This document shows, piece after piece, positions 1 to 64,000 of a stretch of 64,000 nucleotides of DNA. Position 1 is the first letter of the stretch. Each line of letters opens with the position of its first letter. The notes under the pieces are model-generated. The model saw nothing but the letters and a program-made list of their open reading frames with translations. It searched no databases and was not told where the DNA came from. Where the stretch lies: positions 1 through 64,000 of the forward strand of contig CADCDO010000006.1 of the NCBI GenBank assembly GCA_902800345.1. Direction: 5' to 3'. This DNA is from Fibrobacter succinogenes. Lineage in GTDB: Bacteria > Fibrobacterota > Fibrobacteria > Fibrobacterales > Fibrobacteraceae. A program made the translations under genes and the position numbers.

Positions 1-70
1 AACCGGCGAGTGTTACGGTCTGGCCAACATCTTCCTTGCGAAGCTGGCCGCAGTTATGTGTACGTTTCAT
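1..70 (-). CDS. aspS: Aspartyl-tRNA synthetase, N-terminal fragment
   Basis: Only the first 23 codons are in the window; the gene runs off the left edge. The start codon is the complement of positions 68-70. The peptide begins MKRTHNCGQLRKEDVGQTVT, which matches the N-terminal anticodon-binding OB-fold of bacterial AspRS (the family starts with R-T-H-x-C-G-x-L followed by G-x-x-V-x-L-x-G). The enzyme charges tRNA-Asp (or tRNA-Asp and tRNA-Asn in non-discriminating forms, which cannot be decided from this fragment). Its leader, positions 71-362, holds repeat elements. Confidence 0.85.
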   Translation of the reverse strand, partial: MKRTHNCGQLRKEDVGQTVTLAG

Positions 71-125
71 GGTTGTATCCTTGAAGATAATTTTTCGGGG
101 CAAAATATAGAAATTAGACGAGAGA

Positions 126-207
126 CGATAAATGCGTAAGGCGAATATCGCGGCAAAAAACTTGTTTTTTGACATGATTGAGCCTAGCATTTAGCACATG
201 TGCAAAG
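126..207. repeat. 82-bp repeat, inverted copy at 24128-24209
   Basis: The reverse complement of this segment matches 24128-24209 over 82 bp with two differences that I can see. It contains small palindromes (CACATGTG, and A6/T6 runs around CTTG). It is flanked by AGACGAGAGA-type words of the intergenic element family described below. The two inverted copies bracket almost exactly the part of the window that holds argH, the APE locus, apt and the radical-SAM gene. Confidence 0.9.
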
Positions 208-224
208 ACGAGAGATTTCTTGTC

Positions 225-292
225 TAAAATATGTGCGAAGCACCATTATTTCTCTTTAGTCTTTCGTCTGTAGGCATGAAGTGCCGTTCTTT
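225..292. repeat. TAGACGAAAG-family structured intergenic element
   Basis: This contains GTGCGAAGCAC (a 4-bp stem with a GAA loop), then TCTTTAGTCTTTCGTCTG, then GGCATGAAGTGCC at 273-285 (a 5-bp stem including one G-T pair, with a GAA loop), then CGTTCTTT. The same layout recurs at 24084-24126, 32150-32203, 38112-38157 and 42014-42060 with different stem sequences. It lies between aspS and the gene at 363. Confidence 0.8.
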
Positions 293-362
293 ATTCTTGG
301 TTTGTGGTTAGGAATGTAGCGTGTGAAACTATATTTCTATATACTCTCGTTAGTTTTTTTTT

Positions 363-941
363 ATGGAAAAACATGTCGTTTTGAGCTTACGTTTGGGGTT
401 GAGGCTGATTCATGGGGCGGCCTTTCTTTATGGTTTTTACTTTTTTAGCGAAGTCCTTAATATAGTAGAAATGTTCCAGTTTCACTGGTTTCTTCCCTTT
501 GCTGCTCTTGCATGCATGACCTTCATATTTTTTTCCGCCTGTTCTATTTATGTTGTCACGAAGGATGGAATCCGATGGCAGTTGATGTTTGGGCCTGCGC
601 TAAGTCCATCGAAAAGACGTAAGTTTACGCCATGGAATTATGAAATTCTTCAAGTCCGCGGCGTATTTCCTTTTTACTATATGTTTGCATTCCTACGTCA
701 GGACAATCCTTACCCTTATGGGGGAGATTATGATCTTAGTCCAGACAATATACCCTATCGACGTTCGATAGCATTCTTTTTCTGCAGAAATTTTTTAGAT
801 CTCATTATTTTCATAGATGAAAACATCCCGTATGAAAAAATGAAACCTGAATACAGAGATCGAATCTGGCAACTCGCTGACAAATATCGTCGGTTGAAAT
901 GCAATCATCCGATAATATATTGGATATTGAATAGTGTCTGA
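363..941 (+). CDS. Hypothetical inner-membrane protein, 192 aa
   Basis: No family was recognised. Residues about 14-32 and 42-64 form two hydrophobic segments, the second ending in a Cys-Ser-Ile-Tyr stretch. The C-terminal two thirds is soluble-looking and rich in Tyr, Phe, Arg and Pro, with a YPYGGDYDLSPD loop near residues 117-128. The start is the ATG after a T-run; no clear Shine-Dalgarno is visible, and a TATATAC-like box lies about 25 nt upstream. The gene stands alone between repeat-rich gaps. Codon use looks more A/T-rich than in the APE genes, as in the next gene, which may indicate recently acquired or poorly expressed DNA. Confidence 0.7.
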   Translation: MEKHVVLSLRLGLRLIHGAAFLYGFYFFSEVLNIVEMFQFHWFLPFAALACMTFIFFSACSIYVVTKDGIRWQLMFGPALSPSKRRKFTPWNYEILQVRGVFPFYYMFAFLRQDNPYPYGGDYDLSPDNIPYRRSIAFFFCRNFLDLIIFIDENIPYEKMKPEYRDRIWQLADKYRRLKCNHPIIYWILNSV

Positions 942-1297
942 TTTTGCAGATTTTTTTTACGAACAAGGTTTATTAAGCTAGGTTTGCTCTAAATTAAGAA
1001 TCTAGTGAAAGTTTGGACTATGGGCTCGGGCATCGCCCCATCCATGCGGAAAATAATGAACTCTATCAGCACTACGTGCTTCCAGAGTGACAGATGTAAT
1101 AGGATTCAGGAGCGTCCCGCTCACTTGTCATCCTGACGACTGTAAGGAGGAAGGATCTAGTGAAGGTATGTGTAAGCGAGTTTACTCGCAACGCTCGCCT
1201 TTTGCATTTATTGGATTTTACTGATGAAAAAATATTTTTATTCGGTGAAAATCTAAAGTTAAAGATTATATTAGCTAATGGAGAAAGGAGAGTGAAA
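942..1297. other. Intergenic region with repeat remnants and a TT-loop hairpin
   Basis: There is no credible gene. Positions 1018-1029 (CTATGGGCTCGG) recur at 54790-54801. About 1128-1163 is a copy of the GTCATCCTGA...AAGGATCTAGTGAA intergenic repeat. Positions 1176-1189 are a perfect hairpin, GCGAGT-TT-ACTCGC, of the TT-loop family. An open frame runs from 1160 into the next gene, but it covers these repeats and lacks the usual start context, so I treat it as non-coding. Confidence 0.7.
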
Positions 1298-2122
1298 ATG
1301 AATCGAATCCATTGCGTTCTCTTGACAATTTTATCTGTTGCAGGTCTGACATTTGCGGCTGGTGGCAGCAAGGCTGTTGGAAAATTCCTGGAAGATGGAT
1401 ATTATGGCATGGCGAATATGGAAACTGTCAATTCGCCTGAAGGAATATATTTGTATGTAGATAATGGTTGGGACGAACCTTGTTTGGAATCCCCGCGTCA
1501 TTTGAGGTTGTATATTGAAAATAATTTGGATGGTGAACAAAATGAAAATATATGGATTCTTACGGATAAAACCAAAATTAATATGGAATCATTGAATTCA
1601 GAACTTAAAAAGGGGAACAATCTCACTTTGGACAAATTTACGAAACTGGAATTCGATGAGTCACACGATCGGTATCTGTTGGTTGCAAGTGATCGCCATG
1701 GGGATATAGAATTTAAGTCGGATGAAATACCGGAAGATAGTTTTATTACAGAACTGACTCCAGAAAATTATTTTACTGTTTTTAATTATATTCTGTATCA
1801 AAAAGGTGATTCGCTGACTGCTCTTTGTGGGTTTATTCGTTCTCATACGTGCTATTATATAATGGGATGCTTTTATCGAGATGATGGCTCCTTTGTCTTT
1901 GATTCTCTTCCCAATCCGGAACAACTGACGACTGGTGGTTATCAAGGATGTCCTGCGATAACATGTCCTTCTTCGTTATATACAAATTATTCTGCCGATA
2001 AACGAAACAACTTTGATTTTCCGTTGTACAAGGTCAACGGCATCCCTGCAACCAAAAACTCTTCGAATATTGTCATCCAGAATAAAAAACAACCGAAACT
2101 CAAGCTCAAAGGAAATCGTTAA
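1298..2122 (+). CDS. Hypothetical secreted protein, 274 aa
   Basis: The start at 1298 is chosen because AAGGAG lies at 1285-1290 and the product then begins with a clean signal peptide (MNRIHCVLLTILSVAGLTFA, cleavage probably after A-A-G). An upstream in-frame ATG at 1160 would add 46 residues that run through repeat DNA. The mature part is acidic, has several Cys (C-L-E-S-P near the start; C-G-F, C-Y-Y, C-F-Y and C-P-A-I-T-C-P later) that could form disulphides, and ends in a Lys/Gln-rich tail. No domain was recognised. It is likely periplasmic or surface-exposed. It converges with argH. Confidence 0.75.
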   Translation: MNRIHCVLLTILSVAGLTFAAGGSKAVGKFLEDGYYGMANMETVNSPEGIYLYVDNGWDEPCLESPRHLRLYIENNLDGEQNENIWILTDKTKINMESLNSELKKGNNLTLDKFTKLEFDESHDRYLLVASDRHGDIEFKSDEIPEDSFITELTPENYFTVFNYILYQKGDSLTALCGFIRSHTCYYIMGCFYRDDGSFVFDSLPNPEQLTTGGYQGCPAITCPSSLYTNYSADKRNNFDFPLYKVNGIPATKNSSNIVIQNKKQPKLKLKGNR

Positions 2123-2154
2123 AGTTTCGGCGGTTAAATAAATTACAGACCAAC

Positions 2155-2181
2155 GTCATGACGGATTTGATTCGTCATGAC
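2155..2181. terminator. Inverted repeat between convergent genes, possible terminator
   Basis: GTCATGACG, 9 nt, CGTCATGAC form a perfect 9-bp stem between the stop of the secreted-protein gene and the stop of argH. Farther out, CCAACGTCATG and CATGTTGG extend an imperfect larger palindrome. There is no long T-run, so a Rho-independent role is only plausible. Confidence 0.5.
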
Positions 2182-2235
2182 TCACGTCATGTTGGACCCT
2201 ATCGCCTTTGGCTCCAGGGTGACAGAAGTAATCAG

Positions 2236-3639
2236 TTATTTCTTGAGCTTCTTGAGGAGCGCGGCGGCCTTCGTGAACTGCTGCTTCACGGACTTCGGAC
2301 CCGTACCGCCTTCGATGTTGCGCTTGCTTACGCTGTATTCGAACGTAAGCGTCTTCTTCATCTTGGCGACGTCCGGGACGCCGGCGGCGGCCCAAGCCTC
2401 GTCGGAAAGTTCCGTAAACTGCTTGCCTGCACGTGCAGCATCGCCGACGAGGCTTCCCACGACGTGGTGGGCGTCGCGGAACGGAACGCCTGCTTCCACG
2501 AGCAAGTCGGCAAGGTCTGTAGCGAGAAGTGCCGGGAGCATCTTGGCGTGCATCGTCTCGAAGTTGAAACGAGCTGTTTCCAAAGCTTCCTTCATCACGC
2601 GGAGAATCACCTTCACGTTATGGACGCTATCGAAGACCGGTTCCTTGTCTTCTTGCAAGTCGCGGCTGTAGCTGAGCGGAGCGCCCTTCGCGAGCGTGTA
2701 GAGTGCGGTGAAGTTGCCAAGCATGCGGCCAGACTTTCCGCGGATGAGTTCCATGGAGTCCGGATTCTTCTTCTGCGGCATCATCGAAGAACCGCTGGAG
2801 AATGCATCGTGCAGCGTGAGGTAGCCAAATTCGCAAGAGCTCCAGTTCACAAAGTCTTCGGCGTAGCGGCTCATCGTATTGGCGATAATCGCGAGGTCGG
2901 CGTTGAATTCGAGCATCATGTCGCGGTGGCTCACCGCGTCGATGCTGTTCGGGCTCACGTCCTTGAATCCGAGTGCTTCGGCAACGAGAGCTCGGTGGTA
3001 GGGGAATGCGGAACCGGCCATGGCGCCACTTCCAAGCGGGAGCTGGCTATGCAATTCGAGGAAGTTGTCAAGGCGCTTCACGTCACGGCTCACGGCAAAG
3101 AACATGCTCATGAGGTAATGGCTAAAGTAAATCGGCTGGGCCTGCTGCAAGTGCGTGTAACCCGGCATCATCTTGCCGAAATACTTTTTCGAGAGGTCCA
3201 GAACCGTTTCCATGAGATCAATTTCGAGCTGGCGGATTTCGGCGGCGCGGTGACGCATGTAAAGTTTGAAGTCCGTGCAGACCTGGTCATTGCGGCTGCG
3301 GCCCGTGTGGATCTTTTTGCCGAGAGCGCCGATGCGTTCGGTGAGCACGCGTTCTACGGCCATGTGGATGTCTTCGTCGCTATCGCACCAGAGGTTCTTG
3401 CCGGCGTGATAGTCGTCGAGGATGCTCTTGAGGCCATCGCAAATCTTCTTGTAGTCGGCCTTCGAAAGAACTCCAGATTCAACAAGACCCTTGCCATGTC
3501 CGATGCTCCCTTCGATATCTTCTTCGATGAGTTCTGCATCAAACTGCAAGCTGAAACTTAAATCGACCATGCTCTGTGCCATGCCGCTAGCAAAGCGGCC
3601 CGTCCACATGTTGGTCTGGGTATCTTTCTTTTTAGCCAT
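2236..3639 (-). CDS. argH: Argininosuccinate lyase
   Basis: This is the last step of arginine synthesis: argininosuccinate to arginine plus fumarate, in the cytoplasm. The 467-aa product has the fumarase/aspartase-superfamily signature GSSMMPQKKNPD, whose serine is the catalytic base, plus TGRSRNDQV and the H-L-Q-x-A-Q-P segment of the substrate site. The start is the ATG at 3639, preceded by GAGG; a longer frame adding 12 residues has no ribosome site. The leader closely resembles that of the next gene (see 3640-3682). No other arg gene is in the window. A 467-codon open frame on the opposite strand is a codon-bias shadow. Confidence 0.95.
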   Translation of the reverse strand: MAKKKDTQTNMWTGRFASGMAQSMVDLSFSLQFDAELIEEDIEGSIGHGKGLVESGVLSKADYKKICDGLKSILDDYHAGKNLWCDSDEDIHMAVERVLTERIGALGKKIHTGRSRNDQVCTDFKLYMRHRAAEIRQLEIDLMETVLDLSKKYFGKMMPGYTHLQQAQPIYFSHYLMSMFFAVSRDVKRLDNFLELHSQLPLGSGAMAGSAFPYHRALVAEALGFKDVSPNSIDAVSHRDMMLEFNADLAIIANTMSRYAEDFVNWSSCEFGYLTLHDAFSSGSSMMPQKKNPDSMELIRGKSGRMLGNFTALYTLAKGAPLSYSRDLQEDKEPVFDSVHNVKVILRVMKEALETARFNFETMHAKMLPALLATDLADLLVEAGVPFRDAHHVVGSLVGDAARAGKQFTELSDEAWAAAGVPDVAKMKKTLTFEYSVSKRNIEGGTGPKSVKQQFTKAAALLKKLKK

Positions 3640-3682
3640 TGTAAACCTCAAATAAAAAAGCCGTGAAATCGGCAATGATTTC
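3640..3682 (-). promoter_or_regulatory. argH leader, similar to the leader at 4219-4258
   Basis: Read on the + strand, both leaders contain AACCTC, AATAA and CCGTGAAAT at the same spacing directly in front of the start codon (CATTGT followed by A or G). About three quarters of roughly 40 positions agree by eye. The GAGGTT part includes the ribosome-binding site; the CCGTGAAAT part does not, and could be a shared control or RNA element. Confidence 0.5.
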
Positions 3683-3741
3683 TCGGCTAAAGATAAAAAT
3701 TTTTAGTTGCTTGGCGGAACTTGTCCGTGGAACAAAATGAT

Positions 3742-4218
3742 TTAGTCCCAGACGCTCCTTTTGACCGGAGCGGGCTGTGACGCCGGCATGTAGTTTGGCT
3801 GACCGTAGTAGTAATTGGCTTGCGGATAGTTTGCAGGCGCGTTATAGACTGGCGGATTGTTGTATTGAGGCTGGGGCTGTGCGTAAGCCGTCAAGCAAGT
3901 CTGCAAGTCCGCGTTCCTGAGATTTTCGATGATGCATCGAGTGCTTTGTTCCCGGTCGCGCGAGAATTTTGTGCGGGCAACAAGGGTCCCATTGACGAAA
4001 AAGTCGAAATTGCCGTGCTTCATACCTTTGTAGCACCTGCCAGTAGCGAGAATATCCTGACCCAAATTGTCGACGAAATGCCAATTGGCATTGTTCACAT
4101 GGTAGCCGGAGCAGTTACAAGGCTGGTTTTTAGAGGCTTCGTCCTGATACCTAAGATACGAGCCACCGCAAGAGCAAAGTAACATCATTGCTGCGCTGAT
4201 AATGACAAACTTTTTCAT
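3742..4218 (-). CDS. Small lipoprotein with MORN-like repeat, 158 aa
   Basis: A lipoprotein signal (MKKFVIISAAMMLLCSC, Cys 15 or 17) is followed by a Cys-rich part (CNCSGYHV) and a MORN/YwqK-like stretch (GRCYKGMKHGNFDFFVNG). It ends in a Pro/Gln/Tyr/Asn-rich tail, low in complexity (residues about 110-150). It is probably anchored in the outer membrane facing the periplasm or surface. No specific function is evident. The start is set by GAGG 8-9 nt upstream. It follows argH on the same strand with a gap of about 100 bp, and the two leaders look duplicated. Confidence 0.75.
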   Translation of the reverse strand: MKKFVIISAAMMLLCSCGGSYLRYQDEASKNQPCNCSGYHVNNANWHFVDNLGQDILATGRCYKGMKHGNFDFFVNGTLVARTKFSRDREQSTRCIIENLRNADLQTCLTAYAQPQPQYNNPPVYNAPANYPQANYYYGQPNYMPASQPAPVKRSVWD

Positions 4219-4371
4219 TGTGAACCTCGAATAACAAAACCGTGAAATTTTCCGTAATTTTTGTTAATAATACAAAAATTGAAATTATTTGTATTCTCCC
4301 AAAAAAGCATCCGGTCATGTTAAAATGACGCGGATGCAATCAGGAATAAGATCTTTCAGGCGCACCTTGGA

Positions 4372-5400
4372 TTAGAATCCGAGGGCAAGGCCCAGGCTGA
4401 ACTTGAAGCCGTTCATGTAGTTCTTGTTCTTGACAACGTCAAAGCCCTGCTTAGTTTCTTTAAGTTCGACTTCGGGCGTTGCGAAGAAATCGACAAAGTA
4501 GTTCGCCTGCAGGATGACCATGACGCGGCTTGCACGGTTGAATATGATACCGCCGCCCAAATCCATGGAAAGACCGTTGGCTTCGTATTCCTTGTCGATA
4601 CGTTTCCCGTCTCTATCCTTGATTCCATCGGTATCGAGGTATGCGGTTCTCCAGCTGTAGGCCAAACCGCCACCGATAAACGGAGTAATGTTCTTGGTGC
4701 CGAACGGGTAGTAAAGGTTGAGCGCGATATCCGTGAATCTGGATCTGTCTTCGCTTTCGGTCAAGTTGCTCATTGTCCAGTCAAAGCCAAAGAGAATGTT
4801 CTTGGCGTCGTAGAACATGAAGAAACCAAGACCGGCATCCATTTCCGCAGCGGGATTGAGTGAAAGTTCGCCCACGATCTTCAGACCGTAGTAAGCGGAA
4901 ATACCTTTCTTCTTCGGGCTCTTTGTTTCCTGTTCGGTGACGCTGAAGATATCGTCGTCATCGACGGCTTTGCGCTTTGTGCCGATGTTGCGTGCCACGC
5001 GCTGGATAATCGGGTCGAAGTCGTCCGGATTCTTGGCTTTGAGGCGGTCCGTCCATACCGGGGATTCGTTGTTGACGTCGTAAAGCTTGAAGGAAGTGAT
5101 GACGTTTTCGCCAAGGCGGGTAAATTCGGCGATGATGAACTTGGAGCAGTTCTTTTCAATCGCTTTCTTGTTTGCTGCGTCGCGGTCGCCGGCCTTGATG
5201 GAGTCTTCCTCGGAATGGTTCACGAGAATGAAACGTCCGTCGTCTTCGATATAGGCGTTCATGAGTTTTTCGGAGGGCGCTGCAAAGTTCTGGTTCAAGC
5301 CCACCATGTCGAATGGGGCGAGATATACTCGTTCGCTGGCATAAACTGATGCTGCGACTGCAAGCGTTGCCGCTAAAAGCTTCTTGATGTTGTTCATCAT
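4372..5400 (-). CDS. Secreted protein with C-terminal outer-membrane beta-barrel, 342 aa
   Basis: After a signal peptide ending in ASVYAS, residues about 20-140 form an alpha/beta domain (VYLAPFDMVGLN..., FIIAEFTRLGENVITSFKLYDV) resembling periplasmic modules that read out strain or cell number in Fibrobacter-type surface proteins. A DDDD/KKK linker follows. Residues about 165-342 alternate aromatic and polar residues as in an 8-strand OmpA-like barrel, ending in Phe (LGLALGF). The start is taken as the first of two adjacent ATGs at 5400, 8 nt after GAGG; an ATG 15 codons further upstream lacks a ribosome site. The function is unknown. Confidence 0.7.
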   Translation of the reverse strand: MMNNIKKLLAATLAVAASVYASERVYLAPFDMVGLNQNFAAPSEKLMNAYIEDDGRFILVNHSEEDSIKAGDRDAANKKAIEKNCSKFIIAEFTRLGENVITSFKLYDVNNESPVWTDRLKAKNPDDFDPIIQRVARNIGTKRKAVDDDDIFSVTEQETKSPKKKGISAYYGLKIVGELSLNPAAEMDAGLGFFMFYDAKNILFGFDWTMSNLTESEDRSRFTDIALNLYYPFGTKNITPFIGGGLAYSWRTAYLDTDGIKDRDGKRIDKEYEANGLSMDLGGGIIFNRASRVMVILQANYFVDFFATPEVELKETKQGFDVVKNKNYMNGFKFSLGLALGF

Positions 5401-5590
5401 GATCATATCCTCGTTTTTGCTCATTTTTTGTGGTCTGATTCCTGTCCCCAAGGGCAGAATCGACCCAAAAGAAAATGAACCGTTGTATAACTCTTAATCT
5501 AGCAAATCTTAAACGAAAAAAACACTTTTTTTTTACAAAAATGAGTATGAAAAGATGAATTGGTGTGTTAAACCGATAATTTGCTTAATT

Positions 5591-6379
5591 TTACGATAAA
5601 ATTGCCTCTTGATGGTGCTCTTGTTCTAGAATATCCTTCATTTTTTTTGTAAGTAAAGAGGCACTTTTGGTGATGGGGAGGTCTTTGTACTCATCTACGG
5701 ATATCGGGGCGAGGACCTTCAAGTTGTACCGATAACGTTCTGTCGGGTGGTACTGCAGCATTTTATCGTGCTTGCGGATGCCGATTTTTTCGTTTCCGCC
5801 AAAATAAACTGGAATAACGTCATTTTGAGAATAAAGCGCAAAACGGGCGGCACCTTTCTTGAATTCCCAGGGCTCGCCAGGCCTTGAACGCGTCCCTTCC
5901 GGGAATATGATGAGGTTGTTCCCTTCGTCCATTGAATTTTTTGCTTGTTCCAGCTGGTTTTCGAATGGAATGTTATTTGGAATGTAAAGGTTTCGGACTA
6001 TAAGTGAAATGAATTTATTGTTGATAAGGTCTCCCTTGACGATGCAGTCTGCGTTGGGGACAAGCGAAAATAGTATGACAACGTCTAGTATCGAGGGGTG
6101 GTTCGCAATCACGACCTTGGACTTTATTTGGGAAAGCGCATCCCTGTTTTCTACGTTGACGCTGATGCAGTGGATGGAAATCATGACTCGGACAAAAAGT
6201 TTGAAGTAAAAGTGGTTGAACTTTCGTGCGAGGACCTTGAATTTCTTTTCGGAAAAACCGGCCATGATGTGCATGATGGGAAATAGTATCAGGGCGAGTA
6301 AAAGGCTGCAACTGCCAAAAAAGGCGAAACTGAATAGCTTTACGATGATGTGCCAGACGTAGCGGATTCTTTGTTTCAT
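5591..6379 (-). CDS. PlsC-like 1-acylglycerol-3-phosphate acyltransferase of the APE locus
   Basis: A 262-aa lysophospholipid acyltransferase-type protein. The N-terminal membrane segment (residues about 8-40) is followed by the catalytic NHPSILD (H-x4-D) and FPEGTRSRPG motifs. It would transfer an acyl group to a glycerol-phosphate-like acceptor at the inner membrane. It is the last gene of the leftward trio (methyltransferase, chain-length factor, acyltransferase), with gaps of 2 and 5 bp, so it is probably co-transcribed and helps build the lipid that anchors the aryl polyene. A housekeeping PlsC cannot be excluded. Confidence 0.8.
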   Translation of the reverse strand: MKQRIRYVWHIIVKLFSFAFFGSCSLLLALILFPIMHIMAGFSEKKFKVLARKFNHFYFKLFVRVMISIHCISVNVENRDALSQIKSKVVIANHPSILDVVILFSLVPNADCIVKGDLINNKFISLIVRNLYIPNNIPFENQLEQAKNSMDEGNNLIIFPEGTRSRPGEPWEFKKGAARFALYSQNDVIPVYFGGNEKIGIRKHDKMLQYHPTERYRYNLKVLAPISVDEYKDLPITKSASLLTKKMKDILEQEHHQEAILS

Positions 6380-6384
6380 AAGTT

Positions 6385-7077
6385 TTAGGCCTTTCGCATG
6401 TTGATGGCACAGAGAAAGGCCAAGGCCTGTTCGGCTGCTGTGTCGAAGTTGTTGTGCAATGCGCCGAGGAGTGAAAGTTGTTGCTTGACGTCGAATTCCC
6501 CCAGTTTGTGGTCGGCTTTTGATTCGTCGGTCGTCAGCCTGAGGGCTATTGCGCAGACGGCGTTCGGGTAGGGGACGCCTGCGACTGGAGCGTAAGTTTC
6601 GGGAATGAGTTCGTCGGCGAAGATGAATGTCCGTGAGCTTGCGTTTTCGGTTTCGAGGGCGGCGATGCAGTCCGTAAGCCCTGTGGTAAAGGCTTCTTTT
6701 CCGGAGAATACGGCGGAATAGCCTTTGTCGTTTGTCTCGAGGATGGAGGCGTTCGCTATGGAGGCGTTGAAAACGGAAAGGCTGAAATGGGCTGGCGAGA
6801 CTGTTCCCGTATCGATTAGCGTCTGGGAAATTTTCAACTGCTGGCTGATTTCACCGAACTGCGAGGCGAACGTCACCTTGCAGGGGGCAAGCTTGCATCC
6901 GTCGTCGCCGCGCGAAACTTGGTCGCTGACGAGAACGACCATGCGCGAGATGTAGCTTAGGCGGCGTCTCGTAAGCATGGGGACAAAGGAAACGTCTGGC
7001 TTTGGGCTTGATTCCGTTGGGACGAAACTTGCGAACCTTTCGATGTAGATCCGCTTTCGAGAATTGTTGTCGGACAT
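6385..7077 (-). CDS. apeC: Beta-ketoacyl synthase chain-length factor-like protein
   Basis: This 230-aa protein resembles the short N-terminal ketosynthase-like family (Ketoacyl-synt_2) annotated as chain-length factor in APE clusters. It keeps thiolase-fold features (RRLSYISRMVV near residues 38-48, TVSPAHFSLSVFNA near 92-105) but has no Cys-His-His triad. In characterised APE systems such a partner pairs with the active ketosynthase ApeO to set chain length; here the partner would be the product at 18722. It lies between the methyltransferase and acyltransferase genes with gaps of 2 and 5 bp. The family is inferred by motif and context. Confidence 0.75.
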   Translation of the reverse strand: MSDNNSRKRIYIERFASFVPTESSPKPDVSFVPMLTRRRLSYISRMVVLVSDQVSRGDDGCKLAPCKVTFASQFGEISQQLKISQTLIDTGTVSPAHFSLSVFNASIANASILETNDKGYSAVFSGKEAFTTGLTDCIAALETENASSRTFIFADELIPETYAPVAGVPYPNAVCAIALRLTTDESKADHKLGEFDVKQQLSLLGALHNNFDTAAEQALAFLCAINMRKA

Positions 7078-7079
7078 AG

Positions 7080-8183
7080 TTATTTTACACGGAAACGGAG
7101 GAGGGAATAGGCGTTAGGCCCAACGTTGTGGTGAGCCTCTTTCAGCTCGAACCCGGCCTCTTCGATGGCGTTCTTGAGTTCTGCGTAGCGGTACATTTTG
7201 CTGTTGCCGTTTGCGATGCAGGTAAAGTAGAGCGATGTCGCCTGTAACGAGTAGGCGGCGGCTTCGAAGCGTTGCTTGTCCCAAAGCGGTTCGAGAACAT
7301 AGACGTCCGTTTCCGGCGTGGCGGCGCTATGGATTTTCGTGAGGATTTTCGTGACCTGCTTGAGCGAAAAACAGTCCAGGAACTGGCTCATCCAGACGGC
7401 GTTCGCGCCTTGAGGGAAATGGGTCGTGTCATCGAGGACGTTGCATGGGATGGAGTCTATGCGGTCGGCAAAGCCGGCGGCTGCGGCATTCTTTTCGGCA
7501 ACGGCCGTTTGCCCCGGCAGGTCGATGATGGAAACCTTGATGTTTGCATTGTACTTGCAGCAGGCTATTGCCCACTTGGCCGTGTTTCCGCCGATGTCAA
7601 AGAGGCGTGGGGATTCCATGCCGGCGAGCTTTTCAAAAACAATGGGGAGCGCTTCGGGGAAGGCGAGGTCGGAGTAAAAATGGTCGAAGCCAAACCAGCT
7701 TTTCTTTTGCTGCTCGGTGAGCTTGGACAGCCCTTCATAGACCGTTTTCCACGACCCGAGGTGCGGGAGTCCCGCAGGCTTGTCCTCGCGGATAGATTCT
7801 TCAAGGTTCTCGGCGCCACGGTAGCAGATGTCCTGGGAAAAGTCCATGTTGACTTGCGTCATTTCGTCGGCCATGAGGAAAAATCCGATTTTACCGAGCT
7901 TGAGGCGCAAGTCGTCTTCGTCGGAATTTTCGTGGAGCTTGATGGCGCCCATGCCAAGTCCCATCTCGACAAGGACCTTGACTCCGTAGAGAGATATGTT
8001 CAGTTTTTGGGAGAGTTCCGAAATTGTTATGCCTTTTTTGCGGGCGCTGCTGATTGCATTTAGGATACCCATGTTCCGGAGGGCTCGTGCGGCCTGGAAA
8101 CTGAGAGGGGCAAATGCAATTTTTTGTGCTTCGAATTTAGCATTCACGGCATCGATGGAATCATCTTTGTAAAAATCGAACAT
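7080..8183 (-). CDS. SAM-dependent O-methyltransferase of the APE locus
   Basis: A 367-aa protein with an N-terminal winged-helix dimerisation domain (ISELSQKLNISLYGVKVLVE, residues about 50-70) and a class I methyltransferase domain with FDIGGNTAKWAI (motif I, residues about 194-205) and the acidic end of strand 2 (SIIDLPG). This is the architecture of plant-type and antibiotic O-methyltransferases. In APE clusters such an enzyme decorates the aryl head group; whether it acts on a hydroxyl or the ring cannot be read here. It is the first gene of the leftward trio, reading away from the shared promoter region. Confidence 0.85.
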   Translation of the reverse strand: MFDFYKDDSIDAVNAKFEAQKIAFAPLSFQAARALRNMGILNAISSARKKGITISELSQKLNISLYGVKVLVEMGLGMGAIKLHENSDEDDLRLKLGKIGFFLMADEMTQVNMDFSQDICYRGAENLEESIREDKPAGLPHLGSWKTVYEGLSKLTEQQKKSWFGFDHFYSDLAFPEALPIVFEKLAGMESPRLFDIGGNTAKWAIACCKYNANIKVSIIDLPGQTAVAEKNAAAAGFADRIDSIPCNVLDDTTHFPQGANAVWMSQFLDCFSLKQVTKILTKIHSAATPETDVYVLEPLWDKQRFEAAAYSLQATSLYFTCIANGNSKMYRYAELKNAIEEAGFELKEAHHNVGPNAYSLLRFRVK

Positions 8184-8303
8184 GGTAACTCAATTTTGAA
8201 AAAGTTAAAATTTCTATGCTTGAAGTAATATACTTTTAATTTTCTATATTACTATATTGGTAAATTAGAAAAATAAATTACTATCGAGGTCATAAAAAAA
8301 AAT
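8184..8303. promoter_or_regulatory. Divergent promoter region of the APE locus
   Basis: A 120-bp, very A+T-rich gap separates the leftward methyltransferase and the rightward ACP genes. Rightward TATATT (about 8244-8249) and TATATTGG words could be -10-type boxes, and CGAGGT at about 8285-8290 is the only Shine-Dalgarno-like word. Both halves of the cluster must be driven from here, since all downstream genes overlap or are spaced by a few bases. I see no clear operator palindrome. Confidence 0.6.
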
Positions 8304-8579
8304 ATGTCTGATTTAAACACCCGTATAAAAGAAGTCATCATAGAGTCTCTGGAATTGGAAGACATCACTCCTGCCGATATTGTAGATTCTGCGCCGATTT
8401 TTGGCAAGAACGAAAAGGGCGAAGGACTTGGTCTGGATTCTATTGATGCTCTTGAACTTGGCATCGCCATTAAGGATAAATTCGGTGTCACTTTTTCAAC
8501 GGTAAAAGAAGAAACCAAGAAGCATTTTGCATCGGTCGATGCGCTTGCTGCTTATATTGCTGAACATTCTGAGGGTTGA
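8304..8579 (+). CDS. Acyl carrier protein 1 of the APE locus
   Basis: A 91-aa ACP. The phosphopantetheine attachment motif GLGLDSIDALELGI puts the modified Ser at residue 46. It carries the growing polyene or starter in the cytoplasm. It corresponds to one of the two ACPs (ApeE/ApeF) of characterised APE clusters. It is the first gene of the fourteen-gene rightward operon and ends 3 bp before the second ACP. Confidence 0.9.
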   Translation: MSDLNTRIKEVIIESLELEDITPADIVDSAPIFGKNEKGEGLGLDSIDALELGIAIKDKFGVTFSTVKEETKKHFASVDALAAYIAEHSEG

Positions 8580-8582
8580 TTT

Positions 8583-8840
8583 ATGGAAAAACAGGTAATT
8601 TTTGAAAAAATCAAGGCAGCTCTTATTGATGATTTCGATATCAAGGAAGAAAAGTTGGTGCCGGATGCCAGACTTTATGAAGATTTGGAACTGGACAGTA
8701 TCGACGCCGTGGATTTGATTGTGAAGTTGAAGTCCTTCTTGCCAAGGAATATCGACCCGGAAGTGTTCAAAGCGGTCCGTACGTTGCAAGACGTTGTCGA
8801 TGCCATCTATAACTTGATTCAAAATCCGGAAAGCAAATAA
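8583..8840 (+). CDS. Acyl carrier protein 2 of the APE locus
   Basis: An 85-aa ACP with LYEDLELDSIDAVDLI; the attachment Ser is residue 39. Two tandem, non-identical ACPs are the rule in APE clusters, probably one for the aryl starter and one for chain extension, though which is which is not visible. Its stop overlaps the next start codon by one base (TAATG), suggesting translational coupling. Confidence 0.9.
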   Translation: MEKQVIFEKIKAALIDDFDIKEEKLVPDARLYEDLELDSIDAVDLIVKLKSFLPRNIDPEVFKAVRTLQDVVDAIYNLIQNPESK

Positions 8841-11176
8841 TGAAATCTGTAGCGGGAAAGGTTTTCTTTACCGCGATTTCTGTATTGTACCCGCTAATTG
8901 TCTATTGCGGGCTTGAGTTCTGGGCGCTTTCGCCAAGGCGCCTGAGCCTTATTCTATTGGCTCTTGCGTTTTATCATTTCTTGAACTTGACGCGAAGCGC
9001 TACACGCTTGGAACGTGGGCGGACATCGATTTTTATAGTGCTTATCTTGATATGTGCGTTTGTTGCATTTTTTCTAGATAACATTATTTTTATAAAGTTC
9101 TATCCGGTGCTGGTGAGCTTGAGCTTGCTTGCGTTTTTTGGGTTTACGCTTTTTCGCCCCCCAAGTTTTGTCTTTCGGATGGCGAGTCTTTGGGACAAGT
9201 CTATCCATAGTTCCCCCTCGCGGAATGCCGTGGAACGTTACTGTCGTAATGTGACTCTTGTGTGGTGCGGATTCTTTGTCTTTAATGCGACTGTTGCTAC
9301 ATTCACGGTTTTCATGGCGTCTGATAAGGCTTGGTCGCTCTATAATGGATTAATTTCCTACATTTTAATGGGTGTAATTTTTATTGCTGAATTCTTGGTT
9401 CGAAAAATGGTGCAGAATAAATTGCAATCTTATGTTCCGGTGTGCGATCTAGAATTGGATTCACGCCCTGGCAGTGCTCTCGTGAGTTTCGATTCCGGTC
9501 TGGAAGACGGTGTAAAGACTTGGGACGATTTCGTCCGTGATGTTTCAACGGTGCGCCATTATTTGGAGGCGCGTGAAAATAAGCCGTGGATTTTGCATTG
9601 CGAAGATTCGTATTACTTTACGGTTTCGCTTTTGGCGATGCTCCAGAGCGGGCGCAAGGCTTTGGTGACGGCGAACCGTCAGGAAGCGTTTATCAAGGAA
9701 ATCAAGAAGCCGGAGTATGGTTTCTTGACGGATGAACCTTTTGCGGGTGGTTCTGCGACTATGGTTCAGGATGTGCTTGCGAATGGCGAGAGCGATGGTA
9801 CGCTCAGGTTTGGCAAGTTCGACAAGTCCAAGGCCGAAATGGTGATGTTCACTTCGGGCACGACGGGCGAACCGAAGGCCGTCTATAAGCTGTTCCTCCA
9901 GTTCGAGAATGAACTTTTTGAACTGGTGAAGGTTTTTGGCAATGACTGGGTGAACCGCAAGGTTTATAGCACCGTGAATCACCATCATATTTACGGGCTT
10001 TTGTTTACGGCGCTTTTGCCGATTGCGACGGGCCTTCCGTTTCGCAGGCACCGCATTGATTTCCCGACGGAACTGGTGAGCCTGGTAAACGAGTCTGCCG
10101 TGGTGGCGTCGAGCCCGGCTTTCTTGAAACGTTTGTCTGCCGAGGCCGATAAACCGTTCGATTTCAAGTGCCCGCCGATTATATATTCGTCTGGCGGTCC
10201 GCTCCCGGCGGAGGTTGCAGGCAGGGCCTGTGAACTTACGGGCATGTGGCCGATGGAAATTTACGGCAGTACGGAGACGGGGGGCATCGCTTATAGGCAA
10301 TCCAAGAACGGGCTTATTTGGACTCCGTTTGAAGTTTGCAAGATGAGTGTTGCCGAGAATGGCTGTCTGAACATCAAGTCCAACTATATTCTGGAGGCCG
10401 AGGGCTTTACGACGGGAGACGTGGTGGAACTTTACGATGACGGGCGATTCTTGTTGCAGGGGCGTTCGGATTCCATCGTGAAGATTGAAGAAAAGCGAAT
10501 ATCTCTCCCTGAAGTGGAAAACCGCCTGAAACAGACGGGACTGGTGCAGGACGTGCGCGTTGTACCGATGTCGGGAAAACGCCAGTACTTGGCGGCGGCT
10601 ATCGTCTTGAACGAGGCGGGGCGCGAAAAGTTTGCCGGTGCTGCGAAACTTTCCATCAACAACTATTTCCACGATTATTTGCTCCAGTTTATCGAGAATA
10701 CGGTTTCTCCAAAGAAGTGGCGCTATCTCGAAGAACTTCCGCAGAATACGGAAGGGAAAATCCGCATGCGTGATATCCAGGCCCTGTTTAATTTGGCTGA
10801 AAGCCCGAATTTCAAGATTTTGAAATTCCGCAGGGAACCTGGCGTCTTGACCGTGAAACTCGTGTTCCCGACGACTAGCGACTACTACGATGGGCATTTC
10901 CCGGAATTCAAGTTGCTGCCCGCCGTGGTCCAGGTCGATATGGTGCTCCGCCTAGCTAGAAACTTTTTGGATGTGCCCAAGAATCTTTCCAAAATTCATA
11001 GGACAAAGTTTGCAGGTCCGATATTGCCGGATGTCCCAGCGTGGTTGAAGATTACATACGATGCGGATGCGGCGAAGGTCTCGTTTAACTATTATGTCGA
11101 AGATGAACAGGGCAATCCTGGAAAGAATCTTTCGAATGGTTCGTTTACCATGAATCCGGAGGAATCCCGTGGCTAG
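8840..11176 (+). CDS. Three-domain fusion: COG4648 membrane protein, acyl-ACP/CoA ligase, ApeI-like dehydratase
   Basis: A 778-aa protein. Residues about 1-190 have six or so hydrophobic helices like the COG4648 membrane protein of APE clusters. Residues about 215-630 are an ANL-superfamily adenylating domain with MFTSGTTGEPKAV (about 336-348), YGSTETGG (about 474-481) and the C-terminal EDxPxxxxGKI-like EELPQNTEGKIR segment. Residues about 660-778 are a hotdog fold with HFPEF at 686-690, as in ApeI-type dehydratases. In E. coli these functions are separate proteins. The fused enzyme would load the aryl-acyl starter on an ACP at the membrane and help dehydrate 3-hydroxyacyl intermediates. It overlaps the next gene by 8 bp. 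Confidence 0.85.
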   Translation: MKSVAGKVFFTAISVLYPLIVYCGLEFWALSPRRLSLILLALAFYHFLNLTRSATRLERGRTSIFIVLILICAFVAFFLDNIIFIKFYPVLVSLSLLAFFGFTLFRPPSFVFRMASLWDKSIHSSPSRNAVERYCRNVTLVWCGFFVFNATVATFTVFMASDKAWSLYNGLISYILMGVIFIAEFLVRKMVQNKLQSYVPVCDLELDSRPGSALVSFDSGLEDGVKTWDDFVRDVSTVRHYLEARENKPWILHCEDSYYFTVSLLAMLQSGRKALVTANRQEAFIKEIKKPEYGFLTDEPFAGGSATMVQDVLANGESDGTLRFGKFDKSKAEMVMFTSGTTGEPKAVYKLFLQFENELFELVKVFGNDWVNRKVYSTVNHHHIYGLLFTALLPIATGLPFRRHRIDFPTELVSLVNESAVVASSPAFLKRLSAEADKPFDFKCPPIIYSSGGPLPAEVAGRACELTGMWPMEIYGSTETGGIAYRQSKNGLIWTPFEVCKMSVAENGCLNIKSNYILEAEGFTTGDVVELYDDGRFLLQGRSDSIVKIEEKRISLPEVENRLKQTGLVQDVRVVPMSGKRQYLAAAIVLNEAGREKFAGAAKLSINNYFHDYLLQFIENTVSPKKWRYLEELPQNTEGKIRMRDIQALFNLAESPNFKILKFRREPGVLTVKLVFPTTSDYYDGHFPEFKLLPAVVQVDMVLRLARNFLDVPKNLSKIHRTKFAGPILPDVPAWLKITYDADAAKVSFNYYVEDEQGNPGKNLSNGSFTMNPEESRG

Positions 11177-11933
11177 GGCTGATTCTAAGGGCGTAGAAAT
11201 TAAGCTGTGTGCAATTGTTCCGGTGTATAGGCACGAAAGTGCTTCGAGAGCTGTTGTGGAAAGGCTCGTCTCTTACGGGTTGCCGGTTGTTCTTGTGGAT
11301 GATGGCAATGCTTCCGAAGGCCACGAAATCCTTGTGAAAATTACAGAGGAATTTCCGGGGGTTCAGCTGGTGACGCACAAGGTCAACTTGGGAAAAGGCG
11401 GTGCCGTGCGTTCCGGAATGGCGGCGGCTGTTGCGGCGGGCTTTACGCATGCGCTCCAGGTGGATGCCGATGGACAGCATGACATGGATGCCATCCCGTT
11501 CTTCATGAAGGCTGCCAAAAAGCATCCTGAAGACATGATTGGCGGGTTTCCGCAATACGATGAATCTGTTCCCAAGTCCCGTGAACAGGGCCGCAAGATT
11601 ACGAATTTCTGGGTGGCGGTAGAAACGCTTTCGAGACAAGTTCCCGATGCCATGTGCGGTTTTCGCGTTTATCCGCTCGCAAAGGCGTTGCCGGTCGCAA
11701 AAAAGTTCCGCAACAACCGCATGGGTTTCGATATCGAAATTCTTGTGAGGCTTTCGTGGGCGGGCGTGAATTTGCGCTTTTACCCGATCAAGGTGTCCTA
11801 TCCTAAGGATGGTGTATCCAATTTTAGGCTGTTCCATGACAATGTCGCCATTTCGATGACGCATACTAGGCTTTGCCTTGGAATGCTTGTCCGTAGCCCA
11901 TTGATCCTTGCACGACGGATTTTTAAAAAGTGA
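11169..11933 (+). CDS. Family 2 glycosyltransferase of the APE locus
   Basis: A 254-aa GT-A enzyme with VPVYRHESA (residues about 17-25), VLVDDGNAS and the DxD-type QVDADGQHDMD. It starts with GTG inside the end of the fusion gene, coupling the two. In most APE clusters a GT2 domain and an LpxL-type acyltransferase are joined in one protein or adjacent; here they are two overlapping genes. It probably adds a sugar to the lipid carrier of the polyene at the cytoplasmic membrane face. The acceptor is unknown. Confidence 0.85.
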   Translation: MARADSKGVEIKLCAIVPVYRHESASRAVVERLVSYGLPVVLVDDGNASEGHEILVKITEEFPGVQLVTHKVNLGKGGAVRSGMAAAVAAGFTHALQVDADGQHDMDAIPFFMKAAKKHPEDMIGGFPQYDESVPKSREQGRKITNFWVAVETLSRQVPDAMCGFRVYPLAKALPVAKKFRNNRMGFDIEILVRLSWAGVNLRFYPIKVSYPKDGVSNFRLFHDNVAISMTHTRLCLGMLVRSPLILARRIFKK

Positions 11934-12919
11934 TGCCGGATACGAATAAAGAAACATCGAGTTCAACGAGTTGTAGCGAACACTGGTCCGAAATTAAGGA
12001 AGTGGGCGGTGGACTTTGGCATTTCCGTTTTATGCTTTGGACGGCGTGCCATTTGCCGCTGTTCATGGTGGAATGCATTACGGCGGTTATCTGTTTCTTT
12101 TTTTGGCTTGGGGCCCGCCCGGTCCGTGCACGCTCCAAAATTTATCTTAATCATTTGTCCAAGGTCAGCGGGAAACGGTTTGGATTTTTCAGTACGTACA
12201 AGCATATATTTTCATTTGCGCTTTCCATGATGGAAAAACTGCTTGGCTGGAAGGGCGCGATAAAGCTGAATCAAATTGAGTCGCAAAATGATGACTTGCA
12301 AATGCTGGTCCAGCAGTTGAATCAAGGCCGTGGCGCTTTTTTGTTGTGTTCCCATCTTGGAAATATGGAAATGCTCCGCTCGCTGACGGAATTCGGCGAG
12401 TTTCATACGGAACGGGATTTTCAGGTGTTTCCTGTCGTGGACCTTTCGGGGACTACAAAGTTTAACTCGCTCCTTCGTGAATTGAATCCGGACCTTATCG
12501 ATAAAATTGTCGATGCAAACAGTATCGGCGTCGATTCCGCTATATGGATGAAGGACAAGATAAGTGCGGGAAACCTTGTCGTGATTGCAGGCGACCGCAC
12601 GTCCGCAAATTCGAGAAATCGGACTATAGAAACGGATTTTCTTGGTGAATCGGCAAATTTCCCGGAAGGCGCGTTTTCTTTGGCTGGGATTTTAAACGCT
12701 CCGGTTTATTTCATCTTTGTTGTCAGGAAAAATGATTTTAATATACGTACGGCGTATGAAATGCATGTGGTGCGTGCCAAGACCTCTTTGGATTGCCCGC
12801 GCAAGGAACGTCCGGAACGTTTAAAGATGCTTTTGCGCGAATACGCCGAAATCCTTGAACGCTTGTGCGTCGCACATCCGTACCAGTGGTTTAATTTTTA
12901 CAACTTTTGGGAAGGTTAA
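11930..12919 (+). CDS. LpxL/HtrB-type lipid acyltransferase of the APE locus
   Basis: A 329-aa protein with one N-terminal hydrophobic segment (about residues 35-60) and the family motif HLGNME (H-x4-E, about residue 141) in LLCSHLGNMEML, followed by GDRTSANSRNR. These enzymes move acyl chains from ACP onto lipid sugars; here the likely donor is the aryl polyene on an ACP. The GTG at 11930 overlaps the previous stop; an ATG immediately after it (11933) is equally possible. Confidence 0.85.
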   Translation: MMPDTNKETSSSTSCSEHWSEIKEVGGGLWHFRFMLWTACHLPLFMVECITAVICFFFWLGARPVRARSKIYLNHLSKVSGKRFGFFSTYKHIFSFALSMMEKLLGWKGAIKLNQIESQNDDLQMLVQQLNQGRGAFLLCSHLGNMEMLRSLTEFGEFHTERDFQVFPVVDLSGTTKFNSLLRELNPDLIDKIVDANSIGVDSAIWMKDKISAGNLVVIAGDRTSANSRNRTIETDFLGESANFPEGAFSLAGILNAPVYFIFVVRKNDFNIRTAYEMHVVRAKTSLDCPRKERPERLKMLLREYAEILERLCVAHPYQWFNFYNFWEG

Positions 12920-12935
12920 ATAATTGGAGAATATT

Positions 12936-14462
12936 ATGAAAACTATCGTGATTGGAAACAGAAAACTCACTATCGAAGATGTCGTGGCAATTGCCAAAAA
13001 ACAGGTGGCCGTCGAGTTGGACAGCTCCGTTGAATTCCAAAGGAAGATTGATTCTGGAGCAGAGTTCTTGGACGAAGCTTTGGCTGAACATGGCGGTATT
13101 TACGGCGTGACGACAGGCTATGGCGATTCTTGTACGCAAGTTTTGCCACCGGAACATTATTACCAGTTGCCGATAAACTTGACACGTTTCCATGGATGCG
13201 GCATGGGCGATTATTTCGATGCCGAAACGACCCGTGCGATTATGGTGGTCCGTTTGAACACGCTTGCACAGGGATTTTCGGGCGTAAGTTACGCTTTGCT
13301 GAAGATTATCATGCAGTTCTTGCAGAACGATATCTTGCCGTTGATTCCGCAAGAAGGTTCGGTGGGCGCGAGCGGCGACTTGACTCCGCTTTCGTACTTG
13401 GCGGGTGCCGTGATTGGCGAACGCGATGTGATGTACAAGGGCGAACGCAGGCCTTCTTTGGACGTGATGAAGGAACTGGGAATTGCCCCGCACAAGTTCC
13501 GCCCGAAAGAAGCTATTGCAATCATGAACGGTACGGCGGCGATGAATGCGGTTGCATGCATGGCATATTCCCGTGCGGAATACCTCTCTGATTTGGCTTG
13601 CCGCATTACGGCGATGATTACAGTTGCCATGAAGGGCAACGCCTACCATTATTACGAACGTTTGTTCGAAGCGAAACCGCATCCAGGGCTTGGTGTTGCA
13701 GCAAAGAAAATGCGTGATGCTTTGAATCTCGAAGTCGTGAAGAACGTTGTACCTGAAAAAATCCAGGACCCGTATTCTTTGCGCTGTGCTCCACATGTGA
13801 TTGGACTTTTCTACGATTCCAGCGCATTCTTGCGGCAGTTGATTGAAATCGAGCTGAACAGTGCTAACGACAACCCGATTGTGGATCCGTTCACAAAGAA
13901 CATTTTCCACGGTGGTCATTTCTACGGCGGACATATCTGCCTTGCGATGGACACGCTTAAAAACATGGTTGCAAACATTGCCGACCTCTTGGACCGTCAG
14001 CTGGCGATGATTGTCGATATCAAGTTCAATCGCAATTTGCCGCCCAACCTTGCTGGTAGCAAGGGCGATTACGATATCAATCACGGATTCAAGGCGGTGC
14101 AGATTGGCGTGTCGGCGTGGACCGCTGAAGCTCTCCATTTAACGATGCCGATGAGCGTGTTCAGCCGTTCGACGGAATGCCACAATCAGGACAAGGTAAG
14201 CATGGGCACGATTGCCGCTCGCGACTGTATCCGCATTTTGGAACTTTCTGAACAGGTGGCGGCGGCTGTACTTTTGGCGTCTGCCCAGGCGCTCCGCATC
14301 CGCTTGGAACGCAAGGAAATTTCAGAAGACCGCATCAAGAACCTGAAGGATACGTACGACCAGGTGTTCTCCAAGTTCGCTCCGCTTGAATGCGACCGTC
14401 AGCTCGAAAAGGACTTGCGCAACACGCTGGAACTCATTCGCGGTAAGTTCTACGCAGTATAG
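12936..14462 (+). CDS. Aromatic amino-acid ammonia-lyase (HAL/PAL/TAL family)
   Basis: A 508-aa MIO enzyme. The self-cyclising A-S-G triad is at residues 145-147 in GSVGASGDLTPLSYLAG. It would deaminate tyrosine, phenylalanine or histidine non-oxidatively; in APE and flexirubin clusters the product (for example 4-coumarate) is the aryl starter. The usual substrate-selectivity pair falls at F85-H86 (NLTRFHGCG), which is neither the His-Leu of known TALs nor the Phe-Leu of PALs. The ATG at 12936, 5 nt after TTGGAGA, is preferred over a TTG at 12924 that overlaps that ribosome site. Confidence 0.9.
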   Translation: MKTIVIGNRKLTIEDVVAIAKKQVAVELDSSVEFQRKIDSGAEFLDEALAEHGGIYGVTTGYGDSCTQVLPPEHYYQLPINLTRFHGCGMGDYFDAETTRAIMVVRLNTLAQGFSGVSYALLKIIMQFLQNDILPLIPQEGSVGASGDLTPLSYLAGAVIGERDVMYKGERRPSLDVMKELGIAPHKFRPKEAIAIMNGTAAMNAVACMAYSRAEYLSDLACRITAMITVAMKGNAYHYYERLFEAKPHPGLGVAAKKMRDALNLEVVKNVVPEKIQDPYSLRCAPHVIGLFYDSSAFLRQLIEIELNSANDNPIVDPFTKNIFHGGHFYGGHICLAMDTLKNMVANIADLLDRQLAMIVDIKFNRNLPPNLAGSKGDYDINHGFKAVQIGVSAWTAEALHLTMPMSVFSRSTECHNQDKVSMGTIAARDCIRILELSEQVAAAVLLASAQALRIRLERKEISEDRIKNLKDTYDQVFSKFAPLECDRQLEKDLRNTLELIRGKFYAV

Positions 14463-14480
14463 AATAGCCTGGAGGCGTTT

Positions 14481-14912
14481 ATGGCAGCAAAGAAACTCAA
14501 GGAGACGGTCGAGTTCCAGATCGAATTTTACGATGTCGATTCCATGCAGGTGGCGTGGCACGGCAATTACGTGAAATTCATGGAAGTGGCTCGTTGTGCG
14601 TTATTGCGAAAAATCGGTTACGATTACAACGAAATGACGCGGAGTGGATACCTTTGGCCGGTCGTCGATATGCACGTGAAATACATCCGTCCGATGGTTT
14701 TCATGCAGAAAATTCGTGCTGTGGTGACGCTGGAAGAATACGAAGTCTGCATGAAACTTTCGTACAAGTTTATGGATGCAGAATCCGGCACCGTGTTGAC
14801 GAAGGCAGAAAGCACCCAGATGGCGGTTGATTTGGAAACGAAGGAATCGCTTTGGGCATGCCCTGCTTGTTTTACCGAAAAGGTGAGAGCGCTTTTGGCC
14901 GAGGATGATTGA
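14481..14912 (+). CDS. 4HBT-type acyl thioesterase
   Basis: A 143-aa hotdog thioesterase with the 4-hydroxybenzoyl-CoA thioesterase signature FYDVDSMQVAWHGNYVKFME (residues about 13-32), including the catalytic Asp. In APE clusters this counterpart (ApeK-like) releases or proofreads chains from the ACP. GGAG precedes the ATG. Its stop codon shares one base with the next start. Confidence 0.85.
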   Translation: MAAKKLKETVEFQIEFYDVDSMQVAWHGNYVKFMEVARCALLRKIGYDYNEMTRSGYLWPVVDMHVKYIRPMVFMQKIRAVVTLEEYEVCMKLSYKFMDAESGTVLTKAESTQMAVDLETKESLWACPACFTEKVRALLAEDD

Positions 14913-15571
14913 TGCAGTCTAGGAATCCTTTTTTTTGTAGATTGACCTGCATGTGGTTAATTCTTTTACTGGGCGTTTCCATGTCCGTGGCGGCGGTCTT
15001 TGACCATCCGGTGAATGCGGATTCAAAACGGGTGCTGACGAGTTCGTTGGCCGAAATGACTCGTTATGATGTCATATCTGGTGATTTTGTGCAGACTAAG
15101 TCTATAAAAAAATTGAACCGCAATTTCGTTTCGACGGGAACGTTCCGCATATCGAAAACGTCAGGCGTTGTCTGGAAGACGGAAAAACCGTTTCCTTCGG
15201 AGTTGACTGTGTCAGATGAAGGCATTACTGAACGTAGTGCGAATGGGCATGTTCGAACGATTTCTACGAAGGACAATCCTGTATTTACCGAGTTTTCCAA
15301 GACAATCCAGGCTGTTTTTTCGGGGAATATATCTGATTTGGAAACGAAGTTTAACGTGTTTTACGAAAAGACTTCAAATGGCGGCCAAATTGGACTGGTG
15401 CCTCGTGAGGCTTCGGTGCGAAAAATCGTTTCGAATATCGTGATGGACTTTTCATCGAGCATTGACAAGGTTGTTATTACGGATGGAAGCGGTTCTCCTG
15501 TGACTTACGAGTTTAAAAACCAGAAGTCAGAAAATGAACCGGGTTCGGCTCGTCAAGCCGGTTCTCCATAA
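14912..15571 (+). CDS. LolA-like outer-membrane lipoprotein carrier of the APE locus
   Basis: A 219-aa secreted protein: signal peptide residues about 1-27, then a LolA-type beta domain (DVISGDFVQTKSIKKLNRNF, TGTFRISKTSGVVWKTEKPF). It probably carries the polyene lipid across the periplasm from the MMPL exporter to the outer membrane. A TTG three bases upstream is a possible alternative start, but the ATG at 14912 overlaps the previous stop in the manner seen elsewhere in the operon. Confidence 0.85.
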   Translation: MQSRNPFFCRLTCMWLILLLGVSMSVAAVFDHPVNADSKRVLTSSLAEMTRYDVISGDFVQTKSIKKLNRNFVSTGTFRISKTSGVVWKTEKPFPSELTVSDEGITERSANGHVRTISTKDNPVFTEFSKTIQAVFSGNISDLETKFNVFYEKTSNGGQIGLVPREASVRKIVSNIVMDFSSSIDKVVITDGSGSPVTYEFKNQKSENEPGSARQAGSP

Positions 15572-15586
15572 TGCAGGTCGTGACTT

Positions 15587-18058
15587 ATGAAGTTCTTTGG
15601 CGGAATACGCTTGGATGCAAAACTGGGAGTTGTCCTGTGGGTGGTTATTCACTCCATCTTGATTATTCTCGGTCTTTCTGTTCCATGGAAGATGGATTCC
15701 GACTTGTATTCGATACTGCCGGATTCCAATGAGATGAAAAATGTGAGTGCAGCAGAAAAAGAGCTCGGCGCTCGCACCATGCGAAACATTACGGTTCTTG
15801 TCGGTCATGAAAATTTCGAGATAGCCCGCAGCGTTGCTGTTGCTTTAGACAGTGCTTTTTCGGGCGATTCTTCTTTTGACGAAGTCCGTTTTTATGTCGA
15901 TGAACATTCTTTTGACCAAACGCATGATTTTTTATACAGAAATCGCTATAAAATTCAGGGCGCGAACCTTCGAGAGGCTCTTGCAGCTCGAAATCTAGAA
16001 TCAATCAAATTGGAGGCGTACAAAAAAATCTACGGATTGTTTTCGTTTGCCGATTTGAACCGTTTGGAAGATGATCCGTTCTTGTTGGGGGAGGCTGCGT
16101 TCGACGATTTCATGCAAAGGTCTCTCTTGATGTCTGGGCGTTTTACTCTCCGTGAAGGAGTGCTTGCGACAACCGATTCTAACGTGACTTATGTCATGTG
16201 GAACGCTGTGCTTTCGGAAAAAGTCCCGTCGATGTCTTCGGAAAATCATGTCTTGGAGCGTTTGAACCGTACATTGGATTCCTTGAAAAAGAATCAAGTG
16301 GGGATTGTGGTGGCGAAATCGGGTGTCCCGTTCCACAGCTATGAAAGTTCTAGCAGGGCGAAGGCCGAGATTGCGTTGATATCAGGCATCTCGATGGTGC
16401 TGATTTTGCTGTTGCTTCTTTATGTGTTTCGCTCGATGCTTCCGATTGCCGCGACACTTTTGACGATTGCAGTCGCCATTTTCTCGGCACTTTCGTTCAC
16501 GTGGTTTGTGTTCGGGAACATCCATGTCTTTACGTTCGTATTCGGTACAAGCGTGATTGGCGTGAGCATCGATTATGCGGTACATTTTTGGACGCATTGG
16601 AAAGAGCGTACTTTAGGCGCTTCGCGTTCTCGCAGCGTGTGTAGCCTTATTTTCAAGAGCTTGTTGCTTGGATTCATGACAACTGAATTCAGCTATCTTG
16701 CACTCACTTTTGCCGATTTCCCGTTGCTCTGCCAGATGGCGGTGTTCTCGATGGTGGGGCTGTTGAGTTCGTTCTTGACGATAACGCTGTTGTTCCATGC
16801 GGTCTTTGATGTCGGGTGGAATTCTTCAAAGGCGAAAACGTTGTCGAAATCGAATTCTTCGCGGAAAGGAACATTGTCAAAGCCGAAATCGTCGAAACTT
16901 CCGAAAGCATTGCCGAAAGCGTTTCTGAAGCTTTATTCGTCAATCCCGAAGAACGCTTTGCGTCTTGTGTCGGTATTGTTTGTGGTGGCGTTGATACCCG
17001 GCCTTTATTTGTTGAACATCCATACGGATTTGCGTAGCCTTTACACAATGAGCGACGAGATGAAGGCGGCAGAAGTTTTGAACGCGAAACTCTGCAATCC
17101 CGGAATTTCTGAAAATTACTTTATAGTCGAAGGCGATAGCGAAGAAGAAGTTTTGCAGCACGAGGAACTTTTGACGGAGCGCCTTGTGCGTGCCGAAAAA
17201 AATTCGCATTTGAAGTCGCACCTTGCGACATCTGATTTTATTCCATCTGCAAAAACTCAAGCGAATACTTATGTTGGGTTTCGTCAGTTATTTTTCACAG
17301 ACGGTTCTTTGCAGAATATAACGGATTCCCTTGCCGATTCCGTGAAAAGCTATTTGCGAGGAATTGGGGTGCAAAATGACTCCGCTTTTGTAGCGGGACT
17401 AAATAAAGGACTGCACATTAGTCATTTAAAATCAATAATCAATTCACCTTCGCTTCCGTCATCGTTCCGTTCGATGCTCAAGATGCTTTGGATTGGCGAG
17501 GTGGGGGATTCTTCGGAGCGTCGCTTTTACAGTGCCGTTTTTCCGCTCCGTGTCTCGAAAAATTTTGATGCTCAAGAAATTGCAAATGGTGTACCAAATG
17601 TTTATGCGGTGAACAAAATGCAAAATATCAATGGAGCTTTGACAAGAATTTCGCATATTTCGCTGCTATTGGTCGGTTGTGCTTACGTTGTTGTTTTCTT
17701 TATTCTTGTTATTGTATATAAATTAAATGAGTCAGTGCGGATTATCCGGGCTCCGGTGTTGGCGTGTTTCTTTATAGCATCCGTTTTTGGCTATTGCGGA
17801 ATGGACTTCAATTTCTTTGCTATCGTGGGAGTCATCCTTACGTTGGGTATCGGTATCGACTATGCGCTGTTCTTCAGAGAGGGCGGTCGCAACAATACGA
17901 CAACGACACTTGCAGTTATTCTCTCGGCAACGACAACGCTTATTTCTTTTGGAAGTCTTGCTTTTAGCGGATTTACGCCGGTAAAAACATTCGGAGTTTC
18001 GGTGTTGCTCGGTATTTTATGTTGCTTTCTGCTTTCCCCGTTAAGCGCAAAACGTTAA
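15587..18058 (+). CDS. MMPL/RND-family exporter of the APE locus
   Basis: An 823-aa protein with the HAE3/MMPL layout: one N-terminal helix, a large periplasmic loop (about 40-265), five helices with GTSVIGVSIDYAVHFWTHW (about 325-343), a basic Ser/Lys-rich cytoplasmic loop (about 405-445), a second periplasmic domain, and a second helix bundle with GVILTLGIGIDYALFF (about 750-765). The Asp in each G-x-x-x-D-Y motif is the proton-relay position. It should move the polyene lipid out of the inner membrane to the LolA-like carrier. Confidence 0.9.
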   Translation: MKFFGGIRLDAKLGVVLWVVIHSILIILGLSVPWKMDSDLYSILPDSNEMKNVSAAEKELGARTMRNITVLVGHENFEIARSVAVALDSAFSGDSSFDEVRFYVDEHSFDQTHDFLYRNRYKIQGANLREALAARNLESIKLEAYKKIYGLFSFADLNRLEDDPFLLGEAAFDDFMQRSLLMSGRFTLREGVLATTDSNVTYVMWNAVLSEKVPSMSSENHVLERLNRTLDSLKKNQVGIVVAKSGVPFHSYESSSRAKAEIALISGISMVLILLLLLYVFRSMLPIAATLLTIAVAIFSALSFTWFVFGNIHVFTFVFGTSVIGVSIDYAVHFWTHWKERTLGASRSRSVCSLIFKSLLLGFMTTEFSYLALTFADFPLLCQMAVFSMVGLLSSFLTITLLFHAVFDVGWNSSKAKTLSKSNSSRKGTLSKPKSSKLPKALPKAFLKLYSSIPKNALRLVSVLFVVALIPGLYLLNIHTDLRSLYTMSDEMKAAEVLNAKLCNPGISENYFIVEGDSEEEVLQHEELLTERLVRAEKNSHLKSHLATSDFIPSAKTQANTYVGFRQLFFTDGSLQNITDSLADSVKSYLRGIGVQNDSAFVAGLNKGLHISHLKSIINSPSLPSSFRSMLKMLWIGEVGDSSERRFYSAVFPLRVSKNFDAQEIANGVPNVYAVNKMQNINGALTRISHISLLLVGCAYVVVFFILVIVYKLNESVRIIRAPVLACFFIASVFGYCGMDFNFFAIVGVILTLGIGIDYALFFREGGRNNTTTTLAVILSATTTLISFGSLAFSGFTPVKTFGVSVLLGILCCFLLSPLSAKR

Positions 18059-18083
18059 TTTTTTTCTAGCTTTGTTCACGATT

Positions 18084-18722
18084 ATGAAGTATGGCTTCAA
18101 AATTTTTGTGATTGCATGTTGGGCGCTGTGTGCGGTTTGCCTTACGTCGTGTCATCAATCGCTGGTCAAGCCCAATTCTGTGCCGATTTATTATTCTGAT
18201 TCTGGATACATCAACTTGTTGCCGACGCAGGCCATGTCCGGTTCTCTCGACGGTCTTCAGCATTTGGAAGGAACTTTTAGCAAGGATCCTACGGCTCAGG
18301 GCTCCCAGGAAGATTCCTCTTCGAAATCATTTAGCGGCGATGTATGGGTACGTGCAAACGACACCCTCCTTTCGATTACGCTCATGAGCGGTTTTGGAAC
18401 GACGATTGCCGAACTGGCCTATGCCAATGATTCGGTCTCGTTCGCAAGTTCCTTGATTGATGTCGAAAAGATGAAGGCGGAATATGTTCTGGCAGATTTC
18501 CAGGCTTGCTTCTATCCGTTCGACGCACTGAAAAAAAATTTTGAAAAGCACGGCTTTACATTTACCGAAAAACGTTCGACCGAGAACGGCAATCCTGATT
18601 TTGAAAGGGTGTTGAGCGAAAACGGAAATGTTATCTTTCGCATCGTACGCAAGGCTAATGAAATTGTTTTTGAAAATGTATTGCGCCATTATGCGTATCA
18701 CATCACTTTAGGTAACGACTGA
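18084..18722 (+). CDS. DUF3261-type lipoprotein of the APE locus
   Basis: A 212-aa lipoprotein: the signal ends with AVCLTSC, so lipidation at about Cys 23. The mature protein looks like the DUF3261 lipoprotein regularly found beside the MMPL gene in APE clusters, with a LolB-like role in outer-membrane insertion inferred from position. The start is the ATG at 18084 (MKYGFK...); a TTG at 18072 would add four residues ahead of the signal. It overlaps the next ATG by one base. Confidence 0.8.
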   Translation: MKYGFKIFVIACWALCAVCLTSCHQSLVKPNSVPIYYSDSGYINLLPTQAMSGSLDGLQHLEGTFSKDPTAQGSQEDSSSKSFSGDVWVRANDTLLSITLMSGFGTTIAELAYANDSVSFASSLIDVEKMKAEYVLADFQACFYPFDALKKNFEKHGFTFTEKRSTENGNPDFERVLSENGNVIFRIVRKANEIVFENVLRHYAYHITLGND

Positions 18723-19948
18723 TGAACCGACCCTTGTATATCAACGATTTTAGTCTTCACTGCATATTGGGTTCTGACAAGGCGCTTGTTTTTGAGAAAC
18801 TTTCTAAGGGCGAACGTGGAAATTTTACGTCATACGATGTGGCCGGAGTCATGCGTCCGGCGGCGACCATCGACCCGGAATCGTTACCTCCCGTAAGTGA
18901 CAAGAAATTTGACAACCGCGTCAACAGGCTGTCGCAGGCATCCCTGGAGAACATTGACGCGACGGTTCGCAAGGCCGTTGGACTTTTTGGCCCGAACAGA
19001 GTCGGGCTGTTCCTTGGCTCGTGCGACAACGGCTCTGAAGCGTCTGTTGCTGCACTCCGTTGTTTTAAGGAAACAGGGGCGTTCCCCGAAGGTTATGTAC
19101 TGGACTACCAGCTTGCCGATTATCCGGCGAAGTTTATCGCTGAGCGTTTCGGGATTACGGGGATGACTTCGGTGCATTCTACGGCCTGTGCCTCCAGTGC
19201 AAGTGCCTTTGTTTCGGCCCGCAACAACCTCTACGCAGGGAATTGCGACGTGGCCATTGTGGGTGGCGTGGATATCGCCTCGCTTTCGGTGATTCTCGGC
19301 TTTGCGTCTCTCGAGGCGATGAGCGATCGACCTACGAATCCGTTCAGTGCGAACCGTTCGGGCCTTACGCTTGGCGACGCTTCTGTGTTTTTCGTGGTGA
19401 CGCGCGAACCCTGTGCCGAACTTTGCACGCCGGAATGCGGAGGCTTGAAGGTCGTCGGTTTTGGCGAAAGCGCTGATGCGGACCATATTACGGCGCCGCG
19501 TGCCGATGGGGAAGGCGCTTACCAGGCGATGAAGGCTGCTCTTGTTGATGCAGGAATCGAAGCCTCTCAAATCGGTTATGTGAACCTGCACGGAACGGGT
19601 ACTGAACTGAACGATGCCATGGAATCGCGTGCCGTCAATCGACTTTTTGGCGAAGCCAACCACGAAGATGTTCCGGTCAGTTCGACCAAGGCGCTGACGG
19701 GACATACGCTTGGCGCTGCCGGTGCTCTGGAGGTGGCGTTCTGCTGCCTTGCCTTGCTGAGCCGTGATGGCGAAAACAATTGCACGCTCCCGGTCCACCT
19801 GTTCGACGGTGTTGTCGATCCGGGACTTCCGCCTGTTCATTTGGTTAAAATTGGCGAAAAAACGAATAATCTCAAATATTGCATGAGTAATTCGTTTGCT
19901 TTTGGTGGTTGCAACGTTTCACTGATTATTGAAAATGGTTTGGTATGA
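18722..19948 (+). CDS. apeO: Beta-ketoacyl-ACP synthase (ApeO-like)
   Basis: A 408-aa KAS I/II-type condensing enzyme. Catalytic Cys 156 lies in HSTACASSASA; the two His lie in LHGTGTELND and TKALTGHTLGAAGA. It extends the polyene by malonyl-ACP condensation, presumably as a heterodimer with the chain-length factor at 6385-7077. The assignment to ApeO rather than ApeR is from gene order (ketosynthase, dehydratase, ketoreductase, ketosynthase). It overlaps the next gene by 4 bp. Confidence 0.9.
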   Translation: MNRPLYINDFSLHCILGSDKALVFEKLSKGERGNFTSYDVAGVMRPAATIDPESLPPVSDKKFDNRVNRLSQASLENIDATVRKAVGLFGPNRVGLFLGSCDNGSEASVAALRCFKETGAFPEGYVLDYQLADYPAKFIAERFGITGMTSVHSTACASSASAFVSARNNLYAGNCDVAIVGGVDIASLSVILGFASLEAMSDRPTNPFSANRSGLTLGDASVFFVVTREPCAELCTPECGGLKVVGFGESADADHITAPRADGEGAYQAMKAALVDAGIEASQIGYVNLHGTGTELNDAMESRAVNRLFGEANHEDVPVSSTKALTGHTLGAAGALEVAFCCLALLSRDGENNCTLPVHLFDGVVDPGLPPVHLVKIGEKTNNLKYCMSNSFAFGGCNVSLIIENGLV

Positions 19949-20415
19949 CAGAAGAATTTAAAACAAAAGAGTTGACTTGCGAACTTGTTCCGCACAAGGG
20001 CAAGATGTTTTTGCTCAATCGTGTGCAGAGCTACAGTCTAGAGTCTGTCTGCATCACGACGGAAATCGATATTACACGTGACAATCTTTTTTACGAAGAG
20101 GAACTTGGCGGAGTCCCCGCCTGGGTTGCCTTTGAATACATGGCGCAAAGTATTTCTGCATTGTCCGGGATTTATGGACGCTCCAGGGGTGAAAAGCCGA
20201 AGGTGGGCTTTATCATGAGTGTGAACAGCTTCAAGGCGAATATCCCGGTTTTTAAGGTGGGCGAGACCGTTGTCGTGACGGTCCGACAGACGATTCGCAT
20301 GGACATGGCGGTTACTTTTGACGGAACTGCGAAAGTGGGTGAAACTCTTGCGGTAACAGCAACGCTTAATACGGTTGAAGTCGCAGATCCCAAGGCAGCT
20401 TTAGGTTTGAATTAA
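19945..20415 (+). CDS. apeP: 3-hydroxyacyl-ACP dehydratase (ApeP-like)
   Basis: A 156-aa hotdog dehydratase of the FabZ/ApeP type: LVPHKGKMFLLNRV (residues about 14-27) has the catalytic-region His, and AWVAFEYMAQSISALSGIYG fits the central helix. In characterised APE synthesis ApeP acts together with ApeI; here the ApeI-like domain is fused to the ligase at 8840. It overlaps the previous gene by 4 bp. Confidence 0.85.
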   Translation: MTEEFKTKELTCELVPHKGKMFLLNRVQSYSLESVCITTEIDITRDNLFYEEELGGVPAWVAFEYMAQSISALSGIYGRSRGEKPKVGFIMSVNSFKANIPVFKVGETVVVTVRQTIRMDMAVTFDGTAKVGETLAVTATLNTVEVADPKAALGLN

Positions 20416-20429
20416 TTACGAGGTATGGA

Positions 20430-21161
20430 ATGATGGATAATTCAAAGTCAGTTTTGATTACTGGAGCGAGTGGCGGAATCGGTCTTGCAATTGCCGAAGC
20501 TGTTGCAAAAGAAGGCTACACGGTTGTCGCTCATTACAATAGAAATTCAGCACCGATTGATGCACTTGCCGAACGCATCCGTGCCAATGGCGGCAACATA
20601 CGTACGTTGCAATTCAATATTTGTGACCGCGAACAGTGCCGTGAAGTTCTTGAAAAGGATATAGCCGAAAATGGTGTGTATTATGGCATTGTCACGAATG
20701 CGGGCGTATGCGCCGATGCCTCGTTCCCTGCGATGACGGACGAATATTGGGATAAAGTGCTCAATACAAACTTGAACGGTTTTTACAATGTCGTTCATCC
20801 GTTGGTGATGCCCATGTGCCGTAAGCGCAGAGGCCGCATTATCACGATTTCTTCGGTGTCCGGCATTATCGGAAATCGCGGACAAGTGAACTACAGTGCG
20901 TCGAAGGCAGGTCTCATCGGAGCGACCAAGGCTTTGGCGACTGAACTGGCGAGCCGCAACATTACGGTGAACAGCGTTGCACCAGGTGTCATTGAAACAG
21001 ATATGATCAAGGACGCTCCCTTGGACATGATTTTGCCAGCCATTCCGATGAAACGTGTTGGAAAACCTGAAGAAGTCGCGGCAACTGTTGTATTCCTGCT
21101 TTCTGAAGGTGCTGCTTATATTACACGCCAAGTGATTTCTGTTAATGGAGGTCTCGCATGA
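20430..21161 (+). CDS. apeQ: 3-ketoacyl-ACP reductase (FabG/ApeQ-like)
   Basis: A 243-aa short-chain dehydrogenase: the nucleotide-binding GASGGIG (residues about 9-15), NAG in TNAGVCAD, and the catalytic Ser, Tyr 155 and Lys 159 (YSASK). It reduces the 3-keto group with NADPH during polyene extension. GAGGT precedes the ATG. The last 4 bp overlap the next gene. Confidence 0.92.
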   Translation: MMDNSKSVLITGASGGIGLAIAEAVAKEGYTVVAHYNRNSAPIDALAERIRANGGNIRTLQFNICDREQCREVLEKDIAENGVYYGIVTNAGVCADASFPAMTDEYWDKVLNTNLNGFYNVVHPLVMPMCRKRRGRIITISSVSGIIGNRGQVNYSASKAGLIGATKALATELASRNITVNSVAPGVIETDMIKDAPLDMILPAIPMKRVGKPEEVAATVVFLLSEGAAYITRQVISVNGGLA

Positions 21162-22387
21162 CCCGTCGTGTCGTTGTAACTGGTGGAAGTTGTGTTTCTT
21201 CGCTAGGTGTTGAAATTGATGACATTTTTTCGTCGCTAAAAACTTTAAAAAATAAAATCGTGCGGATGCAAGACTGGGACAAGTACACGCAAATGAATAC
21301 CCGTCTTGCAGGACCGATTCTTTATGATTTGCCTGAATATCCTCGTAAGAAAATCCGTGGCGCAGGTCGAGTAGGTTTGCTTGCGATTACGTCTGCAGAT
21401 AGGGCGATTCAGCTGGCGGGACTTACCGAAGATCCAGACCTTTTGAAGTCTGGTCGCGTTGGAGTCGCCTACGGTTCTTCGATGGGCAGCGTCAATCCGT
21501 TACTTGATTTTTTTGCAATGCTGAATCCGCCCCATGACGGTTCAAAGATTTCGGCAACGACTTACATTCGCTCGATGCCGCAGACTTGTGCCGTAAACAT
21601 CAGCATTTATTTTGGCACGACAGGCCGCTTGATTACGACGAATACCGCCTGCACGAGCGGAAGCCTTTCGATCGGTTACGCTTACGAGGCCATCAAGTAC
21701 GGAATGCAGGATGTGATGATCGCTGGTGGTGCCGATGAACTCGACCCGACGGAATCTGCCGTATTTGATACGTTGTTTGCGACCAGCGTGAAGAATGATT
21801 CTCCGGAGATTACGCCTGCTCCGTTTGACCGCGACCGCGATGGTCTTGTCATCGGTGAAGGCTCGGGTACGATTGTGCTCGAAGAATACGAACACGCGAA
21901 AGCCCGTGGTGCCCACATTTATGCGGAACTGGTCGGTTTTGGGCACAACACCGATGGCGACCATATTACACAGCCCAAGAAAGAGACCATGCAGCATGCT
22001 CTCGAGCTCGCCATTAAGGATGCGGGAATCTCGCCGGATGCTATCGGTTACGTGAGCGCTCATGGAACGGCAACTCGTCATGGCGATACGGCTGAAAGCT
22101 GGGCTACGTTCAACGCCTTCAAACAACGTTCTGTCGCTATTTCAAGCCTCAAAAGCTACATCGGCCATACGCTAGGCGCATGCGGCGGTATCGAAGCGTG
22201 GCTTGGCATCAACATGATGCATCGCGGATGGTTTAACCCGAACTTGAATCTCAAAAACGTCGATCCTGAATGCGCTCCGCTGGATTACATTACAGGAGCT
22301 GGCCGCGAACTGGATACGGAGTATTTCATGTCGAACAACTTTGCATTTGGCGGTATCAATACTTCGCTTATCTTCAAACGCGTATAA
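21158..22387 (+). CDS. apeR: Beta-ketoacyl-ACP synthase (ApeR-like)
   Basis: A 409-aa condensing enzyme with catalytic Cys 165 (NTACTSGSLS) and the His of SAHGTATRHGD and LKSYIGHTLGACGG. It is the second active ketosynthase of the cluster; in E. coli ApeR is a homodimer probably used for the first extension. It is the last gene of the rightward operon, and apt converges 13 bp later without a visible terminator. Confidence 0.9.
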   Translation: MTRRVVVTGGSCVSSLGVEIDDIFSSLKTLKNKIVRMQDWDKYTQMNTRLAGPILYDLPEYPRKKIRGAGRVGLLAITSADRAIQLAGLTEDPDLLKSGRVGVAYGSSMGSVNPLLDFFAMLNPPHDGSKISATTYIRSMPQTCAVNISIYFGTTGRLITTNTACTSGSLSIGYAYEAIKYGMQDVMIAGGADELDPTESAVFDTLFATSVKNDSPEITPAPFDRDRDGLVIGEGSGTIVLEEYEHAKARGAHIYAELVGFGHNTDGDHITQPKKETMQHALELAIKDAGISPDAIGYVSAHGTATRHGDTAESWATFNAFKQRSVAISSLKSYIGHTLGACGGIEAWLGINMMHRGWFNPNLNLKNVDPECAPLDYITGAGRELDTEYFMSNNFAFGGINTSLIFKRV

Positions 22388-22400
22388 TCAACGGCTTTTG

Positions 22401-22916
22401 CTAGAACTTGGTGATGGATTCTACGTGGTAGCCCTCAAGAGCTTCGCGCCCCTTGAGGTCGCCAAGTTCGATGATGAAAATGCAGCATCCAACAGCACCG
22501 CCTGTCTTTTCGACAAGGTGGGCTGCGGCTTTTGCCGTGCCTCCTGTAGCGAGCAGGTCGTCGACGATAAGGATTTTTTCGCCTGGCTTGATGGCGTCTT
22601 TGTGGATTTCCATGCAGGCGTTGCCGTATTCGAGATCGTACGAAATTTCGACCGTTTCGCGCGGGAGCTTGCCTTCTTTGCGGATGGGGACGAACGGCTT
22701 GTGGAAATGTTCCGCTATCGGCACACCGAAGAGGAAGCCGCGGGCTTCTAGCCCGGCGACGACATCGAATTCGATATTTTCAAGAGTCTTGTAAAGGGTG
22801 TCTAGCGTGAGCTTCAATGCGTCCGCATCACCGAGAATTCCCGTGATGTCGCGAAAAATGATTCCAGGCTTCGGAAAGTCCGGAACGGAAACAATGTAAT
22901 CTTCGATACGTTTCAT
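22401..22916 (-). CDS. apt: Adenine phosphoribosyltransferase
   Basis: A 171-aa type I phosphoribosyltransferase: the PRPP-binding VLIVDDLLATGGT-like stretch (KILIVDDLLATGGTAKAA) and VAGLEARGFLFG are diagnostic. It salvages adenine to AMP in the cytoplasm. The start is the ATG at 22916 after GAGGGG; the longer frame starts inside that ribosome site's upstream region. It is followed leftward by the APE operon tail (convergent). Confidence 0.95.
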   Translation of the reverse strand: MKRIEDYIVSVPDFPKPGIIFRDITGILGDADALKLTLDTLYKTLENIEFDVVAGLEARGFLFGVPIAEHFHKPFVPIRKEGKLPRETVEISYDLEYGNACMEIHKDAIKPGEKILIVDDLLATGGTAKAAAHLVEKTGGAVGCCIFIIELGDLKGREALEGYHVESITKF

Positions 22917-22970
22917 TTTCCCCTCATTATAATGGTCAATAACCAATAACTAATAACTAATGACCAACAA

Positions 22971-23855
22971 CTAATGACTATCTAACAATTTCTCTACTGT
23001 TGCAATAATCTTATCGCGTTCTCCGCACCAGTTCGGCGCAATCAAGAGTTCGCTCGGACTTTCGCCGCTGAACCGTTCAATTGCGATATCCGGACCGATA
23101 ATCTTGATCATCTCGGCGACCGCTTCGCAGTATTCCTCGAATGTCAGGAGCTTGATTTCCCTATTGGCGAAATCTTGCGCCATGACCGTCCCGACGACGA
23201 TATGCAACGGGTGAATCTTGACCGCGGCTAGTTTCAAGTCGTGGATGACTTGGGCCGTGTGCTTGAAATCGTCCATCGTTTCGCCCGGGAGCCCGACAAT
23301 CACGTGCGTCGTGACCGTGAGACCCGCCGCTTGGCAGCGTTTGACAGCGTCTTCGAACTCGGCAAGCGTATGTCTGCGATTTATGCCTGCGAGTGTCAAG
23401 TCGTTTGCCGTCTGGAGCCCGATTTCGACGATGATGGGCTTTTTGCTGTTGAGTTCCGCGAGGTATTCAATTTTCTCGTTTTCTAGGCAGTCCGGGCGCG
23501 TGCCGATGGCGAGTCCCGCAATTTCCTTGTGCTTGATGATGGGGTCGATAATTTCGCGCAAGTGTTCAAGCGGCGCGTGCGTATTCGTGTATGGCTGCAA
23601 GTAGGCGAGGATTCCGGCGTGTGGGTACTTCTCGCGGAGCTTCGGAACGAACTTTTCGAGTTGTTCGCAAATAGAAACTTTTGCTTGGTCAAAGACGGGG
23701 CTAAAGCTGCGGTTGTTGCAGTAGCTGCATCCCGAAAATCCCTTGGTCCCGTCGAGATTCGGACAGCTCATGCCGCCGTTGAGCGGGAGCTTGCGTACCT
23801 TGAGGTAGTTGGGGAACAGTTCCAGAAGTAAATCGCGATAAGGTTTGTAATGCAT
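22971..23855 (-). CDS. Radical SAM protein of the TIGR01212/YhcC family
   Basis: A 294-aa protein with the family's extended cluster motif: SCPNLDGTKGFSGCSYCNN (residues about 29-47) supplies the three Fe-S cysteines, and GLQTANDLTLAGINRRHT and the HVIVGLPGETMDD segment follow. The family is widespread and its substrate is not firmly established. A 54-bp gap of repeated ACTAATGACC/AATAACTAAT words separates it from apt, so the two may be transcribed together. Confidence 0.85.
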   Translation of the reverse strand: MHYKPYRDLLLELFPNYLKVRKLPLNGGMSCPNLDGTKGFSGCSYCNNRSFSPVFDQAKVSICEQLEKFVPKLREKYPHAGILAYLQPYTNTHAPLEHLREIIDPIIKHKEIAGLAIGTRPDCLENEKIEYLAELNSKKPIIVEIGLQTANDLTLAGINRRHTLAEFEDAVKRCQAAGLTVTTHVIVGLPGETMDDFKHTAQVIHDLKLAAVKIHPLHIVVGTVMAQDFANREIKLLTFEEYCEAVAEMIKIIGPDIAIERFSGESPSELLIAPNWCGERDKIIATVEKLLDSH

Positions 23856-24127
23856 AACAAAAAAAAGATAGTATATAAGGATTCGAAGTTTGAATGGATT
23901 CCCTAAAATTTACGGGTTTGTATGCGTGGCTCGGAAATGTTAAAGCATGCTCAATTGCTGCATTTGCCTTAAAAGGTTGTCGTCTTTCATTTTAGTTTAC
24001 TGGATCCTTCGTTACACTCAGGATGACGCGTCTCTCGTCTAACTTCACTGGATCCCTCGTCGCTTCGCTTCTCGGGATGACGCGTCTTTCGTCTATAGCC
24101 GCATCGCGGCGTTCTCTCGTCTTTGGA

Positions 24128-24209
24128 CTTTGCACATGTGCTAAATGCTAGGCTCAATTATGTCAAAAAACAAGTTTTTTGCCGCAATATTCGCCTTACG
24201 CATTTATCG
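24128..24209. repeat. 82-bp repeat, inverted copy of 126-207
   Basis: It differs at two of 82 positions from the reverse complement of 126-207. It lies between TAGACGAAAG-type words on the left and unrelated sequence on the right. Confidence 0.9.
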
Positions 24210-24348
24210 CTTTGCTCAAGTCCCAACCATTCGGCTCGGTCCTGCCCAACTTCGTTGGTCGCGACTCTCGCCTTAAATGGTTGTCGTCTTTCATCTAAAA
24301 TTGACGCCTACGGCGTCCGCGGCTGCGGCTCAAAAATGAGAAAAATTC

Positions 24349-24356
24349 TATATTTG
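24349..24356 (+). promoter_or_regulatory. TATATTTG promoter box, probable leaderless start of ribE
   Basis: TATATTTG ends 7 nt before the ATG of ribE, and no Shine-Dalgarno is present. If this is the -10/-7 box, transcription would start at or within a few bases of the ATG. Similar boxes lie before 43467 (TACATTTG, 43455), 50409 (TATATTTG, 50395), 54997 (TATATT, 54985) and 60830 (TATATTG, 60818). Confidence 0.55.
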
Positions 24357-24363
24357 CACTTGT

Positions 24364-24963
24364 ATGTTTACGGGTATAATTCAAGCAACCGGTGAAATCG
24401 TTTCCCTTGAAAACAGGGGAGATGCGCTGACCATGCGCATGAAGTCGCCGGGATTCTTCAAAAACAGCAAACTGGGCGACAGCATTGCCAATAACGGTGT
24501 GTGTCTCTCGGTCGAAAGCTGCACAGATGACGAGGCGACGTTCTGTCTTATGCACCAGACGGTCGTGAATACGTCCTTCAAGCAGGCGAAAATCGGGGAT
24601 CTCGTCAATCTCGAGTATCCTTGCCGTGCCGATAGCTTTATGGGCGGTCATTTCGTGATGGGGCATGTGGACTCGACCACGGAAGTTTTGCGTGTTACCC
24701 CGCGTGAAACGGGTGTCGAAGTGGATTTAAAGCTCCCTGCGGACTTGCGCCGCTATGTCATCCGTCGCGGTTCCATTTCCCTGAACGGTATTAGCTTGAC
24801 TGTTGCCGAAAAAGGGGAGGATTACATCCGCGTTTGCATTATTCCCGAAACGCTTGCCCGCACGAATCTCAGAAATTGGGTGAGCGGAACCGTTGTGAAT
24901 GTCGAAGTCGATATGCTCGGCAAATATATTGAAAACTATCTAAAGGAACGTGACCTTGCTTAA
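24364..24963 (+). CDS. ribE: Riboflavin synthase, alpha subunit
   Basis: A 199-aa protein with the two-barrel repeat of the family: [13 protein letters not shown] at the N-terminus, [16 protein letters not shown] at the junction and [13 protein letters not shown] in the second barrel. It dismutates two 6,7-dimethyl-8-ribityllumazine molecules to riboflavin. It is the first gene of ribE-ribBA-ribH-nusB, overlaps ribBA by 14 bp, and probably has a leaderless mRNA. No ribD is in the window, so that step must be encoded elsewhere. Confidence 0.95.
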
Positions 24964-26197
24964 TACGATTGAAGAGGCCATTGAAGATTTCAAGAACGGC
25001 AAGTTCTTGGTCGTGGTCGATGATGAAGACCGTGAAAATGAAGGCGATTTCATTGTCGCCGCCGAAAAGATTACTCCCGAAAAGGTGAATTTTATGCTCC
25101 ACGAGGGGCGTGGTGTACTTTGCTGCCCGCTCCCGATTAAGCGTTGTCGCGAATTGAATTTGACTCGCCAGACGGCGGAAAATACGTCCATGCTTGGCAC
25201 TCCGTTCACCATCATGGTCGATAAGCTAGAAGGCTGCACTACGGGCGTTTCTGCCCACGACCGTGCCGCGACGATTCAGGCTTTGGCTGACCCGAAATCC
25301 AAACCTTCGGACTTTGGCCGTCCGGGTCACATTTCCCCGCTTTATGCACAAGAAGAAGGCGTTTTGCGCCGTGCAGGCCACACCGAAGCCGCGGTCGATC
25401 TCGCCAAGCTTGCTGGACTCCAGCCGGCTGCCGCGCTTATCGAAATCATGAACGAAGACGGCACGATGGCCCGTATGCCGCAGCTTCAGGAAGTCGCGAA
25501 AAAGTTTAACCTCAAGATTATTTCCATCAAGGATTTGATTGATTACCGTCTGAGAACGGAAAAACTCGTGCAGCGCGTGGCCGCACCGCATGTTTCGACC
25601 AAGTATGGTGACTTTACTGCTTATGCTTACAAGAGTACTACCGACGGTGTCGAACACGTGGCTTGGGTTGCCGGCAATCCGGACTTCAGTAAACCGGTTT
25701 ATGTTCGCGTCCATAGCGAATGCCTCACGGGCGATATTTTTGGAAGCCTCCGTTGCGATTGCGGCGACCAGTTACATGCCGCGATGAAGTTTATTGGCGA
25801 ACATGGTGGCGTGTTCCTCTATATGCGCGGTCAGGAAGGCCGTGGTATCGGGCTTTGCAACAAGCTGCGCGCTTACGAACTGCAAGAAAAGGGCCTGGAT
25901 ACGGTCGAGGCGAATTTGCACCTCGGGTTCAAGTCCGACTTGCGCCAGTACGGTACAGGTGCCCAAATTTTGGCAGACCTCGGTGTAAAGGAAATGCGAC
26001 TCCTCACGAACAACCCGAGTAAGATTTCTGGCATTTCCGCTTACGGTCTCAAAATTGTGGAACGCGTGCCGATAGAAGTCAAGCCGAACAACATCAACCG
26101 TTTTTACCTGCGCACCAAGAAAGAGAAAATGGGTCACGAACTCCATCTCGACGATTCCGATCATGGCGCAGCCGAAGTTTTAGATGAAGGAAAATAA
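24950..26197 (+). CDS. ribBA: Bifunctional DHBP synthase / GTP cyclohydrolase II
   Basis: A 415-aa two-domain enzyme. Residues about 1-200 are 3,4-dihydroxy-2-butanone-4-phosphate synthase ([31 protein letters not shown]). Residues about 205-400 are GTP cyclohydrolase II with zinc ligands in [17 protein letters not shown] and the catalytic [10 protein letters not shown] and LTNNPSKI segments. All key motifs of both activities look intact, so it feeds both precursors of lumazine synthesis. The start is GTG inside ribE. Confidence 0.95.
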
Positions 26198-26198
26198 G

Positions 26199-26666
26199 AT
26201 GAAAGAATTCAAAAATTCCCTCAATGGTTCTGACATGAAGGTGGCGATTGCCGTTGCCCGCTTTAACGAGGTGGTGACGGACAAGCTGCTCGAAGGCGCT
26301 GTCCGCGAACTCGAAACGCTCGGGGTCAATAGCGACGATATCGCTGTGGCTCATGTGCCAGGTGCGTTTGAACTGCCTGGGCTTTGCCGTAGGTTTGTGA
26401 ATTCCGGCAAGTACGATGCCGTGATTGCCCTCGGTGCCGTTATCCGTGGCGAAACAGGCCATTACGACGTGGTGGTGAATTCTTCGACGGGTGGCATTGC
26501 CGCTCTTGCCGCCGAAGGCAAGATTCCGGTGATTCTCGGAATCTTAACGACGGACACGGTCGATCAGGCGATGAACCGCGCAGGTCTCAAGGCTGGTAAC
26601 CTCGGTTGCAACTGGGCGAGGACCGCCGTTGAAATGGTTAATCTTTACAAGCAGATTGGGAAATAA
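26199..26666 (+). CDS. ribH: 6,7-dimethyl-8-ribityllumazine synthase
   Basis: A 155-aa protein with the family motifs VARFNEVVTDKLLEGA, VPGAFELPG and ALGAVIRGETGHYD. It condenses the products of RibBA and the pyrimidine branch. It forms icosahedral or pentameric shells in many bacteria. The start is the ATG at 26199 with GAAGG 8 nt upstream; a longer frame begins inside ribBA. Three bases separate it from nusB. Confidence 0.95.
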   Translation: MKEFKNSLNGSDMKVAIAVARFNEVVTDKLLEGAVRELETLGVNSDDIAVAHVPGAFELPGLCRRFVNSGKYDAVIALGAVIRGETGHYDVVVNSSTGGIAALAAEGKIPVILGILTTDTVDQAMNRAGLKAGNLGCNWARTAVEMVNLYKQIGK

Positions 26667-26668
26667 TT

Positions 26669-27109
26669 ATGGCTCAAGTAAGTTTTAGGCCTGCTCGCGT
26701 TTTCGCCATGCAGTTGCTTTATGCAATGGAAATCGCTGGCTCTACGGCGGGCGAGGCGCTTCCGGGCGTGTTGGAAGCCCAGCCGCTCCAGAACGAAATG
26801 AAAAAATACGGCATGAAGCTTGTCGATTTGGTGCAGGCCCACAAGGCTGAACTCGATTCCGAAATCGAAGCTTGCTCTGCGCACTGGGGTATTGAACGCA
26901 TGGCGATGCTCGACAGGATTGTCCTTCGCATCGCGATGGTCGAACTTTTGTATGTTCCCGATGTGCCGATGAAGGTCGTCATTTCCGAGGCCGTTCAGAT
27001 TGCGGCTAAGTTCAGCACGGATTCGTCGAGTTCTTTCGTGAACGGCATGCTGGCCGGGGTCGTACAGAAACGTGGAATATTTGAAAACTCTACTAAGAAG
27101 GATGCTTAA
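26669..27109 (+). CDS. nusB: Transcription antitermination factor NusB
   Basis: A 146-aa all-helical protein: RPARVFAMQLLYAME at the N-terminus, then WGIERMAMLDRIVLRIAMVELLY and PMKVVISEAVQIAAKFSTDSSSSFVNGMLAG, the typical conserved C-terminal half. With NusE/S10 it binds boxA in rRNA operon leaders. The ribH-nusB pairing is common across bacteria. Confidence 0.93.
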   Translation: MAQVSFRPARVFAMQLLYAMEIAGSTAGEALPGVLEAQPLQNEMKKYGMKLVDLVQAHKAELDSEIEACSAHWGIERMAMLDRIVLRIAMVELLYVPDVPMKVVISEAVQIAAKFSTDSSSSFVNGMLAGVVQKRGIFENSTKKDA

Positions 27110-27114
27110 GCACT

Positions 27115-30100
27115 ATGAAAATCAACGAAAAATGGTATAAGCACATTTTTGCAGGAATCGCGGGCTTTATAGCCTTGATCGTCTATATGCTGACGATGGC
27201 TCCGACGGTCTCTTTCTGGGATTGCGGTGAGTTCGTCGCTTGCGCCAATACGCTTGGCATTCCGCATCCTCCTGGAACGCCGTTCTTTGTGTTCTTTGCC
27301 CGTGCGGTGATTCTCCTTTTGCCGTTCGTGGGTGAAATCGCAAAGCGCGTGAACTACATCTCCGTGGTGAGTTCTGCAGCGACGGTCTATGTGACGGCGT
27401 TGTTTGCATGGGAACTTTTGGCGACCGTCCTCAAGACGGACAACTTGGCTCAAAAGATTTCGGACAAGATGCGTACGTTCGTGCTTGGCACAGCCGCTCT
27501 CGTGGCGGGTTTCCTCCTCACGTTCTCCGACACGTTCTGGTTCAACGCGGTCGAAGCCGAAGTCTATGGCATTGCCATGCTTATCTTGGTGCTTGTCTCC
27601 TACCTTGGCCTCGTTTGGTACAACAAGCGTGACGAGGAAGGGAGCGACAAGATTCTCATTTTCATTTGCTATATCGCGTTCCTTGGCGTGGGCGCCCACC
27701 TCTACACGATGCTTACGGTTCCGGCCGTGTTCGTGTTGCTCCTTGTGGCTCAGCCGAGAAAGATTGTCGAACGCATTCCTATCTGGATTACGGGTACGCT
27801 CCTTTGCTCCGTGATTTACATGGTGTCCGCATTTATCGAGATTTCGCTTCTCTGCCTTATCGCGCTTTCGATTGTCGTCTTTGTGCCTGCCATCAGGACT
27901 GCGTTCCCGGCAAGATTGAACAATGCTTTCAAGCTTTCGCTTGCTTTTGCGTTCTTCGCTTTGGTTGGTTATAGCACGCACCTTTACATTCCGATCCGTT
28001 CGGAACTCAACCCGACGATTGACGAAAACGATCCGGAACTCAACATCCGCGACGAACAGGGCAACCTCCAGTTAGGTAACCTTTTCGATGGCAAGAACTG
28101 GAATGCATTCAATGCGTTCATCGAGCGTAAGCAGTACGGCTCCGAAAGCATGATTTCTCGTGCCTTCTACCGCCGTTCGCAGCTTGCCCATCAGGTTCTT
28201 TCGTTCCCGAGCATGAGCTATGGCGGCTACCAGATGGCGCAGTACCTGCCGTACAAGGTGGGCGGCGTAAATTATGCGAACGGTGTCTATACGTTCGACG
28301 CTTCAGAGAACGAACCGGTCGAACGTCTGGGCTTCAAGTTCCCGACGCAGATGACGTTCATGGGCGACAACATCCCGATGCAGCTCTTCTTCTTCTTGCT
28401 CTTCAACGGCCTTATTATTGCTACTTGCGTTTATGTTTATAAGCGCAACAAGCATGTGGGAATCTTTGTTTCGACGCTTTACGCACTTTGTTCCTTGGGT
28501 CTCCTGTTCTATATCAACTTTGCCGACGGAAGCCGTATGGAACAGCGCGACCGTGATTACTGGGTGAACGTGATGACTCGCAACGTGGCGGACTTGAATA
28601 GCGCCGGTGCAGGGATTACGTCTCTTCCGGATCCGAACGAACTCATCGATCTCCGCCAGACGATTGATTTCTCGAAACTCGCCATTGAACGTCTTCGCAT
28701 GAACAACGCTCCGGCATCGAGAATTGCCGAGTTCGAAAAGAAAATTTCGGCAGCCGAAAATACTATGGCATGGAAGAATTGGCAGAAGATTGAAGAAAAC
28801 TTTGCCCGTTTCGGCCAGAGAGCTCCGTTCCCGGAAGCGGTCCACATGGAAGTCCGTGAACGTGACTACTTCTATACGCCAGCATTTATCTTTATGAGCA
28901 TGATTTACGGTATCGGTGCGGGTATTCTCGTATTGCTTGCTGCGACGACGGCATCGACAATGGCTTTTGCATCTCCGATTGCGGCGGCCCTCGTGCTTGT
29001 ATCTTTCCTTGTCCCCTGCATATCCAACTACAAGGAACATGACCGTTCCGGCCTTTGGGTACCGTGGGATTACGCTTACAACCTCCTCAACAGCTGCCGT
29101 CCGAACGCCATTCTCTTTACGAACGGCGATAACGACACTTTCCCGCTTTGGTTTGCGCAGGAAGTTGCCGGAGTCCGCAAGGACGTGCGCGTGGTGAACC
29201 TTTCCCTGGGCAACACGGACTGGTACATCAAGCAGATGCTCGTGAACGAACCAATCCTTAAGCTTTCTTACAACAAGGAAACCATCGATAACGACATGGT
29301 CCTTGATAATAGCAGTGCCAACAACCCGAACCACCAGGTGGCAACTTGGGTCCGTCGTGCCGAAACGCTCAAGCCGAAACTCAAGGAACGCATTGACCAG
29401 ATGGAGGCCGCAGGCAATCTCTCTGAAGCGGATTCCGCAAAGCTTCTCCAGTTCAAGGTGAACTACCAGGTTTGGGATGCATTCTTGGATTGGGCCAAGA
29501 GGAACCGTGGCGGCATGATGCTTACACAGCACAAACTTGTCATTGATCTCGCATTGCAGAACATGGACAAGCCGATTGAAATTTCTACGACGGTCGGTAT
29601 GTCCAACTTCATGGGTCTCGAAAAGTACATGGTCCAGGAAGGCATGGTCTACAATTTGGTGAAAGGCGACCTCACGCCGCGCCAGAACTCTTTCGATGCG
29701 AAGATGACCGCAGCCCTCATCGATAGCGTGTATAAGTTCCGCGGTCTCGGTGACGGTTCTGCTTACATCAACTCCGAAACGGAACGCTTGCTCAGCAGCT
29801 ACATTTCGCTCTATTTGCAGATTTCGTTTGACGCACGCGAAAAGATTAACGCCCTCGTCTCGAAAAAGCCTTTCACCAAGGCGGATAAGGATGAAGTCGA
29901 ACGCATTGCAAACGATGCTGCCAAGTATCTTGAACTCGGTATTTACCAGTTCCCGAAGGAATGGCGCAATTACTGGGCCGCTTCCTTCGTTTATGCTTCT
30001 GCTGGCATGAAGGAAAAGGCGCTCGATGTCGTGAACCGCGGTCTTTCCAATATTGCTGCTTACGACGCTCCGGGGCGTAGCCGTCTTGCCATGAGTCTCC

Positions 30101-30189
30101 AGCAAATCGAGTCTATTACGGACGGACTGAAAGTCGATGAAGGACCGGCCCCGAGTACGTCGACGGAACCGGCTCCAGCGGCTAATTAA
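27115..30189 (+). CDS. DUF2723 glycosyltransferase (GT117-like) with C-terminal repeat domain
   Basis: A 1024-aa membrane protein. The N-terminal signature SFWDCGEFVACANTLGIPHP with PGTPFFVF (residues about 33-60) identifies DUF2723, a GT-C family implicated in protein O-mannosylation in Bacteroidota relatives; the D/E pair after the first helix is the likely catalytic site. About 10-12 helices run to residue 640, then a soluble domain (NAILFTNGDNDTFPLWFAQE near 663-682) and helical repeats. It ends in a Pro/Ser/Thr/Ala tail. Downstream lie two polyprenyl-phosphate-sugar synthase-like genes, which would supply its lipid-linked donor. Confidence 0.85.
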   Translation: MKINEKWYKHIFAGIAGFIALIVYMLTMAPTVSFWDCGEFVACANTLGIPHPPGTPFFVFFARAVILLLPFVGEIAKRVNYISVVSSAATVYVTALFAWELLATVLKTDNLAQKISDKMRTFVLGTAALVAGFLLTFSDTFWFNAVEAEVYGIAMLILVLVSYLGLVWYNKRDEEGSDKILIFICYIAFLGVGAHLYTMLTVPAVFVLLLVAQPRKIVERIPIWITGTLLCSVIYMVSAFIEISLLCLIALSIVVFVPAIRTAFPARLNNAFKLSLAFAFFALVGYSTHLYIPIRSELNPTIDENDPELNIRDEQGNLQLGNLFDGKNWNAFNAFIERKQYGSESMISRAFYRRSQLAHQVLSFPSMSYGGYQMAQYLPYKVGGVNYANGVYTFDASENEPVERLGFKFPTQMTFMGDNIPMQLFFFLLFNGLIIATCVYVYKRNKHVGIFVSTLYALCSLGLLFYINFADGSRMEQRDRDYWVNVMTRNVADLNSAGAGITSLPDPNELIDLRQTIDFSKLAIERLRMNNAPASRIAEFEKKISAAENTMAWKNWQKIEENFARFGQRAPFPEAVHMEVRERDYFYTPAFIFMSMIYGIGAGILVLLAATTASTMAFASPIAAALVLVSFLVPCISNYKEHDRSGLWVPWDYAYNLLNSCRPNAILFTNGDNDTFPLWFAQEVAGVRKDVRVVNLSLGNTDWYIKQMLVNEPILKLSYNKETIDNDMVLDNSSANNPNHQVATWVRRAETLKPKLKERIDQMEAAGNLSEADSAKLLQFKVNYQVWDAFLDWAKRNRGGMMLTQHKLVIDLALQNMDKPIEISTTVGMSNFMGLEKYMVQEGMVYNLVKGDLTPRQNSFDAKMTAALIDSVYKFRGLGDGSAYINSETERLLSSYISLYLQISFDAREKINALVSKKPFTKADKDEVERIANDAAKYLELGIYQFPKEWRNYWAASFVYASAGMKEKALDVVNRGLSNIAAYDAPGRSRLAMSLQQIESITDGLKVDEGPAPSTSTEPAPAAN

Positions 30190-30204
30190 TTTCGAGGTTT
30201 TGCA

Positions 30205-31143
30205 ATGGATTTGAGCTTGGTGATCCCTGTTAAGGAAGAAAGTGAAAATCTTCCCGAGTTGATGAAGGAAATTTGGGCGGCCATCGAACCGACGGGCATG
30301 GAGTTCGAGGTTATCGTGATTGATGACGGTAGCCGCGACAATACCTGGGAGGTCGTTGAAGGCTTGGCGAAGGAATACAATGCTAAGCCGGGTTCTTCGG
30401 TGAATGCTTTCCGTTTCCAGTTCAACTGCGGCAAGGCTGCCGCACTTGCTCTTGGCTTTTCCAAGGCTCGCGGCAAGTACGTCGCTACGTTGGACGGCGA
30501 TTTGCAGGATGACCCGCTCGAAATCCCGAAGATGATCAAGATTCTCGAAAGCGGTTATGACCTCGTGTCCGGTTGGAAAATCCGCCGTCTGGATCCGTGG
30601 CACAAGACGCTTCCGTCCAAGCTTTTCAACTTGACGGTCTCGATTGTGTGCGGCAAGCGTTTGCACGATTTCAACTGCGGCATCAAGGCGTACCGCAGCT
30701 GCGTCGTGCGTTTTATCCAACTTTACGGCGACTACCACCGCTTTATCCCGGTGATGGCCAAGTGGCAGGGATTCCGCATTACCGAAATGCCGGTTGCGCA
30801 CCGTGCCCGCGTTCATGGCGTCTCGAAATACGGCGTTTCCCGCCTCGTCAGCGGATTCCTCGACTTGGTATCGTTGATGTTCATGCGCAGTTTCTCGTCG
30901 AAGCCGCTTCATTTCTTTGGTCTGATTGGGCTCTTGTTCATGCTTTTCGGCCTTGGCACTTGCGGTTATTTTGGCTATGAATGGTTCCAGACGGGGGCGA
31001 TGCATGTGCGTCCGCTGCTTTTGGCGGGTGCATTCTCGCTTGTCATGAGCGTTCAGTTTTTCTCGCTTGGGCTTTTGGGCGAGATGATGAATGGTAATAA
31101 AAAACGCTCATATCCTGTTTCCGAGACGATTGGTGAATTGTAA
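30205..31143 (+). CDS. GT2 polyprenyl-phosphate sugar transferase with two C-terminal helices
   Basis: A 312-aa protein of the GtrB/ArnC/DPMS type: VIPVKEESENLPELM, VIDDGSRDNTWE, LDGDLQDDP and GISKYG-like HGVSKYGVSRL. Two hydrophobic helices follow (about 232-258 and 266-293). It probably transfers a hexose from a nucleotide sugar to undecaprenyl phosphate at the inner membrane. GAGG precedes the ATG. It is co-directional with the DUF2723 gene 15 bp upstream. Confidence 0.85.
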   Translation: MDLSLVIPVKEESENLPELMKEIWAAIEPTGMEFEVIVIDDGSRDNTWEVVEGLAKEYNAKPGSSVNAFRFQFNCGKAAALALGFSKARGKYVATLDGDLQDDPLEIPKMIKILESGYDLVSGWKIRRLDPWHKTLPSKLFNLTVSIVCGKRLHDFNCGIKAYRSCVVRFIQLYGDYHRFIPVMAKWQGFRITEMPVAHRARVHGVSKYGVSRLVSGFLDLVSLMFMRSFSSKPLHFFGLIGLLFMLFGLGTCGYFGYEWFQTGAMHVRPLLLAGAFSLVMSVQFFSLGLLGEMMNGNKKRSYPVSETIGEL

Positions 31144-31177
31144 TTTTGTATAGATTTGTGTTATAGTGAGGTATTTA

Positions 31178-31891
31178 ATGGAGTTCCCTAAGAGTTTGGT
31201 TATAATTCCTACTTACAATGAGAAGGAGAACATTCTCCTCATCATGTCGGCGATTTTGGAACAGAATGAATGTCTTGAAATTTTGGTGGTGGATGACGGT
31301 TCGCCGGATGGAACGGGTGACCTTGTTCAGGCCGAAGCCGACAAAAATCCGAGAATCCATCTCATTCGTCGTAAAGGCAAGATGGGACTTGGCTCCGCTT
31401 ACGTGACGGGCTTCAAGTGGGCGCTCGAACGCGATTATGAACGCGTGTTCGAAATGGATGCCGACTTTAGCCATAGCCCTGCGGACTTGAACCGTTTCTT
31501 GGAGACCGCCGAAGATGCCGATCTCGTGCTCGGCAGCCGTTACCAGAATCGCCGAATCAGCGTGGTGAACTGGGACTTGCGTCGCCTTATCTTAAGTTAT
31601 GGCGCAAATGTTTATACCCGCATTGTGACGGGCCTTCCGATCAGCGATGCTACAGGCGGTTTCAAGTGTTTCCGCCGCGAAGCGTTGCAGGCTTTGAACC
31701 TCGACAAGATGAAGAGCGATGGTTACTGTTTCCAGATTGAGACGACCTTCAAGATCTGGAAGAAAGGCCTCCGCGTGAAGGAAATCCCCATTATCTTTAC
31801 GGACCGCACCCGAGGCACCTCCAAGATGAGCGGTGGCATCATCTCTGAAGCGTTCTTCCTCGTGCTCAAGCTTCGCCTCGGCCTCGCTTAG
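31178..31891 (+). CDS. Polyprenol-phosphate mannose synthase (Dpm1-like)
   Basis: A 237-aa soluble GT2 with VIIPTYNEKENI, VVDDGSPDGTGD, EMDADFSHSP and GSRYQNRRISVVNWDLRR, typical of dolichol/polyprenol-phosphate mannose synthases, and a TRGTSKMSGGIISEAF end. The ATG at 31178 is used because GTGAGG (31166-31171) fits as its ribosome site; the GTG there was the alternative start. The stop codon TAG is the first three bases of a TAGACGAAAG element. Confidence 0.87.
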   Translation: MEFPKSLVIIPTYNEKENILLIMSAILEQNECLEILVVDDGSPDGTGDLVQAEADKNPRIHLIRRKGKMGLGSAYVTGFKWALERDYERVFEMDADFSHSPADLNRFLETAEDADLVLGSRYQNRRISVVNWDLRRLILSYGANVYTRIVTGLPISDATGGFKCFRREALQALNLDKMKSDGYCFQIETTFKIWKKGLRVKEIPIIFTDRTRGTSKMSGGIISEAFFLVLKLRLGLA

Positions 31892-32203
31892 ACGAAAGAC
31901 CGCTACGCTGGTAGACGAGAGACGAAAGATTTTATAATGGTGCTTCGCACAAAATATGAAAGTTTTTTGCTTTAAAGAGTTTCTATGCTAAATAGGGTAA
32001 ATGCTTGTGCTATGAGCCTTGATTGTCTGGTTCAGCAACGGAACTGTGTGCAGCCTTGTTGCTCACGTTTCTCTTGTCGCACTTCTATAGTCTATCGTCT
32101 CTCGTCTTTTCTCTTTCGTCTATCGTCTCTCGTCTTTCGTCTCTTATTTCACATCTCTCGTCTTTCGTCTGTAGGCGCAAAGCGCCGTTCTTTCGTCTAA
32201 TAT
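31889..32203. repeat. Cluster of TAGACGAAAG-family elements
   Basis: This fills the 310-bp gap before the next gene. It begins with TAGACGAAAG (supplying the upstream stop codon), then ACCGCTACGCTGGT, TAGACGAGAGACGAAAG and GGTGCTTCGCAC (about 31939-31950). From about 32085 there is a pyrimidine-rich tandem of CTCGTCTTTCGTCT-type words, then the stem GGCGCAAAGCGCC (32174-32186) and CGTTCTTTCGTCTA. The small open frames here are repeat artefacts. Confidence 0.85.
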
Positions 32204-33854
32204 GCTTTCCTGTTCCGTCATTATCATTGCTTATAACTCTTGCGATTTCATTCCTGCGTGCTTGAAGTCCGTTCGTGACGCATGTGAAGGGATAGATTCG
32301 CAGATTATTGTTCTGGACAACGGTTCCAACGAGCCGATTATTCCCGAAATCAAGAACTTCTTCCCCGAAGTGGAATGGATAGATTCCAAGGAAAACCTGG
32401 GCTTTGGAAAGGGCTGTAACTTAGCGGAAAAGCATGCGACGAAGCCTTACTTGTTCTTCATCAATCCCGATACGATTATTTCGAAGAACGCTTTCCGCGA
32501 AATGCTCAATTTCATGGAAGAACACCCGGATGCGGGCACGGTCGGTTGCAGAATCCTGAACGAGGACGGATCGCTCCAGTGGGCGTGCCGTCGTTCATTC
32601 CCGACGATTGTCTCTGCCGTGTCGAAGACGATTGGACTTGCCGCGCTTTTCCCGAAAAGCAAAACGCTCGCAAGCTACAACATGACCTATGCCGATCCTG
32701 ACGAGATGACCGAGGTCGATGCCATCAGTGGTTCGTTCTTCTGCATACGCCGCGACGTGTATGAAAAACTGAACGGCTTTGACGAAGACTTCTTCATGTA
32801 CGGTGAAGACTTGGACCTCTGCTTCCGTACAAAGCAGATGGGGCTCAAGAATTATTACACGCCGGTGACGAATATTCTGCATTTTAAGGGCCAAAGTTGC
32901 CGTACGCGCCGCTGGGGTTCGTATGTCGATTTCTACAAGGCGATGCTTATCTTTGTGAAAAAACACAAGGACCTTTATTTTGTCCCGAACTTCCTCGTCT
33001 CATTCGGTATTTTGTTTGCCGCGTTCGTGGGCATGTTCTCGCGTCTTATCCCGAAGTTCTGGAAGATGTTCCTGGATATGGGCGTCGTTGCGATTTGGAC
33101 GATGTTTTTCTTTAGCTATGAAACTTTTATGGATACGCCATGCATCGATTGTTCGGAAAGTCTCCTCTTTGTTAAGAACAACTTTGTAGAAGATTGGTGG
33201 CTTGCGGTTTTAGTGGTGGTCCTGAATCTCGTGTTCTTGATGTTCCGCGGGGAATATACGGTATCGAGCCTTAAGGGCGATAGGTTCTTGCGCTATTTAA
33301 TACCGCTAAATTTGTTTACAGTCGGAGGATATTCGGCGTTTCGTTTCTTTACGCAGACTCCCATTGTGGATGATGGGATCAGCGTCTTTCCTTATGATTC
33401 CCACTGGATTGCCCTTTCGGTCTGCTCCAGCCTCTTTATCCCGTTTGCGCTCCTTGCCTGGCGCCGCGTTGCGTTCTGGATAAATTATTTCTACCGCATC
33501 TTTGCGAAAAAGCGTCACCGCTCCATCTTGCTTGGTGGCCGCGAAGATTCCCTCAACAACTGGTTCGACAGCTACAACGTCATCCCCGGAATTGAAATTC
33601 TCGGCTGCGTGAGCGGCGAACCCGAAAAGCTCTCCGAAGAGAACCGCAAGCACTTGCTAGGACCGCTTTCACAAATGGATTCCATCTGCAACCGGACGGG
33701 CTGCAGGGAACTCCTGGTTGTCTCGAATTTTTCGGGTTATCGCGAAAATTTCGACATCAACTGGCTCGATAAGCTCGGAATGTGTGTGTTCTTGCTCATA
33801 GGAAACGGCAAAAATGGCAATTTTGCCCTCGTAAACCTCAAATATCTTCGTTAA
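32202..33854 (+). CDS. GT2 rhamnosyltransferase-like enzyme fused to membrane and Rossmann-like domains
   Basis: A 550-aa protein. Residues about 1-260 are a WbbL/RfbF-type GT2 (VIIIAYNSCDFI, VLDNGSNEPI, FFINPDTII, GSFFCIRRDVYEKLNGFDEDFFMYGEDLDLCFR). Four hydrophobic helices occupy about 262-430. The tail (about 443-550; ILLGGREDSLNNWF, EILGCVSGEPEKL, LLGPLSQMDSI) looks like the CoA-binding/Rossmann module found at the N-terminus of polyprenyl-phosphate sugar transferases. It is probably involved in surface polysaccharide synthesis. The ATG overlaps the end of the repeat cluster; no Shine-Dalgarno is visible. Confidence 0.8.
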   Translation: MLSCSVIIIAYNSCDFIPACLKSVRDACEGIDSQIIVLDNGSNEPIIPEIKNFFPEVEWIDSKENLGFGKGCNLAEKHATKPYLFFINPDTIISKNAFREMLNFMEEHPDAGTVGCRILNEDGSLQWACRRSFPTIVSAVSKTIGLAALFPKSKTLASYNMTYADPDEMTEVDAISGSFFCIRRDVYEKLNGFDEDFFMYGEDLDLCFRTKQMGLKNYYTPVTNILHFKGQSCRTRRWGSYVDFYKAMLIFVKKHKDLYFVPNFLVSFGILFAAFVGMFSRLIPKFWKMFLDMGVVAIWTMFFFSYETFMDTPCIDCSESLLFVKNNFVEDWWLAVLVVVLNLVFLMFRGEYTVSSLKGDRFLRYLIPLNLFTVGGYSAFRFFTQTPIVDDGISVFPYDSHWIALSVCSSLFIPFALLAWRRVAFWINYFYRIFAKKRHRSILLGGREDSLNNWFDSYNVIPGIEILGCVSGEPEKLSEENRKHLLGPLSQMDSICNRTGCRELLVVSNFSGYRENFDINWLDKLGMCVFLLIGNGKNGNFALVNLKYLR

Positions 33855-33917
33855 ATCGCCCTTTTTTGTAAAAATGATGTTATTTTTTTTTATGAAATAA
33901 CTCATTTAAAAGGTTTT

Positions 33918-34175
33918 ATGCTCGATTCTAAATTGTTAAGTATTCTTTGCTGTCCGGAAACTCGTCAACCTCTTACGGAGGCTCTCGAGGATTGCATCGC
34001 TCTCTTGAACAATGCTATTAATGCTGGCACCCTCAAGAATGTAGCTGGCGAAGTTATTACTGAACCCCTGACCGAAGCGCTTGTGACTCCCGATGGTTCC
34101 CGAGTCTATCCGGTTCGTGAAGGCATACCTGTACTTTTGGCGGATGAAGCTGTTCTTCTTCCATTGGAGAAATGA
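33918..34175 (+). CDS. Trm112/UPF0434-like small protein
   Basis: An 85-aa protein: LLSILCCPETRQPL at the N-terminus and YPVREGIPVLLADEA at the C-terminus match the YcaR/Trm112 fold, an activating partner of methyltransferases in other organisms. The usual zinc-type second cysteine (C-P-x-C) is a Thr here, and the middle has an insertion of about 20 residues. AAAAGG precedes the ATG. It overlaps the next gene by 4 bp. Confidence 0.75.
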   Translation: MLDSKLLSILCCPETRQPLTEALEDCIALLNNAINAGTLKNVAGEVITEPLTEALVTPDGSRVYPVREGIPVLLADEAVLLPLEK

Positions 34176-36760
34176 TGGCTGTAACGTTGGATTCCCTGAA
34201 AAAGGCTGTAAAAAAGAACAAGGGCCGTTCCCAGGCGCTTGCGTGGCTTGCCGATATGGAACGAGCCTCGGGCGACTATGACGCCGCCTTGAAAACTGTC
34301 GATGAGGCTTTGGCTGCATCGCCGAACGATGTTCCTGCGCTGTTGGTTCGCGCAAAGATTCTGTCGGGAAAACAGGATTTCGCTGGTAGCGTTTCTGAAT
34401 ACAAGAAGGTGCTTGCCAAGGACCCGTTCTGCCTTTCTGCGCATAAGCGTATGGGCGAATCCTATGATAAGCTGGGCAAGACCGATGAGCGTAACGCTTG
34501 TTTCCGCCGTGTTCACGATATGGACCCGCTCGATTCGTTCTGGAAAGAGGAATACGACGTCCTTCCTGAAGAGTCTGCGGACACCATGGTCGCACCTCCG
34601 ATGGACGATAGTTCCTTCACGATGGACATGGATTCCGAAGTGGATGGCGCTGATGTCAATGGCGAAGAAGATGTGTTCGCCAATCTTGCGGCCTCTCTTC
34701 CGAATACGGACGAAGAAGACAGTTCTTCGATGGAAAACCTGCTGAGTTCCTTGAATGCCGCTTCGGGCGATATTTCTGCGGAACCGAGTTCTCCGGATCC
34801 GTCTTTTGACAACGTTTTAAGCACGTCCGAAGTGTCTTCTGCTATTACAGGTATCTTGGGCGGCGATGACGATCTTGATGCTTCTGAATTCCTGGATGCA
34901 AAGGGGCCTGAAGTTTCGGTGTCCCCGTTTTCGCAACTGAACATTTCGGACGCCGTGCCTGAAGCGGAAAAGCCTTCGGATACTGAAGAAAACGACGCCC
35001 CTCCGTCCGATTCCACCCAACCTAGCGAAAATGAGTTTAGTTTGGACGAACCGGCTGAAACAGGAATCGGCGAGACTGATGTCGATGATGCGTTTGCTTC
35101 GCTTTTAGGCGATGATGACTTGCCCTCTGAATCTCCGGCCGAAGCGGAAAAGCCGCTCGAAGTCGCAGAACCGGCGAAACCGGTAGAGGAAAAGCCAACG
35201 AATGTCGATGACGCGTTCTCCTCGATTTTTGGCGATGACGAACTTCCGGAAGAAAAACCGGTCGAACCGCTTGCTGAAGAACAGGCTCTGTCTGCGGATG
35301 AATCCCCAGCCGAGGAATCCCTGGGAGGCTTGTTTGAAAAGTCAGCCGATGCGGACTTTAGTTTGAACGAAACTCCTGCTGAAGCGGAAAAGCCGCTCGA
35401 AGTCGCAGAACCGGCGAAGCCGGAAGAGGAAAAACCGACGAATGTCGATGATGCATTCTCCTCGATTTTTGGCGATGACGAACTCCCGGAAGAAAAACCG
35501 GTTGATGTTACGACTGGCCCGGCCGCTGATGTCGCAAAAGATGCTGATTTGAATTTGGATGAACCGGCTGAAGAATCTTTCGGTGGCCTGTTCGAAAAGT
35601 CTGCCGATGCGGACTTTAGTTTGAACGAAACTCCTGCCGAAGCGGTTAATCCTGCGAATACGGCTGAGCCGGCTGAAACTGCCAGTGCAACGGAGCCTTT
35701 ATCGAATAAAGGTGTTCCGACGACGCACATGGATTTTTCGGATGACGATGATGCGATGAAGTCGGATGACTTTGTTCTTGACCTGGATTCCGATGCGTCT
35801 TCGAAATCGTCAGATGAATTTGTTGTTGAACCGGTTTCTGAAAGTGCTGCGGCGGATCTTTCTTCGGAAAAAGTTGCAGCCGCTCCGGCTGAAGGTGCTA
35901 AAAAGGACGGAATCTCGGAAGATTTATCTGTCAGCGTTGACGGTGCGTTTGACGCCCTCTTTGGCGAAGAAAATTCTGTTGAGGAAAAGCCTACTGCAGA
36001 AAAGGATGACGATGTCGCCAAGGAAATGGGCGGGGCCTTTGCCTCCATGTTCGGCGATGACGAAGACCTTGCCTTGCCAGAAGAAAAACCGACTGCTTCG
36101 GCTCCTTTGGAGCGTTCGACAGGCTCGGAAAACTTGTCTGCAACTGCTGCCGGAAAAACTGCCGAAGCTCCAGCTGAAGTAGCGCTGAGCCAAGAAGCGA
36201 CTGGCGCTGAAATTGAAGAAGAATCCGTGAAGGAAAGCGTGGGCGATTCTTTTGACAGCATCTTCGGCAAGGACGATGACTTGGATTTGCCAGAAGAAAA
36301 GCCTGCAGCTCCGGTTGCAAAACCTGCGGCTGTCGAGAAACCCGCGGCTGTCGAAGAACCCGCTGAAATGTTCGCTGAGGCGCCTTCTGCGGATTTGGAT
36401 TCGGTGGATTCCGAGGTTTCCAATGCGTTCAAGGGACTCTTTGATGAAGATGATTCCTTGGCGGAGTCCGATGCCCCAAGTAACAAGGGCGTGGATTACT
36501 TGATGTCCGGCGATTCCGATGATGAAGTTTCTGCAAGCTTGGTCTACGATGCGGACGCACCGCTTTCCCGTGGTGCCGCTGATTTGGACGATAGTCTGAA
36601 TACGCGCACTCTAGCGGACATTTATATGGAACAGGGTGTCTATAACAAGGCCCTTGACATTTATTCGGACTTGGCCAAGAAGAATCCGAATAATGCGGAA
36701 ATTAAATCTCGTCTGGAAGAAGTAGAAAAACTCTGCCGCGAAAAGTTTGGAGAAGGCTAA
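34172..36760 (+). CDS. Large acidic TPR protein with internal repeats, 862 aa
   Basis: TPR units lie at residues about 10-115 (AWLADMERASGDYDAALKTV, FAGSVSEYKKVL, HKRMGESYDKLGKTDERNAC) and one at the end (LADIYMEQGVYNKALDIYSD). Between them are about 650 residues of very acidic Glu/Pro/Ala/Ser disorder with repeats of DDAFxSxFGDDExLPEEKP; an almost exact 128-bp unit occurs twice with a period of 240 bp (35141 and 35381). It has no signal peptide, so it is cytoplasmic. It is coupled to the Trm112-like gene and 1 bp from pilT, suggesting a role with pilus or gliding machinery; compare FimV-like acidic TPR proteins, though no LysM is seen. Confidence 0.8.
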   Translation: MMAVTLDSLKKAVKKNKGRSQALAWLADMERASGDYDAALKTVDEALAASPNDVPALLVRAKILSGKQDFAGSVSEYKKVLAKDPFCLSAHKRMGESYDKLGKTDERNACFRRVHDMDPLDSFWKEEYDVLPEESADTMVAPPMDDSSFTMDMDSEVDGADVNGEEDVFANLAASLPNTDEEDSSSMENLLSSLNAASGDISAEPSSPDPSFDNVLSTSEVSSAITGILGGDDDLDASEFLDAKGPEVSVSPFSQLNISDAVPEAEKPSDTEENDAPPSDSTQPSENEFSLDEPAETGIGETDVDDAFASLLGDDDLPSESPAEAEKPLEVAEPAKPVEEKPTNVDDAFSSIFGDDELPEEKPVEPLAEEQALSADESPAEESLGGLFEKSADADFSLNETPAEAEKPLEVAEPAKPEEEKPTNVDDAFSSIFGDDELPEEKPVDVTTGPAADVAKDADLNLDEPAEESFGGLFEKSADADFSLNETPAEAVNPANTAEPAETASATEPLSNKGVPTTHMDFSDDDDAMKSDDFVLDLDSDASSKSSDEFVVEPVSESAAADLSSEKVAAAPAEGAKKDGISEDLSVSVDGAFDALFGEENSVEEKPTAEKDDDVAKEMGGAFASMFGDDEDLALPEEKPTASAPLERSTGSENLSATAAGKTAEAPAEVALSQEATGAEIEEESVKESVGDSFDSIFGKDDDLDLPEEKPAAPVAKPAAVEKPAAVEEPAEMFAEAPSADLDSVDSEVSNAFKGLFDEDDSLAESDAPSNKGVDYLMSGDSDDEVSASLVYDADAPLSRGAADLDDSLNTRTLADIYMEQGVYNKALDIYSDLAKKNPNNAEIKSRLEEVEKLCREKFGEG

Positions 36761-36761
36761 T

Positions 36762-37862
36762 ATGGCTGAACTTCGGATCGAACAGCTCTTGCGTGAAATG
36801 GTGAACCGCAAGGCGTCTGACTTGCACCTCCGCGTGGGCGTGCCGCCGGTTTACCGTATCAACGGTACATTGCAAAGACTTTTTGACGTTCGCATCGACG
36901 GCGCCATGATGGACTCTTTTTTGGATGACATCATGAATCGCGATCAGAAAAATAGATTCGAGACGAACAAGGAATGCGACTTTGCCGTGGGCGCACGCGA
37001 CATGGGCCGTTTTCGTGTGAACGTGTTCCGCCAGCGTGGAACGATTGCTGTCGTGATTCGCCATATCAAGGCGACAATCCCTCCGTTCGAAGAACTTCAT
37101 CTGCCCGAAGTCATCCGCGACTTAGCCCTTACAAAGCGCGGTCTTGTGCTTGTTACGGGTACCACGGGTTCCGGCAAATCGACGACGCTTGCTTCGATGA
37201 TTGACTATATCAACCAGAAGGAATCTGTCAACGTCATTACCGTCGAAGACCCGATTGAATATCTTTATAAAGACAACGTAGCGATTATCTCGCAGCGTGA
37301 AATCGGCGTGGATACGCTTTCGTATGCGAACGCACTCCGTGCGGCTCTCCGTCAGGACCCGGACGTACTCCTCGTGGGCGAAATCCGTGACCTTGAGACG
37401 ATGCAGATTGCGCTTACCGCTGCTGATACGGGCCATATGGTGTTTGCGACCATCCATACGACGAATGCCGTGGAAACGATTCACCGTGTGCTTTCGATGT
37501 ATCCGCCGCACCAGCACGACGAAGTGCGTCTTTTGCTTGCTGAAGTCCTGGCGGGAATCATTTCGCTTAGACTTTTGCCGACAAAGGATGGTAAGGGTCG
37601 TGTGCCTGCTGCCGAAATTCTCGTAAATACCGGCGCCATCAAGGAATATATCCAGGATAAGGATAAGATTGACATGGTGGAGCAGGCTGTTGCCGAAGGA
37701 CATATCCAGTATCGTAGCCAAACGTTCGACCAGGCGCTCCTGGAACTTTATCAGAACGAGCAGATTTCGCTTGAAACGGCCATGAACGCGGCGACGAACC
37801 GCGATGACTTCGACCTCAAGGTCCGTGGCATTACCGGCACATCTGACCGCGGCTGGATGTAG
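36762..37862 (+). CDS. pilT: Type IV pilus retraction ATPase PilT
   Basis: A 366-aa secretion ATPase: N-terminal LLREMVNRKASDLHLRVG, Walker A GTTGSGKSTT (about 135-144), Asp box EDPIEYL, Walker B DPDVLLVGEIRD, and His box TGHMVFATIHT. A degenerate AIKEYIQD replaces the AIRNLIRE motif typical of PilT, so a PilU-like variant is possible. It powers pilus retraction at the inner-membrane base. The ATG at 36762, after GGAGAAGG, is chosen; a TTG inside that site is an artefact. No other pil genes are nearby. Confidence 0.9.
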   Translation: MAELRIEQLLREMVNRKASDLHLRVGVPPVYRINGTLQRLFDVRIDGAMMDSFLDDIMNRDQKNRFETNKECDFAVGARDMGRFRVNVFRQRGTIAVVIRHIKATIPPFEELHLPEVIRDLALTKRGLVLVTGTTGSGKSTTLASMIDYINQKESVNVITVEDPIEYLYKDNVAIISQREIGVDTLSYANALRAALRQDPDVLLVGEIRDLETMQIALTAADTGHMVFATIHTTNAVETIHRVLSMYPPHQHDEVRLLLAEVLAGIISLRLLPTKDGKGRVPAAEILVNTGAIKEYIQDKDKIDMVEQAVAEGHIQYRSQTFDQALLELYQNEQISLETAMNAATNRDDFDLKVRGITGTSDRGWM

Positions 37863-37895
37863 TTTAGACGAAAGACCGCTCCGCTGGTAGACGAA

Positions 37896-38066
37896 AGACG
37901 AGAGAGGCGAATGCAGCGGATACGCTTGCGTATCCATTGCTGAGCCGACAAGTCTTGGCCTGAAGAGCAAAGACGAGAGAGGCGAATGCAGCGGATACGC
38001 TTGCGTATCCATTGCTGAGCCGACAAGTCTTGGCCTGAAGGGCAAAGACGAGAGAGGCGAATGCTG
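37896..38066. repeat. 75-bp tandem repeat, 2.3 copies, with TT-loop palindrome
   Basis: Units at 37896-37970 and 37971-38045 differ at one position by eye (GAGCAA versus GGGCAA), and a third partial unit spans 38046-38066. Each begins AGACGAGAGAGGCGAATGC and contains the perfect palindrome GGATACGC-TT-GCGTATCC (37918-37935 and 37993-38010). TAGACGAAAGACCGCTCCGC precedes it. Open frames here are repeat artefacts. Confidence 0.9.
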
Positions 38067-38082
38067 TAAAATTGAAATTTGA

Positions 38083-38110
38083 AAAAGGCGAGCAAAAATG
38101 CTCGCCTTTT
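38083..38110. terminator. Bidirectional intrinsic terminator
   Basis: AAAAGGCGAGCA, a 4-A loop and TGCTCGCCTTTT form a 12-bp stem flanked by A and T runs. It sits between pilT (+) and the convergent gene ending at 38155 (-) and can serve both. Confidence 0.85.
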
Positions 38111-38111
38111 A

Positions 38112-38157
38112 TCTTTAGTCTCTCGTCTGTAGCCACGAAGTGGCGTTCTTTCGTCTA
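38112..38157. repeat. TAGACGAAAG-family element with stem GCCAC-GAA-GTGGC
   Basis: On the - strand it reads TAGACGAAAGAACGCCACTT and on through the hairpin (38132-38144). Its first three bases are the stop codon of the upstream (- strand) gene. It ends against the terminator. Confidence 0.85.
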
Positions 38158-40197
38158 CTTCGTATAGACGCATCTGTCGGCGCTGTCGCCGAAGCATGTC
38201 TTGTTCATGCCGCTTACGCTGTTCACGACAGCGGGCTGGCCTACGCTGGAGACCATCTTGCTTCCGGAGAAGCTAGGCTTGAACGCAATTTCGGAGGTGC
38301 CGTAATAGTTGTCGGCAGTGAAATTCACGCTGTACTGCTTGCCTTCTTCGGAATTGTTCGTGCCAAAGCCGAGCAACTTGCCGCCAGAAATTGTCGTCGA
38401 ACCGTCGGAATCGACCATGCCGCCCATTCCGCCGTTCATGCGGCATTCCACGATAATGACACCGCCGGAAATATTGATACCACCGTTACTGTCTATGCCA
38501 TCCGTATCGCCAGTACCTACGTAGATGTAGTGGAATCCGCCGGTCACCTTGAGATTGCCTGTGCTTCCGCCACCGAAACCGCCGCCCCAGCCGCCTCTGC
38601 CGCCCGTATTACCGGTCATTGTGCTAGTGCCGCCGGCCGCGTTCCAGCCGTCATCCGTGGTGATGACGCTCGTGATGCCGCCTTCGAAATTCATGTCTGG
38701 CGATTCCATGCCTTCGTATGCCATGGTGACGCTCACGTTCGCGTTGTCTTTGACATAGAGGGCCTTGTCCGCGTGGACGCCGTCGTCATCCGTCTTTACG
38801 GTCACTTTGCCTCCGGTGAAGGTGACGGTGCCGCCGCTGTGAATGCCATCGTCACGGCTGCTGATTTCGATAATGCCGTCGCTTATGACGATGCTGGAAT
38901 CGCTCTTGATCCCCTTCATGCTGGAATCGGGTGCGCAAGAATTACCGCCGCCAAATCCTCCGGGAAATCCGCCACCGGGGCCGCCGCCGCCTTGGAAACC
39001 TCCGCGACCGCCATTTCCTCCGTTCCCGCCGGTGCTAGCGCCAAGGCAGTTTTGCCCGCCTCCGGTCGTGATCTTGATGGTCGGGGCCTTGTTTTCTCCG
39101 TTTGACTCGTTGTCGGCGTTATCTTTGGATTCTTTGGCAATGGTGACGACGTTGTTCGCGGTGATGCCGTCGAATGCGGACGTGATGGTGATTTCGCCGC
39201 CCGTGATTTCGATGGAGCCCTTGCCGTTTGCTAAATCTGTCGCATCGTCATCGTCGCTTTTGATTCCATCGCCAGCGGTTGTCGTGATGTTGATGGTGCC
39301 GCCGCTAATTGCTACGGAACCTTTGCCCTTGAGACCGTTATTCTTTGCGTTGACCGTGATGAGGCCGTTTTTGACTCTCAAGTCGTTTGTCGAATGGATT
39401 CCGTTGTTGTAGTTCGCCTTTACGACAAGCGTTCCTTCGCCCTTGAGGGTGAGGTCGTCTTTCGAGTAGATGCATGCTCCGGTCGTATCGGTTTTTGCTT
39501 GACCCGCATCGTTCGTGTATGTATGCGTTTTATTTCTTGTCGAAGCGTCGGTGAATGTATTGGTCGTGCCTTTCTTGGCGACGACAAACGCCTTGTCCGC
39601 CTTCTGAATATAGATCGGGGCGTCAGCCGTGTTGGTAAGCGTCAAACCCTTCATGTTCAGATAGACTGTCGTATCTGTTTTTGACGTATTGACGAGTATC
39701 TGTGCATCGTTTCCGCTGTATGTCCCGCTAAAATCGTATTCGCCGCCGCAAGTAATTTTTACGGTTCCGCCTTCGACCGTGACGCAGTTTCCGGCGTTTG
39801 CAACGGTCGCGCCGCTCGCGGTGTAGGTGATGACGGGACGGTCTTTGATGTTTTCGTTGTCAGGGGCGGAAATGATACTCGATGAACTTTGCGTGCCCGG
39901 GAGGGAGGCGCTGCTGCTCGGTGTAGTCGCCGAACTGCTCGTGATGATTGCATTGCCGCTTTGAGAACTTGTTTGCGGTGTCGGCTGGGAATTGCTGGAG
40001 GTGTTTTCTCCGTTACCCGCATCGTTAAAAGCCGAAGATGAACTGGTATCGAAAAAATCCGTCGCAGATGATTCGATGCTTGCATCGCCTGAAAATTCGT
40101 TTGCGGGGGATGTGGAGTCAGAGCAACTTGCCAATAAGACCAGGGAAACGGTCGTTATGCCGCTTAATCGGATAAATTTTTTTGTATCCATGCACAT
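38155..40197 (-). CDS. Lipoprotein with carbohydrate-binding Cthe_2159-type domain
   Basis: A 680-aa lipoprotein: the signal ends SLVLLASC; a Ser/Thr/Asn linker covers residues about 22-115; then a long right-handed beta-helix-type region with repeating GGxIxIxxxxDGI and DDGIHSGG units as in the DUF4353/Cthe_2159 calcium- and pectin-binding family. A Gly/Pro-rich insert (GGNGGNGGRGGFQGGGGPGG) is near residues 385-415. It probably binds plant-wall polysaccharide at the surface, fitting a fibre-degrading lifestyle. The start is the ATG at 40197, 8 nt after GGGAG. The stop codon TAG belongs to the repeat at 38112-38157. Confidence 0.82.
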   Translation of the reverse strand: MCMDTKKFIRLSGITTVSLVLLASCSDSTSPANEFSGDASIESSATDFFDTSSSSAFNDAGNGENTSSNSQPTPQTSSQSGNAIITSSSATTPSSSASLPGTQSSSSIISAPDNENIKDRPVITYTASGATVANAGNCVTVEGGTVKITCGGEYDFSGTYSGNDAQILVNTSKTDTTVYLNMKGLTLTNTADAPIYIQKADKAFVVAKKGTTNTFTDASTRNKTHTYTNDAGQAKTDTTGACIYSKDDLTLKGEGTLVVKANYNNGIHSTNDLRVKNGLITVNAKNNGLKGKGSVAISGGTINITTTAGDGIKSDDDDATDLANGKGSIEITGGEITITSAFDGITANNVVTIAKESKDNADNESNGENKAPTIKITTGGGQNCLGASTGGNGGNGGRGGFQGGGGPGGGFPGGFGGGNSCAPDSSMKGIKSDSSIVISDGIIEISSRDDGIHSGGTVTFTGGKVTVKTDDDGVHADKALYVKDNANVSVTMAYEGMESPDMNFEGGITSVITTDDGWNAAGGTSTMTGNTGGRGGWGGGFGGGSTGNLKVTGGFHYIYVGTGDTDGIDSNGGINISGGVIIVECRMNGGMGGMVDSDGSTTISGGKLLGFGTNNSEEGKQYSVNFTADNYYGTSEIAFKPSFSGSKMVSSVGQPAVVNSVSGMNKTCFGDSADRCVYTK

Positions 40198-40378
40198 AAA
40201 TATATCTCCCATTCATTTTTTTATAAACGTAGTTTTTAGCAGATGTTAAAAAAACTTTTTAAAAACTGATTCGGTAAAAAGAATTCTTTAAAGTGGTACA
40301 AAAAGTTCCGGTCGGAACAAAAGCCATCAAAATTTTATCGTGGGTGAAGATATCCGGCAAAAAAACTAAATTTTTGCA

Positions 40379-42016
40379 ATGACTTTTAAAAGATTTTATT
40401 CAGTTCTGTCCGGCCTGCTTTTGTGTGCGGGCTTTGGTGTATCCATGGCGGCATCTCCGGTCATCGAGCCGGAACATACCCGCAATTTGCGAAACCTGGA
40501 AACGGCACCGATGCTGTTCGAATACCATCGCCAGACGACAGGGGATAAACCGCAATACTTTACGTACCCGCGCAGGGATACGACGTTCCGCAAGAACTTC
40601 GTGAAGACTGAAGGGAATGCACTCCTGTATTTTGACAACGTGCGCGGTGCGGGTGTTTTGGGGAACGGGCTTCAGTACAAATGCGAATCAGCTGATTCTG
40701 CCTGTATGGCGAAGGCGCTGGCTATTGAAAATGCGAACCCGCGCGTGGCGATTGCCGCAAGCATTATTGGCGGTATTGACTATCGTGGTGGAAAAACTCT
40801 TGTCGACACGAATGTCACTGTACTCCGCGAAAAAAAGAATCCGGTTCTTGGCGATACGATTTGGCCGGGAATAGACGGGGGCCTTTACCTTCGCGGTTTC
40901 GTCGATTCCTTGGATTTCGTCTTGGATGCCCGCATTTACAGCGAAGGTCATTCGTCGAAGGATCCGAGGTCTTTTGACCGTGAATTTTTGGAAGTCCAGA
41001 GGGAAAAGGACAATTCCGGGGTAGAATACACGAGTTACGCCCGTTATCGTACGCATTTCGCCTTCAACTACGATTGGCTGCGCTTGGACTTTGGTCGCGA
41101 CGTGATGCACTGGGGACCGGGTTATTACAACAACCTCACCTTGAACCAGTTTGCGGTTCCGTACAACATGATGAGCTTGGACTTGATGATTGGTCCGCTT
41201 CGTGTGATGAGCTTTTATGCGGACTTGCGTATTTTTAACGATAGTTTCAGCATGTCGAACAAGGACAACTCGCGCAACCTCTTTGGTCACCGTTACGAAC
41301 TGGCCGTGGGGAACGCGACGTTCGGTATCAGCGAACTCCAGGTGCTGTATGACAACTTGAAACCGTGGCTCTTTATCCCGACGGCTCCGCTATTCATGGA
41401 AAAGGGAAACTATTCCGAAAATAGCAACAACGGAGTTCTTGCTTTTGACTTCAACTATCGTTTGTTCAATAAAGTCCGTCTTTATACGGAATTTTTCTTG
41501 GATGACATGGAATCTCCGATCAGCTTGATCAGGAACGACAATGTCGAGGCGAAATGGGCTTGGATGGCGGGATTCCAGGCGGGGCATGACTTTTACTATA
41601 AAGGCCACAAAATTGAAGCGGGTACGATTTTCGAATATGCCCGCGTAGAACCTTATGTGTATTCCCACTTTAAAAAGAATTCTGCCCAGGTGGCGCACTT
41701 GGGTTATCCGTTAGGAAATCAGGGCGGGCCGAACAGCCGGACGATTGACTGGAACATTTTTGCTCGTCTGGACGGTCACATCTTCGCTTCGGTTCGCCAG
41801 ACTTGGTTCTGGAAAGGGACTGATTACGGTAGCGCCGTGAACGATACGACTCCGCACAGCCATTTGAGAACACCGAAAAAGTTCCTCTCTGGAGCGGAAC
41901 TGCAGTACACGCTCACTCCAGCCATCAGCTACGAAGGACGACGTTTCTCGTTCATGGGCGAGATTACGCTGATTGACGACCGCAAGGCATATATTAGAGC
42001 AGGATTTAAATTCTAG
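40379..42016 (+). CDS. Outer-membrane beta-barrel, capsule-assembly Wzi-like
   Basis: A 545-aa protein with a signal peptide ending GVSMAA. RLDFGRDVMHWGPGYYNNLTL (about residues 232-252) matches the Wzi-type R-x-G-R-D-x-x-x-W-G-x-G motif. Many aromatic strands follow, and it ends ...RKAYIRAGFKF with the C-terminal Phe of barrel proteins. Wzi-like lectins attach capsule or exopolysaccharide to the cell surface. TAAATT lies about 7 nt before the ATG and no Shine-Dalgarno is seen. The stop TAG is the start of a TAGACGAAAG element. Confidence 0.75.
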   Translation: MTFKRFYSVLSGLLLCAGFGVSMAASPVIEPEHTRNLRNLETAPMLFEYHRQTTGDKPQYFTYPRRDTTFRKNFVKTEGNALLYFDNVRGAGVLGNGLQYKCESADSACMAKALAIENANPRVAIAASIIGGIDYRGGKTLVDTNVTVLREKKNPVLGDTIWPGIDGGLYLRGFVDSLDFVLDARIYSEGHSSKDPRSFDREFLEVQREKDNSGVEYTSYARYRTHFAFNYDWLRLDFGRDVMHWGPGYYNNLTLNQFAVPYNMMSLDLMIGPLRVMSFYADLRIFNDSFSMSNKDNSRNLFGHRYELAVGNATFGISELQVLYDNLKPWLFIPTAPLFMEKGNYSENSNNGVLAFDFNYRLFNKVRLYTEFFLDDMESPISLIRNDNVEAKWAWMAGFQAGHDFYYKGHKIEAGTIFEYARVEPYVYSHFKKNSAQVAHLGYPLGNQGGPNSRTIDWNIFARLDGHIFASVRQTWFWKGTDYGSAVNDTTPHSHLRTPKKFLSGAELQYTLTPAISYEGRRFSFMGEITLIDDRKAYIRAGFKF

Positions 42017-42115
42017 ACGAAAGAACGGCTCTGCGAGCCTATAGACGAAAGAAAAAATGGTGCTTCGCACGAACTAATGCAAACAATTCTCTCGTCTCTT
42101 GCCTTTCGTCTAATG
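42014..42115. repeat. TAGACGAAAG-family element with stem GGCTC-TGC-GAGCC
   Basis: It starts with the stop codon of the barrel gene, then GAACGGCTCTGCGAGCCTAT (stem 42027-42039), TAGACGAAAG, GGTGCTTCGCAC (about 42059-42070) and CTCTCGTCTCTTGCCTTTCG. It is followed by CTAATCACCGTTAACTAATC, a short-word repeat also seen at about 22940 and 58710. Confidence 0.85.
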
Positions 42116-42147
42116 CACTTCTAATCACCGTTAACTAATCACTACTT

Positions 42148-43440
42148 ATGACCAAACCTGAACTTTTAGCACCTGCGGGTGATCTTGTCCGAATGAAATA
42201 TGCGTTTGCTTACGGTGCGGACGCAGTCTATGCGGGGCAGCCAGCTTTTTCGCTGCGTGCCCGCGAAAACGGCTTCAAGAATTTGGATGATCTTGCCGAA
42301 GGCATTGCATATGCGCATGAACACGGGAAAAAGTTCTACCTCACGAGTAACGTGATTCCGCGCAACGTGAAAGTCGAATCGTTCCAGAAGGCCTTGAATG
42401 CGGCGCTGGAACTCAAACCCGATGCGCTCATCGTGGCGGATCCCGGCTTTGTAGGGTGGCTTCTCAAGGAACATCCCGAAACGGAAGTGCATTTGTCTGT
42501 ACAAGCGAATACGACAAACTATCTAGCGGCTTCGTTCTGGAAAAATTTGGGAGTCCGTCGAATTATCTTGAGTCGAGAACTTCGTCTATCTGAAATTTTA
42601 GAGATAAAGAAACGTGTGCCCGAACTGGAACTGGAAGTGTTTGTCCATGGAGCGGTCTGCATGGCGATGTCCGGACGTTGCATGCTTTCGAACTGGGTGA
42701 CGCACCGTGACGCCAACCAGGGGGCTTGCGATAACAGCTGCCGCATGCCGTACCGCCTGTATGCAAATCCGGGCCCGCAGGTCGAGGATTACCGCGAACA
42801 CGAGGGCTCCTTTTCGCTCCAGCGGACGGACCGTCCGGAACTCGATCCGATTGCGCTGGACGAAGACACTTGGGGCACATACTTCATGAGCAGCCGCGAT
42901 CTTTGCGCCTTGGACGTGATCCCGGAACTTGTGGCTGGCGGGCTCGACTCGTTCAAGATCGAAGGCCGTACGCGCTCGGTTTACTATTTGAGCCAGGTCG
43001 TCCGGGCTTACCGAATGGCGATAGATGCTGTCGCTGCCGGGAATCCGGTGCCCGAAGAGAGCCGTCGCGCGATAAGTTTTGTCGATGGGCGAGGCTTTAT
43101 GCCGGGATTCTTGCGCGGTCCCTTGCCGCAGAACTACGAGGCGACTCATGTGGATGCATTGGGCGGCTGTGTCGCGGCGCAGGTCCGAGAATTTGATTTG
43201 ACTACAGGTTCGTGTCTTGTGAACGTCAAGAATCCGTTTTCAATGGACGATTCGCTGGAACTCATGACGCCCGACGGAATGCAGCCGTGCGAGGTTGAAG
43301 AACTGCTCGATTTTCGTGGAGCTCCTGCCGACAGGCTGAATCCGGGAACTGAAGGAAGGGTGTTTTTAGGTAAAAATGCCCTGAAAAACGAAAAAATTGC
43401 CCATTTTAGCTTTATTGTGAAGCGTTCCAAATCTTTTTAA
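42148..43440 (+). CDS. Peptidase U32 family protein (TrhP/YegQ-like)
   Basis: A 430-aa protein with PELLAPAGDLVRMKYAFAYG at the start and the U32 signature EVFVHGAVCMAMSGRCMLS (residues about 168-186) with the downstream NQGACDNSCR cysteines. The family includes prephenate-dependent tRNA (TrhP) and 23S rRNA (RlhA) hydroxylation enzymes; the length and C-terminal extension fit TrhP/YegQ better than proteases. Four of the cysteines could bind an Fe-S cluster. It has no Shine-Dalgarno and is flanked by repeats. Confidence 0.85.
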   Translation: MTKPELLAPAGDLVRMKYAFAYGADAVYAGQPAFSLRARENGFKNLDDLAEGIAYAHEHGKKFYLTSNVIPRNVKVESFQKALNAALELKPDALIVADPGFVGWLLKEHPETEVHLSVQANTTNYLAASFWKNLGVRRIILSRELRLSEILEIKKRVPELELEVFVHGAVCMAMSGRCMLSNWVTHRDANQGACDNSCRMPYRLYANPGPQVEDYREHEGSFSLQRTDRPELDPIALDEDTWGTYFMSSRDLCALDVIPELVAGGLDSFKIEGRTRSVYYLSQVVRAYRMAIDAVAAGNPVPEESRRAISFVDGRGFMPGFLRGPLPQNYEATHVDALGGCVAAQVREFDLTTGSCLVNVKNPFSMDDSLELMTPDGMQPCEVEELLDFRGAPADRLNPGTEGRVFLGKNALKNEKIAHFSFIVKRSKSF

Positions 43441-43466
43441 ATTGTTAAAAAAAATACATTTGGAAT

Positions 43467-43943
43467 ATGGCTGTCGATGAAGCGACAAAAAAACAGGACG
43501 AGTTAGAACTTTATCAAATTGATGATAAGGCCATAGTCCCTTTCTTTCAGAAACATCTGGAAGAGTTACGACAGTTCATCCATGAACATCGCCAAGATAG
43601 GCTTAATTTATTGGTACTTTTAAAGCAATTTATCCGTACTTATCGCATGCCTTTCAATATGCAGCGCTACATGGAAGTCCAAAGGACGTTTATCCAGCGT
43701 TCCCTGCATGATAAAATCCAGGATCGCCAACTTGCTGTAAGCCACTGGATTCAGGAATTCGCCGGTCGCCATCGCAATCGCATGATTCAGCTGCAGTGTC
43801 TGTACCTCGATAGGGTCAAAGATCAACTCTTGCCGGAAATCGAGAAAATGCTTGCGAACCGTATCGACCATTTGCAGGATAAATTGGACAATCGTGACGA
43901 GTCGAACAATCCGCCGCCACCTCCTGAAAATCCAGTCCAGTAA
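43467..43943 (+). CDS. Hypothetical helical cytoplasmic protein, 158 aa
   Basis: No family was recognised. It is highly charged and helical, rich in Gln, Arg, His and Asp, with likely coiled-coil stretches (FFQKHLEELRQFIHEHRQDR, residues about 27-46; IEKMLANRIDHLQDKLDNRD, about 128-147) and a PPPPPENP tail. The ATG follows a TACATTTG box by 4 nt, suggesting a leaderless mRNA. It converges with the next gene 18 bp away. Confidence 0.7.
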   Translation: MAVDEATKKQDELELYQIDDKAIVPFFQKHLEELRQFIHEHRQDRLNLLVLLKQFIRTYRMPFNMQRYMEVQRTFIQRSLHDKIQDRQLAVSHWIQEFAGRHRNRMIQLQCLYLDRVKDQLLPEIEKMLANRIDHLQDKLDNRDESNNPPPPPENPVQ

Positions 43944-43961
43944 GAACGTCTAGTCTTCTGT

Positions 43962-44954
43962 TTAATCTAGTTTATCAAAGAAAATATCGCCGTCTTGAAT
44001 CGCGATGGTAATCGTGTGCGTTCCTTTGTTGCCCATGTCGTTGTAATGGACGAGGTATTTGCCGTCGCCTAAAGGTTCTATCTTTTCGACTTCCTGGATG
44101 TCCTCGCCATCCTGCGCGTTGCTGCGGAACTTCCAGACGGCGTAGCCGCCGCCATCGATGAATTCGTTGTCGTACGCTTTTGAAAGTTCTTGGGCGAGCT
44201 CTTTCGTGCAATACTTTGTAATGACGGAATCGTTCGCAAACTCGTTTCCAAAGATATGTTTGCTGTAGAACGTCTGGATTTTTGCTATGGCTTTGGAGTC
44301 TACGTCGTTGCTTGTGTTCTTTTTGGGATTTTCTGGCATAAAGCCGTGATTCTTGAAAATTTTGAAAATCTTGATGTAACGCTCGTCTTTATGTTTGCCG
44401 GGCACAATGGAAAAACGGTTCAGGCGCTTGTCGTCTGAAACTTCAACAGAAATGCTGACAAGGGAGAATGATGCGGAAGGGTATATTCCCAATCGAACGC
44501 CTAAATTTTTACCTAATGGTCGCGATTCGACAGACTTTAAGTTGAAAACATCCAAAGCGGTAAATTCATCGTAGATGGTTTTGGCTTCGAGTGAATCAAT
44601 CTGCTCGACTGTTTTTTGGATGTCGTCGCCAAGGCTGTTTTTGTTGGAAACAGTTTTATAGCATTTTGAAAAATCGGGTGTTTCACAAGTGAAATCGAGG
44701 GCGTATCCACCCATGTCGTCTGCGTCAAGGGAATACCTTATGGAGAAAAATTTCCCAGCGGACATGGGCCAAAGTTTAAGTTCTCCTAAATTTATGGACA
44801 AGCTGTGTTCGTCATCATCGTTGAATTCATGAAACGAGTCGACGATAATTCCCGTATCGTCTAGTTTATGTAAAATACTTTCGTGAAAGACTATTAAAGC
44901 TATGGCACTTAGTGCAAGAAAACTAAAAACTGCAATCCAAATGTTTTTTTTCAT
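43962..44954 (-). CDS. Membrane-anchored periplasmic protein with DUF3828-like end
   Basis: A 330-aa protein. Residues about 5-23 form one hydrophobic anchor or uncleaved signal, followed by a periplasmic domain with few Cys. The last ~110 residues (KIQTFYSKHIFGNEF..., TKYCTKELAQELSKAYD, KYLVHYNDMGNKGTHTITI) resemble DUF3828/YqhG-type domains, in which a protein of unknown role senses or binds small ligands. Its upstream region carries the first 39-nt hairpin triplet. Confidence 0.6.
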   Translation of the reverse strand: MKKNIWIAVFSFLALSAIALIVFHESILHKLDDTGIIVDSFHEFNDDDEHSLSINLGELKLWPMSAGKFFSIRYSLDADDMGGYALDFTCETPDFSKCYKTVSNKNSLGDDIQKTVEQIDSLEAKTIYDEFTALDVFNLKSVESRPLGKNLGVRLGIYPSASFSLVSISVEVSDDKRLNRFSIVPGKHKDERYIKIFKIFKNHGFMPENPKKNTSNDVDSKAIAKIQTFYSKHIFGNEFANDSVITKYCTKELAQELSKAYDNEFIDGGGYAVWKFRSNAQDGEDIQEVEKIEPLGDGKYLVHYNDMGNKGTHTITIAIQDGDIFFDKLD

Positions 44955-45042
44955 TTCAAATGATCCTTAACATAAAAGGTCGTAGTAAAATTAACGTTTT
45001 TTATGGAGATTGTGTTCCTTGCAGGACGAATTTTGCGATTTT

Positions 45043-45261
45043 GTGCTACCAAATCCCCATTTTTTGATGCTTTGGTAGCATATTTTTTACTTTGTATGAT
45101 GAAAATACAGCCGTATGGATGGTTTATGTGTTACTGAATCTGCTTTTTTTACCATTTTGGTAACATAATCTGCGGTGTAAATTCAAATTTTTTGAGAAAA
45201 ACGCTTAGTTTGTACGCAAAATGTGCTACCGAACAAAGATTTTTTTTGCATTTGGTAGCAT
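45043..45261. repeat. Triplet of 39-nt inverted-repeat sites, copy 1
   Basis: Sites lie at 45043-45081, 45128-45166 and 45223-45261, each 39 nt from GTGYTAC to GTARCAT with an 11-nt left arm, ~17-nt variable centre and 11-nt right arm. Start-to-start spacings are 85 and 95 bp, the reverse of copies 2 and 3, so this copy is probably inverted. It fills most of the 349-bp gap 44955-45303; no gene is visible there. Confidence 0.85.
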
Positions 45262-45303
45262 TTTTTCGCATTTCGGACCCTTTTGGTGTGCCAAAACCAG
45301 TTT

Positions 45304-45744
45304 TTAAGGTAGAATGGTTATCGGAGTTCCGTCTTTTACCGCATCGTATATTTCTTCGATTTCGTCGTTTGTGACCGCGATGCAGCCGGCAGTCCAGTCT
45401 TTCCACTTGTGCCAAAATTTAAAAAGGAACGCCGAAATCTTGTTCGGGTAGCCGTGGATCATGATATCCCCGCCGGGCTCGTAATTGCCTTCTTTCGCGG
45501 CCTTGATTTGCTCCGCGTCCGGGTACGAAATCCTCAGCGATAAATGAAAATCGCTGTTGGGGTTGTGCTTCTCGATGGTGTATTTGCCCTCGGGCGTCTT
45601 GTTGTCGCCGGATTTGACCTTTGCGCCCACCGGATTCTTGCCCAGTGAAATTCTGTACGTCTTGACAACATTATCTCCGTTGCGCAAGTGCATTTTTCGG
45701 TTCGCCTTTTCTACGAGAATGTTATCGATGGGGGTGGTGAGCAT
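45304..45744 (-). CDS. L,D-transpeptidase (YkuD domain)
   Basis: A 146-aa catalytic domain: IMIHGYPNK and the catalytic Cys/His motif HGYP...WTAGCIAVTNDEIEEIY (Cys near residue 121) are complete. It cross-links peptidoglycan or anchors proteins to it. The annotated ATG lacks a signal peptide, yet the same frame continues upstream to 45810 and encodes LLLLTFLLYSC, a lipobox with Cys at 45772-45774. This frame has no start codon before a TGA; a TTG at 45815-45817 lies one base out of frame. Either the gene has a frameshift or this N-terminus is an unusual start. Confidence 0.8.
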   Translation of the reverse strand: MLTTPIDNILVEKANRKMHLRNGDNVVKTYRISLGKNPVGAKVKSGDNKTPEGKYTIEKHNPNSDFHLSLRISYPDAEQIKAAKEGNYEPGGDIMIHGYPNKISAFLFKFWHKWKDWTAGCIAVTNDEIEEIYDAVKDGTPITILP

Positions 45745-45817
45745 GGTTTTAGGAGATTCCTTTTCCGAAGAGCATGAATATAATAGAAATGTTAGTAAAA
45801 GTAGGGTACCCGTTCAA

Positions 45818-46148
45818 TTATTACCGGATGTTTTTGAAATGTTGTTTGTTGGATATCTATGAACTCGAAAAAGGAATGCTCGTTATCCGTGCAGACGGAG
45901 CGTCCTTGAGCCGTAAAGAAAACGGAATGAGTAAGATGGACGGTGAAATATCTTAAAAATGCTCGAAAATGCGACTCAAGCTGAAAATTGTCTTGAAATG
46001 AACCCCTTTGTTTTTTTACACGACCCGATATGGCTCGATTTTTTCTTGAAATTTACAACGATTTGTTTAGAATTGTTGACAGATTAGTACCTCCAGAGAA
46101 AAAAATTTGTAGTTTATATCCGTAACTTCAAATTTGTAGGAGAAGGTT
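45818..46148. other. Intergenic region between L,D-transpeptidase and FISUMP gene
   Basis: A 331-bp gap between divergent genes. A short + frame (45774-45956) ending ELEKGMLVIRADGASLSRKE is open, but I recognise nothing in it and its coding status is doubtful. A TATATCC box at about 46116 and AGGAG at about 46138 probably serve the FISUMP gene. Nothing else was seen. Confidence 0.5.
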
Positions 46149-47465
46149 ATGAATTTATCTTTTGGTTTGAAGCAAGGCTTATTGCTTTCGGTCTCGGCTA
46201 TGCTTTGTAGCCTTGTGGCTTGCACATCAGACGATGAAACTGTCTTGGCCTATTATCCAAAGACTGCGGAAATCAAGGATGGAAAGCTTGTTGATTACCG
46301 CGACGGCAACGAGTATGGGATTGCGAAGATCGGTGGCGTCTATTGGATGACCGAAAATTTGCGCTATGCCGATAGCTCAAGCACAAAGAATCTTAAGGGC
46401 AATTCCTGGTGCTACAATAACGATAAAAAGGAATGTACAAAGAACGGTCGCCTGTATTCATGGACCGCTGCAATGGACCTCACAGCGGAAAAGGGAAAAC
46501 AGTTCAAAACCGATTTCTTTTATGAAAACGTTCAGGGCATTTGTCCCGAGGGCTGGTTTATCCCGAAATCTTCGGATTGGCGCAAATTGCTTGAATATGT
46601 AGAGGCGCACAATGGTGGTGAAGGTAGCGGCACAAGCTTGAAGTCGGTTGACGGCTGGGATGAAGTCGATTCCGTTGCGGCTCCGACGAACCGCTTTGGT
46701 TTTTACGGTACGGCTTCCGGTCGTCGCAATAACGATGGCGAAACCTTTATGAAGAAGGGGCAACATGCCTTTTTCTGGACTTCCGACAACAATGACGAAG
46801 GTACAGCTCATGGCTGGACGCTCCATAGCGATGTGGATGCCCTCCAGGAAGGTTTTTACTACAAGGACCACGGACTCTCCGTCCGCTGCATGAGCACTCA
46901 TAATTACGGCAATGTGAAGTTGGACTCTTCGTATTTGGAAAATATTCCGCATAATTACGGTACATTGAAATATGAAGGTGAAAAGTATAGAACTGTGAAA
47001 ATTGCAGAGCTCACTTGGATGGCCGACAACATGAATTATGAAGTCAAGGGTAGCCACTGCTATAATGACGATAAGGATAATTGCAGCAAGTATGGGCGCC
47101 TCTATACGTACGAAGCCGCAAAGAGCGTTTGCCCGGAGGGCTGGCGCTTGCCGACTTCCTCGGAATTCAAGAAGTTGATCATGGTCTCTGGTTCGGGTGC
47201 CTCGTTGCGTTCTACCAAGGGCTGGACCGACAAGGCTACAAGAGGCCTCAACTTCTGGGGCTTTGACGCGAAACCTGCCGGCGGAAAGGAAAATAGCGAT
47301 TACTTTGACTTGAAGATGAGCGCCTATTTCTGGATGAACGACGGATCGCAGAATGATGATGTTGTCTCTGCACTGTGGTTGAATTACTATAACACGAATG
47401 CGGAAATCGTAAACCGTAGTACGTCCAACGAATTCTCCGTCCGCTGCGTGAAAGAAGAAGAATAG
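46149..47465 (+). CDS. FISUMP-domain lipoprotein with two domain copies
   Basis: A 438-aa lipoprotein: the signal ends LCSLVAC (Cys 27). Two Fibrobacter succinogenes major paralogous (TIGR02145) domains follow, about residues 45-255 and 275-436. Each has KIGGVYWMTENLRY or KIAELTWMADNMNYE near the start, a SWCYNNDKKECTKNGRLYSW-type block, CPEGW in the middle and a C-terminal SVRCM/SVRCVK. The family is secreted, strongly expanded in Fibrobacter and of unknown function, probably surface-attached. It has a normal Shine-Dalgarno. Confidence 0.9.
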   Translation: MNLSFGLKQGLLLSVSAMLCSLVACTSDDETVLAYYPKTAEIKDGKLVDYRDGNEYGIAKIGGVYWMTENLRYADSSSTKNLKGNSWCYNNDKKECTKNGRLYSWTAAMDLTAEKGKQFKTDFFYENVQGICPEGWFIPKSSDWRKLLEYVEAHNGGEGSGTSLKSVDGWDEVDSVAAPTNRFGFYGTASGRRNNDGETFMKKGQHAFFWTSDNNDEGTAHGWTLHSDVDALQEGFYYKDHGLSVRCMSTHNYGNVKLDSSYLENIPHNYGTLKYEGEKYRTVKIAELTWMADNMNYEVKGSHCYNDDKDNCSKYGRLYTYEAAKSVCPEGWRLPTSSEFKKLIMVSGSGASLRSTKGWTDKATRGLNFWGFDAKPAGGKENSDYFDLKMSAYFWMNDGSQNDDVVSALWLNYYNTNAEIVNRSTSNEFSVRCVKEEE

Positions 47466-47525
47466 GCTCAGTCATCCTGGACTGTTTCCAGGATGGACGT
47501 TGTTACATATTCCTGCTGATTTGAT

Positions 47526-47555
47526 AAAAAGTGCCGCACGTCCGTGCGGCTTTTT
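47526..47555. terminator. Intrinsic terminator downstream of FISUMP gene
   Basis: AAAAAGTGCCGCACG...CGTGCGGCTTTTT forms a GC-rich stem with A and T flanks. A weaker hairpin, CATCCTGG...CCAGGATG, lies at 47473-47495 just after the stop. Confidence 0.8.
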
Positions 47556-47629
47556 GATTTACAAGTACTTTTGCCTGCAAGATGATTTTGCGAAGCCCGT
47601 TTAAAAAGAGGGCTTTAGGCGGAGTGTAA

Positions 47630-47663
47630 AAAAAAGCCGCGCTGCTCAAATGCGTGGCTTTTT
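47630..47663. terminator. Intrinsic terminator of the outer-membrane gene at 47670
   Basis: AAAAAAAGCCGCGC...GTGGCTTTTT is an imperfect stem with A and T flanks just after the - strand stop. Another AAGCCC/GGGCTT hairpin is at about 47593-47617. Confidence 0.7.
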
Positions 47664-47669
47664 CATATT

Positions 47670-48923
47670 CTAGAATCCTATGCTTGCTTGGACCATGTAA
47701 ATTCGGTTTTCGTCCTGGCCCGTATAGTAGCCGCGTTCTTCGCCCCATGTGGCAAAGTCAAAGCTGAAGAATCGTAATACTTCGACGCCGACACCCGCAG
47801 TGGGGTAGCCGCCTCTGAATCCGCCCGCGAGCCGCAAGACGAGGAATCGCACTTCGTTATTGAGTCCTGGAATGGCAAGCAGCGTCTGCTCCAGTTCAAA
47901 GCCGAAGTTGAGATGGCTGAAGAACTTGTAGTTCCTGTCGCAATTGAACATGTCGGCAAAGTCTACCGCGACGTTGAATTTACGTCCGAAGCCTGTATTG
48001 CTGTTCATGAATTTGGGGCTGTAGTTTGCTCCGATGGTAAAGTTAGGAATCAGCGTTTCTCCGGCGAGCTGCTTGAAGTAAATGTCCCGGAGCGATGCGC
48101 CGAAACGAACTTCGCGGCTGTACTGGTAAAGGACGCCCATGTCGATTCCAAACGAGAACGTCTTGGAATCGAAGAAATCGTCCGTGGCGTTGTCGAGCTG
48201 GTTGTCCAAAGTATCCATGATGGTGCTGTAGTTTGCAAGCCCGATAGTAATCATGTTGACTTTATGGCGCTTTGCCAGTTTTCCGCCAAGGCCTACGGAA
48301 AGTTGGTTCGGGATGATTTCATAGGCGCCGCCTATTTGCCCGACGGCGTCGATGTAGAACGTATCGACAACAAGGTAGGGGATGATCAAACCGCCGTCAA
48401 TATACGGAGATACGCCGCCGTTCATCCAGAATGCCGCACCGAAATTGTGGAATGCCATTTCGGCATCGATTTTCAGCCTGACATCCAGGTTCTTGTGGTC
48501 GTAGGAATTGATAGTCTTGATGTACTTTGGATTCTTGACAAGTGAATCGAGTATGGCGCTTGTTTCACTTGTTTTTGAATTTTTTGCGGCATCCTGTGCG
48601 GACCTGAACAGGTCCTGAACGTCCTTGACGTCGTTATATGTCGAAAGAAACTTGCTGAATTCCCCGGCTCCACCGACGGTTATACGCATGTCGCCGATCC
48701 AGTTCCGTGGGTAGTAACCTTGTTCCGGACGCTTGTCGTAGTTGCCGAGCCTGTTGATTTGGCTCAGACCGGCGTAGTTGTAATGGATTGCTTCTTTGTC
48801 ATCGACGACAGCCACGTGGGCGCCGCCCATGGATTCTGCTCGGAGTGAAAAATGCGTAGGCGATTTTGCCGATACGATGCCGAATGAACAGGCGAGAACT
48901 GCAAGTAGTGTTACTTTATTCAT
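47670..48923 (-). CDS. PorV/UPF0164-like outer-membrane beta-barrel protein
   Basis: A 417-aa protein with a signal peptide ending FGIVSA, then FSLRAESMGGAHVAVVDDKE and HYNYAGL, the G-M-G-G-A-x-V-A-x-x-D-D...N-x-A-G-L pattern of PorV- and FadL-related barrel proteins. It ends with Phe (MVQASIGF). The start is the ATG at 48923 after AGGGAG, overlapping the upstream gene's stop by 4 bp. It is probably co-expressed with the lipoprotein at 48920-50284, and the two may work at the surface together. Confidence 0.78.
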   Translation of the reverse strand: MNKVTLLAVLACSFGIVSAKSPTHFSLRAESMGGAHVAVVDDKEAIHYNYAGLSQINRLGNYDKRPEQGYYPRNWIGDMRITVGGAGEFSKFLSTYNDVKDVQDLFRSAQDAAKNSKTSETSAILDSLVKNPKYIKTINSYDHKNLDVRLKIDAEMAFHNFGAAFWMNGGVSPYIDGGLIIPYLVVDTFYIDAVGQIGGAYEIIPNQLSVGLGGKLAKRHKVNMITIGLANYSTIMDTLDNQLDNATDDFFDSKTFSFGIDMGVLYQYSREVRFGASLRDIYFKQLAGETLIPNFTIGANYSPKFMNSNTGFGRKFNVAVDFADMFNCDRNYKFFSHLNFGFELEQTLLAIPGLNNEVRFLVLRLAGGFRGGYPTAGVGVEVLRFFSFDFATWGEERGYYTGQDENRIYMVQASIGF

Positions 48924-50284
48924 TTTGCGTTTCTCCCTTCGAACCACTTGAGGAACTCTTTTTCATCGTAGTTGACCCAGCATCCGCCGACCATTTCTTT
49001 TCGTTTTTTCAATGAGTACTTGATGTTGTTTACATCGGTATCGTGACGGATAAGTTCTTTGTTCTTTATTTTGTCGTTAAGATTCTTTCCGGGGAATTTC
49101 AAGTCGATGGCGAATTTGAGACGGTGGTTTTTCTTGTCGTCGCGTTCATCGGGATCGCGGATGACGTATTTCCATTCGTTCTTGTCTTTGCTTGCCATTT
49201 TTCCGTTCATGTCGATGTCGATGGTCTCGTATTTCTCGATGATGTTGAGCGAATCGACTTGAGCCTTGGTGAGGTCGTATGTCTTCGCGTCCTTGCCTTC
49301 GGCTATGATTTCGTCCCAGTTCGTCGGATTTTTCACCAGGACGACAACGCGGTAGTCACGGGCGTCTTCGTCGATTTCTCCGTCGCCGTCGTTATCGTAA
49401 TTGTCGACAATCTCTTCGTCCACGCATCCGTCTCCGTCATCGTCAATAACGTTCCCGAAGTTGAAGAATACGTCGGTGCGGTCGTCGTCGATGGTTTGTG
49501 CCCTGTCGTTCAGCTGGATGACCGTGTTGGCCAATCCGACCGTGGCGTCGGCATAGAAATCGTCGCCCAGTTCCTGGCGGGTCGAATCGGGCAGGTAAGC
49601 TTTGATGATTTCGGCGGCGCTTTCCGGCGATGTCTTGATGGCTTCGGCTGCCGATGCCATGTCCTGGAGGAACGGCCTGAGGCTATCGCCGAGGTCGTTC
49701 AGGGAATTCAGGTTCACTTGCATGCTGGAGTTGTTCGACGCAATTATGGAATTGATTTCGGTTTGGACGTTCCTGATACGGAGCGCCGCCTTGGTGAGCT
49801 GCAAAATGGTATAGCTGTCCGCAATGTCGCTGAACCGCACCTTCTTGTCTGTCTTGCCCAACGTGTCGCGGGCGACGAACTTATTGAGGTACAGCATGAC
49901 GGAGTCGATTCCTTGCGATATGGTTCTTGCCTTGGAATCGTCCATATTGAGGAATCCGTTTTTACCGTTTTCATCGGAGGTCTGGGCGTAGGACATCAGT
50001 TCAAAGACGTTGAGCCCTTCTTGGCTGTTCAGTACGCATTTGGCGAGCCCTATCCAAGCTTCGGAGTATCCGGAATCTGCATCGAGAGCCCTGTTGAAGA
50101 ACTTGCGGGCCGCGTCGTAGTTGGACTTCTGGAATTCCAGGTAGCCATCGAGCGTAAGGGCTTCCGGATCGCCGTTATCGGCGTCGTGACTGTCTGTCGG
50201 GTGAAACAGGTTGCAACCGGCAAAGCCCGCAGACAAAGCGATTACAATGGACCATAACCATTTCCCATGCGTTTTTTTACTCAT
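48920..50284 (-). CDS. TPR lipoprotein with Asp-rich calcium-type repeats
   Basis: A 454-aa lipoprotein (signal ending LSAGFAGC, Cys 24). Residues about 43-90 contain a TPR (YDAARKFFNRALDADSGYSEAW). At residues about 285-315, DDDGDGCVDEEIVDNYDNDGDGEIDEDA is a pair of thrombospondin type 3-like D-x-D-x-D-G calcium loops. No catalytic motif was found. Its last 4 bp overlap the barrel gene, indicating coupling; together they look like an outer-membrane assembly or secretion pair. AGGA precedes the ATG. Confidence 0.75.
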   Translation of the reverse strand: MSKKTHGKWLWSIVIALSAGFAGCNLFHPTDSHDADNGDPEALTLDGYLEFQKSNYDAARKFFNRALDADSGYSEAWIGLAKCVLNSQEGLNVFELMSYAQTSDENGKNGFLNMDDSKARTISQGIDSVMLYLNKFVARDTLGKTDKKVRFSDIADSYTILQLTKAALRIRNVQTEINSIIASNNSSMQVNLNSLNDLGDSLRPFLQDMASAAEAIKTSPESAAEIIKAYLPDSTRQELGDDFYADATVGLANTVIQLNDRAQTIDDDRTDVFFNFGNVIDDDGDGCVDEEIVDNYDNDGDGEIDEDARDYRVVVLVKNPTNWDEIIAEGKDAKTYDLTKAQVDSLNIIEKYETIDIDMNGKMASKDKNEWKYVIRDPDERDDKKNHRLKFAIDLKFPGKNLNDKIKNKELIRHDTDVNNIKYSLKKRKEMVGGCWVNYDEKEFLKWFEGRNAK

Positions 50285-50394
50285 TCTGCTAGTCCTGATA
50301 GGATTACTCTGTATAAAAAAATAACTTCATTCTTACAAAAATGAATATTTTGCTTTTTTTTATTGGCTTTTTTTACGATAATCCCTTAAAAAAA

Positions 50395-50402
50395 TATATT
50401 TG
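50395..50402 (+). promoter_or_regulatory. TATATTTG promoter box near a start codon
   Basis: TATATTTG ends 6 nt before the ATG at 50409, and no Shine-Dalgarno is present between them. This suggests a leaderless transcript, as at ribE. Confidence 0.55.
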
Positions 50403-50408
50403 CGCTCA

Positions 50409-51164
50409 ATGGATGCTTATAAAGAGTATTTTCCGACGAAATCTTACCGCATCGCGGAGTTGCGACTATCGTCTCTGCTTCGGGTCGAAAGGGATCGCCT
50501 GGACGGCGTCGCCTCTTCGTTAGGGCGGGAATGCGCCATTGGCGCGGACAATCTGCGGGAACAGCTGCCGCAGATTCTTCGGTTTACGGAATCATATCAT
50601 GAAGCATACGACCAGTATTTAAAGGCGGTACTTGTGCAACAGCCGCGCCCGATCCAATGCAGGCCGGCGTGCGGCAACTGCTGCCACCATTATCCGATGT
50701 CGGTCGAGCCTTTTGAACTTATTGCCATGTACTGCGAGCTGCGCAAGAGGGATGACTTGCTTTCGTTGATGGAGGCTTGCCAGATGCGCTCCGAAAAGTT
50801 CGAGTCGTTTTTCGAGAACCGCAAGGGGGCGGGGCTATCCGAGGACGAAGCCGAAGACGGAGCGCTTCACGATTATTTTGCGTGGTGGCGTCCATGCCCG
50901 TTCTCGAACGTGGCGGGCGATTGCACTATCTACCCGCTTCGGACCGTTTCTTGCCGCATGTACTTTAGCGAGACGGAACCAAAGTATTGCACTCCCGACA
51001 TGCTCCAGACGGAAAAAAACGACAGCTATATCGTTTATATGCCCGATGTTGTCGAAGATGCCGTCTATGGGATTTCGGAACATTATTCCGCGTTGGACTT
51101 GCCGGAAAGTTTTTTTGGCGGTCTTTTGGCATTGAATGGCTATGAAGGAGTTCTGGGCGCATGA
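50409..51164 (+). CDS. YkgJ-family cysteine-cluster protein
   Basis: A 251-aa protein with CGNCCHHYP (about residues 88-96) and later CPFS...GDCTIYPLRPTVSCR-like cysteines (CPFSNVAGDCTIY, VSCRMYF). This is the CxxCx(n)C pattern of the YkgJ/UPF0153 family, predicted zinc or Fe-S cluster proteins of unknown role. The ATG at 50409 is preferred to a TTG at 50400. It overlaps the next gene by 4 bp. Confidence 0.85.
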   Translation: MDAYKEYFPTKSYRIAELRLSSLLRVERDRLDGVASSLGRECAIGADNLREQLPQILRFTESYHEAYDQYLKAVLVQQPRPIQCRPACGNCCHHYPMSVEPFELIAMYCELRKRDDLLSLMEACQMRSEKFESFFENRKGAGLSEDEAEDGALHDYFAWWRPCPFSNVAGDCTIYPLRTVSCRMYFSETEPKYCTPDMLQTEKNDSYIVYMPDVVEDAVYGISEHYSALDLPESFFGGLLALNGYEGVLGA

Positions 51165-51985
51165 ATCCGTTTGAACAAAACGAGAGCCAGCCACTCTCCT
51201 TTGACGGCCAGCTCGACCTGTTCGGCTATGTCGCGGCGGACAATGCTCCCGAAGTCAAGGCGCCCTCGTCAGACTGTTCTGCGAACGGGCTCGTCCATTT
51301 CAAGTACAATCCCTTGATGAAGAAGAGTATTCGCTGCAAGGGCGGGTTCCTGTTTGGGCACCCGGAGGTGTTGCTCCCGGCGTACATGAAGGCGCCGGAG
51401 TTCGCTGCCGCTCGCGAGTTGGCTGCTGAATGGGCGGAACATGCGGTGCGTCGCAAGACGCAAAAGAACAAGGCTATTATCAAGGATTTGGTGAGCCGCT
51501 TTTGGCAGACGGTCGATCAGATTTTTACGGATAAGGGCGAGGCTCCGCTGGCAAGCAAGGGGCGGTTGCCGCCAATCCGTCCGCAGGGTGTGCACCACAA
51601 CTTGACGGACGTGCTTGCCGCAATAAACGACACTTATTTCGGTGGGTTGCTCACGTGCCGTATCACGTGGAGCAACCGCGTGGGCGGGCTGAGTTTCCAT
51701 TCGGTACGCAAGGATCCGGTGACGGGCGAGAGTTTCCATCTCATTAGCATTAGCCGTGGCTATGATGCCGCTAACTGTCCTTTGTATGCAATTGCGGGTG
51801 TCGTTTATCATGAGTGCCTGCATATCGTGATTCCGGTCGAGGAACGTCACGGACGCAGAATCGTTCACGGGCGCGAGTTCCGACAGCGCGAAAAACGCTA
51901 TATCTATTATGATGAATGGATCAAGTGGCACAAGGAAGTGCTGCCCCGCAATATCCGTGCGATGAGACACCATAAGGCGATTTAG
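51161..51985 (+). CDS. SprT-like metallopeptidase-domain protein
   Basis: A 274-aa protein. Residues about 140-270 form a SprT-like domain with YHECLHIVIP (HExxH, zinc and catalytic Glu, about residue 224) and a downstream HGREFRQREK containing the probable third ligand. SprT/Spartan proteins cut DNA-protein crosslinks in eukaryotes; bacterial SprT roles are little known. The N-terminal 130 residues are unassigned. It is coupled to the YkgJ-like gene by a 4-bp overlap. Confidence 0.85.
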   Translation: MNPFEQNESQPLSFDGQLDLFGYVAADNAPEVKAPSSDCSANGLVHFKYNPLMKKSIRCKGGFLFGHPEVLLPAYMKAPEFAAARELAAEWAEHAVRRKTQKNKAIIKDLVSRFWQTVDQIFTDKGEAPLASKGRLPPIRPQGVHHNLTDVLAAINDTYFGGLLTCRITWSNRVGGLSFHSVRKDPVTGESFHLISISRGYDAANCPLYAIAGVVYHECLHIVIPVEERHGRRIVHGREFRQREKRYIYYDEWIKWHKEVLPRNIRAMRHHKAI

Positions 51986-52412
51986 GGCGCTCGATAAAGT
52001 CGGCATACCTGCAATTTATCCGGGAAAAATTGGATATTTATACATGCATGTAACTTGGTGAAAATCAACAAGTTACATTTTTCTTATCCTAAAAAAGTGC
52101 CGTTTTTTGCTCAAAATCGCCATTTTGTTTGAATTTGTATGTTTTATGTAAGAAAAAATCTTGTCAAGGGATGGTTGAAAAAAATCCTGTTGATAAGTTG
52201 TGCGGATGCATAGTGATAATAGTGTTATTCGTACGTTCGTAAGAATGGTGTAAACTGGAAAAAGTCGGATAAAAAATGTTTTTAAAAAAAAAGTGCCCTT
52301 TTTGGACCAAAAACGGACATTTAAAAAATTTTTCGCCCAGGGTGGTTGTTCTTCGGTTTTCCTTTCTTATTTTTTGCTTGCTCTTTTGTACTATTGACTG
52401 GTTTTTTAGATC
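51986..52412. other. A+T-rich intergenic region before the DnaA-like gene
   Basis: A 427-bp gap with long A and T runs (about 52275-52340) and several GTAA/TTAC words. TGTTGATAA at 52188-52196 is one mismatch from a DnaA box; TTATCC words occur at about 52017 and 52084. I see no gene, terminator or clear promoter. An origin or autoregulatory region is possible but unsupported. Confidence 0.5.
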
Positions 52413-53876
52413 GTGGAAAATATTGTTTCTTTGTTGGATATTGCTGAGACGCCCTGGCAACAGGTGCTCGACCGCGTGCGTTCGGAATGCAAGGACTTTT
52501 TTGGTGCCGTGATTCTTGACGCTCTTGGTTACGAGGGCTTTTGCAATGGCTATGCCTTGCTCACCGTTCCTGATGAACTGCGTGAGAATTGGGTGAATTC
52601 CCATTATGGCGATTTGTTGCGCAAGTCCTTTGCGGATGTCTTCGGTAGTGAATTTATTGATTATCGTATTCGTCAGATAGCTCCTTCGGACCCGATTCCA
52701 GAAATCAAGCTCACGATGCCTGTAATCCCACGGACGGTTACGGCTCCGAAGCCGGTGAAACGTCCGAAACAGCCTTTATCGCTTTACGCCCGCTATACTT
52801 TTGAAAACTTTGTCGAAGGGGAATGTAATTCTACGGCTTTCCGCGCTTGCCAGGCGGTAGCCGAAAATCCGGGCGACCCGTCTTTGAACCCGCTGTTCGT
52901 CTATGGGGAAAGTGGACTTGGCAAGACTCATTTGCTGCAGTCCATCGCCGCAAAAATCCAGAAGAATCGCCCCGATGCATCCATCGTATATTGTCATGCC
53001 TACGATTTTTTGCGTGACGCGACCGCGATGGCCTCTGCGCTCCACAACAAGACGGGCAACGTGCGCGAACTCGCGCAGAAGTTCCGCGAACGTTACGAAC
53101 TTTGCGACATTCTCTTGCTCGACGATGTGCAACTGTTGGAAAAGGGCCTCTGGACGCAGGAGCGCCTGGCCATCTTGATCCGTCATTTGCGTGCCGAAGG
53201 CAAGCAGGTCGTGATTTCTTGCGACCGCCATCCGTCCAAGTTCAAGGTGGTCGATACGGATTGCGAATCCCGTAATGTTTCGAAGTCTTCGATCCCGAGC
53301 ATTTCGAAGAAGCTCCTCACGCCGCTGGAATCTTGCGTTGCGGTGGGCCTTGACGAGCCGGATCTTGCGACTCGCATGCACTTGATCAGCAAGAAGTCCG
53401 AGGATTTGCCTTTTGTGAAGGCTGACCGCGAAGAAATTTGCCGCTACCTTTCGATGCCGCCGCGCAAGAACGTGCGCCTTATAGAAGGGCTCCTGAACTT
53501 TTTGGGCGCGATGAACATGTTCTGCAAGGCGGACTTGAACTTGAGTGGCGTGAAGCGCCTCGTAGCTCCGTCGGAACACGGCGCTCATATGGAACTCACT
53601 GCAAAGAACATTGCCGAGGCGGTTGCGCTGGAATACCATGTCGAAGTTTGCGAACTCTCGTCCAAGCGCCAGTCTGCCGCGATTTCTACGCCGCGCAAGG
53701 TGGCGATGTACCTTTGCCGCGAACTCACGACGGATTCGCTACAGAATATCGGCGCGATGTTCTGCAGGGACTATGCCACTGTAATCGCCGCCATAAATTC
53801 CCTAAAAAAGCAGATGGAGAAGGACGCATCGCTCGCAAGGCGCGTCCAGGACATCCGTTATATGCTGGAAGCCTAG
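52413..53876 (+). CDS. Divergent DnaA-like protein
   Basis: A 487-aa protein with all four DnaA domains. Domain I is W-x-x-V-L near residue 16 onward. The AAA+ core has Walker A GESGLGKTH (165-173), Walker B LLLDDVQ (237-238 Asp pair) and sensor-2 NVRLIEGLLN. The C-terminal DNA-binding signature is PRKVAMYLCRELT...IGAMFCRDYATV. Box VII is altered: by alignment to E. coli, R281 is Lys 300 and R285 is Pro 304, and the DNA-reading GGRDHTT is CRDYAT. An extra ~10-residue insert precedes box VII. It lacks a dnaN neighbour, so it is more likely a paralogue than the main initiator. The start is GTG with no visible ribosome site. Confidence 0.85.
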   Translation: MENIVSLLDIAETPWQQVLDRVRSECKDFFGAVILDALGYEGFCNGYALLTVPDELRENWVNSHYGDLLRKSFADVFGSEFIDYRIRQIAPSDPIPEIKLTMPVIPRTVTAPKPVKRPKQPLSLYARYTFENFVEGECNSTAFRACQAVAENPGDPSLNPLFVYGESGLGKTHLLQSIAAKIQKNRPDASIVYCHAYDFLRDATAMASALHNKTGNVRELAQKFRERYELCDILLLDDVQLLEKGLWTQERLAILIRHLRAEGKQVVISCDRHPSKFKVVDTDCESRNVSKSSIPSISKKLLTPLESCVAVGLDEPDLATRMHLISKKSEDLPFVKADREEICRYLSMPPRKNVRLIEGLLNFLGAMNMFCKADLNLSGVKRLVAPSEHGAHMELTAKNIAEAVALEYHVEVCELSSKRQSAAISTPRKVAMYLCRELTTDSLQNIGAMFCRDYATVIAAINSLKKQMEKDASLARRVQDIRYMLEA

Positions 53877-53877
53877 C

Positions 53878-54747
53878 ATGATTGCTCTTTTGACGGGTGG
53901 CGCCGGCGTCGTAGGGAAGGCGTTGTGCCGGGAACTCATAGCACGGGGCGTGTGTGTCCGCGTCTTGACGCTTCCGGGCGATTCTTTGGCGCAGTCTTTG
54001 CCGGGCGAGGTGGATGTCCGCTTCGGCGATGTGACTGATTTTGAATCTATTCGAAGTGCGTTCGAGGGGGTCGATGTCGTCTATCATTTGGCGGCAATTC
54101 TTTTATCGACAAAGCGCGGGGCGTTCGAGCATGTGAATACCGAAGGGACGCGGAATGTGCTCACGGCGAGCAAGCTTGCAGGCGTTCGCCGTTTTCTCTA
54201 CGTTTCTAGCATTTCGGTGACGTACCCGGTGCTCACGCCGTATGGCGAAAGCAAAAAGAAGGGGGAGGCTCTGGTGCAGGCGTCCGGGCTAGACTGGACG
54301 ATTGTACGCCCGACGCTCGTGATTGGCGACGGGGGCGGGGTCGAGTTCAACATGTTCCGCGATTACGTGAAACGCTTCCCGATTTATTTCATGCCGGGTG
54401 GCGGCAAGTGCTTGAAACGCCCTGTCCGCAGCGAGGACTTGGTCAAGGGCATTGCCGTCGCGGGAATTGCAGAAAATGCGGTAGGTAAAACCTACGCCCT
54501 TGCGGGTTCGACCGTGATGACGATGACGGAAATGGCTGGGCATGTTTTGAAAAACGCCGGAATGCGCCATTTGATGCTCCCGCTGCCGTGGTGGATTTCT
54601 CGAAAGTTGGCGGTCCTGAAAAATTGGATTGGCGGGGAGCGTGTTTCTGCCGAGCAGGCTTTGGCGGGTTTCTTGTACGATGCGGCCCCGTCCATCGAGG
54701 AAGCCGAGCGCGACCTTGGTTACCATCCGGGCTGCCCTTTTGAGTGA
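53878..54747 (+). CDS. NAD(P)-dependent epimerase/dehydratase family protein
   Basis: A 289-aa extended SDR: GGAGVVGKAL (Rossmann glycines, residues about 6-15), DVTDFESIRSAFEG, and catalytic TPYGESKKKGE (Tyr-x-x-x-Lys). Many such enzymes act on nucleotide sugars or hydroxy-acids; the substrate is not evident. The ATG lies 1 bp after the stop of the DnaA-like gene, so co-transcription is likely. Confidence 0.85.
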   Translation: MIALLTGGAGVVGKALCRELIARGVCVRVLTLPGDSLAQSLPGEVDVRFGDVTDFESIRSAFEGVDVVYHLAAILLSTKRGAFEHVNTEGTRNVLTASKLAGVRRFLYVSSISVTYPVLTPYGESKKKGEALVQASGLDWTIVRPTLVIGDGGGVEFNMFRDYVKRFPIYFMPGGGKCLKRPVRSEDLVKGIAVAGIAENAVGKTYALAGSTVMTMTEMAGHVLKNAGMRHLMLPLPWWISRKLAVLKNWIGGERVSAEQALAGFLYDAAPSIEEAERDLGYHPGCPFE

Positions 54748-54996
54748 TGGGCTGCGGGGTATGGGCACGGGAGTGTCGCCCCTCATGGGCTATGGGCTCG
54801 GACCTAGCGGTCCTTTCGGGTATGAGCAAAAGCCCAAAGCGAAGATTCCCCAAAGCCTTGCGGAGCAAGGCGACCCCAAAGCGAAGCGACCCCATATAAT
54901 ACATTCCTGCAAAAATCGGGCTTTTTACGAATATTTCCCGTGTAATTTGTAAACTTTTATTGCTCTAAATTGGACTAAATAAATTATATTAGTAGC
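54748..54996. other. Repeat-bearing intergenic region
   Basis: It contains CTATGGGCTCGG (54790-54801, also at 1018-1029), the hairpin GGACC-TAGC-GGTCC (54800-54813) and GCCTTG-CGGAG-CAAGGC (54855-54871), within repeated CCCCAAAGCGAAG words. TATATT at 54985-54990 lies 6 nt before the next ATG. Confidence 0.7.
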
Positions 54997-56349
54997 ATGA
55001 ATAAGAAAAAAATATTAGCTCTATTAATTTCCTCCGCATTCCTTTTTGCGGCTTGCGGTGATGATGACAGTCCTTCATCCCCGAAAAATGACAATCAAAA
55101 GGAAATTTCATCTTCGTCTGAAGATGATTGCGAAACATTGGACGATTGCTTGGATGTTTCTTCTTCTTCGAATAAGAGCGATGCAAAGTCTTCTTCTTCA
55201 GCGAAGGAAAACAAAAAATCATCTGATTCCAAGGACGAAAAGAATTCTTCGGCTTCAAAAGATGACAAATCCTCGTCTTCGGTAGCGAAAGACGAATCCT
55301 CTTCTAGCGTTGTGAAGGACGAAAAGTCTTCGTCATCCAAGGAAGAACCGAAATCCTCTTCTTCTTTCGTTGCTAAGGATGGCGAGCATGTGGCGTCCAT
55401 GGACGAGTTGAAAAAGAACATGGAACTCGAACTGTTTGGCGAGAAGATTTATCTCTCGACGGGCAGTAAACAGGGGCTTTTTGGTCTCCGTATTCCGGAT
55501 ACGCTGTGGGTTATTACCTACTCCGATTTCGCGAATGGCCAGGTTACTTTTGTCAAGGGCGAAGCTGGCATGGAATACATTGATGATCCCAAGGCAAAGA
55601 AAATTATGGGAGAAGTCGAAAAGGGCTTCAGCATTACATTTATTGTCGATAAGGATGGTGTGCTCAAGTATTCCGTGAACGGTTCCGATTCGTATAGCGA
55701 AGCCGTAGAGGCGAAAGTCGCTCTTCAAAGCGGCAAGGTCTCCAAGTCCGAGGTGATTGCAAATAAAATATATAGTTGCGCCGATGGCGATACGACCAGG
55801 ACGTTCACGTTCTTTGACAATTCGTATATCCTTGAAAATGTTGTTCAAGAAAAGGTGTCAAGCTGGATGGGCGGTCACTATGATATCCAGCGCAGCACGC
55901 TCTTGATGCGCCCGGCGTACTATGACAAGTCCGTCTATACGATGTTCAGCTACCAGGTCGGCGAAGACAACACGATTGCCTCGTCTAAAGGAAAAGCGAT
56001 GAACTGCACGGTTAAGGATAAGTCCGTAACTGCCGTAAAGAAAACGGATTTGGTGAACGAATGGCAGACGCTTGATAATGGCATCAACTGGACGTTCGAT
56101 ATAAAGGCCGATGGTACATACGAACTTCTTGCTTTTGAAAACAACAAGAATGTCGAAGGCAAGAGCGGCTTGTGGGAACTTTATGGCGATCAGCTCATGA
56201 TGCGCAATAGAGGCTGTATGAACCCCGATAAATGCACCATTTCAATTCATGGTTCCGTCAGTGTAAAGTCGAATAGTCTTGAATTCAAACATACGGACCC
56301 GGATACGCCAAAGATTCCGACATCTTTTGAAGCTCCGCAGTACGAGTAG
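54997..56349 (+). CDS. Ser/Asp/Lys-rich-linker lipoprotein, 450 aa
   Basis: A lipoprotein whose signal ends FLFAAC (Cys 20), followed by a low-complexity Ser/Lys/Asp/Glu region to residue about 130. This is a linker style common in Fibrobacter surface lipoproteins. Residues about 130-450 are folded and of unknown family; the last part (FDIKADGTYELLAF..., GKSGLWELYGDQLMM) looks like a lipocalin-type repeat of WxxxDG/LxLxx strands. It is likely anchored at the surface. The TATATT box adjacent to the ATG suggests a leaderless transcript. Confidence 0.75.
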   Translation: MNKKKILALLISSAFLFAACGDDDSPSSPKNDNQKEISSSSEDDCETLDDCLDVSSSSNKSDAKSSSSAKENKKSSDSKDEKNSSASKDDKSSSSVAKDESSSSVVKDEKSSSSKEEPKSSSSFVAKDGEHVASMDELKKNMELELFGEKIYLSTGSKQGLFGLRIPDTLWVITYSDFANGQVTFVKGEAGMEYIDDPKAKKIMGEVEKGFSITFIVDKDGVLKYSVNGSDSYSEAVEAKVALQSGKVSKSEVIANKIYSCADGDTTRTFTFFDNSYILENVVQEKVSSWMGGHYDIQRSTLLMRPAYYDKSVYTMFSYQVGEDNTIASSKGKAMNCTVKDKSVTAVKKTDLVNEWQTLDNGINWTFDIKADGTYELLAFENNKNVEGKSGLWELYGDQLMMRNRGCMNPDKCTISIHGSVSVKSNSLEFKHTDPDTPKIPTSFEAPQYE

Positions 56350-56507
56350 GTGTTAGAACTTTGGTTCGGCAAAAGGTTGGTGAAATTGCTGAAGCCCTGT
56401 CGAAGGGCCAGCTAAGTTCTGCCAACTTGCATTTTATAATGTGTTTGAAAAATTGCATCGCTCAAAGGCGGTGCATTTTTTTATTTTCTAGCGCAGAGGA
56501 TAATAAG

Positions 56508-57983
56508 ATGAAACTTTATGTGGTGCAGATGAAAATTTTGCCGGGCGATGTGCCGGCGAATATGCAAACGATGAAGGCCGCTTTTGACCGCGCCAAGGCT
56601 GCCGAAGTAGATTGCGTTGTGTTTCCACGAAATGCTTTGACGGGCCCTTCTAACAAGACGCTCCCCGTAGATTGGGCCGAAATCCGCAAGTTTGCGGGCA
56701 ACATGCCGTTCTTCTTGTGCGGTGACGTGCTCGACGATACGCCGCTCTTGAACGTGGCCCACGTGACGCACGGGTTGGATTTTTATGTGGTCGGACGTCG
56801 CGAAGCCGAAAACAAGGAACTTTCGCATTTGGCAAAAGATTGCGCCATGCCGGTCATTTGTTTGAACGGCGTCGGGACCGACAATACCGGTAAGAACATT
56901 TATGCGCTTTCTGGCGGTAGTCGAATATTTGATTGCGATGGCAAGATTGTTTATGAAATGCCGCTCTTTAGCGAAGCCGAAGCGGTCGTCGAACTTGTCG
57001 ATGGCCAAGTGCAAGTTTATGCGGAATCTGCTAAGCCTTACCCAAGCGAGATTGCCCAAATTCACGATGCGCTTGTATTCATGATTCGTGAAAACTTGAA
57101 GATGTTCCACATTTCGCGCATGGTCATTGGTGCCAGTGGCGGTATCGACAGTGCAGTCTCGGCGGCACTTTATTCCGAAGCGATTGGACCGGAAAATGTA
57201 TTCCTTGTGAACATGCCGACGCGCTTCAATTCGGATACGACGAAGAATGCGGCTCGAGATTTGGCCGAGAATTTGGGAACGCCGTATATGGTTGCCCCGA
57301 TTTCGGACATTATCGAATCTGTTTGCCATACGCTGGAACGCTGTTCTTTTGTGCGTAACGATGCCGTGATGAAGGTCATGGGGATTAACCATGAAAACTT
57401 GCAGGCGAGAACGCGCTCGGCGTCGATTCTTTCGACGGTGGCGTCCGTCTTGGGCGCAGGCGTGACTTGCAACGGCAACAAGAGTGAAGCGATGGTCGGC
57501 TACTGTACGCTGTACGGCGATACTTGTGGCGTGATGTGCGCACTTGGCGACTTGTGGAAAACGCAAGTTTATGCGCTTGCCCGTTACATCAACCGAGACA
57601 AGGAAATTATCCCGAAAGCTTCGATCGACATTCCGGCGAGCGCCGAACTCAGCGAAGCCATGAACGTCGATGAAGGCAAGGGAGACCCGATTCTTTATCC
57701 GTATCATGACAAACTTTTTGCGATGTGGGTCGAAAAGGGCGTGAGCCTTGAGCATACGGAAAGGCTTGCGATGGAAGGAACTCTCTGTGAAACGCTCGGT
57801 GTGGATGCCGCCTATTTCAAGGCCCGTTTGCCGACTGTGGATGCCGTGCTCGAAGACATGCGGCTCTGGTATCGCCGTTTCAAGGGACTTGCCTTGGCAA
57901 AACGTATCCAGTTCCCGCCGATTCTTTCTGTGAGCGGCCATGCTTTCGGCGGTGAATACCGCGAAAGTCAGGTGAAATTGTGA
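56508..57983 (+). CDS. nadE: NAD synthase with degenerate nitrilase (glutaminase) domain
   Basis: A 491-aa protein. Residues about 1-170 align to the CN-hydrolase domain of glutamine-dependent NAD synthase, but the catalytic Glu (normally FPELxLTG) reads FPRNALTG (39-46), no Lys motif is seen, and the segment with the catalytic Cys (CEDxW) is absent. Residues about 195-490 are an intact NAD synthase: SGGIDS P-loop at 210-215, TRARSAS-like QARTRSASILS, and KSEAMVGYCTLYGD. It adenylates and amidates deamido-NAD; ammonia is the likely nitrogen source. The ATG at 56508 is chosen because of the upstream GAGGA; a longer frame from 56361 is unlikely. Confidence 0.88.
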   Translation: MKLYVVQMKILPGDVPANMQTMKAAFDRAKAAEVDCVVFPRNALTGPSNKTLPVDWAEIRKFAGNMPFFLCGDVLDDTPLLNVAHVTHGLDFYVVGRREAENKELSHLAKDCAMPVICLNGVGTDNTGKNIYALSGGSRIFDCDGKIVYEMPLFSEAEAVVELVDGQVQVYAESAKPYPSEIAQIHDALVFMIRENLKMFHISRMVIGASGGIDSAVSAALYSEAIGPENVFLVNMPTRFNSDTTKNAARDLAENLGTPYMVAPISDIIESVCHTLERCSFVRNDAVMKVMGINHENLQARTRSASILSTVASVLGAGVTCNGNKSEAMVGYCTLYGDTCGVMCALGDLWKTQVYALARYINRDKEIIPKASIDIPASAELSEAMNVDEGKGDPILYPYHDKLFAMWVEKGVSLEHTERLAMEGTLCETLGVDAAYFKARLPTVDAVLEDMRLWYRRFKGLALAKRIQFPPILSVSGHAFGGEYRESQVKL

Positions 57984-58035
57984 GGAACGTGCGCTCCTAG
58001 TGGCTTAACGTGCCGACTTCAAAAAGCATAACCAA

Positions 58036-58563
58036 CTAACTCCTAGTCACCTCTTTATAGGCTTCTACTAGCGCTTCGAATTTGACGGCGCAGTTGGCGG
58101 GGGAGGTGGAGGGGAGTTTTACGGCCTTGATTCCGGTCGCTGCTTCGCAGTATTTTTCGTAGAGCTTGTGGGCGGTGGCGCCTGTGCAAAAGATGCGCTT
58201 GATTTTCGTTTTGGCGAGGAGCGATGCGATGTCGTTCGGCACCACGTCTTCGATACTCGTGTCGCTTGCGCCAATGATGGTGCAACTGTCGAGAACGTCC
58301 CAAAGGGCGATGTGATGCTTTAAAAGCATCGCTTTTTTCTCGTTGATTGTTTTGGGGAGAGGTTCGCTCAAGACGCTGGCAAGAACTTTCCAAAAGCGAT
58401 TTTGCGGATGGCCGTAATAGAATCCCTGTTCGCGCGATTTGGGTGAGGGGATGGAACCGAGCAAAAGAACTTCGGAATTGGCGTCGAACAGCGCCGGAAA
58501 CTCATGCGTGACGAACGTCCGCGTGTTCTTGGATGTTTTTGCGAGAGTCTTTTTTGTTGCCAT
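58036..58563 (-). CDS. DNA-deoxyinosine (hypoxanthine) glycosylase-like protein
   Basis: A 175-aa protein of the uracil-DNA-glycosylase superfamily: LLLGSIPSPKSREQGFYYGHPQNRFWKVL (residues about 33-61; water-activating and base-pocket region), HHIALWDVLDSC, and FCTGATAHKLYEKYC with the LPSTSPAN motif. This is the pattern of the TIGR04274 family, which removes deaminated adenine from DNA. A GT/U mismatch glycosylase is the alternative. Confidence 0.85.
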   Translation of the reverse strand: MATKKTLAKTSKNTRTFVTHEFPALFDANSEVLLLGSIPSPKSREQGFYYGHPQNRFWKVLASVLSEPLPKTINEKKAMLLKHHIALWDVLDSCTIIGASDTSIEDVVPNDIASLLAKTKIKRIFCTGATAHKLYEKYCEAATGIKAVKLPSTSPANCAVKFEALVEAYKEVTRS

Positions 58564-58884
58564 AACTTCTAGAATGTAATTTAATTTTTTTTATTTACTG
58601 GATTCTTCCACCTAGACCACTAACCACCAAGAGCGTGCCAAATGAGTGACGCAAAAATAAGCTTGCTTATTTTTATGTCCGAATGCAGCCGCGGACGTCG
58701 AAGACGTCAATCACTAACCACTTACTTCCAAACATTGAATATCCCCCTCAAAGTTACTATATTTGCCCGCGTAAAATTAACACTGTATGGATCCTTCGAC
58801 TTCACTGCGTTCCGCTCAGGATGACTCAATGCTCATACCTCAGAGGGCGCCGAAGGCGAACGACCTCATACCCCATAGCTCAAT
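58564..58884. other. Repeat-rich intergenic region before prfC
   Basis: No gene. It contains a TT-loop hairpin AAAAATAAGC-TT-GCTTATTTTT (58653-58674), immediately followed by ATGTCCGAATGCAGCCGC and GACGTC-GAA-GACGTC (58694-58708); the same arrangement recurs at 60604-60660 and, reversed, near 24290-24317. Next come CACTAACCACTT-type words, a TATATTTG box (about 58762-58769), a CGCC-GAA-GGCG hairpin and GGATCCTTCG...CTCAGGATGAC repeat sequence. No Shine-Dalgarno is evident for prfC. Confidence 0.8.
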
Positions 58885-60450
58885 ATGAATCCAGAAATTG
58901 AAAAACGCCGCACCTTCGCCATCGTCAGCCACCCTGACGCCGGTAAAACCACCATCACCGAAAAGTTCCTGTGGTACGGGAACGTCATTCGCGAGGCTGG
59001 TCACGTGCGCGCGAAGGCCAACAAGAGCTATACCGTCAGTGACTGGATGAAGATTGAACAGCAGCGTGGTATTTCTGTTTCGAGTTCCGTGCTGAACTTC
59101 CCGTTCGAAGGTTGCATGTTCAACCTCGTCGATACCCCGGGGCATCAGGACTTCTGCGAAGACACGTACCGTGCGCTGACCGCCGTGGACGCCGCTCTCG
59201 TGCTTATCGATAGCGTGAACGGTGTTGAAAAGCAGACGATTCGCTTGATGAATGTCTGCCGCATGCGCCACACGCCGATTATCACGTTCATCAACAAGAT
59301 GGACTTGGATGGCCGCCACGTGCTCGACTTGCTCGACCAGATTGAAAGCGTTTTGCAGATTAAGACGGCTCCCTTTACGCTCCCGATTGGCGTCGGTAAG
59401 CTTTTCAAGGGCGTCTATTCCATCGCCGAAAATACGTTCCACACGTTCAACCCGGACGATGGCAAGCAAGAAATTATCCAGATGGAAGGCCCGGACGATC
59501 CGCGTCTCGTTGAACTCTGCGGTGAAAACTGGGTGAATCAGTTCAAGGAAGAATACGAAATGGTCACGGGCGGTATGGATCCGTTCGACCACGAAAAGTT
59601 CCTCAAGGGCGAAATGTGCCCGGTGTTCTTCGGTTCTGCCGTGAACAATTTCGGTGTGCGCCAGCTTTTGAACGCTTTTGCGAAACTCGCTCCGCCGCCG
59701 ATGATCCGCGATACGGACAAACGCCCGGTCAAGCCGGACGAAGACGCTTTCAGCGCGTTTGTCTTCAAGATTCAGGCCAACATGGACCCGAAACACCGCG
59801 ACCGTACGGCATTCCTCCGCATTTGTTCGGGCAGCTTTACCCGTGGCGAAAAGGTGTTTCACGTGCGTACCGGCCGCGACATCCGCTTAGCCGCTCCGAC
59901 CGCTTTCCTCGCGAAAGACAAGGAAGTCATTGACCACGCCTGGGCAGGCGACATCGTGGGCATCAACGATCCGGGACTTTTCCGCATTGGCGATACGCTC
60001 ACGGACGGCGAAAAGATGAACTTCACGGGCATCCCGGACTTTGCTCCGGAACACTTTGCCCGCGTGACGCTCTTGAATCCGCTCAAGTCCAAGCAGATGG
60101 CGAAAGGCCTTGCCGAACTTTCGGAAGAAGGTGCAACGCAGCTTTACGAACCGCTCAAGTCTGCCGTGCCTGTCGTGGGCGTCGTGGGTGAACTCCAGTT
60201 CGACGTGCTCAAGTTCCGCTTGCAGAGCGAATACGGCGCCGACGTGCAACTCGACCGCGTGCCTGCTCATTGCATCCGCTGGGTGAATGGCCCCGAAGAA
60301 GATGTGGGCAAGTTCGCCGACGAATACGCCGGCGACTGCATGATGGACAAGGAACGCAATCTCGTGTGCCTTTTCCCGAATGAATATCGCCTGAACCTTG
60401 CGCTCAAAAACTACGAACGCCTGAGCTTCGCAGAAACCTCGCAAGGGTAG
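58885..60450 (+). CDS. prfC: Peptide chain release factor 3
   Basis: A 521-aa translational GTPase: SHPDAGKTTITE (G1), ISVSSSV (G2), DTPGHQDF (G3), NKMDLDG (G4; the usual NKxD). RF3 removes RF1 and RF2 from terminated ribosomes. The length and C-terminal domain with GELQFDVLKFRLQSEYGAD agree with the family. Confidence 0.93.
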   Translation: MNPEIEKRRTFAIVSHPDAGKTTITEKFLWYGNVIREAGHVRAKANKSYTVSDWMKIEQQRGISVSSSVLNFPFEGCMFNLVDTPGHQDFCEDTYRALTAVDAALVLIDSVNGVEKQTIRLMNVCRMRHTPIITFINKMDLDGRHVLDLLDQIESVLQIKTAPFTLPIGVGKLFKGVYSIAENTFHTFNPDDGKQEIIQMEGPDDPRLVELCGENWVNQFKEEYEMVTGGMDPFDHEKFLKGEMCPVFFGSAVNNFGVRQLLNAFAKLAPPPMIRDTDKRPVKPDEDAFSAFVFKIQANMDPKHRDRTAFLRICSGSFTRGEKVFHVRTGRDIRLAAPTAFLAKDKEVIDHAWAGDIVGINDPGLFRIGDTLTDGEKMNFTGIPDFAPEHFARVTLLNPLKSKQMAKGLAELSEEGATQLYEPLKSAVPVVGVVGELQFDVLKFRLQSEYGADVQLDRVPAHCIRWVNGPEEDVGKFADEYAGDCMMDKERNLVCLFPNEYRLNLALKNYERLSFAETSQG

Positions 60451-60829
60451 TGGGGAGTAGGAAGTAGACGGTAGGAAGTAGGAAGCGTCATTCTCGACAA
60501 CTCTGGAGCGTAGCGACAGAGGCAGGAGGGAATCCAGTGAATTTAGACGATAGAATGGCGCTGCGCAGCTACAGACGAGTAGGTTGCAAGTTGAGCGTCG
60601 CGACGATGAGTTTACTCATCGGCATGACCGAAACGCAGCACCTGACGCCGGAGACGTCAAAGACGAAAGATTGAGTCTCGTCATTCTGAGCGAAGTCGAA
60701 GAATCCAGTGATGTTAGACGAGAGAATTGTGGGCTTTTTGTCATTCTGAAGGGATGATGCCCCGATAGAATCCACTGACTTTTTAACGACAATTTTTAGC
60801 GAAGTTGTCGTTTTTTGTATATTGAAAGT
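60451..60829. other. Repeat-rich intergenic region after prfC
   Basis: No gene was found. GGAAGTAG words repeat at about 60455-60483. A GTCATTCT...GAATCCAGTGA repeat spans about 60489-60540, and others are at about 60684-60712 and 60738-60778. A TAGACGATAG element has GCTGCGCAGC (60560-60569). The TT-loop hairpin CGATGAGT-TT-ACTCATCG (60604-60621) is followed by ATGACCGAAACGCAGC and GACGTCAAAGACGAAAG. The hairpin AACGACAA/TTGTCGTT with T6 (60785-60816) resembles a terminator and abuts a TATATTG box (60818-60824). Confidence 0.8.
60785..60816 (+). terminator. Terminator-like hairpin just before the gene at 60830
   Basis: AACGACAA (60785-60792) pairs with TTGTCGTT (60805-60812), followed by TTTT. 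It could end transcription from prfC or, lying directly before the TATATTG box of the next gene, insulate it. Confidence 0.65.
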
Positions 60830-61507
60830 ATGAAATATATATTTTTCTTTATTCTTTTTTGTGTTGCCTGTGTGCAGGCTCGTGAATACGTTTGCCTTGA
60901 ATTGCTTAATGTGGATATTACCTTTAATCAAAAGAATGTTCCGGAGCGCTTCAAGTTTTCTTTTAACGATAACGTAATCTCTAGCGATGTGAATGTGCTA
61001 TACCCGATACAGAAATCCGTTGATTACGATGGCGTTGTCCAATTGAAATCCAAGGATGCAATCCGTACGTTCCATATTTCGTATGAAGATCCGGGCGAAA
61101 CAAAAACTCTAGATTCGGCTGATGTCTTCCCGATAAAATCTTTGAAAGGTAAAGTTGATTCTGTGGCTGTTGCGGATTTGTGGGGGACGGGCGACCTCTT
61201 CACGAAAGCATTCCTCTATGCTGAAAAAATGAAATCGGTTCGATTTCTGGTTCCGCTGCTTGAAAAGAAAAAAGGCAGCTATGTTTCTGTGGGTTACGCC
61301 TGTACCAATTGGCATGATTTGCGCGAAGTCGAAGACCCGCAAAAATGCGTAGAAAAAATAAAAAAGGAAAAAAAACAAAAGAAGAAATCATCAGAAACAG
61401 GCAACTCTAAAATTCCTTCTACAAAATCAGCGGATAAATATGGCTTAAGTCCCAAGTTTTGGGATGATGTGCAAAATAATATCGACTTGTCTGATTGCTA
61501 TTTATAA
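60830..61507 (+). CDS. Hypothetical secreted protein, 225 aa
   Basis: A signal peptide (MKYIFFFILFCVACVQAREY, cleavage probably after Q-A) is followed by a domain with few conserved features, and a Lys-rich tail after residue about 180 (KIKKEKKQKKKSSE). No family was recognised. The ATG follows a TATATTG box by 5 nt and lacks a Shine-Dalgarno. Its stop shares one base with the next start. Confidence 0.65.
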   Translation: MKYIFFFILFCVACVQAREYVCLELLNVDITFNQKNVPERFKFSFNDNVISSDVNVLYPIQKSVDYDGVVQLKSKDAIRTFHISYEDPGETKTLDSADVFPIKSLKGKVDSVAVADLWGTGDLFTKAFLYAEKMKSVRFLVPLLEKKKGSYVSVGYACTNWHDLREVEDPQKCVEKIKKEKKQKKKSSETGNSKIPSTKSADKYGLSPKFWDDVQNNIDLSDCYL

Positions 61508-61902
61508 TGAACTTTAAAAAGAAAATCAAAATCGCGTTTACTTTTATCGCTAGCTTTTTGCTAGTGTGTTTGGTGTTTATTTTTTATGTGATGCACGATG
61601 AATCACCGATGAAAGAATCGTTTGCAATGAACACGTCTTTTGTCGAGATAGAAACCGACTGCTTTGATTATTGCTTTACGGAAAAGGACCGTTATTTCTT
61701 GAAAAATGAATTGAACGTTCTTGATAAGGATACCATTCGTTTAATGGCTGAATTTCACGGCATCAAGAGCGTAATCGGAGTCGTGAAGTATGAAAAAAGT
61801 CTATATGTTGATTTTTTAAATGGCTATGATAGAACGTGCTATTACATTGTTTTGGGAAAACATTTCTTTGGGCCTTTTCGGGAAAGAAATGTTGTTTATT
61901 GA
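61507..61902 (+). CDS. Hypothetical membrane-anchored protein, 131 aa
   Basis: One N-terminal hydrophobic helix (residues about 9-30) with a basic start (MNFKKKIK), and a small periplasmic domain with two Cys in the middle (DCFDYCFTEKDRYF). No family was recognised. The overlap TAATG with the previous gene implies translational coupling and possibly a shared role. Confidence 0.65.
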   Translation: MNFKKKIKIAFTFIASFLLVCLVFIFYVMHDESPMKESFAMNTSFVEIETDCFDYCFTEKDRYFLKNELNVLDKDTIRLMAEFHGIKSVIGVVKYEKSLYVDFLNGYDRTCYYIVLGKHFFGPFRERNVVY

Positions 61903-61984
61903 TTAAATTTTTAGCCTTTGTAAATGCGAAAATTCTCTTTGCTTGCTGGTTTTTTAAGGGACGAAACCTCGAAATTGCGAAAAA

Positions 61985-62204
61985 GTGCTACCAAAAGCTG
62001 AAAAAAGTTCTTTTTGGTATCATGTTTTTTATATAAATTAATTAAAATTGGCTGATTTGGAGACCTTGTAGCGCTGTTTGTGTTACCAAATTGGCTGAAA
62101 ACGGTGATTTGGTAGCATAATTTGGTAATGCTTTCCCTTAAAAATGTATGGACAACGTAAAATTTGTGCTACCAAAATGGGGAAAATATGGTTTTTGGTA
62201 GCAT
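61985..62204. repeat. Triplet of 39-nt inverted-repeat sites, copy 2
   Basis: Sites at 61985-62023, 62080-62118 and 62166-62204, spacings 95 and 86 bp. The third is perfect: TGCTACCAAAA/TTTTGGTAGCA. Between sites one and two, TATATAAATTAATTAAAATT is shared with copy 3; flanking ATTTGTGCTACC and TAAAACC are also shared. It fills most of the 368-bp gap 61903-62270. Confidence 0.9.
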
Positions 62205-62270
62205 AAAACCTGCAAAATGGGCTTCTCGTTTTTTTTTATTGTAGCTTGTAAATAAATCGAAGGTGTGTTC

Positions 62271-63153
62271 ATGTCCTTTAAAACAAGTTTTTTTTCATGT
62301 CTGTCTTGGAGCCGTTGGTCCCTGAACAAGTACACTGAGTTTGCCGGGGTGCTGTTGAAAGGGATGACGATAGGAGCCTTTGCTATATTCTTTGCGGCTT
62401 GTGATGATGATAGCGGTAGTTCTGTGGACCCGGAAGTAATATTAAGTAGCGATAGCCATGAAGAATCTAGTGGCAGTTCATTTAATGGCTGGAGTTGGGA
62501 TGTGCCGAAGGAAGCCCGTCTGAATCCGGAAATTGCCTACGGTGCCATGATGGATTCCCGTGACGGCAAGACTTATAAGACTGTAACCATTGGCTCCCAG
62601 ACTTGGATGGCGGAAAACTTGAATTATGATGACAGTGTAACCACGACGAGTCTTATGGACGAAAGCTGGTGTTACAACGATGTGGCTACCAATTGCGATG
62701 TGGCTGGTCGCCTTTACAGTTGGCGCGCTGCGGTAGATTATAAAAAAACTGGCTGCGGAAGTGGTCCGATATGCTTAACGACCTTGCCTGTGCAGGGCAT
62801 TTGTCCTGAGGGCTGGCACTTGCCGGATTCAACGGAATGGAATACTTTGTTCACTGCGGTCGGTGGCGCATCCACTGCTGGCATAATGCTCAAGTCCCGG
62901 AGCGGCTGGAATGATTACGAAGGTAAAAATGGGAACGGCACCGATGCCTACGGTTTCTCCGCGTTGCCCGCCGGAGACAGGTACAGCAATGGTTTCTGCA
63001 CCAATGAAGGCCGCAACGCAATTTTCTGGAGTGCCATCAGAGATGGATCATTCCAACGCTTACTATATGTACTTGTACAATGACCATGACTATGGGGCTC
63101 TGGACAGTTACTTCAAGAGCAAAGGTTACTCTGTCCGTTGCGTTAAAAACTAG
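62271..63153 (+). pseudogene. FISUMP-domain lipoprotein with a frameshift near the 3' end
   Basis: From the ATG at 62271 the product has a lipoprotein-like segment (AIFFAACDDD), a Ser/Asp linker and one FISUMP domain: TIGSQTWMAENLNYDDS, SWCYNDVATNCDVAGRLYSW, CPEGWHLPDS. The frame then drifts to LLYVLVQ and stops at 63083. The expected FISUMP ending SNAYYMYLYNDHDY...GYSVRCVKN is in the +1 frame (to 63153). The shift is near 63040-63055, with no homopolymer run. It is either a real mutation or a sequence error. It lies between two hairpin triplets. Confidence 0.8.
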
Positions 63154-63199
63154 ACATCTCCCTCCGCTCTGCTGCTGTTGATTCTACTTTGAAAATTAA

Positions 63200-63228
63200 A
63201 TCCCCTGTACTTCATCAGTACAGGGGAT
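63200..63228. terminator. Strong hairpin between convergent genes
   Basis: ATCCCCTGTACT, TCATC, AGTACAGGGGAT: a 12-bp stem (first base at 63200) with no mismatch. It lies between the FISUMP gene and the convergent lipoprotein gene. The following T-run is short. Confidence 0.75.
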
Positions 63229-63253
63229 GTCTAATTTGATTAAAAAATTAGGG

Positions 63254-63613
63254 TCAATACCAAGAGCCAGTACCTTGCATTGCAATAGGGCCTTCATTAT
63301 ATGTGTAGTTGACGACGACGCCATCTTTTATCATAACATCTAATTTTTGTTGTTTGCCAGAGACCTGAGTTGATGTTAAACCTGTTGTGCCTTGTGTATC
63401 CATGTACATGTAGGTCCAGATTTCACCTCCGTCAGTCATTGCTTTATTCATTGGTGCGCCAAATTTTTGGGTGATTTGATCAGCTGTCGTAACATTTTTT
63501 TCTATGGCTTGTACATTGGCTGGATCAATTGCAGTACCCATAACGGAATGTGATGTTTGTGCACATCCAATGACGAAAATGGATATCATAAGAAAAAGAA
63601 ACAGTTTTCTCAT
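63254..63613 (-). CDS. Small SmpA/BamE-like lipoprotein, 119 aa
   Basis: The signal peptide MRKLFLFLMISIFVIGC gives lipidation at Cys 17. The mature part, with NVTTADQITQKFGAPMNK and GGEIWTYMYMD, resembles the SmpA/OmlA (BamE-like) fold, in which conserved helix-strand segments bind partner barrels or peptidoglycan. It probably lies in the periplasm or outer membrane. The start at 63613 follows GGAG; an ATG four codons upstream overlaps that ribosome site. Confidence 0.75.
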   Translation of the reverse strand: MRKLFLFLMISIFVIGCAQTSHSVMGTAIDPANVQAIEKNVTTADQITQKFGAPMNKAMTDGGEIWTYMYMDTQGTTGLTSTQVSGKQQKLDVMIKDGVVVNYTYNEGPIAMQGTGSWY

Positions 63614-63762
63614 ATTCTTCTCCATGCTGTTTTGTAATGTTAGTATGTTAAGTGGAAATATGTTGAATTTCTAATAAATATATTTCTTGGAAGTAGAGAT
63701 GATTGTATTTTTTTCTTTTCAATTAATCTTTGATTGTCGCAAAATCCCGAAAATGCTAAAAA

Positions 63763-63981
63763 GTGTTACCAAAAGTTGGAAAAAGTGATTTTTGGTAGCA
63801 TGTTTTCTATATAAATTAATTAAAATTGGCCGATTTGGAGGCTTTGTTGCCCTGCTTGTGTTACCAAATTGGCGGAAAACGGCAAATTGGTATCATTATA
63901 TGGTCTTGTTCTTCCTGAAAAGGTACATACAAGTTAAAATTTGTGCTACCAAAATGGGAAAAATATGGTTTTTGGTAGCAT
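63763..63981. repeat. Triplet of 39-nt inverted-repeat sites, copy 3
   Basis: Sites at 63763-63801, 63858-63896 and 63943-63981; spacings 95 and 85 bp. It shares with copy 2 the TATATAAATTAATTAAAATT core and flanking words, so the repeat is at least ~230 bp and may continue past the window's right edge. It lies upstream of the lipoprotein at 63254-63613 in a 387-bp gap with no other gene. Confidence 0.9.
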
Positions 63982-64000
63982 AAAACCGGCAAAAATGGCC

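Follow-up and report, generated by a model that had tools for sequence, protein, structure and literature searches.

Fibrobacter genomes carry intergenic arrays of about 260 bp, in which palindromic sites are repeated at whole turns of the DNA helix. It is probable that a PD-(D/E)XK nuclease-like protein, specific by paralog, recognises these arrays as double-stranded DNA and that they are satellites of this lineage-specific enzyme. By a small measure we also lean towards a broader picture, in which radiating PD-(D/E)XK nucleases of switchable specificity assemble on self-seeded, helically phased arrays and both partners change specificity together in place. The geometry of the arrays, their phasing, their association with nuclease genes, their vertical inheritance, the concerted change of arms, the tracking of arms by the N-terminal domain and the catalytic motifs of the protein were obtained directly. 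The sequence-only reading that first drew attention to the repeats knew of no named element with this layout, and none was matched in Pfam, NCBIfam, Rfam or the literature searched; a literature search for such repeats in Fibrobacter also found nothing. As far as these libraries and this literature show, the system is new.

Arrays in the window

The window, that is the whole stretch of 64,000 nucleotides that was analysed, belongs to a Fibrobacter draft genome of 4.27 Mb in 103 contigs (G000). On re-examination the nine inverted repeats noticed there earlier were confirmed in their positions and in their exact length of 39 nt, and the spacings of 85/95, 95/86 and 95/85 bp were reproduced, as was the opposite orientation of the first triplet to the other two. 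The proposed pattern GTGYTACCAAA-N17-TTTGGTARCAT fits, but several sites depart from it by 1-3 mismatches (e.g. those at 45128, 61985 and 63858), and the span of 61985-63981 given for the repeats holds arrays 2 and 3 only, array 1 (45043-45261) lying outside it. In 100 dinucleotide shuffles of the window there were 0 matches at up to 3 mismatches. With each array oriented so that the shorter spacing comes first, the features are as follows.

45018..45286, + strand: array 1, A-B-C order on the + strand, outer ends of ~25 bp included
45043-45081, + strand: site A of array 1, TGCTACCAAA - N17 - TTTGGTAGCA
45087..45095, + strand: generic motif after site A of array 1, TTACTTTGT
45128-45166, + strand: site B of array 1, two mismatches in the arms
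45223-45261, + strand: site C of array 1
61960..62229, - strand: array 2, A-B-C order on the - strand, upstream of the FISUMP gene at 62265
61985-62023, - strand: site C of array 2
62033..62041, - strand: generic motif preceding site C of array 2, TTAATTTAT
62080-62118, - strand: site B of array 2
62166-62204, - strand: site A of array 2
63738..64000, - strand: array 3, A-B-C order on the - strand, between a BamE-domain ORF and lysS
63763-63801, - strand: site C of array 3
63811..63819, - strand: generic motif preceding site C of array 3, TTAATTTAT
63858-63896, - strand: site B of array 3
63943-63981, - strand: site A of array 3

Array 3 is cut by the end of the window, past which its outer end continues for a few bases (~6 bp). 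A site of the window family consists of the arms TGNTACCAAA and TTTGGTANCA around a T-rich 17-bp centre, and an array reads, in order, an outer motif close to TTTTTGCGATTTT, site A, TTACTTTRT, site B, TTAATTTRT, site C and TTTTCGCAA, the two outer motifs being roughly inverted copies of each other. The generic motif between the sites (consensus TTAMTTTRT) is present in the other arm families looked at. As a separate observation, TAnnTTW is enriched within 80 bp upstream of the predicted genes of the window (13 against 3.7 expected), which suggests a Bacteroidetes-like -10 element; the generic motif resembles it.

Distribution and divergence of the arrays

Searched through the whole of G000, the pattern matched at 60 sites and its reversed control at 0. 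From the loci examined 21 complete arrays were extracted, with spacings of 84-86/95 bp, to which a profile search adds a few weaker ones. A strict triplet pattern scanned across genome contigs was found in Fibrobacter assemblies only. None of the predicted genes in the loci examined is overlapped by an array, so that all arrays there are intergenic. A preference for FISUMP or lipoprotein genes did not prove to be the rule, since arrays adjoin core genes of all kinds.

Arrays precede most nuclease genes and also some other genes (array 2 and its FISUMP gene), as would be expected if they were operators of ordinary regulons under transcription factors derived from the nuclease. Read by eye, however, the 21 arrays are divided into about 7 in convergent, 7 in divergent and 7 in tandem settings, and the genes that flank them are of all kinds with no common function. 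Because the arrays prefer neither an orientation nor a gene function, and with the catalytic motifs of the protein conserved, the regulon explanation is regarded as improbable.

Between arrays of G000 the arms are 85% identical, the centres 40% and the inter-site DNA 47%, where composition alone gives 27-30%. Whole arrays have a mean pairwise identity of 56%, yet their spacings are only 84-86 and 95 bp with almost no indels; what is constrained is array length and arms, and much of the remaining sequence has diverged. The most alike pair reaches 82%, and a recent burst of MITEs was rejected, near-identical copies being absent. Discrete units and roughly inverted outer ends would also suit MITEs in decay, left by an ordinary DDE insertion sequence, but between the arms the sequence has diverged strongly whereas lengths and arms are preserved, and the associated gene is neither a DDE transposase nor itself repeated, which leaves this origin very improbable.

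Helical phasing

Distances between neighbouring sites were collected from eight family-by-genome sets (125 intervals). They cluster at about 63, 74, 84, 95, 105, 136, 157, 168, 180 and 200 bp, that is at whole helical turns from 6 to 19. The best period is 10.46 bp with R 0.91 (n=125 intervals), and R is 0.88 for the 77 intervals that remain once the window family and the GGACC set are taken out. Homologous arrays are non-independent, and a Rayleigh probability therefore overstates the significance; taken by themselves, the 21 different spacing values yield ~2e-5, with neighbouring values among these also non-independent. The helical repeat of DNA (10.46-10.5 bp) is thus recovered from sequence alone, which makes a higher-order complex directly testable.

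Nature of the sites

Two choices had been offered for the repeats, a paired site for a dimeric protein (recombinase, transposase or structural protein) or a conserved hairpin RNA, and it is the former that found support. Arm positions 1/39 pair less than expected (20 vs 26.3), A-C mismatches being common there, while pairing at positions 4/36 is mildly above expectation (31 vs 22.7); covariation between the arms gave no stem-like pattern, and a search of the window in Rfam matched no family. The palindromic arms and the T-runs after sites A and C would suit a hairpin RNA or ordinary transcription terminators. Nevertheless, beside the missing covariation, the frequent mismatches and the missing Rfam match, one arm sequence is common to all loci of a genome and the sites are spaced in whole helical turns, so this reading is scarcely credible. 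Arms that are kept around centres that are not, without the covariation of an RNA hairpin, point to double-stranded protein sites. The dimeric-protein reading agrees with the fixed geometry of the half-sites, with the whole-turn phasing and with the nuclease-like protein that is cognate by association; on these grounds we infer, with good support, that this protein binds the arrays physically.

The nuclease-like protein

The array at miaB in G000 precedes a gene (G000:C15:90323-91192) for a protein of ~280 residues, the C-terminal part of which carries the motifs RSKSE, PDF and WEH of PD-(D/E)XK type. In an alignment of 37 sequences R172-E176, P207, F209 and W222-H224 are invariant and D208 nearly so. 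The C-terminus matches that of PADLOC's PDC-S68 (E 7e-30), whereas no Pfam or NCBIfam family was found for the protein and none in Pfam for its N-terminal domain. The AlphaFold2 model, which is confident (pLDDT 93), has a PD-(D/E)XK-like C-terminal half; its fold matches are weak, to restriction enzymes (DrdV for one, E 0.012) and to viral proteins of restriction type (E 1.5e-4), and sequence searches against solved structures gave nothing significant. Motifs of the E...D...E type and the modelled core fold place the predicted nuclease in the PD-(D/E)XK superfamily. No methyltransferase was recognised by eye among the immediate neighbours of the nuclease genes.

Across 151 genomes of the phylum the family occurs in Fibrobacter and one close genus, with a partial match in another genus. 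It is absent from G002, G003, G005, G008, G010, G012, G013 and G015, where arrays, judged mainly by the profile of one family, were likewise undetected; a 400-kb stretch of G005 gave 0 arrays by script. In G014 there is a domain match only, inside a larger frame, and in G016 and G020 the gene is present with the window-family profile unmatched, their genes carrying arrays with other arms.

The C-terminal nuclease domain of 115 aa recurs in large AAA/RecD/RecQ-type helicase proteins on plasmids (H4-H12) and also in viral contigs (L275-L284). A relative with 36% identity over residues 73-277 lies on a 4.2-kb human faecal 'bacteriophage' scaffold (L300, MT839528.1, 3201-3824). An origin from phages or plasmids was rejected: matches on plasmids and viral contigs are mostly to the C-terminal domain only, those on plasmids within AAA/helicase-type proteins, and viral contigs give three single-site matches of the array, probably by chance.

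Pairing of arms with nuclease paralogs

More than 20 arm sequences are represented across Fibrobacter in the same array layout, although in these draft genomes the arm-family patterns may miss diverged families. Relatives found by the array profile carry the arms TGCTACTAAA, GGGTACYAAA, TGTCACYAAA, GGACCAAA, GACGCC, GGGCATATAA and others. Upstream of miaB alone the element has TACC arms in G000, GCTACT in G001 and G004, GACGCC in G007 and GGTAC in G009, and several other species have no element there.

At least two palindromes with similar arms lie within 520 bp upstream of 32 of the 38 full-length nuclease genes, and at least three in 27 of them. The same script found them at control genes in 2/250 cases in G005 and in 10/250 in G007, which itself bears arrays; of the six nuclease genes without an array by script, one or two show sites by eye. 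Sites of the TTACGTACT type number 65 in G000 and 27 in G001, both with a cysS-linked nuclease, and 0 or 1 in five genomes without it, where the control pattern gives 0-6. At G000:C40:51738-52463 TTACGTACT sites are locally amplified, and identical centres recur among them.

In a Mantel test, approximate because the arms were assigned by hand from upstream palindromes, arm similarity followed protein similarity with r 0.53 (0/2000 permutations). By domain, r was 0.55 for the N-terminal and 0.44 for the nuclease domain, and among pairs below 60% identity 0.40 vs 0.16. These comparisons support a tie, presumably one of recognition, between each arm sequence and one nuclease paralog. Some families are without an identified nuclease, e.g. 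TGTCAC in G007, the assembly of which is incomplete, and G087 has arrays with the nuclease undetected. On G087:C1 (L326-L329) the arrays are near-intact in a near-complete genome, a possible case of recent loss of the nuclease.

It could be supposed that the dispersed arrays act as a DNA antidote or sponge which holds a potentially toxic or defence nuclease inactive and assembled. If array loss harmed cells, arms would be kept intact at every locus irrespective of its position relative to genes, which indeed appears irrelevant; among the G000 TTACGTACT sites listed all arms are exact while centres vary. The catalytic motifs are conserved as well, and the C-terminal domain resembles the candidate phage-defence PDC-S68. 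G004, however, keeps the nuclease although the only array of that family there is the one that precedes the nuclease gene; dispersed arrays are thus dispensable, and no partner or toxicity is known. We consider the antidote unlikely, if worth keeping in mind, and the satellite interpretation is followed below.

Inheritance and movement

Nuclease genes are syntenic between species at miaB, purA, rnd-trpS, lspA-rluD, gatA and cysS, and their presence at the same places in different species indicates vertical inheritance. The arrays, too, are inherited vertically: in four corresponding pairs from G097 and G057 the arms are 94% identical without gaps, the centres 83% and the flanks 78% with many gaps, and array 1 has an ortholog in G019 (L079). 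The lysS array (array 3) is of the TGYTACCAAA/N17 type in G000, while its orthologs in G097 and G057 have TGCTACTAAA-type arms (TACT/TACA type) with N16 at all three sites. Its specificity has evidently changed in place, in concert at three sites. At lysS in G004 a broken TACC remnant remains.

The members of the pairs L023/L024 and L038/L039 lie at unrelated loci, and their identity of 77% reaches no further than ~20 bp beyond the outer sites; similarity confined in this way to the element implies that arrays are at times copied as units. With no near-identical arrays in G000 such movement is rare at best. In the intergenic region before xseA there is a family of its own in G000, another one in G006 and G019, and no element in G001, G004 and G014. 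Loci without the element thus exist, and their diverged flanks leave no clean boundary and no readable target-site duplication. Two other kinds of repeat were noticed. In several genomes short microrepeats such as CTACTTCCTACTTCCTACTGTCTACTAA and CTCGTCTCTCGTCACTCATCTCTCGTCTAA recur before start codons in the intergenic DNA that precedes miaB and lysS, and on many G001 contigs there are numerous copies of a repeat of 53-88 bp that matches the flank of the L024 array.

Sites by which each paralog clusters its own loci, in the manner of a macrodomain or centromere, would be in keeping with whole-turn phasing at multiple distant loci, spread over a 2.3-Mb contig in G097 and in several cases common to G057. 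A chromosome-organising role is, however, poorly compatible with a G004 that is down to one array and with the many Fibrobacter species that have no nuclease; specificity that changes fast would be out of the ordinary in a system of this kind, and the catalytic motifs are conserved. Little probability is given to it.

Proposed mechanism

As satellites of the nuclease, the arrays could work as follows. The N-terminal domains of a dimer would read the two 10-bp arms across the T-rich centre of 16-19 bp. With three or four such dimers spaced by whole helical turns, all would lie along the same face of the DNA and combine in a single complex. Where the array precedes the nuclease's own gene, the complex would limit the expression of that gene. 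Arrays at other loci would be satellites, copied rarely as discrete units, then vertically inherited and kept intact as long as the nuclease persists. Both the autoregulation and the copying of arrays by the nuclease are steps which we infer. Should the proposal be right, more than 20 natural protein-arm pairs would be at hand for deriving a DNA-recognition code. With loci fixed and arms switched in concert, one must ask how a nuclease and dozens of sites change specificity together.

Comparison with known systems

In the res sites of serine resolvases (Tn3, gamma-delta) dimers occupy three inverted repeats, and the helical phase of these to one another is important. In contrast to these, the Fibrobacter sites are equal in length, have N16-19 centres and are dispersed at many loci; the associated protein is nuclease-like and no crossover core was seen. 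Plasmid parS and sopC are repeated sites in which arms of switchable specificity flank a bendable centre. They are served by another protein family, whereas the Fibrobacter arrays are chromosomal, dispersed, intergenic and optional. A nuclease domain of PD-(D/E)XK type is shared with Rpn (YhgA-like, PF04754) and PDC-S68, but the Fibrobacter protein, unlike Rpn, has no PF04754 match, and Rpn proteins are not, to our knowledge, linked to dispersed arrays.

REPIN-RAYT systems of Pseudomonas and E. coli have a vertically inherited, single-copy enzyme gene per type, with palindromic repeats beside this gene and dispersed in extragenic DNA; several types occur per genome, and enzyme and repeats coevolve (PMC3116915, PMC8049555). 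The Fibrobacter nuclease gene is also single copy per type, vertically inherited and adjacent to its own repeats, which are likewise intergenic and dispersed. The REPIN-RAYT enzyme is an HUH/Y1 transposase, while the Fibrobacter one is PD-(D/E)XK-like with no such domain, and Y1_Tnp (PF01797) is absent in the array-rich G000, G006 and G007. Instead of single-strand hairpin doublets that fold with conserved pairing there are units of three or four double-stranded sites at whole turns, lacking such pairing, and the copies are strongly diverged. Membership in REPIN-RAYT was rejected for want of a Y1 enzyme in the array-rich genomes and of hairpin pairing, and with both missing it can be said that the system works like REPIN-RAYT but is not REPIN-RAYT. 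If the proposal is right, Fibrobacter has arrived at the enzyme-plus-satellite lifestyle of REPIN-RAYT a second time, by an unrelated route.
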